This document shows positions 1 through 64,000 of a stretch of 64,000 nt of DNA, piece by piece. The notes below the pieces were generated by a model, which made no database searches, had not been told where the DNA came from, and was given only the letters and a program-made list of their open reading frames with translations. Numbering within the stretch: the first letter of the stretch is position 1; every line of letters starts with the position of its first letter. Made by a program: the position numbers and the translations under genes. The stretch is from Halarcobacter bivalviorum (lineage in GTDB: Bacteria; Campylobacterota; Campylobacteria; Campylobacterales; Arcobacteraceae). Where the stretch lies: the NCBI RefSeq assembly GCF_003346815.1, contig NZ_CP031217.1:248001-312000 (forward strand), given 5' to 3'.

Positions 1-1359
1 TTGAGTATAACTTGCTATTTGAGTAATATTATTTGAAGTATTAGTAATTGTTCCTGTAATCTCTTCTAAAGCAGCAGCAGTCTCTTCTAAAGATGCAGCT
101 TGTTGGTTTGAACTAATACTTAATTTTTCAACATTTGATCTAAGCATTTCCGCATTTTCATTCATTGTTGTACCATTTTTTAGATTATCAAAAAGCATTT
201 TATTAATAATCTCAGATAACTCATTTAATGTTTTAGCTATTTCACCTTGAGGAGAAGAGATTTTCTCTCTAAAGTCTTTATTTTTGAAACTGCTTAATAC
301 TCTATTTACTTCATTTATATCATTATGAACATTTTTAAGCATAATATCTAACATCTCGTTGAAGATAACCTGTAACTCTTTAAGAGCTTCATTCTGAGTT
401 GTTTTTGTGATTTTTTTATCTAAGTGACCTTTTTTAATCTCTTCAACTACTCTTTTTACATCTTCAATTAAGGCTGCATCTTGCTCAATTAGAGATTGAG
501 TTTTTTTGATATTTTGATTAACTCCTTTTGACATAGTACCTATTTCATCTTTGCTGCTATCATCAAGTAAGTCAACATTTACTTGTTCTTTATTTAAGTA
601 TTTAAAGAAGTTTAATAAACCATTTTGGAAGTTTTCAAGTGGATCAAAAATACTTTTCTTTGCAATTACTAACATAATAAAAGCTAAGATAATCATAATA
701 ATAAATATAATAACAATATTTGTCATCATTGTAGAAAAAATCTCTTCTTCAGTAGCACTTTTCATTTTATCAATTGAAGAACTAATATTATCTACATAAG
801 CTCCTGTACCAATAATCCAATCCCAAGGTTCAAATTTCATTACATAAGAAAATTTAGGTTGTGGTTTTTCAAAACCAGGTTTAGGCCATACATATTCTAC
901 TAATCCACCTTTTGGATTACCTTGAGTGATTTTTGCCATTTCATTAAATAAAAAAACTCCGTTTGGGTCTTTGATTTTTGATAAATCTTTTCCATTTAGT
1001 GCAGGCTTAATTGCATGCATAACCATATTTGGATGAGAATCATTTATCCAGTAATAACCATCTTCTCCATATCTAATACTTTCAATAGCTTCTAAAGCTG
1101 CTTTTTTATAAGCCTCTAAATTTTCAGGGTCATTTTGAGCTCTTTTATAAAAAGATTCTACAGTTTTAATTGCAATCTCAACATAACTTTTTAATTCAGC
1201 TTCTTTTGAAGAGTAAGCATCTCCTTCAAATTTAGTAGTAATTTTTCCAGAAGTGTTGTATAGTGCAATATTTGATTGAACTAAAATTATTACTGAAACT
1301 ATTACAATTGAACTAATTACAATTGCTAGTAGTTTTGCTTTTATTGATAGATTTTTCAT
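1..1359 (-). CDS. Methyl-accepting chemotaxis protein with Cache sensor domain (3' end outside window)
   Basis: This is the first 453 codons of a chemoreceptor; the gene starts at 1359 (MKNLSIKAKLLAIV) and runs off the left edge. A first membrane helix covers residues ~8-28. A periplasmic Cache-type domain follows (~35-190) with the family signatures GEDGYYWINDSHPNMVMH and WDWIIGTGAYVD, which in related receptors bind small organic acids or amines. A second membrane helix lies at ~205-230, then a HAMP-like segment, and the start of the methyl-accepting helix is reached with SISSNQQAASLEETAAALEE near the window edge. The conserved signalling tip lies outside. The ligand cannot be read from the sequence. 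It is monocistronic as far as visible. Confidence 0.93.
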   Translation of the reverse strand, partial: MKNLSIKAKLLAIVISSIVIVSVIILVQSNIALYNTSGKITTKFEGDAYSSKEAELKSYVEIAIKTVESFYKRAQNDPENLEAYKKAALEAIESIRYGEDGYYWINDSHPNMVMHAIKPALNGKDLSKIKDPNGVFLFNEMAKITQGNPKGGLVEYVWPKPGFEKPQPKFSYVMKFEPWDWIIGTGAYVDNISSSIDKMKSATEEEIFSTMMTNIVIIFIIMIILAFIMLVIAKKSIFDPLENFQNGLLNFFKYLNKEQVNVDLLDDSSKDEIGTMSKGVNQNIKKTQSLIEQDAALIEDVKRVVEEIKKGHLDKKITKTTQNEALKELQVIFNEMLDIMLKNVHNDINEVNRVLSSFKNKDFREKISSPQGEIAKTLNELSEIINKMLFDNLKNGTTMNENAEMLRSNVEKLSISSNQQAASLEETAAALEEITGTITNTSNNITQIASYTQ

Positions 1360-1458
1360 CTGCATCCTTTATGTCCATAATATAACTTTCCTATTGTACT
1401 AAAAGTAAAATGTGAATATAGTTTTTTAAAGTTACAAAAATATTATTTATCCTTGTTG

Positions 1459-2475
1459 TTACTTTTTTACATAGAGAGTTTTAAATCTATCTCCCATTCC
1501 TGTTGGTTCAATAAGCATCTTAACTTTTTGCACCTCTTTTAAATATCTTTTCTCATCTACATTTATTTTTAGAATTTCAAGTAATTCAATTATTCCAAAC
1601 TCTATAAGAGTATTCATTTGTGTATTGAATTTAATTTCATTGATATTGTTTTTTTCAAAAATATCTTTTAGGTAAGAAAAGCAAACATCATAAGTAATAT
1701 CTGCTTTTTTATAATAGTTTTCTAGAAGAAGATTCTCTTCAAAAATAGGTGAAACTTTATGTTTTTTATAGAGTCTTGTAGAGAAGTCATTTCTATAAAA
1801 TTTATCTCCATAATCAAAAGTAAGAAATTGAAAGTTATCTATATTTTGACAAAGAGTATTTATAAAAATTTCATAATCTAAACAAACTTCTCCTTTTGAA
1901 AGTCTATATTCATGGCAATGTTCAAGGATGCTCTTCTCTTCACATACTTCAAATACTATTTTATTTTTTTCTACAAAAGCTTGATAAAACGTAGAATCTT
2001 TTTCATAAACTAATTCACAAGCAAAGGCATCAAAAATCTCATTTGCCAGAACAAAAGCAGAAGGGAGTTTTACCTCTTTGATATCTTTATAAAATCTTAG
2101 TTTGATACTATTTCCAAAAGATTTTTCTAAATACTCTTTTTGTACTTTTTGTAAATTTTCAAATCTCTCTACAATTGCAAAAGTTAGAGTTTCTAATAAA
2201 GAAGGAGCTAAAGTATAAATAAATTGAATAATATCTGCTAAAAGGTAACCATGATGAGCACCTACTTCTAAAATAGTTGTATCTTTTGTAAGCTTTCCAT
2301 TTTGGATTTCATCAACTATTTTTTTTGCAATAGTTCCCCCAAAAAAAGAGGAAGTTGAAACTGAAGTAAAAAAGTCTCCTTCTTTTCCAATACTCTTATA
2401 AGTAGCGTAATATCCATCATTTGAGTAGAGCCATTTTTGCATATATTGTTTAAAAGAAATTTTATTTGAATTCAT
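1459..2475 (-). CDS. MidA/NDUFAF7-like SAM-dependent methyltransferase
   Basis: A 338-residue protein of the class I SAM-dependent methyltransferase family COG1565 (DUF185), whose eukaryotic member NDUFAF7/MidA methylates an arginine of a respiratory complex I subunit. The SAM-binding glycine loop is seen as LEVGAHHGYL (~residues 67-76), and the family motif LANEIFDAFACELVY (~142-156) is well kept. The N-terminal stretch SNDGYYATYKSIGKEGDFFTS matches the usual substrate-side region. It stands alone, reverse strand, between the chemoreceptor and pyk. A complex I target here is an inference from the family, not from context. No strong ribosome binding site precedes the ATG. Confidence 0.85.
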   Translation of the reverse strand: MNSNKISFKQYMQKWLYSNDGYYATYKSIGKEGDFFTSVSTSSFFGGTIAKKIVDEIQNGKLTKDTTILEVGAHHGYLLADIIQFIYTLAPSLLETLTFAIVERFENLQKVQKEYLEKSFGNSIKLRFYKDIKEVKLPSAFVLANEIFDAFACELVYEKDSTFYQAFVEKNKIVFEVCEEKSILEHCHEYRLSKGEVCLDYEIFINTLCQNIDNFQFLTFDYGDKFYRNDFSTRLYKKHKVSPIFEENLLLENYYKKADITYDVCFSYLKDIFEKNNINEIKFNTQMNTLIEFGIIELLEILKINVDEKRYLKEVQKVKMLIEPTGMGDRFKTLYVKK

Positions 2476-2545
2476 TTTTGAAGTTTAGCTAAAAAAGATT
2501 GATATTTCCTATACAGCATGTAACTGCAATGTAAATCTATTTTGA

Positions 2546-2551
2546 TATAAT
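2546..2551 (+). promoter_or_regulatory. -10 box of pyk promoter
   Basis: TATAAT preceded by TTTTGA, 35 bases upstream of the pyk ATG. The -35 region is weak, as usual for housekeeping promoters of this group. Confidence 0.7.
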
Positions 2552-2586
2552 ACCTCTTATAAATTATTTTAATAAGGAGTAGCCCA

Positions 2587-4038
2587 ATGGAAAAAAGAAC
2601 AAAAATATTAGCAACATTAGGACCTGCAAGTAATAGTGTTGAGATGATTGAAGGGCTAATTAAAGCCGGAGCAAATATGTTTAGGCTTAATTTTTCACAT
2701 GGCGATCATGAATATCATTTAAATACATTAAATAATATTAGAACAGCTATGAATAATCTTAATACTACAATTGCAGTACTTCAAGATATTTCTGGTCCTA
2801 AAGTGAGAATTGGTGATGTTAAAGAACCATTTGAATTATTAAAAGGTGATGAAATTACTTTTGTAAAAAATGAGATTGTTGGTTACAAACAAGATGACAA
2901 AAAATATATAGTATCAATCAACTATCCAGAACTACTTGACAAAGTTAAAGTTGATGAATATATCTATTTATATGATGGAACAATTCGTGCAAAAGTTACT
3001 CAAACAGGTAAAGAGATTAAAGCTATTGTAGAAAATCACGGAGTATTAGCTTCTAAAAAAGGTATCAACTTCCCAAATACAGTAATTGATATTGATGTAA
3101 TTACTGAAAAAGATAAAAAAGATATTGCATGGGGTGTTGAAAACAAAGTTGATTACTTTGCTATCTCTTTTGTTCAAAATAAAAGAGATATGGAACATGC
3201 AAGAAAACTTCTTGGTAATTACAAAGGTAAACTTATTGCAAAAATTGAAAAATTTGATGCAGTTGAAAATATTGATGAAATTATTGAAGCAAGTGATGGT
3301 TTAATGGTAGCAAGAGGAGACTTAGGAATTGAAGTTCCTTATTATGAAGTTCCAACTATTCAAAAAAGACTTATCAAAAAAGCAAATGAAGCTTGTATGC
3401 CAGTAATTACAGCAACACAAATGCTTTTATCAATGACTGAAAATGAAAGAGCAACAAGAGCAGAAATCTCAGATGTAGCAAATGCAGTTTTAGATGGAAC
3501 TGATGTTGTTATGTTAAGTGAAGAGAGTGCCGTTGGAATTGATCCAATTAATACTGTTGAAACTATGGCAAATATTATTAGAAAAACAGAAGAGATTTAT
3601 CCTTTTGATAAACATGATAAACTAGCATATCATGATGAGTTTGATGTTATTCAAGCAACTGCTACAAAATTAGCAGATGATTTAGGAGCAAAAGGAATTA
3701 TTGCTCTTACAAGTTCAGGTAAATCAGCAATGAAAATCTCTAGATATAGACCGAAGACACCAATTTATATCTTCTCTCATAAAAGAAGAGTATTAAATCC
3801 TTTATGTGCAAACTGGGGAGTTTTTCCTATTTCTAAAATAAAAGAGGCACAAGCTTCTAAGATGATTCATATCATGTTAAAAAAACTTGAAGAAAAAGGT
3901 TTATTAGATAAGAGTGGAATTTATGTAGCAACAATTGGTTATCCAGTTGGAATTCCAGGAAGTACAAATACTATTAAAATATTAACTCCATCAGAGATGG
4001 ATTACTATTTAAATCTTCCAGCAATAAAAAAGAAATAA
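2587..4038 (+). CDS. pyk: Pyruvate kinase
   Basis: Cytosolic glycolytic enzyme converting phosphoenolpyruvate and ADP to pyruvate and ATP; 483 residues, the usual length. Seen directly: N-terminal RTKILATLGPASNS, the barrel motif MFRLNFSHG (~33-41), the B-domain insertion (~70-165), the active-site region GLMVARGDLGIEV (~238-250), the substrate loop ITATQMLLSMTEN with catalytic Thr, and the C-terminal allosteric domain from ~350. The start is fixed by AAGGAG seven bases upstream and the TATAAT box at 2546. It converges with the TolC-like gene; a shared terminator lies between. In organisms without a complete upper glycolysis this enzyme mainly serves the lower pathway; that is inference. Confidence 0.98.
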   Translation: MEKRTKILATLGPASNSVEMIEGLIKAGANMFRLNFSHGDHEYHLNTLNNIRTAMNNLNTTIAVLQDISGPKVRIGDVKEPFELLKGDEITFVKNEIVGYKQDDKKYIVSINYPELLDKVKVDEYIYLYDGTIRAKVTQTGKEIKAIVENHGVLASKKGINFPNTVIDIDVITEKDKKDIAWGVENKVDYFAISFVQNKRDMEHARKLLGNYKGKLIAKIEKFDAVENIDEIIEASDGLMVARGDLGIEVPYYEVPTIQKRLIKKANEACMPVITATQMLLSMTENERATRAEISDVANAVLDGTDVVMLSEESAVGIDPINTVETMANIIRKTEEIYPFDKHDKLAYHDEFDVIQATATKLADDLGAKGIIALTSSGKSAMKISRYRPKTPIYIFSHKRRVLNPLCANWGVFPISKIKEAQASKMIHIMLKKLEEKGLLDKSGIYVATIGYPVGIPGSTNTIKILTPSEMDYYLNLPAIKKK

Positions 4039-4042
4039 TTAA

Positions 4043-4072
4043 TTTAAAGGTAGCTCTAAAGCTATCTTTAAA
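4043..4072. terminator. Bidirectional terminator between pyk and the TolC-like gene
   Basis: A 13-bp stem (one G-U pair) with loop CTAA: TTTAAAGGTAGCT pairs with AGCTATCTTTAAA. It begins just after the pyk stop and overlaps the stop codon of the reverse-strand gene, so it can serve both convergent genes. Confidence 0.75.
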
Positions 4073-5252
4073 TAATCTTCGAATAAACCTCTAAAAGTTC
4101 TATTTGTTTTTGTAACTCATAAATTTTTACTTCTAAAGACTTTATTTTTTGAGAATTTGCAAGTGTATCTACATCACTTTGTGTTTTTAATTGAGCATTT
4201 TTCTCTTCAACTATAATTTTTAATAAAGAGTCATAAAGTTCATAATCCTCTTTTGCAATCTCTTTTTTTCTCTCAAGCATATCAATTCTTGAAAGTTTTG
4301 TTTTATAAAAATTTTGTTCTTCTAAAATAATATTATTTAAATTTAGTTTTGATTTTAGATACTCAATTCTTTGTGTTTGTACATCATTTAAAGCTCTTAC
4401 ATCTAAAGGCATTGAAACAGAAACTCCATAATTTGTCGTAGTTTCATCTACAATAGAAGGGTTACTATCTGTATCATGATAATGGTTATAATCCATATTT
4501 ACACTAAGTGTTGGTAAATATTGAGAAATAGACATATTTGTAAGGTAATCTTTTTGTTTAATATCAACTCTTGCTTTTGCAAGTTCTAAAGAGTTTTCTA
4601 AAAAGTTCTCTTTATCTGTTAAAGTAAGTTGAGGTAATTCAAAGCTGGTATATTCTTTACTTGCAAGATTATTAAAGTTATTCTCTAACTCTTCTTTTTG
4701 AAAATATAAATCAGCAAGAGTATTCTTAACACCATTTGCATCTAAAATTGCATTATCTAAATATGAAGTATCTAAGAAACCATTTAATACCTGTTCTTTT
4801 TTTCTTTCAATATCTATTTTTGCATTTTTTAGAAGAAGCTCATTTTTTTTAATATTTAAATCAATAATATGAAGATTAAAAAGCATTGTGGTTACTTGTT
4901 TTATTAACTCTTTTCTTTGAGTTTCAATATCTAAGTCATTATATTTGAAGTTTACATTAGCATATTTAATTGCACTATAAATACCACCACTTTTAAAAAT
5001 AGGTTGATTTATAGAAACCATACTTTTAATAGTGTCATAGTTTTCTGTATAGTTTTTAGAGTAGCTCAAAGTGATTGGATTAATCCAATCTTTTCTTAAC
5101 TTTGAACTTTTTTCTTCATTTTGTTTTTTACTTAAATCAATAATATCTAATCTATCTTTTGAAAGAATTTTTTCATCAATTTCATTTGCCACTATGCTAG
5201 AAAGTGATAATGAAGAGATTAAAAGTAGATTAGCTAATTTTTGAAAGTGCAT
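4068..5252 (-). CDS. TolC family outer membrane efflux protein
   Basis: A 394-residue outer membrane channel-type protein. The N-terminus is a signal peptide (FQKLANLLLISSLSLSSIVA, cleavage near residue 22). The rest is alternating long amphipathic helices with two repeats, the TolC layout; short beta-forming stretches are around GIYSAIKYANVNF and NYGVSVSMPL. It lies downstream of argD with a 23-base overlap of coding sequences and a ribosome binding site (AAGG) inside argD, so the two are translationally linked. No membrane fusion protein or RND/ABC pump is adjacent, so the transported substrate is unknown and the pump partner must be encoded elsewhere. Confidence 0.85.
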   Translation of the reverse strand: MHFQKLANLLLISSLSLSSIVANEIDEKILSKDRLDIIDLSKKQNEEKSSKLRKDWINPITLSYSKNYTENYDTIKSMVSINQPIFKSGGIYSAIKYANVNFKYNDLDIETQRKELIKQVTTMLFNLHIIDLNIKKNELLLKNAKIDIERKKEQVLNGFLDTSYLDNAILDANGVKNTLADLYFQKEELENNFNNLASKEYTSFELPQLTLTDKENFLENSLELAKARVDIKQKDYLTNMSISQYLPTLSVNMDYNHYHDTDSNPSIVDETTTNYGVSVSMPLDVRALNDVQTQRIEYLKSKLNLNNIILEEQNFYKTKLSRIDMLERKKEIAKEDYELYDSLLKIIVEEKNAQLKTQSDVDTLANSQKIKSLEVKIYELQKQIELLEVYSKII

Positions 5253-6414
5253 TCTCTAACCTTTTAAATCCCTCATCAATCTCTTTTTTAGATATTGTTA
5301 ATGGAGGTAAAAGTCTTAAAGTATTTTTTCCTGCTCTTAATACTAAAACACCTTCTTCAAAAGCTTTTGAAATAATAGCTGCAAGAGAATCTGCATCTTT
5401 TATTCTAATACCTTTCATTAGACCAACTCCAACCTTTTCTAATAGAAGTTCAGGATATTTTTTTATTAATTCATTTAATTTTGAATCAAAATAGATGATT
5501 GTTTCATCTAATTGACCAGAGTTTTTATACTCATCTAAAATATCAACAACTTTAGAAGCTGCAGCTGTACTTAAGTAGTTTCCACCAAAAGTAGATCCAT
5601 GGTCACCAGCTTCAAAAATATCTTTATGCTTAGTAACTACAGCTCCAATAGGAACTCCACCACCAAGACCTTTTGCTAAAGTAATAATATCTGGCTCAAT
5701 TTCATATAGATTTGAAGCTAAGAACTCTCCTGTTCTATAAACACCTGATTGAACTTCATCAATGATTAATAAAATACCTTGTTCTTTTAAAAATTTTGCA
5801 AGTTCTTGAATATCTTTTTTTTCAAAAGGTTGTACCCCACCTTCTCCTTGTACTAACTCAATCATTACAGCAACTGTTTCATCATCAATTGAATTATAAA
5901 TATCATCTATTCTTGCATCATATTTAAATCCATCTGGATATGGAGCAAAATTAGGAGAGTGCATAGAAGCTTGACCTGTTGCTTTTACTGTTGTAATTGT
6001 TCTACCATGAAAAGAGTGTTCTAAAGTGATTACTTTATATCTTTTTTTATCAAATTTTGTTTCACCATATTTTCTAGCAATTTTAATTGCACCTTCATTT
6101 GCTTCTGCTCCTGAGTTTGCAAAAAATGTTGCCACATCCATTTCTGAAAGTTTTGCAATTTTTTCAGCAAGTTTTGCTTGAGGTTCTATTGCATAAAGAT
6201 TTGAAATATGAATAATATTGTTAGCTTGTTTGCAGATTGCATCAGCAACTTCTTTATTTCCATGTCCTACTGAAACAACACCAATCCCTGATGTAAAATC
6301 GATGTAATCTCTATCTGTTTCATCAAAAAGTGTTGCATTTATACCTTTTTTAAAGTTTACATAGTTTCTTTTATAAGTTTGAAGTACAAACTGCTTATCT
6401 AATTGTTCTAACAT
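5230..6414 (-). CDS. argD: Acetylornithine/succinyldiaminopimelate-type aminotransferase
   Basis: PLP-dependent class III aminotransferase, 394 residues, most like ArgD, which transfers an amino group from glutamate to N-acetylglutamate semialdehyde in arginine synthesis and may also serve lysine synthesis. Visible: IDFTSGIGVVSVGHGN near the N-terminus, FFANSGAEANEGAIKIAR (~97-114), HSFHGRT (~133), the PLP aspartate in LLIIDEVQSGVYRTG (~215-229), and the Schiff-base lysine in ITLAKGLGGGVPIGAV (~243-258). A start with upstream AGGAAG is well placed. It sits between cti and the TolC-like gene on the reverse strand. Related class III enzymes act on GABA or ornithine; the ArgD assignment is the likeliest. 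Confidence 0.9.
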   Translation of the reverse strand: MLEQLDKQFVLQTYKRNYVNFKKGINATLFDETDRDYIDFTSGIGVVSVGHGNKEVADAICKQANNIIHISNLYAIEPQAKLAEKIAKLSEMDVATFFANSGAEANEGAIKIARKYGETKFDKKRYKVITLEHSFHGRTITTVKATGQASMHSPNFAPYPDGFKYDARIDDIYNSIDDETVAVMIELVQGEGGVQPFEKKDIQELAKFLKEQGILLIIDEVQSGVYRTGEFLASNLYEIEPDIITLAKGLGGGVPIGAVVTKHKDIFEAGDHGSTFGGNYLSTAAASKVVDILDEYKNSGQLDETIIYFDSKLNELIKKYPELLLEKVGVGLMKGIRIKDADSLAAIISKAFEEGVLVLRAGKNTLRLLPPLTISKKEIDEGFKRLENALSKIS

Positions 6415-6464
6415 TTAACTTCCTAAAACATTTAATATTTAGATGAGATTATATCTAATTAATA

Positions 6465-8765
6465 TTAACGAAAGTTATCAATAGCTTTAATATGATATCT
6501 ATTTAAGTCAAATAGACCAAAATGTAGCTTATCTTGTTCTTCAAATTTTTTAGTAAACCAATCATACTCTTCCCAAAAGTTAGGATGCGCTCTATTTATT
6601 ACATATTTTAAAATCTTTTCTTTTTCTTCTTTCGTATCTTGATAATCATAAATTATTGTAAAAAATTCTTTTAAATCTTTCTGTTTTACCTTTACAAAAA
6701 TATTTGGATAAGAACCAATAAACCCTTCAATAAAATTGATTCTATCTTTTTTAGGATTTAATCTTGAGTCTTCATTAAACATCAAAGCAACATTATCATG
6801 CCATCTATTTATAACCATAGTATAAATTAAATCTTGACCATTTTCTAGCTCAACTCTAATATATGCTAGATTAGTTTTATCATCTGTATGATATTGAATA
6901 AATTTAGAGTTATTTGGTAGAGTTAATGTTTTAAATGTCTCTTCTATTTGTTCTTTTGTAGAGTAGTTTTCTAATATCTTTACTGCTACATAATCTTTAT
7001 CTATAAAATTTATTCTATCTTTTGATATTTTTAGTTTTTTAAATAGTTTATCTACAAACTCTTCTTTATAATCTTTTGTTTTGTAATTTATATTAGGCTC
7101 ATTTTCAGAAGGCACATAAAAAGATAGTCTTTGTGCTAACCAACCTTTGTACCAAGAGTTAAAGTATTCTCTTCTTACTTCTGTAGGAAAAAATTCTAAA
7201 AAGTTAGTTTCCCCTTCAATTCTTAATCTGTCCATATGTTTTCTTACTAAAAATTGATGAGAAGTACTTCCAAAGATATCAAATCCAGCAACAAGTGAGT
7301 AATATAGTCTTTCAAGTAAAGGATAATCAATAACCCACATTGTTTTAGGGATATTTCCTAATGCCCCTTTATGTACTGAAGCTGAATCAAAATGTCTATA
7401 AATAGTTAGAATAGAGTCCTTACTATTTTTATTACCTTTCCATAGATGATCTAATGATACTCCTTTAGGATAATACTCTTTATAGATTTTATTTTTATTA
7501 TTAAAATATATTTGTGCTTGTTGATAATTTTTAACTATTGTAAAAGTTTCTAATAAATCAGGTGTTTGTCCATATTTATTTGGAATAGATAGATTTACTA
7601 AATTATCATTTAGATACTTTTCATCTCTTATTGCTAAATCAGAGTTTGGGTCCATAAACATTATCCAAAAATGGTCATTAATCACATTTAAAGCAATTTG
7701 ACCTTTACAAACAGGGCCACGAATATAAGTCATTATAAAATAGTGAATATCATCAAGTAGAAATTCGTATCTACTTTTTGCAGGAATCTGTTTAAAAGTT
7801 TTAAGTGCATTTGCAGATATTTTAGTATCAAAAGGGGGCATATATGGTTTTTCAAGCCATTTATTTTTTATAAAAAGCTCTTCATATCTTTTTAGTTTTT
7901 TATCATTTAATTCATATACCATATGAGTTTTATGTACAATTGTTGATTCAATAGGTTTTATTCTATAATAAAAAGGTTCTTTTACTTCACTATATGGAAA
8001 CCTAGTGGGAATAACTTCAATCACTCCTGTTTTTGTTCTTGACCTAACTAATTCAAAAAAGTTTCTACTATTTTTATCAAAATATAGATGAGCTAAAAAA
8101 AGATGTTCATAAATATATCTAGCTGTTACTTGATACTTAATAGCTTTATTATTAAAAAAGTCTTCAAATTTTTTTATTTGCTTTTTCTCAAATACTGTAA
8201 TTTTATCTTTTTTATCATCTACTAATTTTCCTGCTTTTAGCCATGAACTTAAAAGTTCATGCTCTTTTTTACTTATTGCTGGAAAACCATAAGGCATTGC
8301 TTTATGAGGATTCTTTTCTAAATACTCTTTTAGCTCAGTCTCATTTTGTACACAAGCTAATTCATCTGTTTCAGGAGAATAATCCCCTTTATTTATAGGA
8401 TTTTTTTGTTTTTGTTCTAAAAGCTCTAACATTATAGAGTTGCTTGAATCTTCAAAAGTTTTAGTAACTGAAAAAAAATCTTTTTCTCTCCATTGTTCTT
8501 CTGTAGTAGCATCAACAAAAAGTCTTGAAGGCTCAATAGCACTTAATCTATTTGCATAGATATTCTCCTTTGAAGCTCCTCTTATAAGACCCTCAAAAGA
8601 GGATAACTTCAACTGACAAGGGGAGTTATAACAAGAGTGACAGGTTACACATCTATTGTCTAAAATAGGTTTGATATCTTTTGAAAAGGAAAATTCATCT
8701 TTTGCAAAAATAGTAGTTTGAAATAGTAAAAATAAAAAGAAAAAAAAGTACTTTGTATAATTCAT
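6465..8765 (-). CDS. cti: Fatty acid cis/trans isomerase (periplasmic cytochrome c type)
   Basis: Cti converts cis unsaturated acyl chains of membrane phospholipids to trans, quickly stiffening the membrane under solvent or heat stress; it is a heme c protein of the periplasm. The protein is 766 residues, the family length. It has a signal peptide (residues 1-21, hydrophobic core FFFFLFLLFQTTIFA) and one heme motif CVTCH at ~39-43 within RCVTCHSCYNSPCQLKLSS, a strong family signature. A TATAAT box lies on the reverse strand at 8795-8800. It appears to be the first gene of a group continuing into argD with a 50-base spacer. No substitutions at recognised residues were noticed. Confidence 0.92.
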   Translation of the reverse strand: MNYTKYFFFFLFLLFQTTIFAKDEFSFSKDIKPILDNRCVTCHSCYNSPCQLKLSSFEGLIRGASKENIYANRLSAIEPSRLFVDATTEEQWREKDFFSVTKTFEDSSNSIMLELLEQKQKNPINKGDYSPETDELACVQNETELKEYLEKNPHKAMPYGFPAISKKEHELLSSWLKAGKLVDDKKDKITVFEKKQIKKFEDFFNNKAIKYQVTARYIYEHLFLAHLYFDKNSRNFFELVRSRTKTGVIEVIPTRFPYSEVKEPFYYRIKPIESTIVHKTHMVYELNDKKLKRYEELFIKNKWLEKPYMPPFDTKISANALKTFKQIPAKSRYEFLLDDIHYFIMTYIRGPVCKGQIALNVINDHFWIMFMDPNSDLAIRDEKYLNDNLVNLSIPNKYGQTPDLLETFTIVKNYQQAQIYFNNKNKIYKEYYPKGVSLDHLWKGNKNSKDSILTIYRHFDSASVHKGALGNIPKTMWVIDYPLLERLYYSLVAGFDIFGSTSHQFLVRKHMDRLRIEGETNFLEFFPTEVRREYFNSWYKGWLAQRLSFYVPSENEPNINYKTKDYKEEFVDKLFKKLKISKDRINFIDKDYVAVKILENYSTKEQIEETFKTLTLPNNSKFIQYHTDDKTNLAYIRVELENGQDLIYTMVINRWHDNVALMFNEDSRLNPKKDRINFIEGFIGSYPNIFVKVKQKDLKEFFTIIYDYQDTKEEKEKILKYVINRAHPNFWEEYDWFTKKFEEQDKLHFGLFDLNRYHIKAIDNFR

Positions 8766-8794
8766 ATAAAAATCCTAAAATTTTGAGTGAAAAC

Positions 8795-8800
8795 ATTATA
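8795..8800 (-). promoter_or_regulatory. -10 box of cti promoter
   Basis: Reverse-strand TATAAT, 30 bases upstream of the cti start, in the divergent region shared with pyrB. Confidence 0.6.
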
Positions 8801-8830
8801 CTTAAATAAAAATTTTAAAGCTGTTTTTGA

Positions 8831-8836
8831 TAAAAT
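8831..8836 (+). promoter_or_regulatory. -10 box of pyrB promoter
   Basis: TAAAAT preceded by TTTTTGA, 25 bases upstream of the pyrB ATG; AAAGGG ahead of the ATG is the ribosome binding site. Confidence 0.5.
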
Positions 8837-8860
8837 CAAAATTAAAATTAAAGGGAATAA

Positions 8861-9736
8861 ATGCAGCACCTAATTCGTACAGCAGATTTTACAAATGAAG
8901 AAATTTTAGAGCTATTTGATGATGCTAGAATGTTTCTAGATATGCAAAGTAATGAAGTTCTAAAGGGAAAAATTGTAGTAAATCTATTTTTTGAAGACTC
9001 TACAAGAACAAGAAGTGCTTTTGAAATGGCAGCTAAAAGACTTGGAGCTCAGGTAATCTCTTTAGATGTAGGAAGAAGCTCAAGAAGCAAAGGTGAAACT
9101 ATCTTTGACACTATTGCAAATATCAATGCAATGAAACCAGATGCTATTACTATTAGACATAGCGAATGTGGTTTACCAGGAAGTTTAGTTGACCATGTAG
9201 ATTGTCCGATTATCAATGCCGGTGATGGAAAACATGCTCACCCAACTCAAAGTTTATTAGATTTATTTACTATTTATGAACATTTTAATGGTCAAGTTGA
9301 AGGTAAAAAAGTTGCAATTATTGGAGATGTAAAAAGTTCAAGAGTTGCAGGTTCAAATAGAAGACTTCTTCCTAGATTTGGAATGGATGTTTGTTTTGTT
9401 GCTCCTGATTGTTTTAAATATGAAGATAGTGAGTTTAAACAATATGATACTTTAGATGAAATTATTGATGAGGTTGATGTTGTTATGAGTTTAAGAACTC
9501 AACTTGAAAGACATGATGAAGTATATTTTACATCATTAACTGATTATGCAAAGAATTATTGTATTACAAAAGATACTTTTGGAGATAGAGATATTTTATT
9601 ACTTCACCCAGGACCAGTAAATAGAAATATTGATATAAGTGATGAGATGTTAGTTGACCCTAGAAATAAAATCTTAGAGCAAGTAAGAAATGGTGTTGCT
9701 GTAAGAATGGCAATTTTAAAGAAGCTTATAAAATAA
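8861..9736 (+). CDS. pyrB: Aspartate carbamoyltransferase catalytic subunit
   Basis: Catalyses carbamoyl phosphate plus aspartate to carbamoyl aspartate, the committed step of pyrimidine synthesis. It has 291 residues. The carbamoyl phosphate motif FFEDSTRTRSAFEMAAKRLG (~44-63) and SKGETIFDT (~80-88) are seen, as is HPTQSLLDLFTI (~127-138), and the C-terminal aspartate-binding loop HPGPVNRNIDIS (~251-262). No regulatory subunit PyrI is adjacent. An intrinsic terminator follows, but it lies inside the first codons of the next gene, pabB. Confidence 0.97.
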   Translation: MQHLIRTADFTNEEILELFDDARMFLDMQSNEVLKGKIVVNLFFEDSTRTRSAFEMAAKRLGAQVISLDVGRSSRSKGETIFDTIANINAMKPDAITIRHSECGLPGSLVDHVDCPIINAGDGKHAHPTQSLLDLFTIYEHFNGQVEGKKVAIIGDVKSSRVAGSNRRLLPRFGMDVCFVAPDCFKYEDSEFKQYDTLDEIIDEVDVVMSLRTQLERHDEVYFTSLTDYAKNYCITKDTFGDRDILLLHPGPVNRNIDISDEMLVDPRNKILEQVRNGVAVRMAILKKLIK

Positions 9737-9750
9737 ACTAGTTAAATAAT

Positions 9751-10704
9751 TTGAATAAAAACCTACAAAGTATACTAAATAAATATGGCTCTTTAAAAGA
9801 GCCATTTTTTTTTACAATATCTTATGATTTATCACAATTTTATATAAAACCCTTAGAAGAACTTCCTAGTGATATAAAATTTGAGATAAATGAAAAAATA
9901 TCTTCAAAACTTTCACACAAAGAAAGCTTAGTAAAAACTCCAATTTCTTTTGATAAATATAAGAAAAGTTTTGAAACTTTACAAAATCATATAAAAGAAG
10001 GTAATTCATATATTTTAAATCTAACTGCAAAAACAAGGATTGAAACAAAATTTAGTTTAGATGAGATATATGAAAAAGCAAATGCAAAATATAAATTAAA
10101 ATTTTTTGATAAATTTGTCTGTTTCTCTCCTGAAAAATTTGTAGAGATAAAAAAGAATAAGATAGCAACTTACCCTATGAAAGGGACAATTGATAGTAGT
10201 ATTGAAAATGCAAGTGCCAAGATTTTAGGAAATATAAAAGAGATGGCAGAACATACTATGGTTGTAGATTTACTTAGAAATGATTTAGGAATTGTGGCAA
10301 ATAAAATTAAAGTAGAGAAGTTTAGATATATTGATAAAATAAATGCAGGAGATAAAAAACTTCTACAAGTAAGCTCTAAAATCTCAGGTCAATTAGATGA
10401 AAATTGGCATGCTAAAATAGGGGATATTTTAACTGCACTTTTACCTGCTGGTTCTATAACTGGAACACCAAAGAAAAAAACTGTTGAAATACTAAAAGAG
10501 AATGAAAATTATGATAGAGGTTTTTATACTGGTATTTTTGGAGTTTATGATGGAAATTCTTTAAACTCTTGTGTGATGATAAGATTTATTGAAAAAGATG
10601 AAGAAGGAAACCTTTATTATAAAAGCGGTGGAGGAATTACTTGTGATTCAAATGTTGAAGATGAATATAAAGAACTTATTGACAAAGTCTACTTACCTTT
10701 TTAA
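9751..10704 (+). CDS. pabB: Aminodeoxychorismate synthase component I (chorismate-binding)
   Basis: Chorismate-utilising enzyme that makes 4-amino-4-deoxychorismate for folate synthesis. The 317-residue protein is the short form with little N-terminal domain. Chorismate-fold signatures: SYILNLTAKT (~88-97), TYPMKGTIDSS (~138-148), EMAEHTMVVDLLRNDLG (~161-177), and the C-terminal LLPAGSITGTPKKKTVEI (~231-248) and GFYTGIFGVYDG. The start is a TTG, 14 bases after the pyrB stop, with no clear ribosome binding site; I see no better in-frame start. Codons ~12-21 form an intrinsic terminator. A PabC-like lyase lies two genes downstream. Confidence 0.9.
   Translation: MNKNLQSILNKYGSLKEPFFFTISYDLSQFYIKPLEELPSDIKFEINEKISSKLSHKESLVKTPISFDKYKKSFETLQNHIKEGNSYILNLTAKTRIETKFSLDEIYEKANAKYKLKFFDKFVCFSPEKFVEIKKNKIATYPMKGTIDSSIENASAKILGNIKEMAEHTMVVDLLRNDLGIVANKIKVEKFRYIDKINAGDKKLLQVSSKISGQLDENWHAKIGDILTALLPAGSITGTPKKKTVEILKENENYDRGFYTGIFGVYDGNSLNSCVMIRFIEKDEEGNLYYKSGGGITCDSNVEDEYKELIDKVYLPF
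9785..9813 (+). terminator. Intrinsic terminator inside the 5' coding region of pabB
   Basis: ATGGCTCT pairs with AGAGCCAT across a five-base loop and is followed by nine T residues (9805-9813). It is a textbook intrinsic terminator placed after pyrB, but it also encodes pabB residues Tyr-Gly-Ser-Leu-Lys-Glu-Pro-Phe-Phe-Phe. Confidence 0.8.
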
Positions 10705-10801
10705 TTACAAAAAGATTACATAAAAACTTATTTTTTAACCTTGTAACCATAAAGTATTTTTATTATTTTAAAATCCTTGAAATTTTTTTAAGGAGAAGAT
10801 T

Positions 10802-11839
10802 ATGAGAAACACTATTTTTGTAATAGAGTACACAAAGGGTAGTGATAAAGGCTTTGATGGTTTTAGACCCGATACTAAACCAATTTTAAATGCAATTGAA
10901 GAGGTAACTGACTATAAAACAGAGATTGTTTTTTATAGACCAAATAGAAAATATGAACTACTTGACTATTTAAAAGAGAAAGCAGTAGCTGTTATAAGTA
11001 GAATCAATCCTGGTAACTTAAAAGAAGTTGATGAATATTTCCAATTTTTAAAGGCTTTAGGAAATTCAGGAGTTGAAGTACATACTCATCCAGATGTTAT
11101 GATTAATCTTGATTTTAAAGATATTTTAGCCAAACTAAAAGGAACTAGACTAGGGGATAAGGATACTTATTTTTATAATACCTTTACTGATTTTGCAAGA
11201 AAGTTTCCCTCTGATTTAGACAAGTATGGAATTAGAGTTTTAAAAACAAACTATGGTTCTACAGGGGAGGGTGTATATTTAGTATCTAAAAAAGATGATG
11301 GTTCAATTTTCTCTGTTGAGGCCGTAAACAATGAGAAATTTTATTATGATAACATCAATGAATTTTTAGAAAAATTTGAATCAAGATTTGAAGAAGAATC
11401 AGAATATGCTGCATATTTCAAAGGTAAAAATGGTTTTGTAGGGTGTAGATATTTAGAAAGAATTGCTGAAGGTGAAGTTAGAGTTTTACTTGTAAATGAT
11501 AAACCTATCTCTGTTGTACATAAAAAACCTCAAGAGGGTGAATTTTCTGCAACACTTTTTTCTGGAGCTCAATATAGATATGAATCACCAGATGAACCAA
11601 AATGGAAAGAAGTTATTAAACTTACTACAAAGGGTTTAAAAGATTTAAAACCTTTTTTAAAGGGTCAAAACTATCCACTTCTTTGGACTATGGATTATAT
11701 TATGGATTATAATGAGGATGGAACAGATAAATATGTTTTATCTGAAATCAATTGCTCTTGCGTTGGTATTACAACAGAACTTCACTATGCAAAGGAAGTT
11801 GCAAAAGTTTTTGAAACAAAAAAGAAAAAGAAAAAATAG
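10802..11839 (+). CDS. ATP-grasp-like protein of unknown function (Cj0069-like)
   Basis: A 345-residue cytosolic protein that I recognise as resembling the Campylobacter protein family called Cj0069; its function is not established. ATP-grasp features are visible: a lysine followed by a glycine-rich loop, LKTNYGSTGEGVYLV (~147-161), a strand with GEVRVLLVNDKPISVVHKKP (~226-245) typical of the ATP-grasp second domain, and acidic/Asn metal-ligand region LSEINCSCVG (~320-329). Such enzymes ligate a carboxylate to an amine or thiol using ATP. The C-terminus is a run of lysines. It sits between pabB and a PabC-like gene with a good AAGGAG ribosome binding site. Substrate unknown. Confidence 0.7.
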   Translation: MRNTIFVIEYTKGSDKGFDGFRPDTKPILNAIEEVTDYKTEIVFYRPNRKYELLDYLKEKAVAVISRINPGNLKEVDEYFQFLKALGNSGVEVHTHPDVMINLDFKDILAKLKGTRLGDKDTYFYNTFTDFARKFPSDLDKYGIRVLKTNYGSTGEGVYLVSKKDDGSIFSVEAVNNEKFYYDNINEFLEKFESRFEEESEYAAYFKGKNGFVGCRYLERIAEGEVRVLLVNDKPISVVHKKPQEGEFSATLFSGAQYRYESPDEPKWKEVIKLTTKGLKDLKPFLKGQNYPLLWTMDYIMDYNEDGTDKYVLSEINCSCVGITTELHYAKEVAKVFETKKKKKK

Positions 11840-11853
11840 GCAACTTAAGAGAA

Positions 11854-11886
11854 AACTCTTTATAATTTGAAAAAAATTATAAAGAG
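11854..11886 (+). promoter_or_regulatory. 14-bp hairpin covering the ribosome binding site of the PabC-like gene
   Basis: ACTCTTTATAATTT (11854-11867) pairs perfectly with AAATTATAAAGAGT (11873-11886) across loop GAAAA. The 3' arm holds AAGAG, the only plausible Shine-Dalgarno sequence for the TTG start at 11892. The stem could end transcription weakly, mask translation, or both. Confidence 0.6.
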
Positions 11887-11891
11887 TAGCT

Positions 11892-12467
11892 TTGAATAAA
11901 AATATATTTTTTGAAACAATTAAATGTGATGACTATGAAGTTTTTAATTTAACTTTCCATGAAGACAGAGTTGCTAAAACAATAGCAAAAAACTTAAACT
12001 TACAAGACTATATTTATCCTCCTTCAAATGAACTTTCAAGATGTAAAGTTGTTTATGATGAAAGTTCAATTTTAAGTGTAGATTTTTTCCCTTATAAAAA
12101 AAGAGAGATTAATACTTTTAGGATAATCGAAGTAGCTGAGTTAGAGTATTCAAAAAAATATTTTGATAGAACAGAATTAGAGTTATTATTTAATAAAAGA
12201 GAGTCTTGTGATGAAATTATTATTATAAAAAATGGTTTAGTTACAGATACCTCAATTGCAAATATCGCTATTTTTGATGGAGATAATTGGATTACACCTA
12301 AAAAACCACTTTTAGCAGGAACTACAAGAGCGAGATTACTTAAAAATGCAGAATTAATTGAGAAAGATATTACCCTTGAAATGCTTTTAAATTCTAAAAA
12401 ACTAGCATTAATGAACGCAATGATTGATTTTGATGAAATTCAAAACTATAGTTTTTCCTATAAATAA
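11892..12467 (+). CDS. Class IV aminotransferase-fold protein, PabC-like (aminodeoxychorismate lyase)
   Basis: A 191-residue, short member of the PLP class IV fold, the family of PabC and branched-chain aminotransferases. The diagnostic C-terminal half is present: IIIKNGLVTDTSIANIAIFDG (~112-131 region) followed by TPKKPLLAGTTRARLL (~138-153), the cofactor phosphate-binding part. With pabB two genes upstream, the likely role is release of pyruvate from aminodeoxychorismate to give 4-aminobenzoate. The start is TTG at 11892, with AAGAG upstream buried in a hairpin. The usual catalytic lysine lies within the KK/YSKKYF region (~87-94), which I could not place with certainty. Confidence 0.75.
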   Translation: MNKNIFFETIKCDDYEVFNLTFHEDRVAKTIAKNLNLQDYIYPPSNELSRCKVVYDESSILSVDFFPYKKREINTFRIIEVAELEYSKKYFDRTELELLFNKRESCDEIIIIKNGLVTDTSIANIAIFDGDNWITPKKPLLAGTTRARLLKNAELIEKDITLEMLLNSKKLALMNAMIDFDEIQNYSFSYK

Positions 12468-12521
12468 TCTTTATAAAAAATTTACAATTTTATAATAAGT
12501 ATAATCATCTATTACATAGGA

Positions 12522-12527
12522 TATAAT
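12522..12527 (+). promoter_or_regulatory. -10 box upstream of the SspB-like gene
   Basis: TATAAT 30 bases upstream of the ATG at 12557; two further TATAAT-like hexamers occur upstream in the same AT-rich spacer. Confidence 0.5.
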
Positions 12528-12556
12528 ACAAAACTAATTTAATGCAGGACTAGAAA

Positions 12557-12994
12557 ATGATTAATAACATATTAGAAGATATTGAATATAAAGAATTAGT
12601 AAGTACTCAAGTAAAAGATACAATGAATTATTTAGTAAATAAAGGACAGGAGTTTGCAGTAACTGCAAATATTGATGCAGTTGAGTTTAATCCTGAACTT
12701 CCAAGTGCAACAAAAGAACAGTTAGCAAAATTTTCTTTATTTGTTTTAAAAAACTACACATATAGTACTATAAAAATTAGTGAAACTCATATAAGTTTTG
12801 AAGCTGGTTTTGGAAGTGAAAATTTTGGCTCTACAGTAAAAATTCCATTTTATGCAATCTTTCAAATAGTAGTTGATGAATCAATACTTTTTATTAATTC
12901 AGTTGCAACTATTGATAAATATAATGAAAATATAACAAAAGAGAAATCATTAAACGTATTTAAAAATAATCCTAATAACAGAAGATTCAAATAA
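12557..12994 (+). CDS. Small protein with SspB-like fold signature (possible ClpXP adaptor)
   Basis: A 145-residue soluble protein that I do not recognise by name. Its pattern fits the SspB family (stringent starvation protein B; delivers ssrA-tagged peptides to ClpXP): an N-terminal helix with ...MNYLVNKGQEFAVTANID, then KISETHISFEAGFGSENFGS (~76-95), and the signature strand VKIPFYAIFQIVVDES (~97-112), parallel to the SspB strand 'F.ARFGG...VPlxAIlxI'. The C-terminal tail (~120-145) is polar and charged, as in SspB tails that bind ClpX. The similarity is by eye only. It is immediately followed, one base after its stop, by azlC. Confidence 0.55.
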   Translation: MINNILEDIEYKELVSTQVKDTMNYLVNKGQEFAVTANIDAVEFNPELPSATKEQLAKFSLFVLKNYTYSTIKISETHISFEAGFGSENFGSTVKIPFYAIFQIVVDESILFINSVATIDKYNENITKEKSLNVFKNNPNNRRFK

Positions 12995-12995
12995 T

Positions 12996-13682
12996 TTGAA
13001 ATTAGAAAGAGAAATAAAGACTGCATTTAAAATTTCTATCCCTGTTATGATGGGATACTCTGTTTTAGGTTTTGCCTTTGGATTATTATTAGTATCTTTT
13101 GAATATCCTTGGTATTTAGCTCCTTTAATGAGTCTTTTTATTTATGCAGGGGCTTTACAATTTGTTGCAATTAATTTTTTTAATGCTAAAGCAGGTTTTG
13201 TAGATATTGCAATCGCTTCTTGGTTTGTAAATTTAAGACAATCTTTTTATGGTTTATCTTTATTAAAAAGATTTAAAAAAACAGGAAAGTTAAAACCCTA
13301 TTTAATCTTTGGCTTAACAGATGAAACTTATGCACTTCTTACCACAATAAAAGATGATGAACAACTAAAAAAAAAGTGGTACTACTTTTTTTTAACAGCT
13401 TTTAACCAATTCTATTGGTTTACAGGAGCAACTTTAGGAGCAATAGTTGGTTCAAATGTTGAATTCAATACAGCAGGTTTAGAATTTTCTTTAACAGCAC
13501 TATTTGTTGTATTATGTATAGAACAGTATAAAAACTTGAAAAATCCAATTCCTTTTGCTATTGGAACTATTTCTTCTATTATAGCCTTAGCTTTTGTTCC
13601 AAGTGATAAAATGCTTATAGTTACTATTTCATTGGCTTTAGTTTTACTTTTCTTTTTTAGGCAGAGGTTAAATGATGAGTAG
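12996..13682 (+). CDS. azlC: AzlC family branched-chain amino acid exporter, large subunit
   Basis: Integral inner-membrane protein of 228 residues with about six or seven hydrophobic segments, homologous to AzlC/YgaZ, which with the small partner AzlD/YgaH exports branched-chain amino acids. Family features are the GYSVLGFAFGLLL start region, the MSLFIYAGALQFVAINFF segment (~45-62) and WFVNLRQSFYGLSLLKRF (~82-99). It starts with TTG, one base after the preceding stop, and overlaps azlD by 11 bases, so the pair is translationally coupled. Confidence 0.9.
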   Translation: MKLEREIKTAFKISIPVMMGYSVLGFAFGLLLVSFEYPWYLAPLMSLFIYAGALQFVAINFFNAKAGFVDIAIASWFVNLRQSFYGLSLLKRFKKTGKLKPYLIFGLTDETYALLTTIKDDEQLKKKWYYFFLTAFNQFYWFTGATLGAIVGSNVEFNTAGLEFSLTALFVVLCIEQYKNLKNPIPFAIGTISSIIALAFVPSDKMLIVTISLALVLLFFFRQRLNDE

Positions 13683-13995
13683 TATGGAACTTTATATTGC
13701 TATTGCAATTATGGCATTGGTAAACTTTTTAACAAGAGTTTTTCCTTTTATCTTTTTTGCAAAAAGAGATTTACCACAATCATTAAATTTTATAGAGAAG
13801 TTTTTCCCTGCAACCATAATGACAATCTTGGTATTTTATACACTAAAAGATATAAATTTTTCTTTATACCCTTATGGTATAAAAGAGTTAGCAGGAATAT
13901 TTTTTACAGCAGTTTTACACCTAGTTCTTAAGAATTATTTGATTTCAATTTTCTTAGGAACTATATTTTATATGGCTTTAGTACAATATCTTTAA
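13672..13995 (+). CDS. azlD: AzlD family branched-chain amino acid exporter, small subunit
   Basis: A 107-residue, almost wholly hydrophobic protein with about four membrane segments. The family pattern is MALVNFLTRVFPFIFF (~16-31) and FFPATIMTILVFYTLKD. It is the obligatory small partner of AzlC. The start at 13672 has AGAGG seven bases upstream within azlC; further in-frame ATGs follow at 13675 and 13684. It converges with the hemerythrin-GGDEF gene, ten bases apart. Confidence 0.9.
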   Translation: MMSSMELYIAIAIMALVNFLTRVFPFIFFAKRDLPQSLNFIEKFFPATIMTILVFYTLKDINFSLYPYGIKELAGIFFTAVLHLVLKNYLISIFLGTIFYMALVQYL

Positions 13996-14005
13996 GTACT
14001 AAAGC

Positions 14006-15130
14006 TTATATTGTTATAATTTTATTTCTTCCTGTTCTTTTGGCTTTATAAAGTCTTTCATCCGCTAATCTCATAATTGAATCAATACTATTTTCTTTTG
14101 TTGGAATGATACTAATTAACCCTCCTGAAATTGTCACAAAATCAGAGATATGGCTTCCTTTATTAGGTATTTTTAGTTCTTTTATTAAAGTTTGAATCTT
14201 TAAAATTAATGCTAAGACTTCCTTTTCATTTTTATTAGAAAATAAAATAGTAAACTCTTCTCCACCCACTCTATAAATAGTGATTTCATGTTCTATACAT
14301 AAGTTTTTTAAAGTTTTAGATACTTTCTTTAATGCTTCATCTCCTTTAGCATGTCCATAAGTATCATTTAACTTTTTAAAATAATCTATATCAAATATTA
14401 ATACAGTAAGTAGTTTTTGATTTTTTATAGACTCTTTTAGTTCTAAATTAAATTGTTCATCAAAATATCTTCTATTATATATTTTTGTTAGCTGATCAGT
14501 CCTTGACAACTCTTCAAGTTTTTTATTAATCTTTTTTAGTTCTCTCTCTGCTCTTAATCTAGCTTTTCTTTCTCTAATTAAATTTATAGTTTTAATAGAT
14601 AGTTTATCATACATTGAAAGTATAGTCTCTATAAGATTCTTCATCGAACCACTCATCATACTTTCTGTTTCATAAATAGCTTCTTTTATATTTTTACCAT
14701 CTTCTAAAGACTTTATGATAAGTGCAAATCTTTTATCTTCATCAACTATATGAAAAGCCAGCCATCTAATTAAAAATAGTAAAATCTCTTCAATAACTTC
14801 ATTATAACTTTTATCTTGATTTTTTTCTTTTAGTTCTAAAACTTTAGGTAAAAAAGATTCATGACTTTTGTAATGTTCTTCAAGAAGCTCTTTATTTACA
14901 ATATACTCTTTCCAGATTTTTTCTTCACTTTTAAAGTGATATTCTGCATATTTTGCAAGTTCATTAAAAGTCTCTTCAATCTCAATATTTCTTTCTTGAG
15001 TAAGACTATTTGCAAGTTTATTAAGAAGATTTATTAATACTCTATGCTCTTTATCAATTTGTTCAATCCCAATTTCAAGGTTCTCATTCCATGGAAATAT
15101 CTCGAAATTCTCAGTAATTTTTTTAGTCAA
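14006..15130 (-). CDS. Bacteriohemerythrin-diguanylate cyclase fusion
   Basis: A 374-residue soluble signalling protein. Residues ~12-140 form a bacteriohemerythrin: the di-iron ligand pattern is complete (DKEHRVL, YHFKSEEK, EEHYKSHESF, FHIVDEDKRF). A linker with a short coiled coil (~165-215, RERKARLRAERELKKINKKLEEL) leads to a GGDEF domain (~216-374) with active site RVGGEEF, LIFDIDYFKKLNDTYGH and ADERLYKAKRTGRN. The RxxD inhibitory site expected five residues before GGEEF is absent. By the family, O2 or redox state at the iron centre would set cyclic-di-GMP synthesis. It is transcribed alone downstream of fabH. Confidence 0.93.
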   Translation of the reverse strand: MTKKITENFEIFPWNENLEIGIEQIDKEHRVLINLLNKLANSLTQERNIEIEETFNELAKYAEYHFKSEEKIWKEYIVNKELLEEHYKSHESFLPKVLELKEKNQDKSYNEVIEEILLFLIRWLAFHIVDEDKRFALIIKSLEDGKNIKEAIYETESMMSGSMKNLIETILSMYDKLSIKTINLIRERKARLRAERELKKINKKLEELSRTDQLTKIYNRRYFDEQFNLELKESIKNQKLLTVLIFDIDYFKKLNDTYGHAKGDEALKKVSKTLKNLCIEHEITIYRVGGEEFTILFSNKNEKEVLALILKIQTLIKELKIPNKGSHISDFVTISGGLISIIPTKENSIDSIMRLADERLYKAKRTGRNKIITI

Positions 15131-15236
15131 ACTTATCCCTAGTTAAGTGTAATATCTTTATATTACTATTGTAACAAATGTGACCGAAATGTATTCTTTA
15201 TTGTAGAAATAAATATATATATTATGTAAGTTTTAA

Positions 15237-15254
15237 GATGAGCAAAAGCTCATC
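15237..15254 (-). terminator. Terminator after fabH
   Basis: Perfect 7-bp stem GATGAGC-AAAA-GCTCATC just after the fabH stop, with a short T-containing tail (TTAAAAC) on the reverse strand; moderate as an intrinsic terminator. Confidence 0.55.
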
Positions 15255-15262
15255 AGTAAAAT

Positions 15263-16261
15263 TTATTGTTTTGGTGAGAAAGGGAAAAGTGCAGATCCCC
15301 AAGTAAGTCCAGCTCCAAAAGCATCAAATAGGATTTTATCTCCTGCTTTGATTTTTCCTTGTTCATAAGCATAATTCATTGCCATAGGAATTGAAGCTGC
15401 TGAAGTATTACCATATTTATCTACAGTAACTACTGTTTGTTCTTCATTTAAGCCTAAAGCATCACCTACAGCTTTAATAATTCTGTAGTTTGCTTGATGA
15501 GGGATAAAGTGTGTGATATCTTCATTTGTTAAGCCATGTTTTTCCATCATAACTTTTACATCAGAAGTTAATGTTTTAACTGCAAGTTTGAAAGTTTCAT
15601 TTCCTTTCATTCTAATACAAGCCATCTTATTATCTAAAACTTCTTGTGAGCAAGGGTGTTTACTTCCTCCCCCAGCAGTTTTAATTAAGTCATCATAGTT
15701 TCCATCACTTGAGCAGTTCACATCAACTATAGCTTCTTCTTTTTTATCTGTTGCAGAAATAATTGCTGCACCAGCTCCATCTCCAAAAATAAAACAAGTA
15801 GTTCTATCTGTATAATCTAAAATTGAAGTATACTTTTCTGCACCAATAATTAGTACATTCTTTTTCATACCAGATTCAATGTATGCTTTTGCTAAAGATA
15901 CTGCGTATACAAATCCTGTACATGCGGCACTAATATCCATAGCTTGAACTGGTGGTAAATCAAGTTTTGATGCAATTAAACAAGCTGTTGAAGGCATACA
16001 AAGATAATCAGGAGTTACTGTTGCACAAATAACTAAATCAATATCTTCTTTTGCAATATTAGCTCTATCAATAGCAACTTGTGCTGCTCTTGCACCTAAG
16101 TCAGATGAGGCTTCATTCTCTTCTGATACTCTTCTTTCTTTAATACCTGTTCTTTTTGTAATCCATTCATCTGTTGTATCAATGATTTTTTCAAAATCAA
16201 AATTAGTCATAATTTTAGGAGGGATATAAGCTCCAATTGATCTAAACGCTGCATAAGCCAT
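15263..16261 (-). CDS. fabH: 3-oxoacyl-[acyl-carrier-protein] synthase III
   Basis: Initiates type II fatty acid synthesis by condensing acetyl-CoA with malonyl-ACP. The 332-residue protein has the KASIII catalytic triad: Cys in MDISAACTGFVYA (~112), His in HFIPHQANYRII (~253) and Asn in DKYGNTSAASIP (~283). N-terminal AYAAFRSIGAYIPPKIMTN and TDEWITKRTGIKERR are typical. It follows plsX by 28 bases in the conserved ferredoxin-ndk-yceD-rpmF-plsX-fabH order. Confidence 0.97.
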   Translation of the reverse strand: MAYAAFRSIGAYIPPKIMTNFDFEKIIDTTDEWITKRTGIKERRVSEENEASSDLGARAAQVAIDRANIAKEDIDLVICATVTPDYLCMPSTACLIASKLDLPPVQAMDISAACTGFVYAVSLAKAYIESGMKKNVLIIGAEKYTSILDYTDRTTCFIFGDGAGAAIISATDKKEEAIVDVNCSSDGNYDDLIKTAGGGSKHPCSQEVLDNKMACIRMKGNETFKLAVKTLTSDVKVMMEKHGLTNEDITHFIPHQANYRIIKAVGDALGLNEEQTVVTVDKYGNTSAASIPMAMNYAYEQGKIKAGDKILFDAFGAGLTWGSALFPFSPKQ

Positions 16262-16289
16262 AAAAAAATTCCTTAAATAAAAAAGAGGA

Positions 16290-17282
16290 TTAAGAGCTAA
16301 ATCTCTTTAATCTCTCTTCAATATCGTTGTTTAAGTTAGAACTTGCACTATTGATAGCTTGAAAAATAGCATTTTGTATAGCTTTAGGGTTTGATTTTCC
16401 ATGTGCAATAATTACAGGAGCTTTTACACCTAATAATGGTGCACCACCATATTCTGCATAGTCTACTCTAACTTTTAAGTTTTTGAACACCTTTCTCATT
16501 AATACTGCACCAGCAATTGAGATAAGTGATCTTTTAAGATTCTTTTTAATAATTTTACCAATAGTATCTGCAACACCTTCTGCAGTTTTTAATAAAATAT
16601 TACCAATAAATCCATCACAAACAACTACATCAACTGAGCCTTTAAATACATCACTACCTTCAACATTTCCTGCAAAGTTAGGAATTTTTGAAATTAGTTT
16701 AAAAGCCTCTTTAGTAACTTCGTTACCTTTACTCTCTTCTTCTCCATTACTTAATAAACCAACTAATGGTTCATCAATTTGTAGAACATCTCTTGCATAA
16801 ACTTGACCCATAACTGCAAATTCAAAAAGATTTTTTGCATCACAGTCAACATTAGCTCCAACATCTAATACTAATGTATTTTGATTTTCACTTGTAGGCA
16901 TTAATGTTGCAATAGCAGGTCTAGTTACACCTTTAATTCTTCCAATTCTTAGTGTCGCTAAAGACATTGAAGCACCAGAGTGACCAGCAGAAACTACTGC
17001 ATCAGCTTCTCCAGTTTTTACTAGATCAATAGCTTTATAAATTGTAGATTCTTTTCTCTTTAATGCATCAGTAGCAGAGTCACTCATACTAATTACATCA
17101 TCAGTATGTATAATTTCTACTCTATTTAATAAATATGAAGGGATTAAGTTTTCAAGTTGAGTTTTATCACCTACTGCTATAGCAGTAAAGTTGTTGTTTA
17201 GTTTTAGAGCGGCAATCAAACCGTCTATTATAGGTTGAGGACCAAAGTCCCCACCCATAGCATCAATAGCAATTTTTAGCAT
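16290..17282 (-). CDS. plsX: Phosphate acyltransferase
   Basis: PlsX makes acyl phosphate from acyl-ACP for phospholipid synthesis; it is a peripheral membrane protein. The 330-residue sequence starts with the signature [15 protein letters not shown] and contains [27 protein letters not shown] in the middle, and [18 protein letters not shown] late. Its ATG overlaps the rpmF stop (TAATG), indicating translational coupling. Linkage with rpmF and fabH is widespread in bacteria. Confidence 0.97.
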
Positions 17283-17434
17283 TAGTTTTTATATTCACCA
17301 GTATTTGGGTTAACCATATGAGGCATTTTCCAAGTTCCGTCACTATCTTTTACTGGTCTTTTTAAAGTAATTTTATAGTGAGTTCTTCTCTTAGCTGCTC
17401 TAGTATGAGATACTCTTCTCTTAGGTACTGCCAT
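17282..17434 (-). CDS. rpmF: 50S ribosomal protein L32
   Basis: A 50-residue ribosomal protein, read from [20 protein letters not shown] to GEYKN. The start motif MAVPKRR and the basic composition are diagnostic for L32. The zinc-binding cysteines present in some L32 proteins are lacking (the C-minus form). It begins 14 bases after the yceD stop, with GGAG upstream, and its TAA overlaps the plsX start. Confidence 0.97.
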
Positions 17435-17448
17435 GTTTTTCTCCTTAT

Positions 17449-17829
17449 TTAATATTCTTTATCAACTAAATCACTCTCTGTACAATTATTACAGATGTGA
17501 TAGTCACTATATATAGATGATATTTCACTTTGAATAATTTCATCAAAATCAATAATATTATCATCTACTTCTATAACTAAGTCTTCTGACTCAGAGGAAT
17601 CGTTTTTGAAAATACCATCACTTATCAAGAAATTAAACTCTTCCTCTAAAGTAACAGTATCATCTTCACCGCATCTTGCACATTGAACTGTAGTTTTTCC
17701 ACTAATAGTGCTGTCTACTTTGACTAAAGATGGCGATATTTTACAAAAAGTACCTTCAATTTTAACTGAATTGTGTTCAGCACTAAAAATTTTAGGGCTT
17801 TGTGGTACTTTTCTAAATTCTATTTTCAT
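17449..17829 (-). CDS. yceD: YceD/DUF177 family protein
   Basis: A 126-residue protein of the DUF177 (YceD) family, found next to rpmF in most bacteria and linked to large-subunit rRNA accumulation. Features: [19 protein letters not shown] (~50-68, two cysteines), an acidic middle ([15 protein letters not shown]), the helix [15 protein letters not shown], and C-terminal HICNNC. The four cysteines in two pairs could bind a metal. Operon position between ndk and rpmF supports the call. Confidence 0.88.
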
Positions 17830-17846
17830 TGAAAATTTTAACTATA

Positions 17847-18260
17847 TTAACAAATTTCTCTATCTGAGAAGAAAAATTTAATTTCGATTGCTGCATTTTC
17901 TAATGAATCTGAACCGTGAACTGCATTTGCATCAATTGAGTCAGCAAAATCAGCTCTGATTGTTCCAGCAGCTGCTTCTTTAGGGTTTGTAGCACCCATT
18001 AAGTCTCTATTTTTAGCCATTGCATTTTCACCTTCTAAAACAGAAACTACAACTGGTCCAGAAATCATGAATTCAACTAATTCACCAAAGAAAGGTCTTT
18101 CTGCGTGAACTGCGTAGAATGCTTCTGCATCAGCTTTTGATAACTGTACTTTTTTAGTTGCAGCAATTCTTAATCCGTTTGATTCAAATCTGTCTAAGAT
18201 TTTACCAACAACGTTTTTTGCTACTGCATCAGGTTTAATGATTGATAACGTTTGTTCCAT
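17847..18260 (-). CDS. ndk: Nucleoside diphosphate kinase
   Basis: Transfers phosphate between nucleoside tri- and diphosphates through a phosphohistidine. I choose the ATG at 18260 ([13 protein letters not shown]), giving 137 residues, the family length, because AGGA lies eight bases upstream; an in-frame ATG at 18275 would add MRKIP. The catalytic histidine is in [12 protein letters not shown] (~115), and the nucleotide-binding stretch [15 protein letters not shown] and [18 protein letters not shown] are intact. Located between the ferredoxin gene and yceD. Confidence 0.97.
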
Positions 18261-18315
18261 AGGTATTTTCCTCATTTAATTTTTAAGTCGCGGATTATAC
18301 CTAAAAAATAAAAAA

Positions 18316-18345
18316 AAGGCAAGTAGTAAAAAAACTACTCACCTT
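18316..18345 (-). terminator. Terminator after the ferredoxin gene
   Basis: A 12-bp stem (two G-U pairs) AAGGTGAGTAGT / ACTACTTGCCTT on the reverse strand with a T-rich tail, placed between the ferredoxin stop and ndk. It separates or attenuates the two genes. Confidence 0.75.
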
Positions 18346-18384
18346 TTAATAAAATATTCTATATATAAATGTTAAAAATTAATA

Positions 18385-18660
18385 TTAATCTTCAACGCAA
18401 GGTTCACCTGCAGTCATACCATCTCTAACTGGGTGAGAAGCACCTTCTCTTACATCCCATACGATACAACCTTCAGTTGGACATGCTTCTGCACATGCTG
18501 GTTCATCATTGTCCCCAATACATTCAGTACATGTTTCAGGGTTTACATAATAAATATCTTCTCCAGTTGGATTTTCATCATTATCAACAATTGATTCAGT
18601 AGGACATTCATCTAAACATGCATCGCAATTAATACAAATGTCTGTAATTTTAACTGCCAT
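18385..18660 (-). CDS. 2[4Fe-4S] ferredoxin, YfhL-like
   Basis: A 91-residue electron carrier. Two cluster motifs: CINCDACLDECP (~10-21) and CTECIGDNDEPACAEACP (~41-58), the second with a longer loop between cysteines as in YfhL/Allochromatium-type ferredoxins. The acidic composition and the C-terminal helix are typical. In Campylobacterota a ferredoxin of this type serves pyruvate and 2-oxoglutarate:acceptor oxidoreductases; that use here is inferred. Good ribosome binding site (AAGGAG). Confidence 0.93.
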   Translation of the reverse strand: MAVKITDICINCDACLDECPTESIVDNDENPTGEDIYYVNPETCTECIGDNDEPACAEACPTEGCIVWDVREGASHPVRDGMTAGEPCVED

Positions 18661-18886
18661 TTTATAACTCCTTGTTAAATTTTAGAAACTTTATCACACT
18701 AATAATAAATTTATCATTAAATCTATGTATTATTAGAAATCCCACAGAAAGGCACTTTAATGAAAATAATAACAACTATCAAATAGTAATATTTTGAATA
18801 TTTGGATAAATTTTTTCCTAAAGTAAAGATTATCTTAAATTTTTTATTTATCTTTATACTTATTATTTATTTTAAAAAAATTCTAC

Positions 18887-18892
18887 TATAAT
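18887..18892 (+). promoter_or_regulatory. -10 box of peroxiredoxin promoter
   Basis: TATAAT 33 bases upstream of the peroxiredoxin ATG. The rest of the 265-base spacer from the ferredoxin gene is AT-rich with no recognised gene or operator. Confidence 0.6.
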
Positions 18893-18925
18893 GATGTCAC
18901 AAAAATTTTAATTAAAGGAAATTAT

Positions 18926-19522
18926 ATGTTAGTTACAAAAAAAGCTCCAGATTTCACAGCTACAGCAGTACTTGCTGATGGTTCAATTGTTGAAGATTTT
19001 AACCTTTATGATAACATCGGTGAGAAAGGTGCGGTATTATTTTTCTATCCATTAGATTTTACATTCGTTTGTCCTTCAGAAATTATCGCATTCTCTAAAA
19101 GAATTGAAGAATTTACTTCAAGAGGTATCAATGTAATTGGTGTTTCTGTAGATTCTCAATTTTCTCACTTCGCATGGAGAGAGACTCCAGTTGAAAATGG
19201 TGGAATTGGAAGAATTAAATATCCATTAGTTGCAGACTTAAGCAAACAAATTTCTAAAGATTATGATGTATTATTCGGAGAGTCTGTTGCATTAAGAGGA
19301 TCTTTCTTAATTGATAAAGATGGAACTGTAAGACACGCTGTAATCAATGACTTACCATTAGGAAGAAACATTGATGAAATGATTAGAATGGTAGATACAA
19401 TGTTATTTACAAATGAACATGGTGAAGTTTGTCCTGCAGGATGGACTAAAGGTGATGAGGGTATGAAAGCAAACAAAGATGGTGTTGCTGAATATCTTGC
19501 TAAACACGAAGGTGACTTATAA
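18926..19522 (+). CDS. ahpC: Typical 2-Cys peroxiredoxin (AhpC/TSA family)
   Basis: Reduces hydrogen peroxide and organic peroxides using two cysteines. The peroxidatic Cys is in FYPLDFTFVCPSEI (~48) and the resolving Cys in HGEVCPAGW (~169). It is 198 residues long. The GGIG loop is present but the C-terminal YF motif of over-oxidation-sensitive enzymes is missing (ends YLAKHEGDL), predicting a 'robust' enzyme. Very common and strongly expressed in Campylobacterota. It has its own promoter and terminator. Confidence 0.96.
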   Translation: MLVTKKAPDFTATAVLADGSIVEDFNLYDNIGEKGAVLFFYPLDFTFVCPSEIIAFSKRIEEFTSRGINVIGVSVDSQFSHFAWRETPVENGGIGRIKYPLVADLSKQISKDYDVLFGESVALRGSFLIDKDGTVRHAVINDLPLGRNIDEMIRMVDTMLFTNEHGEVCPAGWTKGDEGMKANKDGVAEYLAKHEGDL

Positions 19523-19530
19523 TAGTTAAT

Positions 19531-19560
19531 AAAGATGCCTAATTTAGGCATCTTTATCTT
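19531..19560 (+). terminator. Terminator after peroxiredoxin
   Basis: A perfect 10-bp stem, AAAGATGCCT / AGGCATCTTT, loop AATTT, with a T-rich tail. Confidence 0.85.
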
Positions 19561-19682
19561 TATAAAATATAAATTTCTTGACATTTTTTTAAATAAACAC
19601 TAAAATACAACACAAATTCTTAATAACACTACAAAACTTACATTACATTAATATGTAATTCTATAAAAGGCAAAATATACTT

Positions 19683-21011
19683 ATGGAAGAGTCAAAAACT
19701 CAATCTAAAACAAAATCTACGGCAAGTAGAAAAGCAAGAACTCATGTGCCTGTTGAGGGGTACAAAATCGAACAACTTAGGGAACTTCCCCTTGAAGAAC
19801 TTCTTAAAATAGCAAAAGAATTAGAAGTAGAAAACCCGCAAGAGCTAAAAAGACAAGACCTTATGTTTAACATCTTGAAGTCTCAAATTGACCAAGGTGG
19901 TTTTATTCTATTTACAGGAATACTTGAAATAAAAGATGGTGGTTTTGGTTTTTTAAGAGCAATGGATGGAAACTTCTCTGATACATCAAATGATTCATAT
20001 GTATCAGCAACTCAAATTAGAAAATTTGCATTAAGAACAGGTGACATTGTTACAGGGCAGGTTAGACCTCCTAATAAGGAGAGTGAAAAATATAATGCTT
20101 TATTAAAAATTGAAGCAATAAACTACCTACCAATCAATGAATCAAAAAACAGACCTTTATTTGACAACTTAACTCCTTTATACTCAACAGATAGATTTAA
20201 ATTTGAATATGATCAAACAAAAATGACAGGAAGAATGTTAGATTTATTTGCTCCAATGGGTAAAGGACAAAGAGGACTTATTGTTGCACCTCCTAAAACT
20301 GGTAAAACAGAACTACTAAAAGAGTTAGCACATGGGATTACTAGAAATCATCCCGATACTCACTTAATGGTTTTATTAATTGATGAAAGACCAGAAGAGG
20401 TTACTGATATGCAAAGAAGTGTTAAAGGAGAAGTTTACTCTTCTACTTTTGACTTACCTGCACAAAATCATGTAAGAGTTGCAGAAATTGTTATTGAAAA
20501 AGCAAAAAGACTTGTAGAGATGAAAAAAGATGTTGTTATTCTTTTAGACTCAATTACAAGATTAGCAAGAGCATATAATACAGTTACACCATCATCAGGT
20601 AAAGTTCTTTCTGGTGGGGTTGATGCAAATGCTTTACATAAACCAAAAAGATTTTTTGGTGCTGCAAGAAATATTGAAGAGGGTGGTTCTTTAACTATTA
20701 TCTCTACTGCTCTTATTGAAACTGGTTCAAAAATGGATGAAGTTATTTTTGAAGAGTTTAAAGGAACAGGAAACTCAGAAGTTGTGTTATCAAGAGATGC
20801 AGCAAATAGAAGGGTTTATCCAGCACTTGATATTACTAAATCAGGTACAAGAAAAGAGGAGTTATTACTTTCTCCTGAAATTCTACAAAAAACTTGGATT
20901 CTTAGAAATGCTATTGCTTCAATGGATGAAGTTGAAGCTCTTAAATTTTTATATTCAAAAATGCAAAAAACAAAAGATAATGAAGAGTTCTTTGCTTCAA
21001 TGAATGAGTAA
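19683..21011 (+). CDS. rho: Transcription termination factor Rho
   Basis: Hexameric RNA-dependent ATPase that ends transcription. The 442-residue protein starts with a short basic/Ser-Thr-rich segment ([18 protein letters not shown]), then the Rho N-domain (~25-70), the cold-shock-like RNA-binding domain ([17 protein letters not shown], ~82-98), Walker [13 protein letters not shown], Walker [17 protein letters not shown] (~282-297), the Q-loop/R-loop region [21 protein letters not shown] and [12 protein letters not shown]. All are intact. Its presence means non-hairpin termination is available throughout this genome. Confidence 0.97.
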
Positions 21012-21015
21012 AATT

Positions 21016-21043
21016 AAGTGACCCTAAGGGGTTACTTTTTTTT
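21016..21043 (+). terminator. Terminator after rho
   Basis: AAGTGACCC pairs with GGGTTACTT (one G-U) around loop TAAG and is followed by a run of T residues. Confidence 0.8.
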
Positions 21044-21151
21044 CTTTATAAATACAAGTAAAATAATCAAGATTAAAATACTTAGTTTTCTTAAAGTTAA
21101 CTCAAACTTTCAAATAAGTTACCTCTTTAATACTTGTTTTATACTTTTTTG

Positions 21152-21157
21152 TATAAT
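21152..21157 (+). promoter_or_regulatory. -10 box of metNIQ promoter
   Basis: TATAAT preceded by TTTTTTG, 26 bases before the metN ATG. No SAM riboswitch-like structure is apparent upstream. Confidence 0.65.
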
Positions 21158-21182
21158 ATTCACCCACAAATAAGGACTTATT

Positions 21183-22139
21183 ATGATAACTATTAAAAAT
21201 CTAAATAAATATTATGGTAAAACAAAAGTTTTAAACAATATATCTATTGAGATTAAAAAAGGTGAAATCTTTGCTATTGTTGGACATAGTGGTGCGGGGA
21301 AATCAACACTACTTAGATGTATAAATGGACTTGAAGAGTATAGTGATGGTTCATTACAAGTAAATAATAAAGAGATTAAATCACTTAAGAAAGAAAACTT
21401 AAGAGAATTTAGAAAAAAAATTGGAATGATTTTTCAACATTTTTCATTAGTACAAAGAAAAACTGTATATGAAAATGTAGCACTTCCAATGCAACTTTGG
21501 GGATATAAAAAAGAGCAAATTGATAAAAAAGTAAATGAATTATTAGCTCTTGTTGGATTAGATAATAAAAAAGATTCATATCCTAACCAATTAAGTGGTG
21601 GACAAAAACAAAGAGTTGCTATTGCAAGAGCATTAACTTTAGAGCCAGAAGTTTTACTTTCTGATGAAGCAACATCTGCTCTGGACCCAAATACAACAAC
21701 ATCAATTCTAAATCTTTTAAAAGAGATTAATGAAAAACTTAATATTACAATTGTTTTAGTTACTCATGAAATGGATGTTGTAAAACAGATTGCCCAAAAA
21801 GCTTTATTATTAGAGCATGGTAACATTATTGGTTTTGATGATACAGAAGAACTATTTTTAAAACCTGATGAAAAGATGAAAGAGTTTTTAGGAGAGAGTG
21901 AAGTTGTACCTTCTGAGGGTGTAAATATTAAATTATATTTCCCTAAAGATAATGCTTATCAATCCTTTATAACAAAAATGGCAAGAGAATTAAATATGGA
22001 TTTTAATATTGTATGGGGAAAACTTGAAGAGATAAACACTCATATAGTAGGTAATATGGTTATAAATATAGAAGAAGAAAAGAAAGAGATTGTTACAAAT
22101 TATATAAAAGAACATGACATTGTATGGGAGGTTTTATAA
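21183..22139 (+). CDS. metN: Methionine ABC transporter ATP-binding protein
   Basis: ATPase of the MetNIQ importer for methionine. 318 residues: Walker [13 protein letters not shown] (~35-46), Q-loop FQHFSL, signature [15 protein letters not shown] (~139-153), Walker [14 protein letters not shown]-loop THEMD. The C-terminal ~75 residues form a NIL domain (from ~245), which binds methionine and inhibits transport in the family. Its TAA overlaps the metI ATG. Confidence 0.94.
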
Positions 22140-22777
22140 TGGTTGATATTTTATTGCCAGCACTTGGCGAAACTGTATATATGTCATTTGTTTCTACATT
22201 TTTTGCAGTAGTAATTGGATTTTTTTTAGCAATTATTTTAATACTTACTTCAAAAGGTGGATTACGAGAAAATTTAAAAATTTATACTATTTTAGATGTT
22301 GTAATTAATACTTTAAGATCTTTTCCTTTTATTATATTAATGATTGTTTTATTTCCTCTTACTAAATTTTTAATTGGAAAGAGTATTGGTACAACAGCCG
22401 CTATTATACCTCTTACAATTGGAGCTGCTCCTTTTATTGCAAGATTAATTGAAAGTGCTTTCAAAGAGGTTGATACTGGTGTTATTGAAGCAGCAAAATC
22501 TTTTGGTGCTAGTGATTGGCAAATTATTTTTAAAGTGATGTTAGTTGAAGCAATGCCAAGTATTATTTCAGCTATTACTTTAACACTAATAACGGTTATC
22601 GGGTTTTCAGCTATGGCTGGAGCAGTTGGTGGTGGAGGTTTAGGAGATGTAGCTATTAAATATGGATACTATAGATTCCAAACTGATACTATGTTATATA
22701 CAGTTGTTATATTAATTGCACTTGTACAAGCAGTTCAAAGTACAGGTGATTATATATATAAGATTACAAAAAAATAA
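22139..22777 (+). CDS. metI: Methionine ABC transporter permease
   Basis: Inner-membrane permease with five predicted helices. I place the start at the ATG overlapping the metN stop (TAATG), preceded by GGGAGG, giving [15 protein letters not shown]; the in-frame ATG five codons earlier lies on the ribosome binding site itself. The EAA loop that contacts MetN is seen as EAAKSFGASDWQIIFKVML (~115-133). Confidence 0.94.
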   Translation: MVDILLPALGETVYMSFVSTFFAVVIGFFLAIILILTSKGGLRENLKIYTILDVVINTLRSFPFIILMIVLFPLTKFLIGKSIGTTAAIIPLTIGAAPFIARLIESAFKEVDTGVIEAAKSFGASDWQIIFKVMLVEAMPSIISAITLTLITVIGFSAMAGAVGGGGLGDVAIKYGYYRFQTDTMLYTVVILIALVQAVQSTGDYIYKITKK

Positions 22778-22798
22778 ATTAAAAAAGAAAGGACACAG

Positions 22799-23605
22799 AT
22801 GTTAAAAAATATTTTAAAATTAGCATTAGTAGGTGCTGTTGCACTTGGAATTACTGCTTGTACTGGTTCAGAAGAGCCAAAAGAAGAAGCAAAAAAAGTT
22901 ATTAAAGTTGGAGCTACTCCAGTTCCTCACTCAGAGATTTTAGAGATTGTTAAACCACTTTTACAAGCTAAAGGTTATGAGTTAGAAATCGTAGAATTTA
23001 CTGATTATGTTACTCCAAATATTGCAGTTGATGAAGGTGAATTAGATGCAAATTTTTTCCAACATACGCCATATTTAAATGAGTTTAATAAATCTAAAAA
23101 TACAAAGTTAGTTAAAACAGTAAATGTTCATTTAGAGCCAATGGGATTATATTCTCAAAAAATTAAATCTTTAGATGAATTAGAAGATGGTGCAACAATT
23201 GCAGTACCAAATGACCCAACAAATGGTAGTAGAGCTTTAGATGTTTTAGTAAAACAAGGTTTATTAACATTTAAAGATGTTCAATTTAAAACAGCAATTG
23301 ATATTGTAGATAATCCAAAAAATTTAAAAATTAAAGAGTTAGATGCTCCACAATTACCAAGAGTATTAGGTGAAGTTGATGCTGCAATTATTAATACAAA
23401 CTATGCTTTAGCAGCGGATTTAAATCCTACTAAAGATGCTTTAGCAATTGAATCAAAAGATTCTCCATATGCTAATATTTTAGTTGTAAGAGAAGGTAAT
23501 GAAAATAAAGATTATATTAAAGCTTTAAATGAAGTATTAAACTCAAAAGAAGTAAAAGAGTTTATTGCAACTAAATATAAAGGTGCTATCGTAGAAGCAT
23601 TCTAA
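22799..23605 (+). CDS. metQ: Methionine ABC transporter substrate-binding lipoprotein
   Basis: A 268-residue periplasmic lipoprotein. Lipobox LGITAC puts the lipidated cysteine at residue 21. The NlpA/MetQ family is recognised by VGATPVPHSEIL (~37-48), DYVTPNIAVDEGELDANFFQ (~67-86) and IAVPNDPTNGSRAL (~130-143). It completes the metNIQ operon and ends at a strong terminator. Confidence 0.94.
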   Translation: MLKNILKLALVGAVALGITACTGSEEPKEEAKKVIKVGATPVPHSEILEIVKPLLQAKGYELEIVEFTDYVTPNIAVDEGELDANFFQHTPYLNEFNKSKNTKLVKTVNVHLEPMGLYSQKIKSLDELEDGATIAVPNDPTNGSRALDVLVKQGLLTFKDVQFKTAIDIVDNPKNLKIKELDAPQLPRVLGEVDAAIINTNYALAADLNPTKDALAIESKDSPYANILVVREGNENKDYIKALNEVLNSKEVKEFIATKYKGAIVEAF

Positions 23606-23610
23606 TTAAA

Positions 23611-23640
23611 TAAAAAGAAGGAAGGTAGTCCTTCTTTTTA
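23611..23640. terminator. Terminator after metQ, shared with a convergent small ORF
   Basis: A perfect 12-bp stem, TAAAAAGAAGGA / TCCTTCTTTTTA, loop AGGTAG. The reverse-strand small ORF ends (TAA) in its 3' arm. Confidence 0.85.
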
Positions 23641-23730
23641 TTCCTTGACGAACATATTTATTACATATGTAACTGCTGTAAACGCTACTAAACTTAAAAC
23701 CACAAACATTAAGATTTCAGTAATGAACAT
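23638..23730 (-). CDS. Putative 30-residue single-pass membrane protein
   Basis: A small ORF reading MFITEILMFVVLSLVAFTAV then TYVINMFVKE. It has a well-spaced ribosome binding site (AAGGA, seven bases before the ATG), one hydrophobic segment of about 20 residues and a charged end (KE). I do not recognise a family; its size and layout resemble subunits such as KdpF or CydX, but no such complex is adjacent. It lies between metQ and the glycosylase-like gene, with a palindrome 29 bases upstream of its start. Confidence 0.55.
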   Translation of the reverse strand: MFITEILMFVVLSLVAFTAVTYVINMFVKE

Positions 23731-23758
23731 GATAATTCCTTTGCATATCTTTTTATAA

Positions 23759-23774
23759 ATGAATACTCATTCAT
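23759..23774. promoter_or_regulatory. Palindrome upstream of the 30-residue ORF (operator-like)
   Basis: ATGAAT-ACTC-ATTCAT, a perfect 6-bp inverted repeat with a four-base centre, of the type bound by TetR-family repressors. It could also form a small hairpin. Confidence 0.4.
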
Positions 23775-23811
23775 AAAATAAAAGTATAAGAAGATTAGCT
23801 TTATATAAATC

Positions 23812-24474
23812 TTAAGTAGATTTGAAAATTTTAGAATATTGTTCAATTCTAAAATCAAAAGTTGTATAGTTTTTATCTTGAGCTTTTCTTCTTTTATAAA
23901 GTTTATTTGAACCAATATATCTATTTGCTGCATTAGAAGGAGAAGTAAGAGAAATAGTTTTAAACTCTCTGTTATCAAAAATAAATTTATGTATTTTTGG
24001 AATTTCATTATTTACTAAATGAAATTTAATTTCCTCTTTTTTTAAAATTTGTCTTAAAAAATATTCTGGACCATTTTTAGAGTTTCCACCTGTAAAAAGT
24101 AAAGTATCAATACTTTTATATTTTTTTAAATAAAAAAGAATATCTCTTAAAACAATTTCACTCATACCTAAATCACTGGCATCAATTTTCTCTCTTTTGC
24201 AAGAATCTACAATATCACAAATACCTATTTGATTTTTGTCTAAAAACTCTTTTCTTTGTTCTACTGCTTGAAGGCTATTATCAAATAATAAATCTAACTT
24301 ATAAATTTTATTAAGTACTGGCCAAAGTAGGTTGTCTTTTGAGCCATAACAAAAGTTTACATCTTCTTTTTTAAATTCATTAATACAAAACCTTGGAGGA
24401 GGAAGAGTTCCTACAATTATTTTTTTTGTATCTTCATTTAAATATGGTTTATAAGGATGGAAGTGATGAAACAT
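23812..24474 (-). CDS. Uracil-DNA glycosylase family protein
   Basis: A 220-residue protein of the uracil-DNA glycosylase superfamily, likely removing deaminated or mismatched bases from DNA. Motif 1 appears as IIVGTLPPPRFCIN (~20-33), followed by CYGSKDNLLWPVL (~42-54), GICDIVDSCKREKIDASD (~83-100), the strand TLLFTGGNSKNG (~122-133) and motif 2 as LTSPSNAAN (~176-184). It is closest to the Mug/deoxyinosine-glycosylase-like branch. It is transcribed alone, divergent from murI. The exact base specificity cannot be read. Confidence 0.75.
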   Translation of the reverse strand: MFHHFHPYKPYLNEDTKKIIVGTLPPPRFCINEFKKEDVNFCYGSKDNLLWPVLNKIYKLDLLFDNSLQAVEQRKEFLDKNQIGICDIVDSCKREKIDASDLGMSEIVLRDILFYLKKYKSIDTLLFTGGNSKNGPEYFLRQILKKEEIKFHLVNNEIPKIHKFIFDNREFKTISLTSPSNAANRYIGSNKLYKRRKAQDKNYTTFDFRIEQYSKIFKST

Positions 24475-24568
24475 ATTTATCTTTTTTATTTGGATTCTAA
24501 CTTTTTTAGCATAAATATATAGATATACAAAAGTAGATTATTTAACTATTTAGTTATAAGTTTTTAGA

Positions 24569-24574
24569 TATAAT
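24569..24574 (+). promoter_or_regulatory. -10 box of murI promoter
   Basis: TATAAT preceded by TTTTTAGA, 26 bases before the TTG start of murI. Confidence 0.55.
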
Positions 24575-24599
24575 CTTACAATTTTAATAAAGGTTTTAT

Positions 24600-25397
24600 T
24601 TGAAAGTTGGTGTTTTTGATTCAGGGCTAGGAGGCTTAACTGTAGTTCAAGCTCTTGCTAACTCTTTAAAAGGTGTTGAAGTTTTTTATATAGCTGACAC
24701 TTTGTTTGCACCTTATGGGGAAAAAACAAAAGAACAGATATTAAAACATAGTTTAGATATTACTAATTATTTAATAAGTAAACATCAAATTGATGCTTTA
24801 ATTGTTGCTTGTAATACAGCAACTTCTGCAGCAATCAAATATTTAAGAGAAGAGTTTCCTCATCTTATGGTTATTGGAACAGAACCTGGTGTTAAACCAG
24901 CGATGCAAGCAACTCAAACAAAAAATATTGGAGTTTTAGCAACCCCTGCAACTTTAAGTGGAGAGAAATATCAACAACTATTAAAAGACCTAGCTTTAGA
25001 ACATGAAGTAATAGTACATGACCAAGCTTGTAGAGGTCTTGTAGAGCAAATTGAAAATGGAAAAGTATCTGATGTTGATACTCATAATATGCTAAAAGAT
25101 TGGTTAGATCCTATGAAAGAAAAAAGTGTAGATACAATTGTTTTAGGTTGTACTCACTATCCTTTGGTTTCAGAACTCATAAAAGAGATTATGGGAGCAA
25201 ATATAAAACTTATTGAGACAGGTTCTGCTATTGCAAGAAGATTAGAATCTCTATCTTCTTCAAATGGTTTTACTTGTGATGGTGAGTTAAAAATAAATGT
25301 TTTTTATACTGGTGAAATAAAAAAAGAGATGATTAATATGATATTAGAAACTTGGGAAGATGGTGGAAAAATAGTGGTAAGGAATGAAAATGAGTAA
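24600..25397 (+). CDS. murI: Glutamate racemase
   Basis: Makes D-glutamate for peptidoglycan. 265 residues starting at TTG (MKVGVFDSGLGGLTVV) with AAAGG upstream. Both catalytic cysteines are present: LIVACNTATSAA (~70-81) and IVLGCTHYPLV (~181-191). It overlaps the beginning of dnaX by a few codons, so dnaX is probably cotranscribed. Confidence 0.96.
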   Translation: MKVGVFDSGLGGLTVVQALANSLKGVEVFYIADTLFAPYGEKTKEQILKHSLDITNYLISKHQIDALIVACNTATSAAIKYLREEFPHLMVIGTEPGVKPAMQATQTKNIGVLATPATLSGEKYQQLLKDLALEHEVIVHDQACRGLVEQIENGKVSDVDTHNMLKDWLDPMKEKSVDTIVLGCTHYPLVSELIKEIMGANIKLIETGSAIARRLESLSSSNGFTCDGELKINVFYTGEIKKEMINMILETWEDGGKIVVRNENE

Positions 25398-27517
25398 TGA
25401 GAAACAAGAGAAAAAAGTTTTAGCTTTAAAATATAGACCAAAAAGATTTGAAGATTTAGTTGGACAAACAACAATTTCTCAAACTCTTTCTTTAGCATTA
25501 GATTCTAATAGATTATCTCATGCTTACCTTTTTTCAGGACTTAGAGGAAGTGGAAAAACATCAACAGCAAGAATTATGGCAAAAGCACTTCTTTGTTCAA
25601 ATGGTCCTACTTCAAAACCTTGTGAAGTTTGTGAAAACTGTTTAAGTTCTAATGCAAATAGACATTTAGATGTGATAGAGATGGATGCTGCTTCAAATAG
25701 AGGTATTGATGATATTAAAGATTTAATTGAACATACAAAATATAAACCAAGTAGTGCTAGATTTAAAGTATTTATTATCGATGAAGTTCATATGCTTACT
25801 ACACAAGCTTTTAATGCTTTACTTAAAACTTTAGAAGAACCTCCTGGTTTTGTAAAATTTATACTTGCAACTACTGATCCACTAAAACTTCCTGCAACTA
25901 TTTTAAGTCGTACTCAACATTTTAGATTTAATAAAATAGCAAATTCAGATGTAATGCATCACTTATCTCATATTTTAAATGAAGAGAATATTGATTTTGA
26001 AACACCAGCCCTTGATATTGTTACAAGAAGTGGGCAAGGTAGTTTAAGGGATACATTAACACTTTTAGACCAAGCAATTATTTTTTCAAAAGGTAAAATT
26101 ACAGTATCTTCTGTAGTTGATATGTTAGGACTTATTGAGCCAGAATTAATGGATAAACTTTTTGAAATAATCTTAAAAAAAGCAGATATTACTCAACTTG
26201 TAAAAGAGTTAGAAAACTATGAAATTTCTCAAGTTTGTGATGAAATGACAATCTATCTAAGACAAAAAATGTTAGCAAAAGATGCTAAATTTGACTTACT
26301 TCTTTTTGATAGATTTTTTAGAATTTTAAGTGATGCAAAACATTTATTATCTTTAAACTCTGATGGAACATTTGTTTTAATTTTAACTCTTTCAAAAATG
26401 ATTGAAGCCACAAATCTAAAAACGATTGATGATATTATTAATCAAGTTGAAGAAGTAGAAGTTAAACCTGTAATTAAAGAGGCAATCTCTGTAGAGAAAG
26501 TAGTTGAACATGCTAACAATGATTTAAATCACGCTTATGATGATAAACCCGTTAAGTTAAATGAACAATACCATGAAAATATGCATAAACAAAATAGTAT
26601 CTCTTTAGATACTCTTGATGCTATCCCAACAGTTGCACCTATAGAGAGTTTTGAAGAAAAACCAAAAGAAGTAGTTTCTGAAAATACTTTAAATAAACCT
26701 ATTCAAGAACTAAAAGAACCTAAGGTAGAAACTGAAATTCAAGAAGATAATTTTGCTACACCCTTTGATGCTTTTGCAACACCTTTTGATGAAGAAGTAG
26801 TTTTAAAACAAGAAGAACAAAAAGTAGAAGAGCCTTCTTTTGAGCAAGAGATAAATCCTACACAAGTAGAAGAGTCAACGCCTTTTACTTCTATAGAAAG
26901 TTTACCTAAGAGTGAAGAACAAAGTGAGGTTTCTTCAAATGTGAAAGCGCAAAAAGTAGAAGAAACAATAGAACAAAATGAAGAGCAAACAGAATCTTTT
27001 CAAGAAGAAATTGTAAGTGAAGTTTATGACCCTAATAAAGATGTTTATGAAACTTTAATCAATAAAGTTTATGAAAGAGATGTTGAACTAGGCGAATTAT
27101 TTGAAAGAAACTTTATCTATAAATCTTTTGAAAATAATAAACTTCAAATAAGCTCTTATGCTCAAGGGGATGAAAGAAAATTCTTATTAAAGCATTATGG
27201 AGTTATTAAGATTTTCATTTATGATATTTTTGGTCAAGATACAGAAATTGAATTTACAAAGGAAGATCCCTCCACAAGAGGAGCCTAAAACAGAAGAACA
27301 GACTTTAAGTCAAAATGAGGATAACTCTTCTGAAAGTGGCTCAATGATTGAAGATATTGAGGTTGGTTCAGGATGTGTTGCTGATATGCAAAAAGTATCA
27401 AATCCAGCACCTTCACAAAGAGAATTAGAGTTAAATGAGATATTAAACTCACCAATGCTTGATAAAGCAAAAGAGTTACTTCATGTAAAAAAAATTACAG
27501 TGAAGACAAGAAATTGA
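25390..27517 (+). CDS. dnaX: DNA polymerase III gamma/tau subunit; full reading needs a +1 frameshift
   Basis: Clamp-loader ATPase and replisome organiser. I take the ATG at 25390 (AAGGA at 25379-25383) over 25384. Visible: Walker A GLRGSGKTSTAR (~45), a four-cysteine zinc module (CSNGPTSKPCEVCENC), DEVH box IIDEVHML, sensor LSRTQHF, a Glu-rich linker (~370-540) with the repeat ATPFDAFATPFDEE, and a C-terminal domain (YDPNKDVYETLINKVYERDV on). The zero frame stops at 27286-27288 after 632 residues. The +1 frame continues without a stop to 27517 with an acidic linker and a conserved-looking end (NEILNSPMLDKAKELLHVKK). A shift at CCC_T (27268-27271) would give 708 residues. Programmed shift or indel are both possible. 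Confidence 0.85.
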
Positions 27518-27530
27518 TGAAAGGAAAAAT

Positions 27531-28361
27531 ATGATTTTAAAAAGTTTACTTCCTATTTTTTTAGTGGCAGTTTTTTTAAATGCAGATAATTTAGAAAATA
27601 AAGTATTAGAGTTTGAGAAGAAACGATTTTCTCAAAATCCAAGAGTTGAACTTAATAAGTTATCAGTTTTTATGAAAAAAGAGTTGTCTCAAAAAGGTTG
27701 GTATGGTTTTATAGTTGATATTGAAGCAACAATGGCGGGTAATAAAGTAAATGCTAAAGATGTTGTTTTTACAAATGGAGAAGTTGTAACTTCAGAGCTA
27801 TATGATTTAACAAGTGGTACATCACTAAAAGATGTAATGACTCCAAAGTTAACAGATAAATATTATGATAAAAAAAGATTAATAGCTGGAAATCATAATG
27901 CAAAAGATAAAATTGTGATTTTCTCTGATCCATTATGTCCATTTTGTATGGATTATGTTCCAGATGTAATCAATCATGTTAAAAAATATGAAGATAAAAT
28001 AGCTCTTTACTATTATCATTTTCCTCTTTTATCTATTCATCCAGCAGCAGCACCATTAGTTAGATTAATGGCTAAAGCTAAAGAAGATGGAATAGCAAAT
28101 ATTGAAGAAAAAGTCTATTCTGTTTATTGGGATGAGAAATTTTCTTCTAAAGAAAATGATGCTGATGTAATTATAAAAGCATTTAATAAAGAGTTTAAAA
28201 CTTCTTATACTAAAAAAGATATAAATAGTAAAAGAGTTGGAGAAGAGATTTTTGAAGATGTAAAAATGGGAGAAGATGTACTTGTGCAAGGAACACCTAC
28301 TATTTTTATAAATGGTGAACAAGATAAATCAAAATTAAAATATGAAATGTTAGGAAAATAG
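27531..28361 (+). CDS. Secreted thioredoxin-fold protein (DsbA/DsbC-like)
   Basis: A 276-residue periplasmic protein with signal peptide (ILKSLLPIFLVAVFLNA, residues 2-18). The thioredoxin-like domain has the active site DPLCPFCMDYV (~127-137, CPFC), then a helical insert, and the cis-proline loop VQGTPTIFINGEQD (~253-266). The N-terminal ~100 residues have no motif I recognise. The role is probably disulfide formation or isomerisation in envelope proteins. It begins 13 bases after dnaX and ends one base before hemC, so the three look cotranscribed. Partner DsbB/DsbD is not in the window. Confidence 0.82.
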   Translation: MILKSLLPIFLVAVFLNADNLENKVLEFEKKRFSQNPRVELNKLSVFMKKELSQKGWYGFIVDIEATMAGNKVNAKDVVFTNGEVVTSELYDLTSGTSLKDVMTPKLTDKYYDKKRLIAGNHNAKDKIVIFSDPLCPFCMDYVPDVINHVKKYEDKIALYYYHFPLLSIHPAAAPLVRLMAKAKEDGIANIEEKVYSVYWDEKFSSKENDADVIIKAFNKEFKTSYTKKDINSKRVGEEIFEDVKMGEDVLVQGTPTIFINGEQDKSKLKYEMLGK

Positions 28362-28362
28362 A

Positions 28363-29301
28363 ATGAAAAAATTAGTTATAGCAACAAGAAGTAGTAATTT
28401 AGCCTTATGGCAAAGTGAATATATTAAAGCACAATTAAATGAACACTATCCAGATTTAGAGATTGAATTAAAATCATTTGCTACAAAAGCTGATAAAATT
28501 TTAGATGTTCCTTTAGCAAAGATTGGAGGGAAAGGTCTTTTTACAAAAGAGTTAGAAATTGCACTTTTAAATAAAGAAGCGGATATAGCAGTTCACTCTT
28601 TAAAAGATGTTCCAGTTGAGTTTGAAGATGGATTTGTATTAGCAGCACTTTCAAAAAGATTTGATCCAAGAGATGCTCTTTTAAGTGAAAAATATTCAAC
28701 TATTCAAGAATTACCACAAGGTGCAGTTGTTGGAACAACTAGTTTAAGAAGAAGACTTGAAATTAAATTATTAAGACCTGATATTGTTTTAAAAGATTTA
28801 AGAGGAAATATTAATACAAGAATTGCAAAATTAAAAGCAGGTGAGTATGATGCAATCATCCTTGCAGCAACTGGTGTTCAAAAACTTCAAATTGAAGATG
28901 AAGTTAAACATTTTAACCCAATTCCTACAAGTGATATGATTCCTTCAATGGGACAAGCTACTTTAGGTATTGAAACTTTAGATAATCCAGAGTTAGTAGA
29001 GTTATTATCTGTTATTCATGATAAAAATGCAGAAATAGAATCAACTATTGAAAGAGATTTTGTTAGAACTTTAGAGGGTGGTTGTCAAGTTCCAATTGGA
29101 GTAAAAGCTACAATTATTGATGAAAACTCTGTTGAAGTAAGAGCAATTGTTGGTATGCCAGATGGGAGTGAATATATTCAAGAAGATTTAATTGCTGATA
29201 TCAATGATTATAAAAATATTGGTAAAACATTAGCACAAACTTTTATTGACCAAGGTGCAAAAGAGCTACTTGCTCGTGCTGAAAAAGTAGCATTTGAATA
29301 G
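28363..29301 (+). CDS. hemC: Hydroxymethylbilane synthase (porphobilinogen deaminase)
   Basis: Condenses four porphobilinogen molecules in heme synthesis. 312 residues with LVIATRSSNLALWQSEYIK at the start, KADKILDVPLAKIGGKGLFTKELE split across ~42-66, HSLKDVPVE (~79-87), TSLRRR (~128-133), DLRGNINTRIAKL (~146-158), and the dipyrromethane-anchoring cysteine in LEGGCQVPIGV (~237-247). All intact. Confidence 0.97.
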   Translation: MKKLVIATRSSNLALWQSEYIKAQLNEHYPDLEIELKSFATKADKILDVPLAKIGGKGLFTKELEIALLNKEADIAVHSLKDVPVEFEDGFVLAALSKRFDPRDALLSEKYSTIQELPQGAVVGTTSLRRRLEIKLLRPDIVLKDLRGNINTRIAKLKAGEYDAIILAATGVQKLQIEDEVKHFNPIPTSDMIPSMGQATLGIETLDNPELVELLSVIHDKNAEIESTIERDFVRTLEGGCQVPIGVKATIIDENSVEVRAIVGMPDGSEYIQEDLIADINDYKNIGKTLAQTFIDQGAKELLARAEKVAFE

Positions 29302-29308
29302 CATTTTT

Positions 29309-29328
29309 AAGGGCTTTATGCCCTTTTT
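29309..29328 (+). terminator. Terminator after hemC
   Basis: AAGGGC / GCCCTT stem with loop TTTAT followed by T residues, directly after the hemC stop. Confidence 0.8.
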
Positions 29329-29433
29329 GCTCATTTCACTCTTAATTTATAAAAATCCTAACTAAAATAGTAATATTTACTAGCTTTTTCTTATATGTTT
29401 TTGTATTATAAATTATTAATTTAAGGAGTTAAT

Positions 29434-29976
29434 ATGAAGATAAAAGCAGAAAAATCAATTTTTGTACAAGTAGATATTCAAGAAAAACTTTTCCCTCATA
29501 TTTCAGATAATGAAGAGTTAGAAAAAAATTTACAAATATTAATCAAAGGATTAATACTTCACGAGATTCCAGTTATTGTAAATGAACAATATAAAAAAGG
29601 AATAGGGGAAACAATTCCTAGTATTCATGAACTTACAAAAGATTATCCTCATTTTGAAAAAACAACATTTTCTTGTTGTGGAAATGATGATGGATTAAAT
29701 GCAATAAAGAAAAGTGGTAGAGATACAGTTATTTTAGCTGGAATTGAAACTCATGTTTGTGTTTTACAAACAGCTTTAGATTTGTTAGAAGAGGGTTTTA
29801 AAGTTGTTTTAGTAACAGATTGTGTTAATTCAAGAAAACAAAAAGATAAAGAAATAGCAATTCAAAGATTAATTCAAGCAGGAGTAATTCCTACAACATA
29901 TGAATCTTTATTATTTGAATTAACAATAAATGCAAAGCACCCTGTATTTAAAGAAATCTCAAGATTAGTAAAGTAG
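29434..29976 (+). CDS. Isochorismatase-family cysteine hydrolase
   Basis: A 180-residue protein of the isochorismatase/nicotinamidase fold, close to the YcaC type. The catalytic triad can be placed: Asp in FVQVDIQEKLFP (~12), Lys in NEQYKKGIGET (~52) and Cys in GIETHVCVLQTA (~109), plus the cis-peptide GIETH. Substrate is unknown. It has an AAGGAG ribosome binding site, and a 10-bp hairpin overlaps the stop codon (29967-29993). It lies upstream of the LuxP-like gene with its own promoter, so no functional link is implied. Confidence 0.85.
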   Translation: MKIKAEKSIFVQVDIQEKLFPHISDNEELEKNLQILIKGLILHEIPVIVNEQYKKGIGETIPSIHELTKDYPHFEKTTFSCCGNDDGLNAIKKSGRDTVILAGIETHVCVLQTALDLLEEGFKVVLVTDCVNSRKQKDKEIAIQRLIQAGVIPTTYESLLFELTINAKHPVFKEISRLVK

Positions 29977-29993
29977 TTAAAAGCTACTTTACT
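29967..29993 (+). terminator. Hairpin over the hydrolase stop codon
   Basis: AGTAAAGTAG pairs with CTACTTTACT (10 bp), loop TTAAAAG. There is no T-run after it, so it is a weak terminator or a stabilising hairpin. Confidence 0.45.
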
Positions 29994-30038
29994 GACTTAA
30001 AGTAATAATCATTTATTTACTAATTTTTACTATTTTGT

Positions 30039-30044
30039 TATAAT
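30039..30044 (+). promoter_or_regulatory. -10 box of the LuxP-like operon
   Basis: TATAAT preceded by TATTTTGT, 23 bases before the ATG at 30067. Confidence 0.6.
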
Positions 30045-30066
30045 ATTTCTTTTTTAAAGGCATACT

Positions 30067-31158
30067 ATGAAATATTTACTAACATTTACCTTGCTATTTC
30101 TCTTTTCACTTAACTTGTATGCCGTCGATGAAGAGTATTTTCAAGTAAGAGAATTTTTGAAAACCACTAACCAAGAAGATAAATACAATGAATTTAATAA
30201 AATTATAAAACAAGATGCCCAAGCATTAAAAAAGAAAAATAAAAAGATAAAAATAGTACTTGTTTATCCAGCAAACCAAATTTCAGATTATTGGAGAAAA
30301 AATAAAATCTCTTTTGAAAAAAGACTAAAAGAGCTTAAAATTGATTATGAATTAATTGATTTTTTTACAAAACCTGCTGTTGAAATAAAAGAACAATCAA
30401 AACATTTAATGAAAGCTTTAAAAGAGAATCCAGATTATTTAATCTTTACTCTAGATGCAAAAAAACACAAAAAATTTGTAGAAAGAATAGTAAGTAAAAA
30501 AAAGACAAAACTAATTCTACAAAATATCACTACACCTCTTAAAGAGTGGCAAAATAGACAACCTTTTATTTATATTGGTTTTGATCACTACAAAGGAACT
30601 AAACTTTTAGCTGACTACTATATAAAAGAGACAAAAGGTGAAGGAAACTACGCTGTACTTTATGGCTCAAAAGGTTATGTGAGTTATATGAGAGGAACAA
30701 GATTTGTAGAGTATTTAAATGAGAATTCAAAATTAAAGCTTACCCATGAATATTATACAGATGTTAATAAAGAAAAAGCAAAACTTGCGACTTTAGATTT
30801 ATTAAGTAGAGATAGTAATCTAAAGTTTATTTATGCTTGTTCTACAGATATAGCTTTTGGTGTAATTGAAGCTTTAAAAGAGAAAAACTTATTAGGACAA
30901 ATTAAAGTAAATGGTTGGGGTGGGGGAAGTAATGAACTTACTGCAATAGAAAACAACCTTTTAGATATTACCGTAATGAGAATGAGTGATGATAGTGGTG
31001 TTGCAATGGCTGAAGCAATAAAACTTGATATTACAAATCAAGCTTATAAAGTTCCAACAATTTATTCAGGTGAATTTGCAATAGTTGAAAAAGGAATTGA
31101 GCAAGTAGAATTAGAAAAACTAAAAAATAGAGCTTTTAGGTATACAAAAGATGATTAG
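30067..31158 (+). CDS. luxP: LuxP-like autoinducer-2 binding periplasmic protein
   Basis: A 363-residue periplasmic binding protein with signal peptide (residues 1-19). It matches Vibrio LuxP, receptor for the borate form of AI-2, along its length. Ligand residues known from LuxP have counterparts: Gln, Ser, Tyr and Trp in ANQISDYW (~77-84), Asn in LILQNITTP (~152), Arg in YMRGTRF (~212), Thr-Asp in CSTDIAFG (~262), Trp in NGWGGGSNE (~285) and Arg in TVMRMSDDSG (~306). The coding end overlaps the following kinase gene by eight bases, matching the luxP-luxQ pairing. No luxS is in the window. Assignment rests on by-eye comparison with the remembered LuxP sequence. Confidence 0.85.
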   Translation: MKYLLTFTLLFLFSLNLYAVDEEYFQVREFLKTTNQEDKYNEFNKIIKQDAQALKKKNKKIKIVLVYPANQISDYWRKNKISFEKRLKELKIDYELIDFFTKPAVEIKEQSKHLMKALKENPDYLIFTLDAKKHKKFVERIVSKKKTKLILQNITTPLKEWQNRQPFIYIGFDHYKGTKLLADYYIKETKGEGNYAVLYGSKGYVSYMRGTRFVEYLNENSKLKLTHEYYTDVNKEKAKLATLDLLSRDSNLKFIYACSTDIAFGVIEALKEKNLLGQIKVNGWGGGSNELTAIENNLLDITVMRMSDDSGVAMAEAIKLDITNQAYKVPTIYSGEFAIVEKGIEQVELEKLKNRAFRYTKDD

Positions 31159-33277
31159 AAAAAAGTTTTCTCTTACAATTATTAATAGTTTTTCAATAAT
31201 TATATTTCTAATAGTTCTTTCTTTTGGAATCTCAATTTGGGCATATTTTTCTACAGAAAAAGTATTGGATTACAATTTAAGACAATATTTTAATCAAACG
31301 GTTAATCTTACAAAAATAATTGTTGATAATGAAAAAGATAATTTAGATGAAATTACTTTTAAAATAAGTAAGTTATTAGCTAATATGGAAGAAAAAGATA
31401 AATCTATAGAGGATTTAATTGATGATTCAACTTCAACAGATCAAGTAGATTTATTATATCTTGAAAAAGATAATCAGCTAATTGATTATAGTAATTCTCT
31501 TTTTGATACACAAGCAATAATAAGTTTAATTAGTAAAGAAAATCTCAATATAGGTAATAGTTTTTTAGTAATTACTCATAAAGATGAAAAATTCCTAATT
31601 CTACTTAGCTCTAAAAGGATTATTGATGAAAAGACAGGAAGAGTTAGTGCTAGACTTTATGCAGGAAAGATACTTAATGATAACTTCTCTTTAGTAAATA
31701 GTATTAAAATTAATGCTTCTTTAGTAGAAGTTTATATCTATTATAAGGATGACTTAATTGCAACTACAGCAAAAGATGCTTTAATAGATTTTAACTCAAT
31801 AAGAAATAAAGAAATAGTAAAAAAAGAGAATATATTATATTTTAATAAAAGGGTTGAATTAGATAATAAGGATTTTATTAATGTAATTTTTATTACAAAT
31901 AACTCCACTATCTCTTTACTTAAAAATGATTTTATAAAAGCAGGTGTTATTCTATTTTTATTTGTAGTTGTATCTTTCTCTTTTTTATATGTATTTACAA
32001 ATAGATATTTTATTGAGCCATTTTCAAAACTTTTAAATTTTGCAAAAGAAGCAAAAGATAATAAACTGGTACTTTATGAACAAAGTAATATTTTAGAGTT
32101 TGATAACTTTGCTATTAACTTAAAATCAATTATTGATGAGTTAAGAGAAGTAAAAGAACAATATGCAAGAGCTATTGAAGGTGTACAAGATGGGTTATGG
32201 GATTTAGATTTAGTAACTGGAAATGCTTATTATTCAAGAAGATATTTGGAGATGTTAGGTTATAACTCACAAGATGAGATTATAGATATTAAAAATTTTT
32301 GGAAAAGAAGTGTTCATAAAAGTGATTATAAAAAGACATTAAGGAAATTAAGTAATCATCTTAAAGGGGAAACAAGTTTTTATGAAGATAACTATAGATT
32401 TAAATCTAAAAATGGTTCATATAAGTGGCTTAGAATTAGAGGAAAGGTATTTTTTGATATAGAAGGAAAGCCTATTAGAATGACAGGCTTTCATACTGAT
32501 ATTGATGAAGTAATTAAATTACAAAAAGATAATCAAAAAAAAGAACAGATGATTTATCAACAAAGTAAATTAGCTTCAATGGGAGAAATGATTGGAAATA
32601 TTGCACATCAATGGAGACAGCCTTTAAATGTAATTAGTACTATCTCTTCTAGTCAAATTATGCAAATAGAACTTAAGATTGATAAAAAAGAAGAGACAAT
32701 AAAAGACCTAAATAAGATAGTAGATACTGTTCAATATCTATCTACAATTATTGATAAATTTAGAAACTTTTTTAATCCAAATAAAGAACTTGAAAAATTT
32801 AATATTGAAGATATTATAAAAGAGAATATAGAAATTTTTGAAACTTCATATAAATCATATGGAATTAACTTAATAACAAAGTTAGAACCAATAGAGATAA
32901 TAGGTTATAAATTTGAGTTAATGCAAGTAGTAATTAATATTATAAATAATGCAAAAGATGCAATTCAATCAAGACTCTCTTCAGAAGATAAAAAATATAT
33001 TTTTATGAAAAATTATATTGAAGAAGAAAAAGCAATTATTAAAATTTCTGATAATGCAGGTGGAATAAGAAAAAATATAAAAGAGAAAATTTATGAACCA
33101 TATTTTACAACAAAACATAAATCTCAAGGAACAGGACTAGGGCTTTATATGTCTTCTGAAATTATAAAAAAACATTTTAAAGGTCAACTATATAATGAGA
33201 CAATAGAGTATGAATATGAAGATGTAAAATATAAAGGAGAAGAGTTTACAATAGTAATACCTATTAATGTTAAATAG
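31151..33277 (+). CDS. LuxQ-like membrane sensor histidine kinase with PAS domain, no receiver
   Basis: A 708-residue inner-membrane kinase. Membrane helices at ~12-34 and ~262-284 flank a periplasmic domain whose end (KRIIDEKTGRVSARLYAGKIL, then NDNFSLVN) resembles the LuxQ periplasmic domain that holds LuxP. A PAS/PAC domain follows (~335-455, ending KGETSFYEDNY...RMTGFHTDIDEV), then the HisKA motif MGEMIGNIAHQWRQPLN with phospho-accepting His486, and HATPase boxes NIINNAKDAI, DNAGGI and GTGLGLYMS. Unlike Vibrio LuxQ it has no receiver domain. It overlaps the luxP-like gene. No response regulator lies nearby, so its partner is unknown. Confidence 0.88.
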   Translation: MIRKKFSLTIINSFSIIIFLIVLSFGISIWAYFSTEKVLDYNLRQYFNQTVNLTKIIVDNEKDNLDEITFKISKLLANMEEKDKSIEDLIDDSTSTDQVDLLYLEKDNQLIDYSNSLFDTQAIISLISKENLNIGNSFLVITHKDEKFLILLSSKRIIDEKTGRVSARLYAGKILNDNFSLVNSIKINASLVEVYIYYKDDLIATTAKDALIDFNSIRNKEIVKKENILYFNKRVELDNKDFINVIFITNNSTISLLKNDFIKAGVILFLFVVVSFSFLYVFTNRYFIEPFSKLLNFAKEAKDNKLVLYEQSNILEFDNFAINLKSIIDELREVKEQYARAIEGVQDGLWDLDLVTGNAYYSRRYLEMLGYNSQDEIIDIKNFWKRSVHKSDYKKTLRKLSNHLKGETSFYEDNYRFKSKNGSYKWLRIRGKVFFDIEGKPIRMTGFHTDIDEVIKLQKDNQKKEQMIYQQSKLASMGEMIGNIAHQWRQPLNVISTISSSQIMQIELKIDKKEETIKDLNKIVDTVQYLSTIIDKFRNFFNPNKELEKFNIEDIIKENIEIFETSYKSYGINLITKLEPIEIIGYKFELMQVVINIINNAKDAIQSRLSSEDKKYIFMKNYIEEEKAIIKISDNAGGIRKNIKEKIYEPYFTTKHKSQGTGLGLYMSSEIIKKHFKGQLYNETIEYEYEDVKYKGEEFTIVIPINVK

Positions 33278-33283
33278 GTATTA
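33255..33283. terminator. Hairpin between the convergent kinase and nnrS genes
   Basis: TAATACCTATT pairs with AATAGGTATTA (11 bp), overlapping both stop codons; likely a bidirectional terminator. Confidence 0.6.
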
Positions 33284-34441
33284 TATTCTTAGAAGATATT
33301 TCCCATATTTAAATGTCCATACTAGAAATAGAAAAATCCAGATAGTTGCACTTAAATGTAAAAGAGAGATAAAAAATAAAGAGTCTCCTAAAGCAAATAA
33401 AGAAGCACTGATTCTTGATATTACTAAGATTTGAGTTAATACAAAAAGCCACTTTGTTAATTCATCTGCTACTATTGGTTGTGCAGGAATTGCATGACCT
33501 AAACTAACTCTACTACCAAAACCAATTAATAAAGTTGTAATAAAACCTAAAGCAAAAACATGAAGTCCTAATTTTAAAAGTGAAACTTCAAAAAATGCCT
33601 CTAAAGATAGAGCTAGAAAACCTAAAGGAAACCAAGCAAAACCAATAACAAGGATTTGTAAAATTGCACTTGTTTTTTTAAACATATTAAGTTTTATAAA
33701 GACAAAAGAGAAAAATAAAAAAGAGAAAAAAGAACTAAAAACCAATAATGCTTCTAACTCAAACTGTATAGCAATACCCACTATTGAAAGTAGAAAAAAA
33801 GATAGAGGTTTTATAAAACTAGGTCTTTGCCAAGGGTTTATTTTTGTATATGAAAAATAAAAACCAGGAATCATTCTTAAAGCAACAAAATATACCATAT
33901 TTACTAGATATATAAAGAAAATAAGAAGTGATAGGTTTACTTGAAAGATAACTTCAACTAAAAGTAAAATAGCTCCTATTATAAAAATAGAGTTTAAATA
34001 GATACTATCTTCTTTTATAATAGCTTTTCCATTTTTTATAGTTTCATAAAATATTTTTGCAAAATATAGCATGATAGCTGCTACTAAAACTTTTCCTACA
34101 ATAGGATTTATTAATATAGTAATTAACATTGAAACTTGAAAAATAATCCAAGGTTTAACATATTGCTCTTTTGTTATTACAGCTGAAGCATTATATTTAG
34201 GGATAACTGTAATTAAAAAACCTAGAAAGGCATTTGTAAAAACAGCATAATTTAATCCAAAACCATGAAGTGTGCTAAAATTTAAATTTGTTTTTCCTAA
34301 AAGAGAAAAAAGTGTTAAAAACATGACTACAATAGAGAAAAAAATTGCACTTACAAAAAACATTTGATGAGGTTGTGAACAAAATCTCTCTTTCCAAGAT
34401 TTTTCAATAATTGGAGCATTTGGTGAAGTAGAAAATTGCAT
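33281..34441 (-). CDS. nnrS: NnrS family membrane protein
   Basis: A 386-residue protein with about twelve hydrophobic helices, belonging to the NnrS family of heme- and copper-containing proteins associated with nitric oxide stress and denitrification. Characteristic pieces: HQMFFVSAIFFSIVVMFL near the N-terminus, HGFGLNYAVFTNAFLGFLIT (~59-78) and late HVFALGFITTLLIGFGSRVSLGH (~290-312), which carry conserved histidines. It is a single gene downstream of the prp operon terminator. No denitrification genes are in the window. Confidence 0.88.
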   Translation of the reverse strand: MQFSTSPNAPIIEKSWKERFCSQPHQMFFVSAIFFSIVVMFLTLFSLLGKTNLNFSTLHGFGLNYAVFTNAFLGFLITVIPKYNASAVITKEQYVKPWIIFQVSMLITILINPIVGKVLVAAIMLYFAKIFYETIKNGKAIIKEDSIYLNSIFIIGAILLLVEVIFQVNLSLLIFFIYLVNMVYFVALRMIPGFYFSYTKINPWQRPSFIKPLSFFLLSIVGIAIQFELEALLVFSSFFSFLFFSFVFIKLNMFKKTSAILQILVIGFAWFPLGFLALSLEAFFEVSLLKLGLHVFALGFITTLLIGFGSRVSLGHAIPAQPIVADELTKWLFVLTQILVISRISASLFALGDSLFFISLLHLSATIWIFLFLVWTFKYGKYLLRI

Positions 34442-34510
34442 AATCTATCCTAAAATTTTTTAGGAAGTATTACATAAAAGAGAAAGTTAGTTGTTGATTT
34501 TAATCAATAA

Positions 34511-34541
34511 AAAAGGACTAAACTTTATGTCTAGTCCTTTT
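34511..34541 (-). terminator. Terminator of the prp operon
   Basis: On the reverse strand AAAAGGACTA / TAGTCCTTTT (10 bp) with continuing T residues, just after the prpF stop. Confidence 0.8.
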
Positions 34542-34555
34542 GGATATATTTTTAA

Positions 34556-35734
34556 TTAAACGTCCATTGTTCCAGCAGGTACAAATACATTACCATCCAT
34601 AATGATTCTTGCACTTCTACTCATACTAGCTTTTTCTACTGTATATTTTCCATCTTTCTGTGATAACGATGCTCCAACTTTAATAGCTCCTGATGGGTGA
34701 CCAAAAGTTACAGACTCTTTTTCTCCTCCACCAGCTGCTAAATTTACAAGTGTTCCCGGAATACAAGCAGCAACACCAATAGCAACTGAAGCAGTTCCCA
34801 TCATAGCATGGTGTAGTTGTTGCATAGATAAAGCTCTAACATGTAAATCCATCTCTGAAGCTTTTACTTCTTTTCCTGAAGAAGTAATAAAATCTTGTGC
34901 AGGAGAAACAAAAGCAATCTTTGGAGTATGTTGTTGAGTTAATGCATCTTCCGCACTTTTCATAACACCCATTTTTAAAGCACCAGCAATTCTAATTTTT
35001 TCAAATCTCTCTAAAGCTTCAGTGTCAGAGTTAATATCACCTTGAAGTTCAGTTCCTTTGTATCCAATTTCATCTGCATTTACAAATACAGTAGGAATAC
35101 CAGCTGTAATCATTGTAGCTTTAAATGTACCAACACCAGGAACTTCTAAATCATCTACTAAGTTTCCAGTAGGGAATAACTCTTCTGATGGGTCAACTGG
35201 CTCAACAAATTCTAATTTGATTTCTTCTGCTGGGAATGCAACTCCATCAATTTCATAATCACCCATTTCTTTAACCATTCCATCTTCCATAGTTACATAA
35301 CATAGAATAGTTTTTTTGATATTTGCTTGCCAAATTCTTACACAACAAACACCATTTTCAGGTACATTATCTACTAATCCTTCATGAATAGCAAATGGAC
35401 CTACAGCAGAAGATAAGTTTCCACAGTTTCCACTCATATCAACAAAATCTTTATCAATAGCAACTTGACAGAAGTAATAATCTACATCATGTCCTGGAAC
35501 ATCAGATTTTCCTACTAAAATAGCTTTTGAAGTAGAAGAAGAAGCTCCTCCCATTCCATCCATTTGTTTTTTATAAACATCAGGACTTCCTACGATTCTT
35601 TGAAGTAATTTATCTCTTTTTCTTGTATCTTCTAAAGCTTCTTTTGGTAAATTTGCAATATTAAAGAATGTCCCTTTTGAAGTTCCACCTCTCATATATG
35701 TAGCTTTTACTTTAAATTGTGGTTGATAAGCCAT
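34556..35734 (-). CDS. prpF: 2-methylaconitate cis-trans isomerase
   Basis: PrpF isomerises the 2-methylaconitate produced by AcnD so that it can be rehydrated to 2-methylisocitrate. The 392-residue protein shows the family N-terminus KATYMRGGTSKGTFFNIANLP (lysine in GGTSKG), DGMGGASSSTSKA (~59-71), the cysteine motif MSGNCGNLSSAVGPFA (~99-114) and GHPSGAIKVGASL near the end. It is the last gene of prpB-prpC-acnD-prpF. Confidence 0.95.
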   Translation of the reverse strand: MAYQPQFKVKATYMRGGTSKGTFFNIANLPKEALEDTRKRDKLLQRIVGSPDVYKKQMDGMGGASSSTSKAILVGKSDVPGHDVDYYFCQVAIDKDFVDMSGNCGNLSSAVGPFAIHEGLVDNVPENGVCCVRIWQANIKKTILCYVTMEDGMVKEMGDYEIDGVAFPAEEIKLEFVEPVDPSEELFPTGNLVDDLEVPGVGTFKATMITAGIPTVFVNADEIGYKGTELQGDINSDTEALERFEKIRIAGALKMGVMKSAEDALTQQHTPKIAFVSPAQDFITSSGKEVKASEMDLHVRALSMQQLHHAMMGTASVAIGVAACIPGTLVNLAAGGGEKESVTFGHPSGAIKVGASLSQKDGKYTVEKASMSRSARIIMDGNVFVPAGTMDV

Positions 35735-35805
35735 TTTTGTTTCCCTTGTAAATTAGTATATTATCTTTTTTAAATATGAACATTATTCACACTAAAAAAA
35801 GATAA

Positions 35806-35829
35806 GTCAAAGAGCAAAAGCTCTTTGAT
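35806..35829 (-). repeat. Intercistronic hairpin between acnD and prpF
   Basis: CAAAGAGC-AAAA-GCTCTTTG, an 8-bp perfect stem just after the acnD stop, without a T-run. More likely an RNA-stability or attenuation element than a full terminator. Confidence 0.55.
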
Positions 35830-35844
35830 TATCATATGATATTA

Positions 35845-38439
35845 TTAACCTTCTGCAACAACATCTTTAGCGAATTTTTGTAAAATACCACCATTTTTGT
35901 AAACTTCAACTTCAGCAGAAGTATCTAATCTACAAAGAACTTCGAATTTAACAACTTCACCATTTGCTCTTGTCATAACAACAGTTAAGTCACATCTTGG
36001 AGTGATTTCACCTTCAATATCAAAAGTCTCAGACCCATCAATATTATATGTAAATCTTGTCTCACCATCTTTAAATTGTAATGGTAATACACCCATACCA
36101 ACTAGGTTAGTTCTGTGAATTCTTTCAATTGACTCAGCAATAAGAACTTCAACACCTGCAAGTCTAACACCTTTTGCAGCCCAGTCTCTTGATGAACCTT
36201 GACCATAGTTAGTACCAGCGATGATAATAAGTGGTTGTTTTCTATTGTTATACTCTTCAATAGCTTCCCACATTCTAGACTCTTTACCTTCTGGCATAAT
36301 CTTAGTTAATGAACCTTGTTTAACATTTCCATTTTCATCTTTAACCATTTCATTAAATAGTTTTGGATTTGCTAAAGTAGCTCTTGAAGCTGTATTATGA
36401 TCCCCTCTATGTGTTGCATAAGAGTTTAAATCTTCTACTGGTAATCCCATTTTTAAACAATATTCCCCAGAAGCAGAATCTGGTAAAATTGCATTTGATG
36501 GAGATAAGTGGTCAGTAGTGATATTATCAGGGAATACACCTAATGGTCTCATACCTTTTAATGCTGGCATACTCATATATTCAGCTTCCCAATATGGAGG
36601 TCTTTGAATATAAGTAGAGTTTGGATTCCATCTGTAGAATGGCTCAGCTTTAACATCACTTAAGGCATTTCTAGCAAACATTGGATCATAAATAGCATTA
36701 TACATTTCTGGTCTAACATACTCTTTTTCAATTGCATCAATCTCTTCATCAGATGGCCATAAATCAGCTAACTTAATATCGTTACCATCTTTATCTTTAC
36801 CTAATACATCATTTTCAATGTCAAATCTTACAGTACCTGCTAATGCATATGCAACAACAAGTGCAGGAGATGCTAAGAATGCTTCTTTTACATATGGGTG
36901 GATTCTTCCATCAAAGTTTCTGTTTCCAGAAAGTACAGCAGTTGAATAGATATCTCTATCAATTACTTCTTGTTGGATTTTTGGATCTAATGCACCAGAC
37001 ATACCATTACAAGTAGTACATGCAAAACCAACTACACCGAATCCTAGTTTTTCCATTTCAGGTAATAAACCAGCTTCTTTTAAATAAACTTCAATAACTT
37101 TTGAACCTGGTGCTAATGAAGATTTAACCCATGGCTTTCTTTCTAATCCAAGTTCATTTGCTTTTTTAGCTAATAAACCAGCAGCAATAACGTTTCTTGG
37201 GTTTGAAGTATTTGTACAAGAAGTAATAGCAGCAATTAAGATACCACCATCTGGAATTAAATCACCTTCCTGAGTCCACTCTTTTACAATACCTTCTGCT
37301 TTTAAAGTAGAAGTTGGAACTAATTTGTGTGGTTTAGATGGACCAGCTAATGATCTTGTAACTTTAGATAAGTCAAATTGAATTGTTCTAGCATATGTAG
37401 CATTTTCAAATTGATCTGCCCATAAACCATTTGCTTTAGCGTAAGCTTCTACTAATTTAACTTGTTTTTCTTCTCTACCAGTTACTCTTAAATAAGAGAT
37501 TGTTTGCTCATCAATAGCAAACATACCAGCACTTGCTCCATATTCAGGAGTCATGTTTGCAATAGTAGCTCTATCACCTAAGTTAAGGTATTTAATACCA
37601 GAACCAAAGAACTCTAAGTATGCAGAGATTACATTGTTTTCTCTTAAGAAAGAAGTCATAGATAATGCAATATCAGTTGCAGTAATTCCAGGAGCTCTTG
37701 TTCCTACAATTTCAACACCAATAATTTCAGGAACTCTCATATAAGAAGGGTTTCCAAGCATTACATTTTCAGCTTCTAATCCACCAACACCAACAGCGAT
37801 TACACCAAGTGCATCTACATGAGGAGTATGAGAGTCAGTTCCTACTAAAGTATCTGGACTTGCAATTCCTTCATTTAAGTGAACAACTGGAGACATTTTT
37901 TCAAGGTTGATTTGGTGCATAATACCATTACCTGGAGGAATAACATCTACATTATTGAATGCTTCTTTAGTCCAGTTAATAAAGTGGAATCTATCTGCAT
38001 TTCTTCTATCTTCGATATCTCTATTTTTTTGGAATGCATCTGGATCAAATCCACCACACTCAACTGCTAAAGAGTGGTCAACGATTAATTGTGTTGGAAC
38101 AACTGGATTAACTTTTTGAGGATCACCACCTTCTTTTGCAACTGCTTCTCTAAGACCTGCTAGGTCAACAAATGCAGTAAGCCCAAGAATATCGTGACAG
38201 ATAACTCTTGATGGATACCAAGGGAAATCTTTATCAGTTCTTTTTTCAATTAATTGAATAAGTGAATCTTTTAAGTCTTCACTAGGACATTTTCTAATTA
38301 AGTTTTCAGCTAATACTCTTGATGTATAGTTTAATTTTTCAAATGAACCAGCAGTAATATCTTCTACTGCAGCTTTCACATCATAATATTTAACACCATC
38401 TACACCATCAAGATCTTTAAGATATTTTTCGTTTGTCAT
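35845..38439 (-). CDS. acnD: Fe/S-dependent 2-methylisocitrate dehydratase
   Basis: An aconitase-superfamily [4Fe-4S] enzyme dehydrating 2-methylcitrate to 2-methylaconitate in propionate breakdown. 864 residues, AcnD length. Iron-sulfur cysteines are visible in AAITSCTNTSNPRN (~408) and VVGFACTTCNGMSGALDP (~474-477). Substrate motifs VGTDSHTPHVDALGVIAVGVGG (split, ~199-220), and the swivelling domain NYGQGSSRDWAAKGVRL (~742-758) are intact. Together with prpF it marks the AcnD variant of the methylcitrate cycle rather than PrpD. Confidence 0.95.
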   Translation of the reverse strand: MTNEKYLKDLDGVDGVKYYDVKAAVEDITAGSFEKLNYTSRVLAENLIRKCPSEDLKDSLIQLIEKRTDKDFPWYPSRVICHDILGLTAFVDLAGLREAVAKEGGDPQKVNPVVPTQLIVDHSLAVECGGFDPDAFQKNRDIEDRRNADRFHFINWTKEAFNNVDVIPPGNGIMHQINLEKMSPVVHLNEGIASPDTLVGTDSHTPHVDALGVIAVGVGGLEAENVMLGNPSYMRVPEIIGVEIVGTRAPGITATDIALSMTSFLRENNVISAYLEFFGSGIKYLNLGDRATIANMTPEYGASAGMFAIDEQTISYLRVTGREEKQVKLVEAYAKANGLWADQFENATYARTIQFDLSKVTRSLAGPSKPHKLVPTSTLKAEGIVKEWTQEGDLIPDGGILIAAITSCTNTSNPRNVIAAGLLAKKANELGLERKPWVKSSLAPGSKVIEVYLKEAGLLPEMEKLGFGVVGFACTTCNGMSGALDPKIQQEVIDRDIYSTAVLSGNRNFDGRIHPYVKEAFLASPALVVAYALAGTVRFDIENDVLGKDKDGNDIKLADLWPSDEEIDAIEKEYVRPEMYNAIYDPMFARNALSDVKAEPFYRWNPNSTYIQRPPYWEAEYMSMPALKGMRPLGVFPDNITTDHLSPSNAILPDSASGEYCLKMGLPVEDLNSYATHRGDHNTASRATLANPKLFNEMVKDENGNVKQGSLTKIMPEGKESRMWEAIEEYNNRKQPLIIIAGTNYGQGSSRDWAAKGVRLAGVEVLIAESIERIHRTNLVGMGVLPLQFKDGETRFTYNIDGSETFDIEGEITPRCDLTVVMTRANGEVVKFEVLCRLDTSAEVEVYKNGGILQKFAKDVVAEG

Positions 38440-38535
38440 TTTTTATACCTGTTTTGTTTTTTTGTAGGTTTTCCTATTTTGCCATCAGTGTTAAATTTGT
38501 TATGAACTTATCCACTGAAATGTGGCAGTTTGTTT

Positions 38536-38596
38536 AGCAACCTCAAAAGAGGCTACTATAAAAAAATCGTTTTAGTCAAATTCCCCGTAAGGGGAA
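38536..38596 (-). repeat. Two hairpins in the prpC-acnD spacer
   Basis: In the 165-base spacer, TTCCCC-GTAA-GGGGAA (38581-38596) lies just after the prpC stop, and a 9-bp stem with two G-U pairs (AGTAGCCTC / GAGGTTGCT, 38536-38557) follows. Only a modest T-run lies between them. They may tune acnD expression or protect upstream mRNA. Confidence 0.55.
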
Positions 38597-38604
38597 GTGG
38601 GTTA

Positions 38605-39714
38605 TTACGCTCTATCGTCTAAAGCAACAAACTCTCTTGGCTCTGGACCAGTATATTCAGAACTTGGTCTGATAATTCTATTGTTTGCTCTTTGTTCAAA
38701 TGCGTGAGCAGCCCATCCAGCAGCTCTTGACATAATGAATAATGGAGTATAATATAATCTTTCAATTTCCATATAGTGGTAAATTAATCCACCGAAGAAA
38801 TCGATGTTATCTGGTAAACCTTTTTCAGCTTTTACTTTGTCTCTAATTGCTTTTGCAATATCAAATAATTTAGGGTCAGAAGTCTCTAACTCTTTTAACT
38901 CGCTAGCTAATTCAAATCCTACAGGAGATCTTGGATCAACATTTCTATATACTCTGTGTCCGAATCCCATGATTTTTTCTTTTCTTGCAAATAATTCATC
39001 AACTGATTTAAGTGCGTGATCAACATTATCAAAACCAAGTACAAATTTAATTGCAACTTCGTTTGCTCCACCGTGTAAGTGACCTTTTAAAGTACCAATA
39101 CCAGTAGTCATACAAGAGTAGATATCTGATAATGTAGAAGCTGTAATTCTGTTAGCAAATGTAGATGCATTAAATTCATGCTCTGCATATAAAGTTAACA
39201 TTGCATTCATAGCTTTTACTTCAACAGCTAAAGGTTTAGTCTCTTTTAATCTCTCTAAAATGAAACCTGCAATAGTTGTCTCTTCAGATTTTAAACAAAT
39301 TTCTTTACCATTTTTGTGCCAGTGATGCCAGTACACTAAAAATGATGGGAATGCTCCTAATAATCTAATGATTTTAGCCATTTGATCAGAGAAATCTTCT
39401 GCTTCTGGTTCAACACAACCTAAAGCTGAAGTTGCAGTCTTCATAACATCCATTGGATGTGAAGATGCTGGAATTGCTTTTAATACTTCTTTAACAGAAA
39501 TTGGTAATTCTCTTCCTGCAATAATTTTTCTTGTGAAGTCTTTTAATTGTGCTTTATTTGGTAATTCACCAACTAATAAAAGGTATGCTACCTCTTCAAA
39601 GTTTGCTTTTAAAGCTAAATCTGCAATATCATAACCTCTATAGTTAAGACCATTTCCTAAACCACAAGTACAAATTGCTGATTGTCCAGCTGTAACACCT
39701 GCTAATCCGCTCAT
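38605..39714 (-). CDS. prpC: 2-methylcitrate synthase
   Basis: Condenses propionyl-CoA with oxaloacetate. 369 residues, the short citrate-synthase type. Visible are LNYRGYDIADLA (~24-35), the catalytic His in LKGHLHGGANEVAIKFV (~209-225), IMGFGHRVYRNVDPRS (~249-264) with the second His, and the catalytic Asp in LPDNIDFFGGLIYHYM (~298-313). Second gene in the prp operon; a citrate synthase function cannot be excluded by motifs alone but context decides. Confidence 0.95.
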   Translation of the reverse strand: MSGLAGVTAGQSAICTCGLGNGLNYRGYDIADLALKANFEEVAYLLLVGELPNKAQLKDFTRKIIAGRELPISVKEVLKAIPASSHPMDVMKTATSALGCVEPEAEDFSDQMAKIIRLLGAFPSFLVYWHHWHKNGKEICLKSEETTIAGFILERLKETKPLAVEVKAMNAMLTLYAEHEFNASTFANRITASTLSDIYSCMTTGIGTLKGHLHGGANEVAIKFVLGFDNVDHALKSVDELFARKEKIMGFGHRVYRNVDPRSPVGFELASELKELETSDPKLFDIAKAIRDKVKAEKGLPDNIDFFGGLIYHYMEIERLYYTPLFIMSRAAGWAAHAFEQRANNRIIRPSSEYTGPEPREFVALDDRA

Positions 39715-39766
39715 ATTAATCTCCTTTTTTTTCTTTTCCCTAGATTTTTTTAATTTTTAAAAAAAA

Positions 39767-40651
39767 TTACTTTGCTTTTCCCTTAGCAAATAATTCGTCC
39801 ATTTTCTTTTCATAATCATGGTAACCTAACATATCGTATAGTTCCATTCTTGTTTGCATAGTATCAAGAACACCCTCTTGAGTACCTTTTTCTTTTAATT
39901 CTTGGTATACATTTAATGCAGCTTTGTTCATTGCTCTAAATGCTGATAATGGGTAAAGTACCATATCAATTCCAACTGAAGCTAACTCTTCAGTAGTAAA
40001 CATTGGAGTTGCACCAAATTCAGTAATATTTGCTAATACTGGTACATCAATTGCATCAGTAAACTCTTTATATTCTTTTAATGTATGAATAGCTTCTGCA
40101 AAAATTGCGTCTGCTCCAGCTTCAACATAAGCTCTTGCTCTATCAATTGCAGCTTGTTGCCCTTCAGAAGCGTGTGCATCTGTTCTTGCAATAATATAGA
40201 AATCTGGGTCTAATTGCATTTTAGCATCAACAGCAGCTCTGATTCTATCAGACATCTCTTCAATTGAAACTAATTCTTTATTTGGTCTGTGACCACATCT
40301 TTTTGCAGCAACTTGATCTTCAATGTGAAGTCCAGCAGCACCAGATCTAATGAATTCTTTAACAGTTCTTGCAACGTTAAATGCATGTCCCCAACCTGTA
40401 TCAGCATCTACGATTAATGGAGTATCACAAATAGAAGTAATTCTTCTAACGTCAATACATACATCCTCAATCATAGTCATACCTAAATCAGGTAATCCGT
40501 AAGAAGCGTTTGCAATACCACCACCTGAAAGGTAGATAGCTTTGTGTCCTACTTTTGTAGCTTGTAATGCTTGGTAAGCATTAATAGTACCTACAATTTG
40601 TAAAGGAGTTTCTTCTTTTAAAGCTTCTCTAAATCTTTTTCCTGCGCTCAT
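39767..40651 (-). CDS. prpB: 2-methylisocitrate lyase
   Basis: Cleaves 2-methylisocitrate to pyruvate and succinate. 294 residues; isocitrate-lyase family motifs [17 protein letters not shown] (~38-54), [14 protein letters not shown] (metal-binding Asp, ~82-95), [17 protein letters not shown] with the lyase cysteine KRCGH (~118-122) and [11 protein letters not shown] (~154-164). First gene of the operon, with AAGGA before the ATG and a reverse-strand TATAAT box upstream. Confidence 0.96.
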
Positions 40652-40682
40652 GTTAATCCTTCATAAATTTTAATTGAGTTTT

Positions 40683-40688
40683 ATTATA
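40683..40688 (-). promoter_or_regulatory. -10 box of the prpB operon
   Basis: Reverse-strand TATAAT, 31 bases upstream of the prpB start. Confidence 0.6.
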
Positions 40689-40762
40689 CATGAGATTTAT
40701 ATTTAGGCAATGTATATTTTTTGTTTTGGAATTTGCAATTTTTTTTATAAAAAAATGAATAT

Positions 40763-40806
40763 GTACAATATTTGTTCTTATGTATTGTTTTGGTACAATA
40801 TTCGTT
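40763..40806. repeat. Paired direct repeat in the prpB-regulator intergenic region
   Basis: GTACAATATTTGTT (40763-40776) and GTACAATATTCGTT (40793-40806) match at 13 of 14 bases and are 30 bases apart, about three helical turns. The second copy overlaps the likely -10 (TACAAT, 40794-40799) of the regulator gene, so it may be an autoregulatory operator. Confidence 0.5.
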
Positions 40807-40830
40807 AAATAATTGTTTAAGGTTTGGAAA

Positions 40831-41808
40831 ATGATGTATAAGAATGGAATTGAGAAGTTTATAGAAATTTTTAAAAGGTCTAATCTAAGTATATCTAAAT
40901 TTGCTTCACTAATTCAAAAAGATAGAAGAACAGTAACTTCGTGGATAGATAATATCTCTGATATAGAACCAAATGATGATGTAAAACATAAAATCTGTAA
41001 TATCTTTAGATACCCAGACTTCATTTGGGAAGAGGGGTGCACAGGAGATGAGTTTGTAAAGTCAATTACACAAATTCCTCAAAAAGAAGTAAGAATTATT
41101 GATGAAGATTATTATGGTAGATTAAAATATATAATGGATATTGAGAAAAATAGAAGGTTTGTAATTCAAGCACAATTCCCTGGTCCAATGTATAGAGATA
41201 CAGCAGTAAAAAAAGTATATAGAACAAAAACCTCTACTGAAATAGAAGAGTTAAAACAAGCAAGAATTGAACAGATGCTTAGATATGATTATGATACTAC
41301 TGAGTGGTACTCTATTAAATCAGTATTATCTTTTTGTTTTGCTAACTTTGGTAACTTCTATACAAAAGAGGAAAAAATAAAGATTTTAGAACTTATTTAT
41401 GAATTATTTAATAACAACTATAATAAGAAGCTTTTTTTATTTGATTCTTTTTCAAGAAAAATCTATGGAATGGAAACAACATATATATCTATCAATGTAA
41501 AACAGAAGATTCTATTTTTTAAATCTCCTATTGAATCTGTATTTATTGAAATTAGAAATAAAAACTTAGTTGAAAGAATGCATAAATATTATTCATCTCC
41601 AGTTGAAGCACCTTCTCATGTAAACTTTTTAGAATCAATTAATATTATCAATATTTTAAAAGATGCAGTAAGATACAACAATAGTATTCTTCAAGCCTAT
41701 GAAACAATTAATAGAACTACAGATTATGGGGAGCTATTTTACAATAATCTTAGTATAGATTTACAAAAGCAAGTAAGTAAACCAAAACCTGGACAAAAAA
41801 GAAATTAA
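40831..41808 (+). CDS. Helix-turn-helix regulator, probably of the prp operon
   Basis: Divergently placed next to prpB. I choose the ATG at 40831, eight bases after AAGG, giving 325 residues (an upstream in-frame TTG at 40813 overlaps the ribosome binding site). The N-terminal ~55 residues form an XRE-like helix-turn-helix (LSISKFASLIQKDRRTVTSW). The remaining ~270 residues carry no motif I recognise; they are helical, rich in Tyr and Asn, and may bind a metabolite of propionate breakdown. It is not a PrpR of the sigma-54 or GntR type, and no HExxH metalloprotease motif of the actinobacterial ScfR type is present. Followed closely by lysE. Confidence 0.65.
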   Translation: MMYKNGIEKFIEIFKRSNLSISKFASLIQKDRRTVTSWIDNISDIEPNDDVKHKICNIFRYPDFIWEEGCTGDEFVKSITQIPQKEVRIIDEDYYGRLKYIMDIEKNRRFVIQAQFPGPMYRDTAVKKVYRTKTSTEIEELKQARIEQMLRYDYDTTEWYSIKSVLSFCFANFGNFYTKEEKIKILELIYELFNNNYNKKLFLFDSFSRKIYGMETTYISINVKQKILFFKSPIESVFIEIRNKNLVERMHKYYSSPVEAPSHVNFLESINIINILKDAVRYNNSILQAYETINRTTDYGELFYNNLSIDLQKQVSKPKPGQKRN

Positions 41809-41817
41809 AGGTAAATT

Positions 41818-42450
41818 ATGGATTTTACTCTATATATAAATGAGTTTATGATTTTAATGACAGCTTTGCTTATTGCACTAATTGCTCCTGGTCCAGATTT
41901 TGCAATGGTGTTTAAACAAAGTATTACATATGGAAGAAGAGCCTCTATTTTTACAAGTATTGGAATAGGTTTAGGAAGTTCTATTCATATTATATATTGC
42001 ATATTAGGAATAGGGCTTATTATTTCAAAATCAATTATTCTTTTTAATATTATAAAATTTTTAGGGGCTGCATATTTAATCTACCTTGGAATATCAAGTT
42101 TGAGGTCAAAAGGTTTCAAAATTGATAAAAATAATAGTATTAGTGATAAAAACATGAGTGATTTTAAATCTTTTATGGTAGGATTTTTATGTAATGCATT
42201 AAATCCAAAAGCAACACTATTTTTCCTATCAATGTTTACAGTTGTTATAAGTATTGATACTCCAATTTTTATTCAAGCTATTTATGGACTATTTTGTGTC
42301 TTAATAGCAACACTATATTTTGTAATTACTTCACTATTTTTAACTAAAGATAGTGTAAGAAGATTTTTCAATAAGTTTGGAGTTTGGTTTGATAGAACAG
42401 TGGGTGTAGTATTAATTGCATTAGGGTTAAAAATAGCACTTAGTAAATAA
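41818..42450 (+). CDS. LysE/RhtB family exporter
   Basis: A 210-residue inner-membrane protein with about six helices, of the LysE/RhtB family that exports amino acids such as lysine, threonine or homoserine lactone. The family motif is ALIAPGPDFAMVFKQSITYG (~19-38) with GIGLGSSIHI and FLCNALNPKATLFFLSMFT (~122-140). It is ten bases after the regulator and nine before tetR, so the three probably form one operon; TetR may control the exporter. Confidence 0.88.
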   Translation: MDFTLYINEFMILMTALLIALIAPGPDFAMVFKQSITYGRRASIFTSIGIGLGSSIHIIYCILGIGLIISKSIILFNIIKFLGAAYLIYLGISSLRSKGFKIDKNNSISDKNMSDFKSFMVGFLCNALNPKATLFFLSMFTVVISIDTPIFIQAIYGLFCVLIATLYFVITSLFLTKDSVRRFFNKFGVWFDRTVGVVLIALGLKIALSK

Positions 42451-42458
42451 GGAATAAT

Positions 42459-43028
42459 ATGAGTAGTAAAGATAAATTATTAAAAGTCACTTTTGATGAG
42501 ATTTATGAAAATGGATATTATGCAACTTCTGTAGATAAAATTTTGAAAAAAGCAAAGATGAATAAAGGAAGTATGTATCACTTTTTTAAATCAAAAAAAG
42601 AGTTAATGTTAGCTGTTATAGATGCTCATATTTTTGATTATATTGATAAAAAGTATGGGGCAATTTTGAATACACAAGGTAACTATATTGATGCTATGTT
42701 TGAGGTTTTAAACAATAAAGAGTCATTTAACTTTACTTTTGGATGCAGACTAAATACTTTAGTGCAAGAACTTTCACACCAAGATAAAGATTTTAAAGTT
42801 GCACTGGAAAAAGTATATACTCACTTTGAAGGTATTTTAGAAAAAGTATTTTTAAAAGCTAAAGCAAATAATGAAATTGAATATGAAGATATCAAAGGTT
42901 TAGCAGTATTTGTTGTTGCAACAATTGAAGGTGCTTTGTCAACTGCAAAGAAGTCTCAAGATGGAATGCATTTTGAAACTTGTATGAAACAATTGAAGCT
43001 TTTTTTTGAGTCAATTAGAAAAAAGTAA
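42459..43028 (+). CDS. TetR/AcrR family transcriptional regulator
   Basis: A 189-residue repressor. The N-terminal helix-turn-helix is clear (FDEIYENGYYATSVDKILKK, then GSMYHFFKSKKELMLAVID, ~11-53). The C-terminal ligand domain has GCRLNTLVQELSHQDKDF (~89-106), resembling the NemR/YxaF-type subgroup, some members of which sense electrophiles or other small molecules. Downstream of its stop lie two identical palindromes of TetR type, likely its operators. It is last in the regulator-lysE-tetR group. Confidence 0.9.
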   Translation: MSSKDKLLKVTFDEIYENGYYATSVDKILKKAKMNKGSMYHFFKSKKELMLAVIDAHIFDYIDKKYGAILNTQGNYIDAMFEVLNNKESFNFTFGCRLNTLVQELSHQDKDFKVALEKVYTHFEGILEKVFLKAKANNEIEYEDIKGLAVFVVATIEGALSTAKKSQDGMHFETCMKQLKLFFESIRKK

Positions 43029-43056
43029 TTTTCATAAGATTAAGTGATAAAAACTC

Positions 43057-43072
43057 TTGACTAAATAGTCAA
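43057..43072. promoter_or_regulatory. TetR-type operator 1 overlapping a -35 box
   Basis: TTGACTAAATAGTCAA: 7-bp arms around AA. Its first six bases (TTGACT) also form the -35 of the promoter whose -10 is at 43080-43085. Confidence 0.7.
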
Positions 43073-43085
43073 AGTGTGATATAAT
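43057..43085 (+). promoter_or_regulatory. Near-consensus promoter between two operators
   Basis: TTGACT (43057-43062), a 17-base spacer and TATAAT (43080-43085). This is much closer to the full sigma-70 consensus than other promoters in the window, as expected for a promoter held off by a repressor. Expected start near 43092. Confidence 0.75.
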
Positions 43086-43089
43086 TTTT

Positions 43090-43104
43090 TTGACTAAATA
43101 GTCA
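43090..43104. promoter_or_regulatory. TetR-type operator 2 at the transcription start
   Basis: TTGACTAAATAGTCA, identical over 15 bases to operator 1 and 33 bases from it, covering the predicted transcription start. A diverged third copy, TTGGCTATATGGTCAA, sits at 43130-43145 (13 of 16 matches). Confidence 0.7.
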
Positions 43105-43280
43105 TGTCCCTTTTTTTTGTGTCCATGACTTGGCTATATGGTCAACCCTTCCCCCGATTTAGTTCTCATAAATATATGGAACTTCAATCTACTCTTTATC
43201 CAAACTACATTTTTGTAGTTTATGATATTTGCTTAAAAGCATTAGCCTAATAAAAAGAACGAAAGTTCTTTTTATTAGAA
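43092..43280 (+). ncRNA. Candidate TetR-controlled small RNA
   Basis: The 354-base gap between tetR and thyA holds a strong promoter, operators and a strong hairpin end, but no convincing gene. The predicted ~190-base transcript contains a C-rich run (CCCTTCCCCCG, 43146-43156) complementary to G-rich ribosome binding sites, a wobble-paired hairpin at 43130-43145, an 8-bp hairpin at 43202-43221 and a 14-bp final stem. A 48-codon ORF from the ATG at 43104 lacks a ribosome binding site and resembles nothing I know. The rest of the gap, up to the thyA start, is AT-rich. Confidence 0.5.
43247..43278. terminator. Strong hairpin terminator upstream of thyA
   Basis: A perfect 14-bp stem CTAATAAAAAGAAC / GTTCTTTTTATTAG closed by a GAAA tetraloop; the T-rich part is within the 3' arm. 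Confidence 0.7.
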
Positions 43281-43382
43281 TTCTACAAAATAGTAATATT
43301 CATTTTTTTATTTTAATGTTAAAAAGAAGAAAAAAGTATCAACATGATAGAATGTCATATTAAAATTATATAAGGAATATAA

Positions 43383-44246
43383 TTGAAACAATATTTACAA
43401 CTTTTACAACACATTTTAGACAAGGGAACTCTTAAAGAGGATAGAACTGGTACTGGAACAACTTCTGTTTTTGGTTATCAAATGAGATTTGATTTAAGTG
43501 AAGGTTTCCCCCTTGTAACTACAAAAAAGACTCACCTTAAGGCTATTATTTCTGAATTATTATGGTTTATTGAAGGAAGTACAGATGAAAGAAGACTTGC
43601 TGAAATTCACTATGGCGATAAAAGAGAAAATATTATTGGTAAAAAGACAGTTTGGACTGCAAATGCAGATGCCCAAGGAAAAGATTTAGGTTATACAAAT
43701 ACAGATACTATAAAAGAACTTGGTCCTGTATATGGCTCTCAATGGAGATCTTGGAAGGGTGCTGATGGAAAACCCCATGACCAACTTACAACTGTAATTA
43801 ATCAAATTAAAAATAATCCAGATAGCAGAAGAATTATTTTAAATGCTTGGAATGTAGCAGAAATTGAAAACATGGCTCTACCTCCTTGTCATACTTTTTT
43901 CCAATTTTATGTAGCAAATGGAAAATTATCTTGTCAACTATATCAAAGAAGTGCAGATGTATTTTTAGGAGTACCTTTTAATATCGCTTCTTATGCACTA
44001 CTTACAATGATGATTGCACAAGTTTGTGATTTAGAAGTTGGAGATTTTGTACACACTTTTGGTGATGCACATATCTATTCAAATCATATGGAGCAAGTAA
44101 ACTTACAACTTAGCCGTACTCCACATAAAAAACCAACTATGAAAATCAATCCTGATATTAAAGATATAAATGATTTTAAAATGGAAGATTTTGAATTAGT
44201 TGATTATGTCTGTGATGAGCCAATTAAAGCACAAATGGCAGTATAA
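43383..44246 (+). CDS. thyA: Thymidylate synthase
   Basis: Converts dUMP to dTMP with methylenetetrahydrofolate. 287 residues from a TTG start preceded by AAGGA. Motifs: [20 protein letters not shown] (~16-35), [13 protein letters not shown], the catalytic cysteine in [14 protein letters not shown] (~166-179), [20 protein letters not shown] and HIYSNHMEQ. Paired with folA 17 bases downstream, which regenerates the folate. Confidence 0.97.
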
Positions 44247-44263
44247 ACAGGAGAATATTTAGT

Positions 44264-44767
44264 ATGAAGATTTCAATGATTGTAGCATATGGAAAAAATT
44301 GGGAAATAGGTTTAAATAATCAAATGCTTTGGCATATAAGTGAAGATTTTAAAAACTTTAAAACAATTACTTCAGGTCATCATATCCTAATGGGAAGAAA
44401 AACTTTTGAGTCAATTGGAAAACCTCTTCCTAATAGAACTTCACTTGTATTAAGTAGAAATGACTTTGAGCAAGAGGGTGTTTACTCTTTTAATGAGATT
44501 CAAAAAGCTTTAGATTTTGCAAGGGCAAATGGGGAAGAAGAACTATTTGTAATTGGTGGAGCAAATATTTATGAAACTATGTTTGACTATGTTGATAAAA
44601 TGTATTTAAGTGAAGTTGATTTTGATGGTGAAGCTGACGCTTTTCTAAAAGAGATTGATTTCTCTTCTTGGGATTTAGTTGAGCAAAAAGAGTATGAAGA
44701 GATAAAAGAGGGGGATAAAGTTAAATCACCAGCTTGGAAGTTCAAAGTTTGGGTTAAAAAAGATTAA
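44264..44767 (+). CDS. folA: Dihydrofolate reductase
   Basis: Reduces dihydrofolate to tetrahydrofolate with NADPH. 167 residues: MISMIVAYG-type start, NNQMLWHISEDFKNFK (acidic active-site residue, ~19-34), the NADPH loop ILMGRKTFESIGKPLPNRT (~43-61) and VIGGANIYE (~97-105). Operon with thyA; ribosome binding site AGGAG. Confidence 0.96.
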   Translation: MKISMIVAYGKNWEIGLNNQMLWHISEDFKNFKTITSGHHILMGRKTFESIGKPLPNRTSLVLSRNDFEQEGVYSFNEIQKALDFARANGEEELFVIGGANIYETMFDYVDKMYLSEVDFDGEADAFLKEIDFSSWDLVEQKEYEEIKEGDKVKSPAWKFKVWVKKD

Positions 44768-44771
44768 GTAA

Positions 44772-45683
44772 ATGCTTAAGAAAATAACCGCTCTTTTCCC
44801 TATTTGGGCAATTATTTTTTCGATAATTGCCTACTTGCAACCTAGTTTAGTAATTGATTTTAAATCTTGGATTATCCCTTTACTTATTTTAATAATGTTC
44901 TGCATGGGAATTACTCTAAGAGTAGATGACTTTAAAAGGGTTTTGAAAAAACCTAAAATTATAGCTTTAACTGTTGCTTTGCAGTTTTTGATTATGCCCC
45001 TTGCTGCTTTTCTTATTTCAAAACTTTTTAATCTTTCAGATGAATTGCTTGTGGGTATGGTTTTAGTTGGTGCTGTTTCAGGTGGAACTGCTTCAAATGT
45101 AATAGCATATTTAGCAAAAGCAGATGTGGCTTTATCTATTACAATGACTATTGTTTCAACACTTTTATCTATTATTATAACTCCATATTTAACTTTACTT
45201 TACGTAGGACAAACTGTACCTGTACCTGCATTAAGTATGCTTTTAAGTATTTTAAAAATAGTATTTGTACCAGTTGTAGTTGGAATTATTTTAAATCACT
45301 TTTTCCATAAACATATTGAAAAAAGAGATGACTTATTTGCTTTTTTATCTATTGTTTCTATTGTCTTTATAATAGGGATTATAATAGGTCTTAATCAAAG
45401 TAAAATAGCAACTATTGCTTTACCTTTAATGTTAGCAATTATGCTTCATAATTTCTCTGGTTTAGTATCAGGATATTATATTTCTAAAGCTTTTGGATAT
45501 AACAAAAAAGAGTGTAAAACAGTTGCAATAGAAGTTGGAATGCAAAATTCTGGTTTAGCAGTTGTTTTATCAATGAAATATTTTACAGCTTTAAGCGCAC
45601 TTCCTGGAGCAATTTTTAGTATTTGGCATAATATTTCTGGTTCAATAATTGCCGGATATTGGGCTAAACAAGATGAAAGTTAA
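44772..45683 (+). CDS. Bile acid:sodium symporter (BASS) family transporter
   Basis: A 303-residue inner-membrane protein with about nine or ten helices, of the BASS family (PanS/ArsB-like fold). Motifs are LIMFCMGITLRVDDFKRVL (~41-59), GAVSGGTASNVIAYLAKADV (~100-119) and the late EVGMQNSGLAVVLS (~252-265). BASS members carry organic anions such as ketopantoate or pyruvate with sodium; the substrate here is unknown. It starts four bases after folA and may share its transcript. Confidence 0.87.
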   Translation: MLKKITALFPIWAIIFSIIAYLQPSLVIDFKSWIIPLLILIMFCMGITLRVDDFKRVLKKPKIIALTVALQFLIMPLAAFLISKLFNLSDELLVGMVLVGAVSGGTASNVIAYLAKADVALSITMTIVSTLLSIIITPYLTLLYVGQTVPVPALSMLLSILKIVFVPVVVGIILNHFFHKHIEKRDDLFAFLSIVSIVFIIGIIIGLNQSKIATIALPLMLAIMLHNFSGLVSGYYISKAFGYNKKECKTVAIEVGMQNSGLAVVLSMKYFTALSALPGAIFSIWHNISGSIIAGYWAKQDES

Positions 45684-45734
45684 GTTCTAAATTGTACAAA
45701 AGTTATACATTAATTTTTATTTAATTGGTATTAT

Positions 45735-45745
45735 TATAATATAAT
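45735..45745 (+). promoter_or_regulatory. Overlapping -10 boxes upstream of the amino acid ABC operon
   Basis: Two overlapping TATAAT hexamers (45735-45740 and 45740-45745), 24 to 29 bases upstream of the ATG. Confidence 0.55.
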
Positions 45746-45768
45746 AGCTTCATTCTAAAAAAAGAGAG

Positions 45769-46515
45769 ATGATGGGTAATAGTAGTAACATTATTAATAT
45801 GAATAAAATCAATAAATATTATGATGATTTTCACGTTTTAAAAAATATTAATTTTTATGTAAAAAAAGGTGAAATCGTTGTAGTTTGTGGACCTAGTGGT
45901 TCAGGAAAGTCAACTTTAATTAGATGTATTAATGGCTTAGAAAAGATAGATAGTGGTGAAATAATTGTAGATGAAATAGATTGTAAAAACGAAAAAGATT
46001 TACAAAAAATTAGAGGTGAAGTTGGAATGGTTTTTCAACACTTTAATCTATTCCCTCATTTAACTATTTTAGAAAATATCACATTAGCACCATCTTTAGT
46101 AAAAAATGTAAAAAAAGATGAAGCAGAAAAAATTGCTTTAGAATTACTTGATAAAGTAAAACTAAAAGATAAAGCAAATTCATATCCAGCTGATTTAAGT
46201 GGTGGACAAAAACAAAGAGTTGCAATTGCAAGAAGTTTAGCAATGAAACCAAAAGTTATACTTTTTGATGAACCTACATCTGCTCTTGACCCAGAAACAA
46301 TTGGTGATGTACTTGCCGTAATGAAAGATTTAGCAAAAGAGAACTTTACTTTAGTTTGTGTAACACATGAAATGGGGTTTGCAAAAGAAGTAGGGGATAG
46401 AATAGTTTTTATGGATCATGGAGTAATCGTTGAAGAGAATACTCCAAATGAATTTTTTGCACACCCAAAAAGTGAGAGAGCAAAAAAGTTTTTAAAAGAA
46501 ATTCTTACACATTAA
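45769..46515 (+). CDS. Polar amino acid ABC transporter ATP-binding protein
   Basis: A 248-residue ATPase of the GlnQ/HisP type. Walker [13 protein letters not shown] (~43-54), Q-loop [12 protein letters not shown] (~91-102), signature [15 protein letters not shown] (~146-160), Walker [15 protein letters not shown] (~166-179) and [14 protein letters not shown] (~202-215). First gene of a three-gene importer (ATPase, binding protein, permease). The residue transported cannot be fixed. Confidence 0.93.
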
Positions 46516-46527
46516 TAAGGAGAGAAA

Positions 46528-47343
46528 GTGAAAAAATTAGTATTGGCTTTAATGGTATTTGCAACTATAAATTTACTTGCAGATGATATTAACCTTTGGA
46601 AGAAGTCTACATTAAATGAGATTTTAAAAAGAGGTGAGTTAAGAGCATGTTTAGACCCAGGTTATATGCCTTTTGAAATGAAAGACAAAAAAGGTAGAAT
46701 TATCGGTTATGATATTGACTTTGGTAAAAAAATGGCAAAAGAGATGGGTGTTAAATTTACACCAGTTTCAACAGCTTGGGATGGAATTATTGCAGCATTA
46801 ATTACTGGAAAATGTGATATTATCATGTCTGCTATGACAATTACTCAACAAAGAAATTTAAAAATTAATTTTGCTGACCCATATGTTGTAATTGGTCAAA
46901 CAGTTTTAATTGATAAAAATTTAGAAGGTAAAATCAAAGAAGCAAAAGATTTAGATAAACCAGGATATACAATTGTTACTAAACTTGGAGTAACTGGTGA
47001 AATCGTTGCTAGAAAATTCTTCCAAAATGCAAAAGTTATTACTTTTGAAACAGAAGCTGATGCAGCTGCTGAAGTATTAAATGGAAAAGCTCATGCATTT
47101 ATTTATGACCAACCATATAATATTCTGTTTATGACAGATAAAGGTAAAGGTAAATTAGTTCATTTAGATACACCATTAACATATGAGCCATTAGGATGGG
47201 CTATTAGAAAAGGTGACCCTGATTTCCTTAACTGGTTAAATAACTTCTTAAGACAAACAAAAGAAGATAAACTTGTAGATTTCCATGGAAAACTAAATAA
47301 AAAATGGCTACAAGATACTGACTGGTTAAAAAGAGTTCAATAG
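46528..47343 (+). CDS. Amino acid ABC transporter substrate-binding protein
   Basis: A 271-residue periplasmic binding protein (SBP_bac_3 type) with signal peptide (VLALMVFATINLLA). GTG start after AAGGAG. Ligand-pocket motifs: LRACLDPGYMPFEMKDKKG (~38-56), GYDIDFGKKMAKEMGV, CDIIMSAMTITQQRNLKINF (~97-116) and YTIVTKLGVTGEI. It delivers substrate to the neighbouring permease. The pattern resembles binders of glutamine, histidine or arginine-like substrates. Confidence 0.92.
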   Translation: MKKLVLALMVFATINLLADDINLWKKSTLNEILKRGELRACLDPGYMPFEMKDKKGRIIGYDIDFGKKMAKEMGVKFTPVSTAWDGIIAALITGKCDIIMSAMTITQQRNLKINFADPYVVIGQTVLIDKNLEGKIKEAKDLDKPGYTIVTKLGVTGEIVARKFFQNAKVITFETEADAAAEVLNGKAHAFIYDQPYNILFMTDKGKGKLVHLDTPLTYEPLGWAIRKGDPDFLNWLNNFLRQTKEDKLVDFHGKLNKKWLQDTDWLKRVQ

Positions 47344-47346
47344 TAA

Positions 47347-48318
47347 ATGGGTAGAAGAGATCAATCTTGGGCACAAAATAAAAATTTAGGGCATTTTATT
47401 GCCCTAGTTTTTTATATAGCAGTTGGATACTTTTTCTATTTAGCTGCGGCTAATATGAACTATGTATGGAAGTGGAACTCTATTCCTAAATATTTTCTTT
47501 ATGAAGAGACTAAAAATATTGAGGCTAGCATAGATGGAAAACTAGTATTAAAAGAGGGAAAATACTTTTTAGAAGGGACTGATACTACAGTTGAAATAAA
47601 AGATTTAGATAGTAGTTTTTCATTAGAGTATAAAGTAGGGGATGAAGTTTATCAATTTGATACTCTTGCTTCAAAAAGTGAGACTAAAGTAGGACCTGTT
47701 TTACAAGGACTTTGGGTAACACTTAAAATCTCTTTCTTTGCTGCAATACTTACTTTTATAATTGGTATAATTGTAGCACTTATGAAGTTATCTTCATATC
47801 AGTTTTTAAAAGATATTGCAACAGTTTATATTACTTTAGTTAGAGGGACACCTCTACTTGTACAAATATTTTTATTCTATTTTATTGTTGCAAATATTTT
47901 TGAATTAGATAGATTTATTGCTGGAGTTTTAGCTCTTGGTATCTTCTTCGGTGCTTATATGGCTGAAGTTTTAAGAGGTGCAATTCAATCTATTGATAAA
48001 GGGCAGTTTGAAGCTGCTAGTTCTTTAGGTATTTCAAAAACACAAGCTATGAGATATATTATTTTACCTCAAGCTTTCAAAAGAGCATTGCCAACTTTAG
48101 TTGGAGAGATGATTGCTTTAGTAAAAGATTCATCTTTAGTTTCTGTTATTGCAATTACAGATTTAACTAAAGTAGGTAAAGAGATTGTTGCAAATACATT
48201 TTCTCCATTTGAAACATGGATTGTAGTTGCTTTAGTTTATCTGTCAATAACTTCACTTTTAAGTCTTATTGGACATAGACTTGAAAAAAGAATGGCATTA
48301 AAAGGTGGAATGAGTTAA
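47347..48318 (+). CDS. Amino acid ABC transporter permease with extra N-terminal periplasmic segment
   Basis: A 323-residue permease. The C-terminal ~210 residues are a standard HisM/GlnP-type unit (LQGLWVTLKISFFAAILTF; EAA loop GQFEAASSLGISKTQAMRYI). Before it lies one extra helix (~15-36) and a hydrophilic stretch of ~75 residues (~37-112; IEASIDGKLVLKEGKYFLEG and on), which should face the periplasm. Most family members begin directly with the permease unit. The extra part may contact the binding protein; that is inference. Confidence 0.92.
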   Translation: MGRRDQSWAQNKNLGHFIALVFYIAVGYFFYLAAANMNYVWKWNSIPKYFLYEETKNIEASIDGKLVLKEGKYFLEGTDTTVEIKDLDSSFSLEYKVGDEVYQFDTLASKSETKVGPVLQGLWVTLKISFFAAILTFIIGIIVALMKLSSYQFLKDIATVYITLVRGTPLLVQIFLFYFIVANIFELDRFIAGVLALGIFFGAYMAEVLRGAIQSIDKGQFEAASSLGISKTQAMRYIILPQAFKRALPTLVGEMIALVKDSSLVSVIAITDLTKVGKEIVANTFSPFETWIVVALVYLSITSLLSLIGHRLEKRMALKGGMS

Positions 48319-48319
48319 A

Positions 48320-48943
48320 TTGGAACTTCTATCTAATTTTCTTCAACAAACTATTACTATCTTTGCTATTATGGACCCAATAGGAATTAGTGCATTAGCT
48401 CTTTCTTTATTGAGTCCAAATATTACAAAAACACAAATCTCTACTATTGCTAGAAAATCAACTCTTACTATTATTATTGCTTTTTTTGTAGTACTTATTA
48501 CAGGGGATACTATACTGAAAATTTTTGGTATAGGAGAAAACTCTTTAAAAGTTATGGGTGGAATTATTCTTCTTATGATGGCTATTTCAATGGTAAATGG
48601 AAGTGCAAAAGAGGGTAAAAAAGATGATAACAAAAGTGATGAAGAACTTTCTGTTATTCCAATTGGAATTCCTATTGCTTTTGGTGCAGGACTTTTTACA
48701 ACGATTATTATTTTTAAACATGAAGCAGAGACTTTTGTTGATTTGATTTCTATTACTATTGCTTTTTGTGTAAATGCCTTTTTATTCTATTTAATTTTAA
48801 AAAACTCTATTTATATTAGAAAACTTTTTGGTGCTACAGGTCAAAATGTAGTTACAAAACTTATGGGATTAATTGTTGGGGCAATAGCTGTTCAATTTAT
48901 AATCTCAGGTATTGTTAGTCTTACAAAATTTTACCTACAATGA
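48320..48943 (+). CDS. MarC family integral membrane protein
   Basis: A 207-residue protein with six predicted helices of the MarC/UPF0056 family (YchE, YhgN), of unproven function and once linked to multiple antibiotic resistance. Family traits: FAIMDPIGISALALSLLS (~15-32), GIPIAFGAGLFTTIII (~118-133) and GQNVVTKLMGLIVGAIAVQFI (~175-195). TTG start two bases after the permease stop; overlaps the next gene by four bases. Confidence 0.87.
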   Translation: MELLSNFLQQTITIFAIMDPIGISALALSLLSPNITKTQISTIARKSTLTIIIAFFVVLITGDTILKIFGIGENSLKVMGGIILLMMAISMVNGSAKEGKKDDNKSDEELSVIPIGIPIAFGAGLFTTIIIFKHEAETFVDLISITIAFCVNAFLFYLILKNSIYIRKLFGATGQNVVTKLMGLIVGAIAVQFIISGIVSLTKFYLQ

Positions 48944-49554
48944 TTTTAGATATTATCTTAAAAGGCTTTGTTGTAACTATCTCTTTAATAGTTGCAATTG
49001 GAGCGCAAAATGCTTATATTTTAAAGCTTGGACTTTTAAGACAACATGTTTTTAAAGCAGTTCTTTTTTGTATTCTTTCAGATTTACTTTTAATTTCACT
49101 TGGGGTTTTAGGTTTAGGGTTTTTTATAAAAGATAATCAAATCCTAATAAACTCAATTGCAATTTTTGGAATTGTTTTTTTATGTTTTTACTCTTTTTTA
49201 TCTTTTAAATCTGCACTTAAAAATGAGAGTTTAAAAATTGATGATGAAGTAAAAACAAACCCATTAAAACAAGTAATATCTTTACTTTTTATCTTTACTT
49301 ATTTAAATCCACACACTTATTTAGACACAATTCTTTTAATAGGTGGAATTGGAGCAAATATAGAGGATAATTTAAAGCTATATTTTCTTTTAGGTGCATT
49401 ATTAGCTTCAACCACTTGGTTTGTCTCTTTAGGTTTTGGAGCAAGATTATTAATTCCATTATTTAAAAAGCCAATTACTTGGAAGATATTAGATATATCA
49501 ATTGGTATCTTAATGCTTCTAATAGCATACTCTCTTATCGATTTAATCAAATAA
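48940..49554 (+). CDS. argO: LysE/ArgO family amino acid exporter
   Basis: A 204-residue, six-helix exporter most like ArgO/LysE for arginine or lysine. Family pieces: LIVAIGAQNAYILKLGLLRQ (~16-35), FLCFYSFLSFKSAL, FTYLNPHTYLDTILLIGG (~114-131). ATGA overlap with marC shows translational coupling; the gene group then contains import (ABC) and export (ArgO) functions for polar amino acids. Confidence 0.85.
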   Translation: MILDIILKGFVVTISLIVAIGAQNAYILKLGLLRQHVFKAVLFCILSDLLLISLGVLGLGFFIKDNQILINSIAIFGIVFLCFYSFLSFKSALKNESLKIDDEVKTNPLKQVISLLFIFTYLNPHTYLDTILLIGGIGANIEDNLKLYFLLGALLASTTWFVSLGFGARLLIPLFKKPITWKILDISIGILMLLIAYSLIDLIK

Positions 49555-49710
49555 GCAATTTTTAAGTTTAGATTAAATTGGTCAATTAAAATTATTTTTA
49601 ACAAAAAAACTTAATATAAGAAATTATAATCTTCTTTACCTAATAAAAAATATCCAAAATATAGAACTTTATTAGCAATTTTAAATATTATTAAAAAGTG
49701 AGATAGAGTT

Positions 49711-50766
49711 ATGAGTGTAACAGTTGCTCTCTTAGAAACTTTTGAACAATTAGAAAACTTCAACTTCTCTTCAAAAAATAAATATTTAATTTTATGTACA
49801 GAAAATACTAAAATAGATATAGAGATATTAAATAAAAAAGCTATGGAATATTATGGTGCTATTTTTCCAAAACTAATTTTTAAAGATAAAATAGTAGAAA
49901 ATGGATATTTAATTTTTATATTAAAAGCAGATTCTCACATTGAGTTTATAGAGAATATGCACTTTTATGATTTTAAAAATACTACTTTAAATAATTACAA
50001 TACATTGATTACAATTATTGATGGCCTATCAGAATATAATGTCTCTTTCTTAGAAAATATGTTTGAATATACAAATTTAAACTCTAGTATTATTGGTGGA
50101 GGAGCAGGTTCTTTTAAAAAAAATAGAAAACATCTTTTTAATAAAAATGGATTTTTTAGTGATTCTTCTATAATTGTAATGGTAAATAATAGTATAGATA
50201 TTGCAGTAAGTGATGGTTGGCAAGTATTAGATGGTCCTTTTGTTGTAACCTCTTCAGAAGGGAAAGCTATTAAAGAGCTTGATTACAAAAGTGCATTAGA
50301 ACTTTATAAAAGCATAATAGAAAAAGATTTAAATAGAAAACTTGAGATGGAAGATTTTTATACACTTATGAAAGATTATCCTCTGGGAATTGTAAAGAAT
50401 GAGGATAAATATATATTAAGAGATCCTATTTATGTATCACAAGATACTATATATCTTGCAGGAGATATTGAAAATAGTAGTGTAATAAATATCTTAAAAG
50501 CAAAACAGAGTGACCTTTTAAAATCAACTTTTGAGACTAGAAATAAAGTTCTACAAAATGGTGCAAAACATCTTATGATATTTGAATGTGTCTCAAGATT
50601 AGAGTATTTAAGTGCAAGTACTTATATAAAAGAGTTAAAGAAGTTAGATAGTAACTCTATAAAGACTATCTTTGGAGTAATAAGTATAGGTGAGATAGCA
50701 AACTCAGGTGAAGACTATATAAGCCTATTAAATAAAAGTTGTGTAATAGGTGGAATATGTCATTAA
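49711..50766 (+). CDS. FIST domain sensory protein
   Basis: A 351-residue cytosolic protein with FIST_N (to ~195) and FIST_C (~200-350) domains, a family predicted to bind small ligands, possibly amino acids, and linked to two-component signalling. Typical pieces are SSIIGGGAGSFKKNRKHLF (~128-146), WQVLDGPFVVTSSEGKAIKELD (split ~170-191), YPLGIVKNEDKYILRDP (~225-241) and the conserved end LMIFECVSRLEYL (~290-302). Its stop overlaps the start of the histidine kinase gene, so the two are coupled. Confidence 0.88.
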   Translation: MSVTVALLETFEQLENFNFSSKNKYLILCTENTKIDIEILNKKAMEYYGAIFPKLIFKDKIVENGYLIFILKADSHIEFIENMHFYDFKNTTLNNYNTLITIIDGLSEYNVSFLENMFEYTNLNSSIIGGGAGSFKKNRKHLFNKNGFFSDSSIIVMVNNSIDIAVSDGWQVLDGPFVVTSSEGKAIKELDYKSALELYKSIIEKDLNRKLEMEDFYTLMKDYPLGIVKNEDKYILRDPIYVSQDTIYLAGDIENSSVINILKAKQSDLLKSTFETRNKVLQNGAKHLMIFECVSRLEYLSASTYIKELKKLDSNSIKTIFGVISIGEIANSGEDYISLLNKSCVIGGICH

Positions 50767-51935
50767 CAAAACTATCAATCTCCTATAAGTGTGTAAATTC
50801 AATAGGAAATAGCCTAAATTTAAAAGAGATGATGGAAGAGTTTTTAAGAACTTTTATTAAACAAACAGATGCAATAAGTGGCTCTTTTTATGTAAGTAGA
50901 GTTGCTAACTCCTGTGAAGAGTTAATATCTTTAGGAAAGAAAAATTTATTTAATATTGATTCTGTAAAAAAAAGACTTTATAAAAAGCAGATTATTTTAG
51001 AAGAAGTAGATACAAATATAAGTTTATTAGCCTACAAACTGCAAAAAGGTTGTATGATTTTTCTTTATTCAAATAGGAGTGATTTTAATTTTATTACTTC
51101 TATTTTAGATAGTTTAAAAAACAAAATAGAAGTAAATATTGAATCTTGTATAAATGTAGAAAATTTAAAAGAACAAATAGAAGAGGCTACAAAAGAGAAT
51201 CTAAAAAAAGAGAAACAACTATTTGAACAACTAAAAATGTCTCAAATGGGAGAGTTAATAGGAAATATTGCCCATCAATGGAGACAACCTTTAAATATAA
51301 TCTCAACTGCAAGTAGTGGAATGCAAATAAAAAAAGAGTTAGATATTCTTACAGATGAAGATTTCAAAGAATATACAAAAAGCATTATAGAAAATGCAAA
51401 CTATCTTTCAAGCACAATTGATGAATTCAGAGATTATATAAAAGATAGTAATAAAGAAAAAGAGATAATAGTTCAAGAAAGACTAAAAATGGCAACTGAG
51501 ATGTTAAAATCCTCTTTTAGTATAGAAAATATAAATATTATAGAAGAGTATGTAGAAAAAGAGAGATTACATTTTAAACTGGTATTGGGAGATTTATTAC
51601 AAGTTTTAATTACTATTTTTAATAATGCAAAAGAGGCTTTAGAAACAAAAAAAGATCTAGATTATAAATGGATTAAATATAGTCTAAAAAAGACAAAATA
51701 TACTATATTAATAACAATAGAAGATAATGCCGGTGGAATAGATGAAAGCATAATAGATAAAATCTTTAATCCCTATTTTACTACAAAACATCAAGCAAGA
51801 GGAACAGGTATAGGTCTTTACTCTGCCTATGGTATAATTGTAAACAAATTAGATGGAAAACTATATGTAAAAAATACTCAATTTGGAGCAAAATTTTATA
51901 TAGAGTTACCATTAAATATAAATTATATTATATAA
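50757..51935 (+). CDS. Soluble sensor histidine kinase paired with FIST protein
   Basis: I choose the ATG at 50757 (MSLTKLSIS; AGGTGG upstream) rather than the in-frame start 18 bases earlier; 392 residues. No membrane helix. The N-terminal ~130 residues look like a divergent GAF/sensor-type domain, followed by a coiled coil (~135-165) and the HisKA core MGELIGNIAHQWRQPLN, then HATPase boxes IFNNAKEALE, DNAGGIDESI and GTGIGLYSAYG. It presumably receives its signal from the FIST protein. No response regulator is adjacent. Confidence 0.88.
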   Translation: MSLTKLSISYKCVNSIGNSLNLKEMMEEFLRTFIKQTDAISGSFYVSRVANSCEELISLGKKNLFNIDSVKKRLYKKQIILEEVDTNISLLAYKLQKGCMIFLYSNRSDFNFITSILDSLKNKIEVNIESCINVENLKEQIEEATKENLKKEKQLFEQLKMSQMGELIGNIAHQWRQPLNIISTASSGMQIKKELDILTDEDFKEYTKSIIENANYLSSTIDEFRDYIKDSNKEKEIIVQERLKMATEMLKSSFSIENINIIEEYVEKERLHFKLVLGDLLQVLITIFNNAKEALETKKDLDYKWIKYSLKKTKYTILITIEDNAGGIDESIIDKIFNPYFTTKHQARGTGIGLYSAYGIIVNKLDGKLYVKNTQFGAKFYIELPLNINYII

Positions 51936-51946
51936 AGGTAAAGACT

Positions 51947-52717
51947 ATCTTACAAAATTCTGTAGAGACTATTGGCTGTTTTAATGCCATCTTAGACCCT
52001 TATAATGGGATAACAATCAATAAAGAAAATTTTCCAGATACAAAAGAAGAGTTTGAGTTAAATTTAGAACTTTTAATTGATGAAGTGAAAACAAGAAGAA
52101 ATCTTATTTGGATATATATAGATATAAAAAATTCTGAATATATTCCCCTTGCAACAAAAAAAGGTTTTTTCTTTCACTCTTGTGATAAAGATTATATCTT
52201 AGTAGTAAAGAGATTAAAGCAAAATGCAATTATTCCAACAGCAGCAAATCATACTTTAGGAGTAGGAGCAGTTGTAATAAATGAAGATAATGAGATACTT
52301 GTAATAAAAGAGAAAATATCAACTGTAGGTTATAAACTACCAGGTGGGCATATAGACAATGCAGAGATGATAACAAATGCTCTTGCTAGGGAAGTATATG
52401 AAGAGACAGGAGTAAAAGTAGAGTTTGAATCAGTTATCTCTTTAGGACATTTTTATCCTCATCAATTCCATAAATCAAATCTTTATGTTTTATGTTTAGC
52501 AAAGCCTCTAACAAGAGAGATAAATATTTATGATACTGCTGAGGTAATTGATGCTAAATGGATAGATGTAAATGAGTATTTAGCTGATGAGAATGTACTT
52601 ACTTATTCAAAAGCAATAGTAAGTGCTGCTTTAAGTTCAAAGGGTTTTAAAATAGATAATAAACCTCTTAGTCATATAAAAAAGGAAATGGAATTATTCT
52701 TTCCTTTAGAAAATTAA
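51947..52717 (+). CDS. Nudix hydrolase, NUDT6-like, with uncertain non-standard start
   Basis: The Nudix box is seen as GGHIDNAEMITNALAREVYEE...TGV (GX5EX7REUXEEXGU pattern, ~residues 133-155 from 51947). The first standard in-frame start is GTG at 52085, but the same frame is open and plainly coding upstream: CFNAILDPYNGITINKENFP (from ~51974) and FELNLELLIDEV match the N-terminal domain of NUDT6-like proteins. No ATG, GTG or TTG precedes it. With AAAGG at 51934-51938 an ATC at 51947 is well spaced. So I mark 51947 as a provisional start (256 residues). Substrate unknown. Confidence 0.7.
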   Translation: MLQNSVETIGCFNAILDPYNGITINKENFPDTKEEFELNLELLIDEVKTRRNLIWIYIDIKNSEYIPLATKKGFFFHSCDKDYILVVKRLKQNAIIPTAANHTLGVGAVVINEDNEILVIKEKISTVGYKLPGGHIDNAEMITNALAREVYEETGVKVEFESVISLGHFYPHQFHKSNLYVLCLAKPLTREINIYDTAEVIDAKWIDVNEYLADENVLTYSKAIVSAALSSKGFKIDNKPLSHIKKEMELFFPLEN

Positions 52718-52757
52718 AGTATAATCCACAAAAATAATAATTATAGGAGTAAATAAA

Positions 52758-53144
52758 ATGAAAGAAATTATCTCAACACCTGATGCACCTTCTGCAATCG
52801 GACCATACAATCAAGGTACATCTTTTGAAAAACTTGTATTTTTATCAGGACAAATTCCTTTAGACCCAAAAACTATGGAATTAGTTGGAGGAGATGATGT
52901 TCAAGCTCAGACAAAACAAGTAATGGAAAATTTAAAAGCAGTATTGCAAGCAGCTAACTCATCTTTTGATAATGTTTTAAAAACAACTTGTTATTTATCT
53001 GATATGGATAACTTTGTAGCATTTAATGAAGTATATGCACAATATTTTCAAGCTGAAACAGCACCTGCAAGAGCTACTGTTGCAGTTAAAACACTACCTA
53101 AAAATGTATTAGTAGAAGTAGACGTAATAGCACATAAAAACTAG
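52758..53144 (+). CDS. ridA: RidA family enamine/imine deaminase
   Basis: Hydrolyses reactive enamines such as 2-aminoacrylate to protect PLP enzymes. 128 residues with the family marks PSAIGPYNQGT (~10-20), LVFLSGQIPLDP, KAVLQAANSSFDNVLKTTCY and the catalytic arginine in APARATVAV (~103-111). Single gene with AGGAG ribosome binding site and terminator. Confidence 0.96.
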   Translation: MKEIISTPDAPSAIGPYNQGTSFEKLVFLSGQIPLDPKTMELVGGDDVQAQTKQVMENLKAVLQAANSSFDNVLKTTCYLSDMDNFVAFNEVYAQYFQAETAPARATVAVKTLPKNVLVEVDVIAHKN

Positions 53145-53163
53145 AAGAATTTCTTCTAGTTTT
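53137..53163. terminator. Terminator shared by ridA and the convergent CopD-like gene
   Basis: AAAACTAGAAG pairs with CTTCTAGTTTT (11 bp, loop AATTT), overlapping the ridA stop codon and reaching the stop of the reverse-strand gene. Confidence 0.75.
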
Positions 53164-53596
53164 ATACTACAAACATTAATTTAGCCAAAATAATTATAAA
53201 AATCCCGTTTATTAAAACAAATTTATGAAAATGTTTCATTCTTGGATGAGGTGTTTTTTTAAAGATTCTCATTAAAAGAGAATAGATAACTCCACAAACA
53301 ATTAATAAAGCAAAAAATATTTTTAACATAAGTAAGATTTGTAAGTTTGAAGAAAAATATCCTAAAGAAGAGTTAATAAATTTTGATACCATAAAACCTC
53401 CTGTAATAACTAAAACTAAAAGAGCAAAAGGGAAAACTTTTCTTGCTCTATTTGAAATTACTTGCATGATTTTTTGATACTCTTGTTCACTTAAAACTTT
53501 TTTCATTGCAGGAAGTATTGCTGTATCTGCAAAAACAAAACCAATAAATATAATTGCACAAAATAGATGAATAATAAGAACAATTGAATAAGTCAT
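53162..53596 (-). CDS. CopD-like integral membrane protein
   Basis: A 144-residue protein with four predicted helices. I choose the ATG at 53596 (MTYSIVLIIHLFCAIIFIG) because AGGAG lies just upstream; a longer reading from 53656 is unlikely. The HLFCAIIFIGFVFADTAILP opening and FPFALLVLVITGGFMV segment suggest the CopD/DUF2269-type family, possibly heme- or copper-related. Function not established. Confidence 0.6.
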   Translation of the reverse strand: MTYSIVLIIHLFCAIIFIGFVFADTAILPAMKKVLSEQEYQKIMQVISNRARKVFPFALLVLVITGGFMVSKFINSSLGYFSSNLQILLMLKIFFALLIVCGVIYSLLMRIFKKTPHPRMKHFHKFVLINGIFIIILAKLMFVV

Positions 53597-53659
53597 AAAA
53601 ACTCCTTTTTGATAATTATAATCAAAATTAGGAGTAGTTGTGTTGATGAAAATCAAGAG

Positions 53660-55771
53660 TTATTTTAAACTCAAACTTACTCTTTGTTTTTCTAAATCAA
53701 CACTTAGAACTTTTATATTTTCTAAATTTTGATTGATACTTAAAACTTCACTTGGATGTGAAATTCTTTTATTAGAAATTTGTGAAATATGAAGTAGGGC
53801 ATCATTTTTTAATCCCACGTCAACAAAAGCTCCAAAGTCAGTAATATTTCTAACAATACCTGATAAAACAAAACCTTCTTTTAAGTCCTCTATTGAAGTT
53901 ATATCTTGTGCAAATTTTACTTGGTTAAAATTTTCTCTTATATCAAATCCCGGCTTTTTTAGCTCTAATACAATATCTTTTAGTTTTAAAGAACTTACAT
54001 TTAGCTCCTTAGCAATTGTTTCAATTTGATTATCTTCAAGCTCTTCAATTTTATAATTACTTTGAAGTTTTTTTGTGATTTCATAATCTTCTGGATGAAT
54101 ACCTGTATTATCTAAAATAGATTTTCCATCTTTAATTCTTAAGAAACCAACTGCTTGTTCATAAGCCTTTGCTCCAATTCCTTTTACTTTTAAAAGCTCT
54201 TCTTTTGAAGTGAATTTTCCTATTTTTTCTCTAAATTGCACAATATTTATTGCAAGTTTTTCACTAATCCCTGATACAAAAGATAAAAGTTTATATGAAG
54301 CAGAATTTAAATCTACTCCAACTCTATTTACTAAATCTATAGTTGTATTTTCTAATTTTTGACCTAACTCTTTTTGATTTATATCGTGTTGATATTGTCC
54401 TATTCCAAGTGATTTAGGGTCTATCTTAACTAGTGCTGCCATTGGGTCTCGAAGTCTTTGTGCAATAGAGATAGCTCCTCTAATTGTCACATCAAGATTT
54501 GGATATTCTAGGGCTGCTATCTTTGAAGCAGAATAGACACTTGCTCCTATTTCACTAACAATTGCATAGTTTATATTAAGATTCTTTTCTTTTATTAAAT
54601 TTGCAATAAAATCAGCAGTCTCCCTTGAAGCAGTACCATTTCCAATAGCAATTGAAGTAATTTTATATTTATTGATTAAATCATAAACTATTTTAGAAGA
54701 GTTAAGAAAATCCTCTTTTGGTTTTGTTGGGTAAATTACACTTGAAGCTAAATATAAACCATTTTCATCAATTACTGCTAATTTACAACCAGTTCTATAT
54801 CCAGGGTCAACTCCTAAGATAATTTGATTTACTAAAGGTGCAGTTTGTAGCAATTCTCTTAAATTTTTACCAAAAAGTTCACAAGCTTCACTACTTGCTT
54901 TCTCTTTTAAAGTAGTTAAGGCTTCTCTTTTTAAACTAGGGAGTAAAAGTCTTTTTAATCCATCTTTATAAGCATCAAATACTATCTCTTTTGAAGAGTT
55001 TGCCCATTCTGGAATTTTATATTTTTTTATATTTTCACAAATAGCTTTTTCATCAATCTCAATTTTTACAGAGAGTTGTTTCTCATTTGCCGCTCTTAAA
55101 ATTGCTAGAGTTCTGTGAGATTTTATATATTTTATTTTCTCTTGTTTATCAACAAAGTTAGAGTATAAACCGTTTTCTTCATACTCTTTAGCTTTTTTGA
55201 TTTCAAGTATTCCCCAATTTGCTATTTGGTTTCTAATAATCTCTTTTGATTTAAAATCATCTGCATATCTTTGAGCAATAATATCTTTTGCTCCTGTTAT
55301 AGCATCTTCAATAGAAGTAACTTCTTTATTTAAAAACTGCTTTGCTTTTTGTTCAATCTCTTCTTTTGTATATTTTAAACTTTGGATTATATTTGCAAAA
55401 GGTTCTAAACCATTCTCAATTGCTTTTGTTGTTCTTGAAGATTTTTTATCTTTAAAAGGGGTATAAATATCTTCCAAAGCTTGTATAGTCAAGGCTGCTT
55501 CTAGTTGAGATTTTACATTATCATTTAAAAAATTTTTCTCTTCTAAAATAGAGATAATCTCCTCTTTTCTTGCTAAAAACTTTTGTGAATAGGCATAAAC
55601 TTCTTCAAAAACACGAAGCTCTTCATCATTTGCATTATTTGTTAACTCTTTTCTATATCTTGCAATAAAAGGGATTGTGCAACCTTCTTCAAGTAGTTTA
55701 ATTATATTTTCAATAACTACCTTTGAAAAAGAGGTTTTTTCTTTTAATAAATTTATTAAATCATTAGTCAA
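53660..55771 (-). CDS. tex: Tex family RNA-binding protein
   Basis: A 703-residue Tex/YhgF protein: N-terminal helical region (TIPFIARYRKELT, ~33-45), YqgF/RNase H-like domain (ILGVDPGYRTGCKLAVIDENG, ~320-340), helix-hairpin-helix repeats (SGISEKLAINIVQFREKIGKF region, ~496-560, KGIGAKAYEQAVGFLRI) and a C-terminal S1 domain (GIVRNITDFGAFVDVGLKNDALLH, split ~637-660). Tex is involved in transcription and stress responses in several bacteria. Overlaps the upstream dioxygenase gene by eight bases. Confidence 0.95.
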   Translation of the reverse strand: MTNDLINLLKEKTSFSKVVIENIIKLLEEGCTIPFIARYRKELTNNANDEELRVFEEVYAYSQKFLARKEEIISILEEKNFLNDNVKSQLEAALTIQALEDIYTPFKDKKSSRTTKAIENGLEPFANIIQSLKYTKEEIEQKAKQFLNKEVTSIEDAITGAKDIIAQRYADDFKSKEIIRNQIANWGILEIKKAKEYEENGLYSNFVDKQEKIKYIKSHRTLAILRAANEKQLSVKIEIDEKAICENIKKYKIPEWANSSKEIVFDAYKDGLKRLLLPSLKREALTTLKEKASSEACELFGKNLRELLQTAPLVNQIILGVDPGYRTGCKLAVIDENGLYLASSVIYPTKPKEDFLNSSKIVYDLINKYKITSIAIGNGTASRETADFIANLIKEKNLNINYAIVSEIGASVYSASKIAALEYPNLDVTIRGAISIAQRLRDPMAALVKIDPKSLGIGQYQHDINQKELGQKLENTTIDLVNRVGVDLNSASYKLLSFVSGISEKLAINIVQFREKIGKFTSKEELLKVKGIGAKAYEQAVGFLRIKDGKSILDNTGIHPEDYEITKKLQSNYKIEELEDNQIETIAKELNVSSLKLKDIVLELKKPGFDIRENFNQVKFAQDITSIEDLKEGFVLSGIVRNITDFGAFVDVGLKNDALLHISQISNKRISHPSEVLSINQNLENIKVLSVDLEKQRVSLSLK

Positions 55772-56498
55772 GAACTATTTCCTTAAAGTCACTTCTTGTA
55801 TTTTTAAGTGGTTTATTTGATTGTGCTCTTACTGTATATACAAATGAGATTTTTGCATTGTCAGTTGAGTTTTTATTTGCATGATGAAGTGTTTTACAGT
55901 GAAATAAAACAATATCTCCCTTAGCTAAATTTTGATGAGTTCTTTTTTCAATTATTTTTTGATTCTCTTCATTTTCATCAATAAAATTATCTACTTCATC
56001 AAAAGAGCTTTTATCAAATTTCATTTTATGAGTTCCTGGAATAAACTCTAAAAGACCATTTTCTAAAAATTCATCTCCTAAGCTTAACCAAACTGATACT
56101 AAATCATCATTTTCAAAACTCCAATATCTTCTATCTTGATGCCAATAAGTTCTTGTACTTTCATGGGGAAGTTTAGTCATAATTGAGTTATGGTGAGCAA
56201 GGGTTAATACCGGAGTATCTTTTAAAATCTGTTTTAAAATAGGTCTTATCTCTTTATTTGTCATCCACTTTTTAAAAATCTCTTCTCTATCGTAAACTTG
56301 TCTTAATCTTCTAACTGTAATTTTATCTTCATCAAGACTCATATATTCTTGTTCAGTCTCAATTGGAGCTTGTTTTTTTACTAAATGTTCTTTTGCTTTT
56401 TCTAAAATTTCATCACATAATTTTGAATCTGCAAAGTTTTTGATTATTAAAAAACCATCTTCATTGAACTGGTTTAATTGTTCTTGTGTTAGTTCCAT
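55764..56498 (-). CDS. Phytanoyl-CoA dioxygenase (PhyH) family protein
   Basis: A 244-residue non-heme iron(II)/2-oxoglutarate dioxygenase-like protein. The iron motif HxD appears in TRTYWHQDRRYWSF (~116-129), the distal His in IVLFHCKTLHHANKNST (~195-211), and LEFIPGTHKMKF matches the double-stranded beta-helix. The substrate is unknown; PhyH relatives hydroxylate lipids, ectoine or small acids. First gene of a pair with tex, coding ends overlapping. Confidence 0.83.
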   Translation of the reverse strand: MELTQEQLNQFNEDGFLIIKNFADSKLCDEILEKAKEHLVKKQAPIETEQEYMSLDEDKITVRRLRQVYDREEIFKKWMTNKEIRPILKQILKDTPVLTLAHHNSIMTKLPHESTRTYWHQDRRYWSFENDDLVSVWLSLGDEFLENGLLEFIPGTHKMKFDKSSFDEVDNFIDENEENQKIIEKRTHQNLAKGDIVLFHCKTLHHANKNSTDNAKISFVYTVRAQSNKPLKNTRSDFKEIVLD

Positions 56499-56651
56499 TT
56501 TTTACTTTCATGTAAATTTTTCGTATTATACATCAAAATCTATTTTTCTTTTATTATTCAAATAAATGTTATAAGAATTATTAATATTTAAACTATAATT
56601 TTTTATTATCTTATAAGTTTAAAAAAAATATACTTGCTTACTCAAAAATCA

Positions 56652-56666
56652 TGAGAATTATTATTA
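56652..56666. promoter_or_regulatory. Fur-box-like sequence next to the DsrE-like gene start
   Basis: TGAGAATTATTATTA agrees with TGATAATnATTATCA at 12 of 14 defined positions (differences at the fourth and fourteenth bases) and abuts the AGGAG ribosome binding site. Confidence 0.35.
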
Positions 56667-56675
56667 GGAGAAAAG

Positions 56676-57101
56676 ATGAAAAAATTAGTTTTTTTAGTAA
56701 GTATTTGTTTATCATTACTTGTAACAAACTCTTTTGCAGAGCAAAAAAAAGGTTTAAATGTTGTTTTAACTGCTGCTGATGCACAAACACAACAAATGGC
56801 AATGGTTTTATCAATGATGACACTAAAGCAAGGTAAAGAAGTAAATATGACACTTTGTTCAAAAGCAGGGGATTTAGCAGTAATTGGTATGGAGAGTGAA
56901 GTTTTAAAACCAATGAATAAAAGTCCAAAAATGATGCTTCAAGCAATTATGCAAAAAGGGGCAAAAGTTGAAATTTGTCCATTATATTTACCAAATGCAG
57001 GGAAAGATGTATCTGTATTAATTGAGGGAATAACAGTTGCAAAACCACCAAAAGTTGCAGAACAACTTTTAAATAGTGATTTTACTACTTTAAGTTATTA
57101 A
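56676..57101 (+). CDS. Secreted DsrE/DsrF-like protein
   Basis: A 141-residue protein with signal peptide (KLVFLVSICLSLLVTNSFA, cleavage near 21). The rest matches the DsrE-like fold: GLNVVLTAADAQTQQMAMVL (~26-45), KEVNMTLCSKAGDLAV, and GAKVEICPLYLPNAGK with a conserved-position cysteine (~103). DsrE proteins handle sulfur carriers or form structural trimers; the exported form is of unknown role. It lies alone between reverse-strand genes. Confidence 0.78.
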   Translation: MKKLVFLVSICLSLLVTNSFAEQKKGLNVVLTAADAQTQQMAMVLSMMTLKQGKEVNMTLCSKAGDLAVIGMESEVLKPMNKSPKMMLQAIMQKGAKVEICPLYLPNAGKDVSVLIEGITVAKPPKVAEQLLNSDFTTLSY

Positions 57102-57102
57102 T

Positions 57103-57972
57103 TTATGGGTGAACAGCCTTTAGGGCTTCACCTATAGAAGTAATTGTTCTAACTGTTGTAACACCAGCTCTTTCTAATGCTGCATACTTCTCATCAGCAG
57201 TTCCTTTACTTCCATCAATGATTGCTCCTGCATGTCCCATTCTTTTACCCTTAGGTGCAGTAACTCCTGCAATATAAGAGACTACAGGTTTCGTAACATT
57301 TGATTTAATAAATTCAGCAGCAGCTTCTTCCTTTGCCCCACCGATTTCACCAATCATTACAATTACTTTAGTCTCTGGGTCATTTTCAAATCTTTGTAGA
57401 ATATCAATAAAATCACTTCCTGGAACAGGGTCTCCACCAATACCAACACAAGTACTTTGTCCAAATCCTGCTAAAGTTGACTGATTTACTGCTTCATAAG
57501 TTAAAGTACCAGACCTTGATACAATACCAACACTTCCTGGCATATGTATAGCTTCTGGCATAATTCCCATTTTACATTGACCTGGAGTGATAATACCTGG
57601 ACAGTTTGGACCAATAAGTGTTGAACCATTTAAATCAACTGCTGCTTTTACATCAAGCATATCAATAGTAGGAATACCCTCTGTGATACAAACAATTGTT
57701 TCAATTCCATTTTCACTAGCTTCAATAATTGCATCTTTACAAAATGGAGCTGGTACATAAATAATAGAAGCATTTGCTCCTGTTAATCTTTTTGCACACT
57801 CTACTGTATTATAAATTGGTAAATCTAAGTGTCTTTGTCCTCTTTTACCCGGAACTACACCACTTACAACAGTTGTTCCATATGCAATTGCTCTTCCTGT
57901 ATGAAAACTTGCTTGTGCTCCTGTTAAACCTTGAACTAATACTTTTGTATTTTTATCAATTAAAATTGCCAT
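57103..57972 (-). CDS. sucD: Succinate-CoA ligase alpha subunit
   Basis: 289 residues. The CoA-binding region [20 protein letters not shown] (~13-32), [17 protein letters not shown] (~121-137) and the phosphohistidine motif [16 protein letters not shown] (~242-257; His at ~247) are intact. With SucC it interconverts succinyl-CoA and succinate in the TCA cycle, with substrate-level phosphorylation. Its ATG overlaps the sucC stop (TAATG). Confidence 0.97.
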
Positions 57973-59141
57973 TAGTTCGCCCCTTGTGCTAATTCAATTA
58001 TTTTTAGTGCAGCTTTATCTAAGTCCGCTTCTTCATAGATTTTAATATTTGAGTTTTTAATTAGTTCTAAGCCCTCTTTGGCATTTGTACCTTCAAGTCT
58101 TACAACTACGGGTACTTTTATTTCCATTTTTTGAGCGGCTGCAATAATACCAGAAGCGATAATATCACATCTTACAATACCACCAAAAATATTTACTAAA
58201 ATACCATTTACTTTTTCATCTGAAAGAATTATTTCAAAGGCTTCAATAACTCTTCCTTCATTTACACTTCCACCTACATCTAAGAAGTTCGCAGGTTCTC
58301 CTCCATGGGTTTTAATTAAATCCATTGTAGCCATTGCAAGACCAGCACCATTTACCATACAACCAATATTTCCATCAAGGCTTACATAATTTAAGTCTAG
58401 TTTTTCTGCTTTTAATTCCCTTGCATCTTCTTGAGACTCATCTCTAATCTCATTCATTTTAGGCTGTCTATAAAGTGCTGAATTATCAACTTGAATTTTT
58501 CCATCAAGACATACTAAATATCCTTGTTTTGTAACAACTAAAGGGTTTACTTCAACAAGTGATAAATCATTTTCAATAAACATTTTATACATTTTTTGCA
58601 TTAAGTCAATCATTTGTGCTGAAAGAGTTCTATCTAGTTTTAAGTCATCACAAATTTGTCTACATTGTGCAGGCATAATTCCAACAACAGGATTAATAGG
58701 ATTTCTTAGAATTTTTTCTGGAAATTTTTCTGCTACTTCTTCAATTTCCATACCACCTTCACTTGATGTGATAATCATAATTCTTTGAGTAGTTCTATCA
58801 ACTGCAAAAGCTAAATAGATTTCATTTACAACTTCACAAGGCTCTTCAATAAAAATTGAGTTTACTGGTTGACCCTCTTTTGTTGTTTGGTGTGTTACAA
58901 GTCTACTTCCTAGTAATCTTCTAACTTCATCATTTGCTTCTGTTTTAGATTCAACTACAACAACTCCACCAGCTTTTCCTCTTCCACCTGCATGAACTTG
59001 AGCTTTAATTACCCATTTATCTTCCCCAATAGTTCTTAAAATATCATCTAATTGAGAAGGGTGAGTAAGCAGTTTACCTTTTGTAGTTGGAATATCATAT
59101 TTTCTATAAAGGTTTTTTGCTTGATATTCGTGTAAATTCAT
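57972..59141 (-). CDS. sucC: Succinate-CoA ligase beta subunit
   Basis: I choose the ATG at 59141 ([15 protein letters not shown]) with AAAGGA just upstream, over an in-frame ATG at 59165; 389 residues. ATP-grasp domain with [12 protein letters not shown] (~47-58), EVNPLVVTK (~198-206), [20 protein letters not shown] (~255-274) and [13 protein letters not shown]. Operon sucC-sucD. The upstream region holds hairpins and an orphan forward terminator. Confidence 0.97.
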
Positions 59142-59192
59142 AGGTTTCCTTTTAAATAGTCCCATTTAAAAGGGACCTATTTTAATATTGAT

Positions 59193-59231
59193 CTACTTTT
59201 TAAAAGGATTTATAAAAAATCCTAAAAGTAG
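59193..59231. repeat. Long imperfect hairpin upstream of sucC
   Basis: CTACTTTT / AAAAGTAG (8 bp) stacked on AGGATTT / AAATCCT (7 bp) with a four-base bulge and loop ATAAA. It could form in a forward small RNA or in the sucC leader. Confidence 0.5.
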
Positions 59232-59245
59232 CAAAATCTAAAGGG

Positions 59246-59268
59246 GAACACAGATGTGTTCTTTTTTT
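59246..59268 (+). terminator. Orphan forward-strand intrinsic terminator
   Basis: GAACAC-AGAT-GTGTTC followed by seven T residues. There is no forward-strand gene upstream for over two kilobases, so it may end a small RNA that includes the hairpin at 59193-59231. Confidence 0.65.
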
Positions 59269-59353
59269 ATTAAAATAATTTTGAATGGAAACTTATACCA
59301 AAATAATCATATAAACGGGCTTAAGGGATTTTAAAGAAGTGTGTTTGAAAGGA

Positions 59354-59381
59354 TATAGAAAGAGTATAAACTCTTTCTATA
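59354..59381 (-). terminator. Terminator of the aldehyde dehydrogenase gene
   Basis: A perfect 12-bp stem TATAGAAAGAGT / ACTCTTTCTATA with a four-base loop, just after the stop. Confidence 0.7.
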
Positions 59382-59387
59382 AAAGTA

Positions 59388-60779
59388 CTATAATACTGGA
59401 GATTTAATAACCATCATTTTTTGGTTTTGCATCTCATTCATAGAATCAGGAATACCACCTAATCCAAGTCCTGAAGTTTTTGCACCACCAAATGGCATCC
59501 AGTCAACTCTAAATGCAGTATGGTCATTAACCATTACAGTTGTACCATTTAATCTTTTAACTGCTTTTAAAGCTGTATCAATATTTTTTGTAAATACTGC
59601 TGCTTGGAAAGAAACATCAAGTGCATTTGCTCTTTTAATTGCTTCATCAATATTTGAGTAAGAGTAAACAATTACTACTGGTCCAAATACTTCTTTTGTA
59701 GATACTAAAGCATCATCAGCAGGGTTGAAAATTACTGTTGGCTCAAAACAAGAATCAGAGATTCTTTTTCCACCAGTTAAAATTTTTCCACCTTTTTGAA
59801 CTGCTTCATTAACCCACTCTTCAACTCTGTTTACTTCGTTGTGGTTAATAAGTGGACCAACTTCAGTTTTAGGATCTAATTGATCTCCTACAACTAATTT
59901 AGAAGCATAATCAGATAATTTAGCAGCTACTTCATTGGCAATTGATTCATGTACATATACTCTTTGTACAGATACACAAACTTGACCAGCATGGTAGAAA
60001 CCACCTTTTCCTAAGTCTGGAATCATTGCATCAATATCTGCATCTGGTTCTACGATAACTGGTGCAACTCCACCATGCTCTAATGCAGCTCTTGTACCAG
60101 GGCTTGATTTAGAGTTTAAGTACCAACCAACAGGTCCTGAACCAATAAATGTAAAGAATGCAGTTTTAGGAGATGTTACTAATAACTCTCCTCCTTGTCT
60201 ATCACAAACTACAGCTTGTGCCCAACCATCAGGAAGTCCAGCCTCTTTTAGTAACTCAACTAATTTAACAGCAGACATTGGAGTTTGTGTAGCAGGTCTA
60301 ATAATTACAGGGCAACCAACTGCTAATGCAGGGATTACTTGGTGAACTGCTAAGTTAAATGGGTGGTTGAATGCAGAAATAGCAGCAACTACTCCAATAG
60401 GTTCTTTCATAGTGTAAGCCATTCTATTAGCACTTGATGCTGTATGACCCATTGCAATCTCTTGACCTTCTTGAATACCTAATTGCTCAATAGCAATTTT
60501 TACACCATTGATAGCTCTTTGGATTTCAACTTTTGAATCTATATATGGTTTTCCACCTTCACTAGCACAAAGAATTGTTAATTCTTCTACTTGTGAAGAC
60601 ATAATCTTCATTAAGTTTTCTAAAATTTCAATTCTTTTGTACTTTGGAATCCAGTTATCAACATCTAAAAATTTTTCATATGCAAGGTCAATTGCTTTTT
60701 CTACACCCTCTACACTTGTAAATGGAACCTCTCCAACTACTCTACCATCAAATGGTGATGTTACTTCGATTGTACTCAT
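59388..60779 (-). CDS. NAD(P)-dependent aldehyde dehydrogenase
   Basis: A 463-residue ALDH. Cofactor site AISAFNHPFNLAVHQVIPAL (~133-152) with proline-rich loop, FTFIGSGPVGWYLNSK (~208-223), the general-base Glu in ALEHGGVAPVIVEPDAD (~233), and the catalytic cysteine in GGFYHAGQVCVSVQRVYVH (~268). The 'EHGG' in place of the common ELGG fits the GapN/lactaldehyde/sulfolactaldehyde-like branch. Next to a TPP enzyme 28 bases upstream, so it may act on an aldehyde from, or coupled to, that pathway. Substrate unknown. Confidence 0.88.
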   Translation of the reverse strand: MSTIEVTSPFDGRVVGEVPFTSVEGVEKAIDLAYEKFLDVDNWIPKYKRIEILENLMKIMSSQVEELTILCASEGGKPYIDSKVEIQRAINGVKIAIEQLGIQEGQEIAMGHTASSANRMAYTMKEPIGVVAAISAFNHPFNLAVHQVIPALAVGCPVIIRPATQTPMSAVKLVELLKEAGLPDGWAQAVVCDRQGGELLVTSPKTAFFTFIGSGPVGWYLNSKSSPGTRAALEHGGVAPVIVEPDADIDAMIPDLGKGGFYHAGQVCVSVQRVYVHESIANEVAAKLSDYASKLVVGDQLDPKTEVGPLINHNEVNRVEEWVNEAVQKGGKILTGGKRISDSCFEPTVIFNPADDALVSTKEVFGPVVIVYSYSNIDEAIKRANALDVSFQAAVFTKNIDTALKAVKRLNGTTVMVNDHTAFRVDWMPFGGAKTSGLGLGGIPDSMNEMQNQKMMVIKSPVL

Positions 60780-60807
60780 TTTCTTCCTTTACTTTGGTTT
60801 TTGTTTA

Positions 60808-62463
60808 TTATAGCATACAAGTTTTATTAGCTAATAACTCATTTAAAATTGCATGGTTTAGTGAATAATCAACAGCAAGGTCAATTAAGTGAACACCTTT
60901 ACTATTTACACATTTTTCTAAAACTTCTTCAAACTCTTCACAAGACTCAGGTCTGTATCCTTTTGCTCCAAATGACTCAGCAAATTTAACAAAATCAGGG
61001 TTACCTAAATCAAGTCCGAAGTTATCGAATCCCATACCAGATTGTTTCCATTTAATCATTCCGTATGCATTATCATTTAAGATAATAACTGTTAAGTCTA
61101 ATCCAAGTCTTACAGCAGTTTCCATCTCTTGGTCATTCATCATGAATCCACCATCTCCACAAACAGCAACAACTTTAGAGTTAGGGTTTACCATTTTAGC
61201 TGCCATACCAGATGGAAGACCAGCACCCATAGTAGCAAGAGCATTATCTAATAATAGTGTGTTAGGTTTAGCACATCTATAGTTTCTTGCAAACCAGATT
61301 TTATAAACACCATTATCAAGTGTTACGATATCATCATCACTAGTTAATGTTTGTCTAATAGTTCTAACTGCTCTTTGAGGTAAGATTGGGAATCTTGTAT
61401 CACCAAAGTATTTAGAAAGTCTAGTTCTGATTTCATCTGCTAATCTTACATAGTAATCAAAATCCCAATGGTCTTGTTTAGAAATAGCATTTGTAATTTT
61501 TTCCATACTTGAAGCAATATCACCTACAACATCTAGTTGTGGGAAATAAGTATCATCAACTTCAGATGGGAAGAAGTTTACGTGAATAACTTTTGCAGCT
61601 CCCTCTTCATTTTCCATAAAGAATGGTGGTTTTTCAATTACATCATGACCAACATTAATAATTAAATCAGCTCTTTCAATTGCACAGTGAATAAAGTCAT
61701 CTTTAGATAATGCAGCAGTTGATAAACATAATTTGTGGTTTTCATCAATTACACCTTTACCCATTTGAGTAGAGAAGAATGGAATACCAGTTTCATTAAC
61801 GAAATCAGTTAATGCAGTAGAAATTTCACCTCTATTTGCAGCATTACCAATACATAATAATGGTCTTTTTGCTTTTTCAATCATTTTAACTGCATCAGCA
61901 ATAGCTTTTTTGTGTGCTGTTGGATATTGGAAAGCTTGAACTGGATAGATGTTATTTTCTACATCTTCTTCAGCAGAAATATCTTCAGGGAATTCGATAT
62001 GAACTGCACCTGGTCTTTCTGTTGTAGCAATTTTAAATGCTTCTCTTACTACTGAAGGAACATTGTTACCATTTACAATTTGCTTAGCATATTTTGTCAT
62101 TGGTCTCATCATTCTAACGATATCAATAATTTGGAATCTACCTTGTTTAGATTTTTTAATTGGTTTTTGACCAGTAATCATAAGCATTGGCATAGCTCCA
62201 AGTTGTGCGTATGCAGCAGCAGTAGCAAAGTTAGTAGCACCAGGCCCTAATGTAGATACACATACTCCAACTTTTCCAGTTAATCTACCATAAGTTGCAG
62301 CCATGAATCCTGCACCTTGTTCATGTCTAGTTAAGATTAATTTGATTTTATCTGATTTTCTAAGCGCTTCTAGTAAGTCTAGATTCTCTTCCCCAGGGAT
62401 ACCAAATATGTACTCAACACCTTCATTTTCTAACGCTTTAATAAATAAATCTGATGCGTTCAT
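60808..62463 (-). CDS. Acetolactate synthase large-subunit-like TPP enzyme
   Basis: I take the ATG at 62463 (MNASDLFIKALENEGVEYIF) with GGAG upstream; 551 residues. TPP-enzyme motifs: catalytic glutamate in LTRHEQGAGFMAATYGRL (~47), VSTLGPGATNFATA, and the TPP-binding GDGGFMMNDQEMETAVRLG (~421-439) with NDNAYGMIKWKQ. No regulatory small subunit follows. It could be an anabolic or catabolic acetolactate synthase, or a related 2-oxoacid decarboxylating enzyme; pairing with an ALDH favours a catabolic role. Promoter TATAAT at 62606-62611 (reverse). Confidence 0.85.
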   Translation of the reverse strand: MNASDLFIKALENEGVEYIFGIPGEENLDLLEALRKSDKIKLILTRHEQGAGFMAATYGRLTGKVGVCVSTLGPGATNFATAAAYAQLGAMPMLMITGQKPIKKSKQGRFQIIDIVRMMRPMTKYAKQIVNGNNVPSVVREAFKIATTERPGAVHIEFPEDISAEEDVENNIYPVQAFQYPTAHKKAIADAVKMIEKAKRPLLCIGNAANRGEISTALTDFVNETGIPFFSTQMGKGVIDENHKLCLSTAALSKDDFIHCAIERADLIINVGHDVIEKPPFFMENEEGAAKVIHVNFFPSEVDDTYFPQLDVVGDIASSMEKITNAISKQDHWDFDYYVRLADEIRTRLSKYFGDTRFPILPQRAVRTIRQTLTSDDDIVTLDNGVYKIWFARNYRCAKPNTLLLDNALATMGAGLPSGMAAKMVNPNSKVVAVCGDGGFMMNDQEMETAVRLGLDLTVIILNDNAYGMIKWKQSGMGFDNFGLDLGNPDFVKFAESFGAKGYRPESCEEFEEVLEKCVNSKGVHLIDLAVDYSLNHAILNELLANKTCML

Positions 62464-62576
62464 TTTATCTCCAATTTTTTTTATATAAATATTTATGCAA
62501 GTTTCACACATTTTGATTTAAATCGTTGTTAATCATTATGATTATTTCTTAAGTTTTTTGATTTTTTTAATAAGTG

Positions 62577-62586
62577 CGAATATTCG
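62577..62586. promoter_or_regulatory. Perfect palindrome downstream of the acetolactate-synthase-like promoter
   Basis: CGAATATTCG, within GTGCGAATATTCGACAC, placed about 13-22 bases after the predicted start of transcription set by the reverse-strand TATAAT at 62606-62611. A repressor operator is likely; the regulator is unknown. Confidence 0.45.
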
Positions 62587-62605
62587 ACACAATCGTTTCT
62601 GTATT

Positions 62606-62611
62606 ATTATA
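62606..62611 (-). promoter_or_regulatory. -10 box of the acetolactate-synthase-like gene
   Basis: Reverse-strand TATAAT leaving a leader of about 135 bases before the ATG at 62463. Confidence 0.5.
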
Positions 62612-62658
62612 ATAACTTTAAACAAAGAGATTAGAATAGTATTATAATTCTTTGGAGG

Positions 62659-62705
62659 AAAAACATTAAAAAGATAAGATTTTATATCTCATCTTTAATG
62701 TTTTT
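62659..62705 (-). terminator. Terminator at the end of the right-edge gene
   Basis: A long imperfect stem around a T-rich loop: AAACATTAAAAAGATAAGAT pairs with ATCTCATCTTTAATGTTT with one bulge. It overlaps the stop codon at 62682. Confidence 0.65.
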
Positions 62706-64000
62706 AAGGTCTTCTATCTTGTTTAAGTAATTAGCTTTTTTAGAACTAACAAAGTTAATTCTATCTTCATTTATCTCTAAATATTGATTTTTTGAATATT
62801 GAATAATTTTATATAAATAATTTCTTTTTGAAGTTAAGAAATCTTCAATTTTTTCAAATCCAAAATTTGCTTTTAATTTTGTAAGAATTTCATCTTCTCT
62901 TGGATGATATACATTAAACTTTGCAGGCTCTTTTTCATATAAAGCTACTGACTCAGCAATTTGTTGTTCAAAATGAGCAATAGTTGCTTGAGTTGTTTGA
63001 ATATATGAGTAAGATAAAGCTCCATTAAAGTATGCAAATTTTTTTCTAAGAGCTGAAATATTTTCTAAAATAGCACGGTGGAACGATCTTAATACATTTT
63101 CATATACTTTTGCAGCAAAGTGTCTAGTTGTTGAAAACTCAGAATCAGAAGCAATTTCTCTATGTTTTTTTATAAGTTCATAAGGTTCTTGCCATCTATG
63201 AACTCTTTGTTTTATCTCTCTATAAACATTTCTAAAAGCTTCTGCACTTTCAAGTTCTACTTCTTTTAGTTGTTTAATAGCTCTTTTAAACATTTTATCT
63301 ACTGTCTGGTCATCATAAAATAGGTTTTTATAAACATTATCACTATCTATCCAATAAGTCTCATATTCAACTTTTTCAAAAGAGTCTTTATTTAAAAAAC
63401 CACCTTTTTTTTCATATCTATAAGCTTTTTGCTTTTTTACACTTTTAAAAGTTTCATGAGCCATTTTTTCCATAATGCTCTCTAAAGAGTTGTAAATAGT
63501 GAAAAGCTCTTTTGAGTAAGTTTTATGAATATCTTCAAAGGCTTGTAAAATATCCTCTTCAGCTTCTTTTAGAATTTCACATAAAGAGTCATATACTCCA
63601 ATAATAGTCTCATACTCTTTTACTAAAATATCACAAATACCTTTTAAATCTTTTTTAATTGCATACTCTTTTGCTTCAGCTGCTTGAGGTCTAATTGTAT
63701 TTTCAATAAAATCTAAAACCTCTTGAATATTTGACTCTTGAAGTAATTTTGTATTATCTGTATTATCAATTGCATTAATTTTATTGATTGCTTCTTGATA
63801 TTTATTAAACTCTTTTTCAAAGCTTTCTAAAGTTTCAATTCTATTTTTCTTTAACTCCTTTTTGAAACTTTCAATTAATTTATCATGTTCTGTATCAATT
63901 AAAATATCTTTATGTGCAGCTCTTGACTCTAAAGCCATTTTTGCAGAAATAGGAGTTACTTGAGCAAAATATTTAGAGAATTTTTCTTTTACATATTTTG
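62682..64000 (-). CDS. Large alpha-helical protein, 3' part (possible dynamin-like GTPase C-terminus)
   Basis: The reading frame is open to the right edge (reading ...KYFAQVTPISAK before the ATG at 63938), so 62682-64000 is the C-terminal ~438 residues of a longer gene. The visible part is almost wholly helical, with long charged coiled coils (FKKELKKNRIETLESFEKEF; ESAEAFRNVYREIKQRVHRW), no membrane segment and no GTPase motif in view. It has the look of the stalk/trunk of bacterial dynamin-like proteins known in Campylobacterota, but this is a guess until the N-terminal part is seen. Confidence 0.6.
   Translation of the reverse strand, partial: KYVKEKFSKYFAQVTPISAKMALESRAAHKDILIDTEHDKLIESFKKELKKNRIETLESFEKEFNKYQEAINKINAIDNTDNTKLLQESNIQEVLDFIENTIRPQAAEAKEYAIKKDLKGICDILVKEYETIIGVYDSLCEILKEAEEDILQAFEDIHKTYSKELFTIYNSLESIMEKMAHETFKSVKKQKAYRYEKKGGFLNKDSFEKVEYETYWIDSDNVYKNLFYDDQTVDKMFKRAIKQLKEVELESAEAFRNVYREIKQRVHRWQEPYELIKKHREIASDSEFSTTRHFAAKVYENVLRSFHRAILENISALRKKFAYFNGALSYSYIQTTQATIAHFEQQIAESVALYEKEPAKFNVYHPREDEILTKLKANFGFEKIEDFLTSKRNYLYKIIQYSKNQYLEINEDRINFVSSKKANYLNKIEDLKNIKDEI

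What the first reader, a model, noticed from the sequence alone, without database searches (positions are those of the whole stretch)
27258..27517. dnaX appears to use a +1 frameshift at CCC_T with a prfB-like upstream Shine-Dalgarno element
Seen: the zero frame of dnaX ends at 27288, fifteen bases after CCC TCC. The +1 frame is open across the junction and runs 81 more codons with Glu/Ser-rich linker and a basic, helical end (ELNEILNSPMLDKAKELLHV), the composition expected of a tau C-terminus. At the junction, the P-site codon CCC (27268-27270) can re-pair one base on as CCT, the A-site codon TCC is unusual in this AT-rich DNA, and AAAGGA (27258-27263) lies four bases upstream. Known: prfB uses a Shine-Dalgarno-like element about three bases upstream of a CUU slip codon for +1 shifting, and E. 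coli dnaX uses a -1 shift to make gamma. Inference: two forms, 632 and 708 residues, made by +1 shifting. The plain alternative is a one-base indel (assembly or true mutation).
Basis: partly seen in the sequence, partly recalled or inferred. Interest (0 to 1): 0.8.

Follow-up and report, generated by a model that had tools for sequence, protein, structure and literature searches.

The report
Conserved +1 frameshift signal in dnaX
In a whole family of bacteria related to Campylobacter, the gene for the DNA-replication clamp loader carries a conserved signal that makes some ribosomes skip one base, so one gene makes a long and a short protein; in the bacterium of this window the long form can only be made by skipping, a scheme not previously described for this gene.

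Summary
The frame break is real and is not an assembly error. The window's dnaX (25384/25390-27517) ends in frame 0 at 27288, and a 60-codon tail under purifying selection lies in frame +1. The same break, with AAAGGA-N4-NCC at the same place, occurs in 13 of 92 related genomes in three genera of one family (9 in the window's genus, which appears to be Halarcobacter). In 49 more genomes the element sits in an unbroken dnaX, and a +1 shift there would reach a stop within 1-3 codons (48 of 49). The element therefore predicts two products whichever frame holds the tail. Indels have swapped which product needs the shift at least three times. Most remaining relatives, including seven sister species, have an E. 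coli-like A_AAA_AAG or A-run with a nearby -1 stop instead. Codon choice at the site is extreme (AAG, CCC/GCC/UCC, each 1-12% of synonyms), and the genome has no G34 tRNA for Pro, Ala or Ser(UCN) codons, fitting weak U34.C pairing in the P site plus anti-Shine-Dalgarno tension. Frameshifted dnaX, SD-stimulated +1 shifts (prfB) and CCC_UCC +1 shifts (Listeria phage PSA) were known separately; I found no report of a +1 dnaX. No protein data exist here.

The parts
25390..27288 (+). dnaX frame 0 (ATG 25390, alternatively 25384): short DnaX product, 632/634 aa, stop TAA 27286-27288
   Evidence: NCBIfam NF006280 DNA pol III gamma/tau 681 bits; Pfam DNA_pol3_delta2 and DNAX_ATPase_lid
27258..27263 (+). 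AAAGGA, internal Shine-Dalgarno-like stimulator, four bases before the P-site codon
   Evidence: invariant in 62 genomes; predicted anti-SD pairing -5.8 kcal/mol here, mean -6.7 over 62 versus -0.9 (sd 2.3) elsewhere in the same genes; own 16S ends GGATCACCTCCTTT, four copies
27268..27271 (+). slip site CCC_T: P-site CCC re-pairs as CCT one base on
   Evidence: NCC in all 62 (CCC 32, GCC 28, TCC 2); CCC is 3.3% of Pro codons in the window; the only Pro tRNA is UGG
27271..27273 (+). frame-0 A-site codon TCC, rare and predicted slow (1.1% of Ser codons; no tRNA-Ser GGA found)
27269..27517 (+). +1 frame tail, 82 residues from the slipped codon CCT, stop TGA 27515-27517: extra C-terminus of the long (tau-like) product
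   Evidence: pN/pS 0.02-0.37 over 36 species pairs for the last 60 codons; 93 of 104 family genomes have a match
27286..27288 (+). frame-0 stop that ends the short product, five codons after CCC
   Evidence: 1-5 codons after the P-site codon in all 13 split genes

Best explanation
A programmed +1 ribosomal frameshift makes two DnaX proteins from one gene. When CCC (27268-27270) is in the P site, AAAGGA just upstream pairs with the anti-Shine-Dalgarno of 16S rRNA and pulls on the mRNA. CCC is held only by tRNA-Pro(UGG) through a weak U34.C pair, and the frame-0 A-site codon UCC is rare and also lacks a G34 tRNA. Some ribosomes slip one base (CCC to CCU) and go on with CCA in the +1 frame, adding an 82-residue tail; the rest stop at 27286 and release the short form. 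The tail probably carries the segment that binds the Pol III alpha subunit, so the shift rate sets how many DnaX subunits in each clamp loader can hold a polymerase. Shown: the conserved break, element, spacing, nearby alternative stops, codon bias, tRNA set and selection on the tail. Inferred: that shifting happens in vivo, its rate, the P-site slip, and alpha binding by the tail.
For: The split recurs in 13 genomes of three genera, always +1 and always at AAAGGA-N4-NCC. The element is also in 49 unbroken dnaX genes, where a +1 shift meets a stop after 1-3 codons in 48 and after 6 in one (mean 2.1 versus null 8.9, sd 1.2, 0 of 20000 draws), through different codons in different genera. Codons at the site are rare synonyms kept throughout: AAG 12%, CCC 2.5%, GCC 3.9%, TCC 1.2% in the same genes; the motif occurs in frame 0 times in 24,944 upstream dnaX codons. 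G000 has no G34 tRNA for Pro, Ala or Ser(UCN); G018, with GCC_ACC, has none for Pro, Ala, Ser(UCN) or Thr. The tail is under purifying selection. Literature: E. coli tRNA-Pro(UGG) pairs weakly with CCC and slips +1 (PMC4519876); Listeria phage PSA cps shifts +1 at CCC_(UCC) (PMC5009743).
Against: No protein, ribosome-profiling or reporter data. Class A genomes were picked by the motif and are related, so the stop-distance P value is not a true probability; by genus, the seven genera with unsplit genes all show it. The spacing differs from prfB by about one base in anti-SD register. GCC_A and TCC_T sites leave a first-position mismatch after a simple slip. No shared downstream RNA structure was found at the +1 sites (mean z -0.6).
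Confidence: 0.9

Rival explanations
1. One-base sequencing or assembly error, or a recent mutation in one strain.
For: A single genome alone could not exclude it; one C fewer at 27268-27270 would put the gene in one frame.
Against: Thirteen genomes in three genera have the break at the homologous place with the same flanking element, two of them single-contig assemblies. The element is retained in unbroken genes.
Confidence: 0.01
2. The tail is dispensable: split species make only the short form and the tail is a decaying remnant.
For: The frame-0 product keeps all globular domains.
Against: Tail pN/pS 0.02-0.37 across nine split species and no stops; the shift element is kept with rare codons. 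In E. coli, truncation I618X loses alpha binding and could not be made on the chromosome (PMC11470591).
Confidence: 0.03
3. Recoding at this site, but by another step: a -2 shift, four-base decoding, or slippage of the A-site tRNA on UCC rather than P-site slippage on NCC.
For: -2 and +1 land in the same frame; GCC_A and TCC_T sites give only two of three pairs after a simple P-site slip.
Against: The middle two bases CC of the P-site codon and the SD spacing are invariant, while the A-site codon varies (TCC, ACC, CAA, CGA, CGC, CTC, CAG, CGG, AGG). NCC lies near the prfB SD-to-P-site distance.
Confidence: 0.15
4. Transcriptional slippage rather than ribosomal shifting.
For: Used by Thermus dnaX and proposed for two-ORF dnaX genes with A7-A10 (PMC3711429); some family members have A9-A11 runs.
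Against: At +1 sites the longest run around the slip is CCC or CCCC; the SD element and C-ending codons would be pointless.
Confidence: 0.02
5. The tail is translated separately by re-initiation; AAAGGA is a start-site SD.
For: AAAGGA is a fair SD and frame 0 stops 23 bases on.
Against: No +1-frame start codon at SD distance; the first ATG in the tail lies inside the conserved GSMIED motif. Unbroken orthologues keep the element.
Confidence: 0.02

Closest known systems
E. coli dnaX -1 programmed frameshift (A_AAA_AAG with upstream SD and downstream hairpin)
   Same: Same gene; one gene gives a long and a short clamp-loader subunit; shift close to a stop; SD stimulator.
   Different: -1 on A_AAA_AAG making the short form by shifting; gamma ends early in domain IV (residue 431, PMC11470591). 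Here +1 on NCC, no common hairpin, and the short form ends after the globular C-terminal domain.
Two-ORF dnaX genes found by GeneTack (PMC3711429)
   Same: Frame break in dnaX; recoding needed for tau; gamma is the frame-0 product.
   Different: Those are -1 at poly-A stretches, attributed to transcriptional slippage; none reported +1 or with an SD-NCC element.
prfB (RF2) +1 programmed frameshift
   Same: +1, internal SD just upstream, P-site slip on a pyrimidine-rich codon.
   Different: prfB uses CUU_UGA with a slow stop codon and autoregulates RF2; here the A-site codon is sense and two products are made. The prfB of this genome is one open frame.
Listeria phage PSA cps (CCC_UCC_GAA) and tsh (CCC_UGA) +1 sites
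   Same: Same P-site codon and, for cps, the same A-site codon; low-GC host with rare CCC (PMC5009743).
   Different: Phage structural genes; cps is stimulated by a downstream pseudoknot.
Antizyme (UCC_UGA) +1 frameshift of eukaryotes
   Same: NCC_U slip site, +1.
   Different: Eukaryotic, stop codon in the A site, polyamine control.

Membership tests
Programmed +1 ribosomal frameshift | Two overlapping frames, downstream frame +1 and coding under selection | tested here: met
Programmed +1 ribosomal frameshift | Shift site and stimulator conserved beyond protein constraint | tested here: met
   62 genomes, invariant AAAGGA-N4-NCC with rare synonymous codons
Programmed +1 ribosomal frameshift | Trans-frame product made by ribosomes from unaltered mRNA | not testable with these tools
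   needs mass spectrometry, a reporter and cDNA
prfB-type SD-stimulated +1 site | SD-like element at fixed short distance from the P-site codon | tested here: met
   AAGGA-N4 in all 62; about one base closer than prfB in anti-SD register
prfB-type SD-stimulated +1 site | Stop codon in the frame-0 A site | tested here: not met
   sense codon (TCC, ACC, CAA, CGN and others) in all 62; so it works like prfB but is not an RF2-type site
dnaX tau/gamma recoding | Gene is dnaX | tested here: met
dnaX tau/gamma recoding | Shift gives a second product that differs in carrying a C-terminal tau segment | tested here: met
   sequence level only
E. coli-type dnaX -1 site | -1 slippery A_AAA_AAG or poly-A run at the site | tested here: not met
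   not the shared element of the 62 +1 sites; present in 29 of the 30 other genomes analysed
Transcriptional slippage (Thermus dnaX type) | Homopolymer of about 8 or more at the junction | tested here: not met
   longest run at the slip is CCC or CCCC

The most novel reading that the evidence does not exclude
An ancestral SD-driven +1 shift at C-ending codons without a G34 tRNA runs in dnaX across much of one bacterial family at near-even efficiency. It sets the ratio of polymerase-binding to non-binding clamp-loader subunits. Because efficiency is near one half, single-base indels have repeatedly and harmlessly swapped which product needs the shift, and sister species have exchanged the +1 mechanism for a -1 one at the same position.
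Probability: 0.55. Interest if true: 0.87.

Novelty: new variant of a known kind. Interest (0 to 1): 0.8.

Why it matters
dnaX recoding has been a textbook case of -1 frameshifting and of transcriptional slippage; a +1 route at a sense codon would be a third solution for the same gene. The family offers a natural experiment: +1 unbroken, +1 broken with roles swapped, and -1 with hairpin, all at the same place in close relatives. That makes three questions testable: whether the two-product ratio is what selection holds constant, how recoding mechanisms replace one another, and whether loss of G34 tRNAs makes ordinary C-ending codons usable as shift sites. It also shows that such genes may be mis-annotated as truncated.

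Tried and rejected
Assembly error: rejected by relatives. A strain-specific oddity: rejected, family-wide. Downstream RNA structure as +1 stimulator: no shared signal (mean z -0.6 over 62; G058 alone -5.7), whereas all seven -1-type sister species have hairpins with z -2.4 to -4.2. The same element in other families of the order: 20 sampled loci, 18 outside family f1, none with the strict AAG-GAN-NNN-NCC motif beside a near +1 stop; a few looser matches, and A-runs near the junction in some. One clean origin of the broken gene within the genus: gene trees did not resolve it. Pfam and PDB sequence matches for the tail: none; E. coli tau domain V was not among the listed fold matches, which does not exclude it. 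An early script read minus-strand loci without turning them, corrected. Papers linking Arcobacter or Epsilonproteobacteria with dnaX frameshifting: none relevant in the held library; subscription papers were not searched.

Full report
THE OBSERVATION. The window holds dnaX between murI-like and DsbC-like genes (named from their translations, not tested further). Frame 0 runs from ATG 25384 or 25390 to TAA 27288. It is a clear DnaX (NF006280, 681 bits; AAA and lid domains). Near the end it reads ACA AAG GAA GAT CCC TCC ACA AGA GGA GCC TAA. From CCC TCC on, the +1 frame is open to TGA 27517 and encodes PPQEEPKTEEQ...NEILNSPMLDKAKELLHVKKITVKTRN. The host genome is one contig of 2,684,688 bases with a single dnaX.

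IT IS NOT AN ERROR. All 16 genomes of the genus have dnaX. In nine, including this one, the gene is broken at the same place, always +1, with ATAAAGGARGAY[C/T/G]CC TCC NCAAG (ACA for ATA in the window). A strict pattern search over 104 family genomes finds the extended form in exactly these nine, once each, with no control hits. A search with the 60-residue tail matched 93 of 104 family genomes and flagged more split genes: G091 and G095 (genus g19) and G058 and G062 (genus g8). These read AAA AAG GAA GAA CCC CGA CAA GCT TAA, AAA AAG GAC TTA CCC CTC TAA and GTA AAG GAC TTA CCC CGC TAA, again all +1.

THE KEY TEST. Unbroken orthologues carry the same element in a single frame, for example AAA AAG GAA GAA CCC TCC GTA TTA GAA (G083). 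A +1 slip there gives CCT CCG TAT TAG. Junctions were analysed in 92 genomes. Sixty-two genomes in eight genera have AAAGGA-N4-NCC: 13 broken and 49 unbroken. In the unbroken ones the +1 stop follows after 1-3 codons in 48 and after 6 in one. The null over other positions in the same genes has P(3 or fewer) = 0.31; the observed mean is 2.1 against 8.9 (sd 1.2), and no draw of 20,000 was as low. The genomes are related, so this is not a true probability, but all seven genera with unbroken genes show it and they reach the stop through different codons. Broken genes show the mirror image, with the frame-0 stop 1-5 codons on. So the site yields a long and a short product whichever frame holds the tail.

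SYNONYMOUS CONSTRAINT. The site uses AAG, NCC and mostly TCC or ACC, which make up 12%, 1-4% and 1-3% of their synonyms in the same genes, and about the same in the window. In-frame CCC TCC occurs in no other large window ORF. The motif never occurs elsewhere in frame in 24,944 upstream dnaX codons. Protein constraint cannot explain this. The A at -10 and the fixed four-base spacing are invariant. Predicted anti-SD pairing at the site averages -6.7 kcal/mol against -0.9 (sd 2.3) elsewhere; the 16S 3' end GGATCACCTCCTTT is present in four copies.

tRNA SETTING. The 46 tRNA matches of the window genome, read by ARAGORN, include Pro(UGG) only, Ala(UGC) only, and Ser(UGA) and Ser(GCU) only. CCC, GCC and UCC must therefore be read through U34.C. 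In G018, whose site is GCC_ACC, Pro, Ala and Thr each have only the U34 tRNA and Ser has UGA and GCU, so there too both P- and A-site codons lack a G34 tRNA. E. coli tRNA-Pro(UGG) pairs weakly with CCC and shifts +1 in vitro (PMC4519876), and CCC_UCC is the +1 site reported for Listeria phage PSA cps (PMC5009743). After the slip the new A-site codon is a CCN in 49 of 62.

THE ALTERNATIVE ROUTE IN SISTER SPECIES. Of the 30 other genomes, 29 have A_AAA_AAG or a longer A-run at this position with a -1 stop 1-5 codons on; G067 has nothing convincing. The seven sister species of the window's genus have A_AAA_AAG with the -1 stop after one codon, plus a downstream hairpin (z -2.4 to -4.2), while the +1 sites lack one. 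That is the E. coli arrangement. So close relatives use -1 or +1 to the same apparent end. Gene trees make the g8 pair sisters and place the g19 break apart, so there are at least three role swaps; within the window's genus broken and -1-type species are not cleanly separated.

WHAT THE TWO PRODUCTS ARE. An AlphaFold2 model of the last 158 residues with 42 sequences shows a globular alpha/beta domain (residues 1-76, pLDDT mostly above 90) that ends at the shift site, then disorder, then two helices of moderate confidence in the tail. In E. coli tau, residues 611-636 beyond the globular part of domain V bind Pol III alpha, and truncation I618X abolishes binding and could not be recovered on the chromosome (PMC11470591). 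By analogy the tail is the alpha-binding segment and the short form is a clamp-loader subunit that cannot hold a polymerase. This differs from E. coli gamma, which lacks all of domain V and most of IV. No direct homology of the tail to E. coli tau was found. The tail is under purifying selection (pN/pS 0.02-0.37).

MECHANISM AND LIMITS. Best supported: SD-stimulated +1 slippage of peptidyl-tRNA on NCC while a slow codon waits in the A site. The repeated role swaps suggest that efficiency is not far from one half; a review of recoding makes the same point for dnaX in general (PMC5009743). Not shown: any product, efficiency, or the slip step; -2 or four-base decoding is not excluded.

NOVELTY. 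dnaX recoding by -1 shift or slippage, two-ORF dnaX at poly-A (PMC3711429), prfB +1 and CCC_UCC +1 are known. I found no report of +1 recoding of dnaX, or of any recoding in this family, in the held open-access library. I class it as a new variant of a known kind.

Noticed in passing
L006-L011 and L017 (G001, G002, G003, G006, G011, G014, G015), 3' part of dnaX: Sister species of the window's genus carry an E. coli-like -1 signal (A_AAA_AAG, stop one codon later, downstream hairpin z -2.4 to -4.2) where the window clade has the +1 signal.
   Followed up: partly
L097, L125, L127-L129, L132 (g15) and L098, L124, L130 (g3): dnaX with runs of about 9-12 A at the same position, near stops in both other frames; could be transcriptional slippage rather than ribosomal shifting.
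   Followed up: no
L220 (G112, another family of the order): dnaX broken at A10 followed by TAG, with the tail in another frame: resembles the two-ORF poly-A dnaX type of PMC3711429.
   Followed up: no
L227 (G000:C1:2250503-2251546): prfB (RF2) of the window genome is one open frame, so the classical +1 frameshift of prfB is absent here although dnaX has a prfB-like signal.
   Followed up: partly
L187-L202 and L259-L275 (tRNA genes of G000 and G018): No G34 tRNAs for Pro, Ala or Ser(UCN) codons; Thr(GGU) is present in G000 and was not found in G018. The A-site codon at the shift (TCC versus ACC) follows this, but only two genomes were checked.
   Followed up: partly
27040-27267: The C-terminal globular domain of DnaX resembles DnaA domain I (4tps, Z 8.3, rmsd 2.4 over 73 residues; Foldseek E 4e-3) and more weakly DciA; Z near 8 may mean only a common KH-like arrangement.
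   Followed up: partly
L004 (G008): One split species has an insertion of about 26 residues in the +1-frame tail linker, showing that the linker is free to change while both ends are kept.
   Followed up: no
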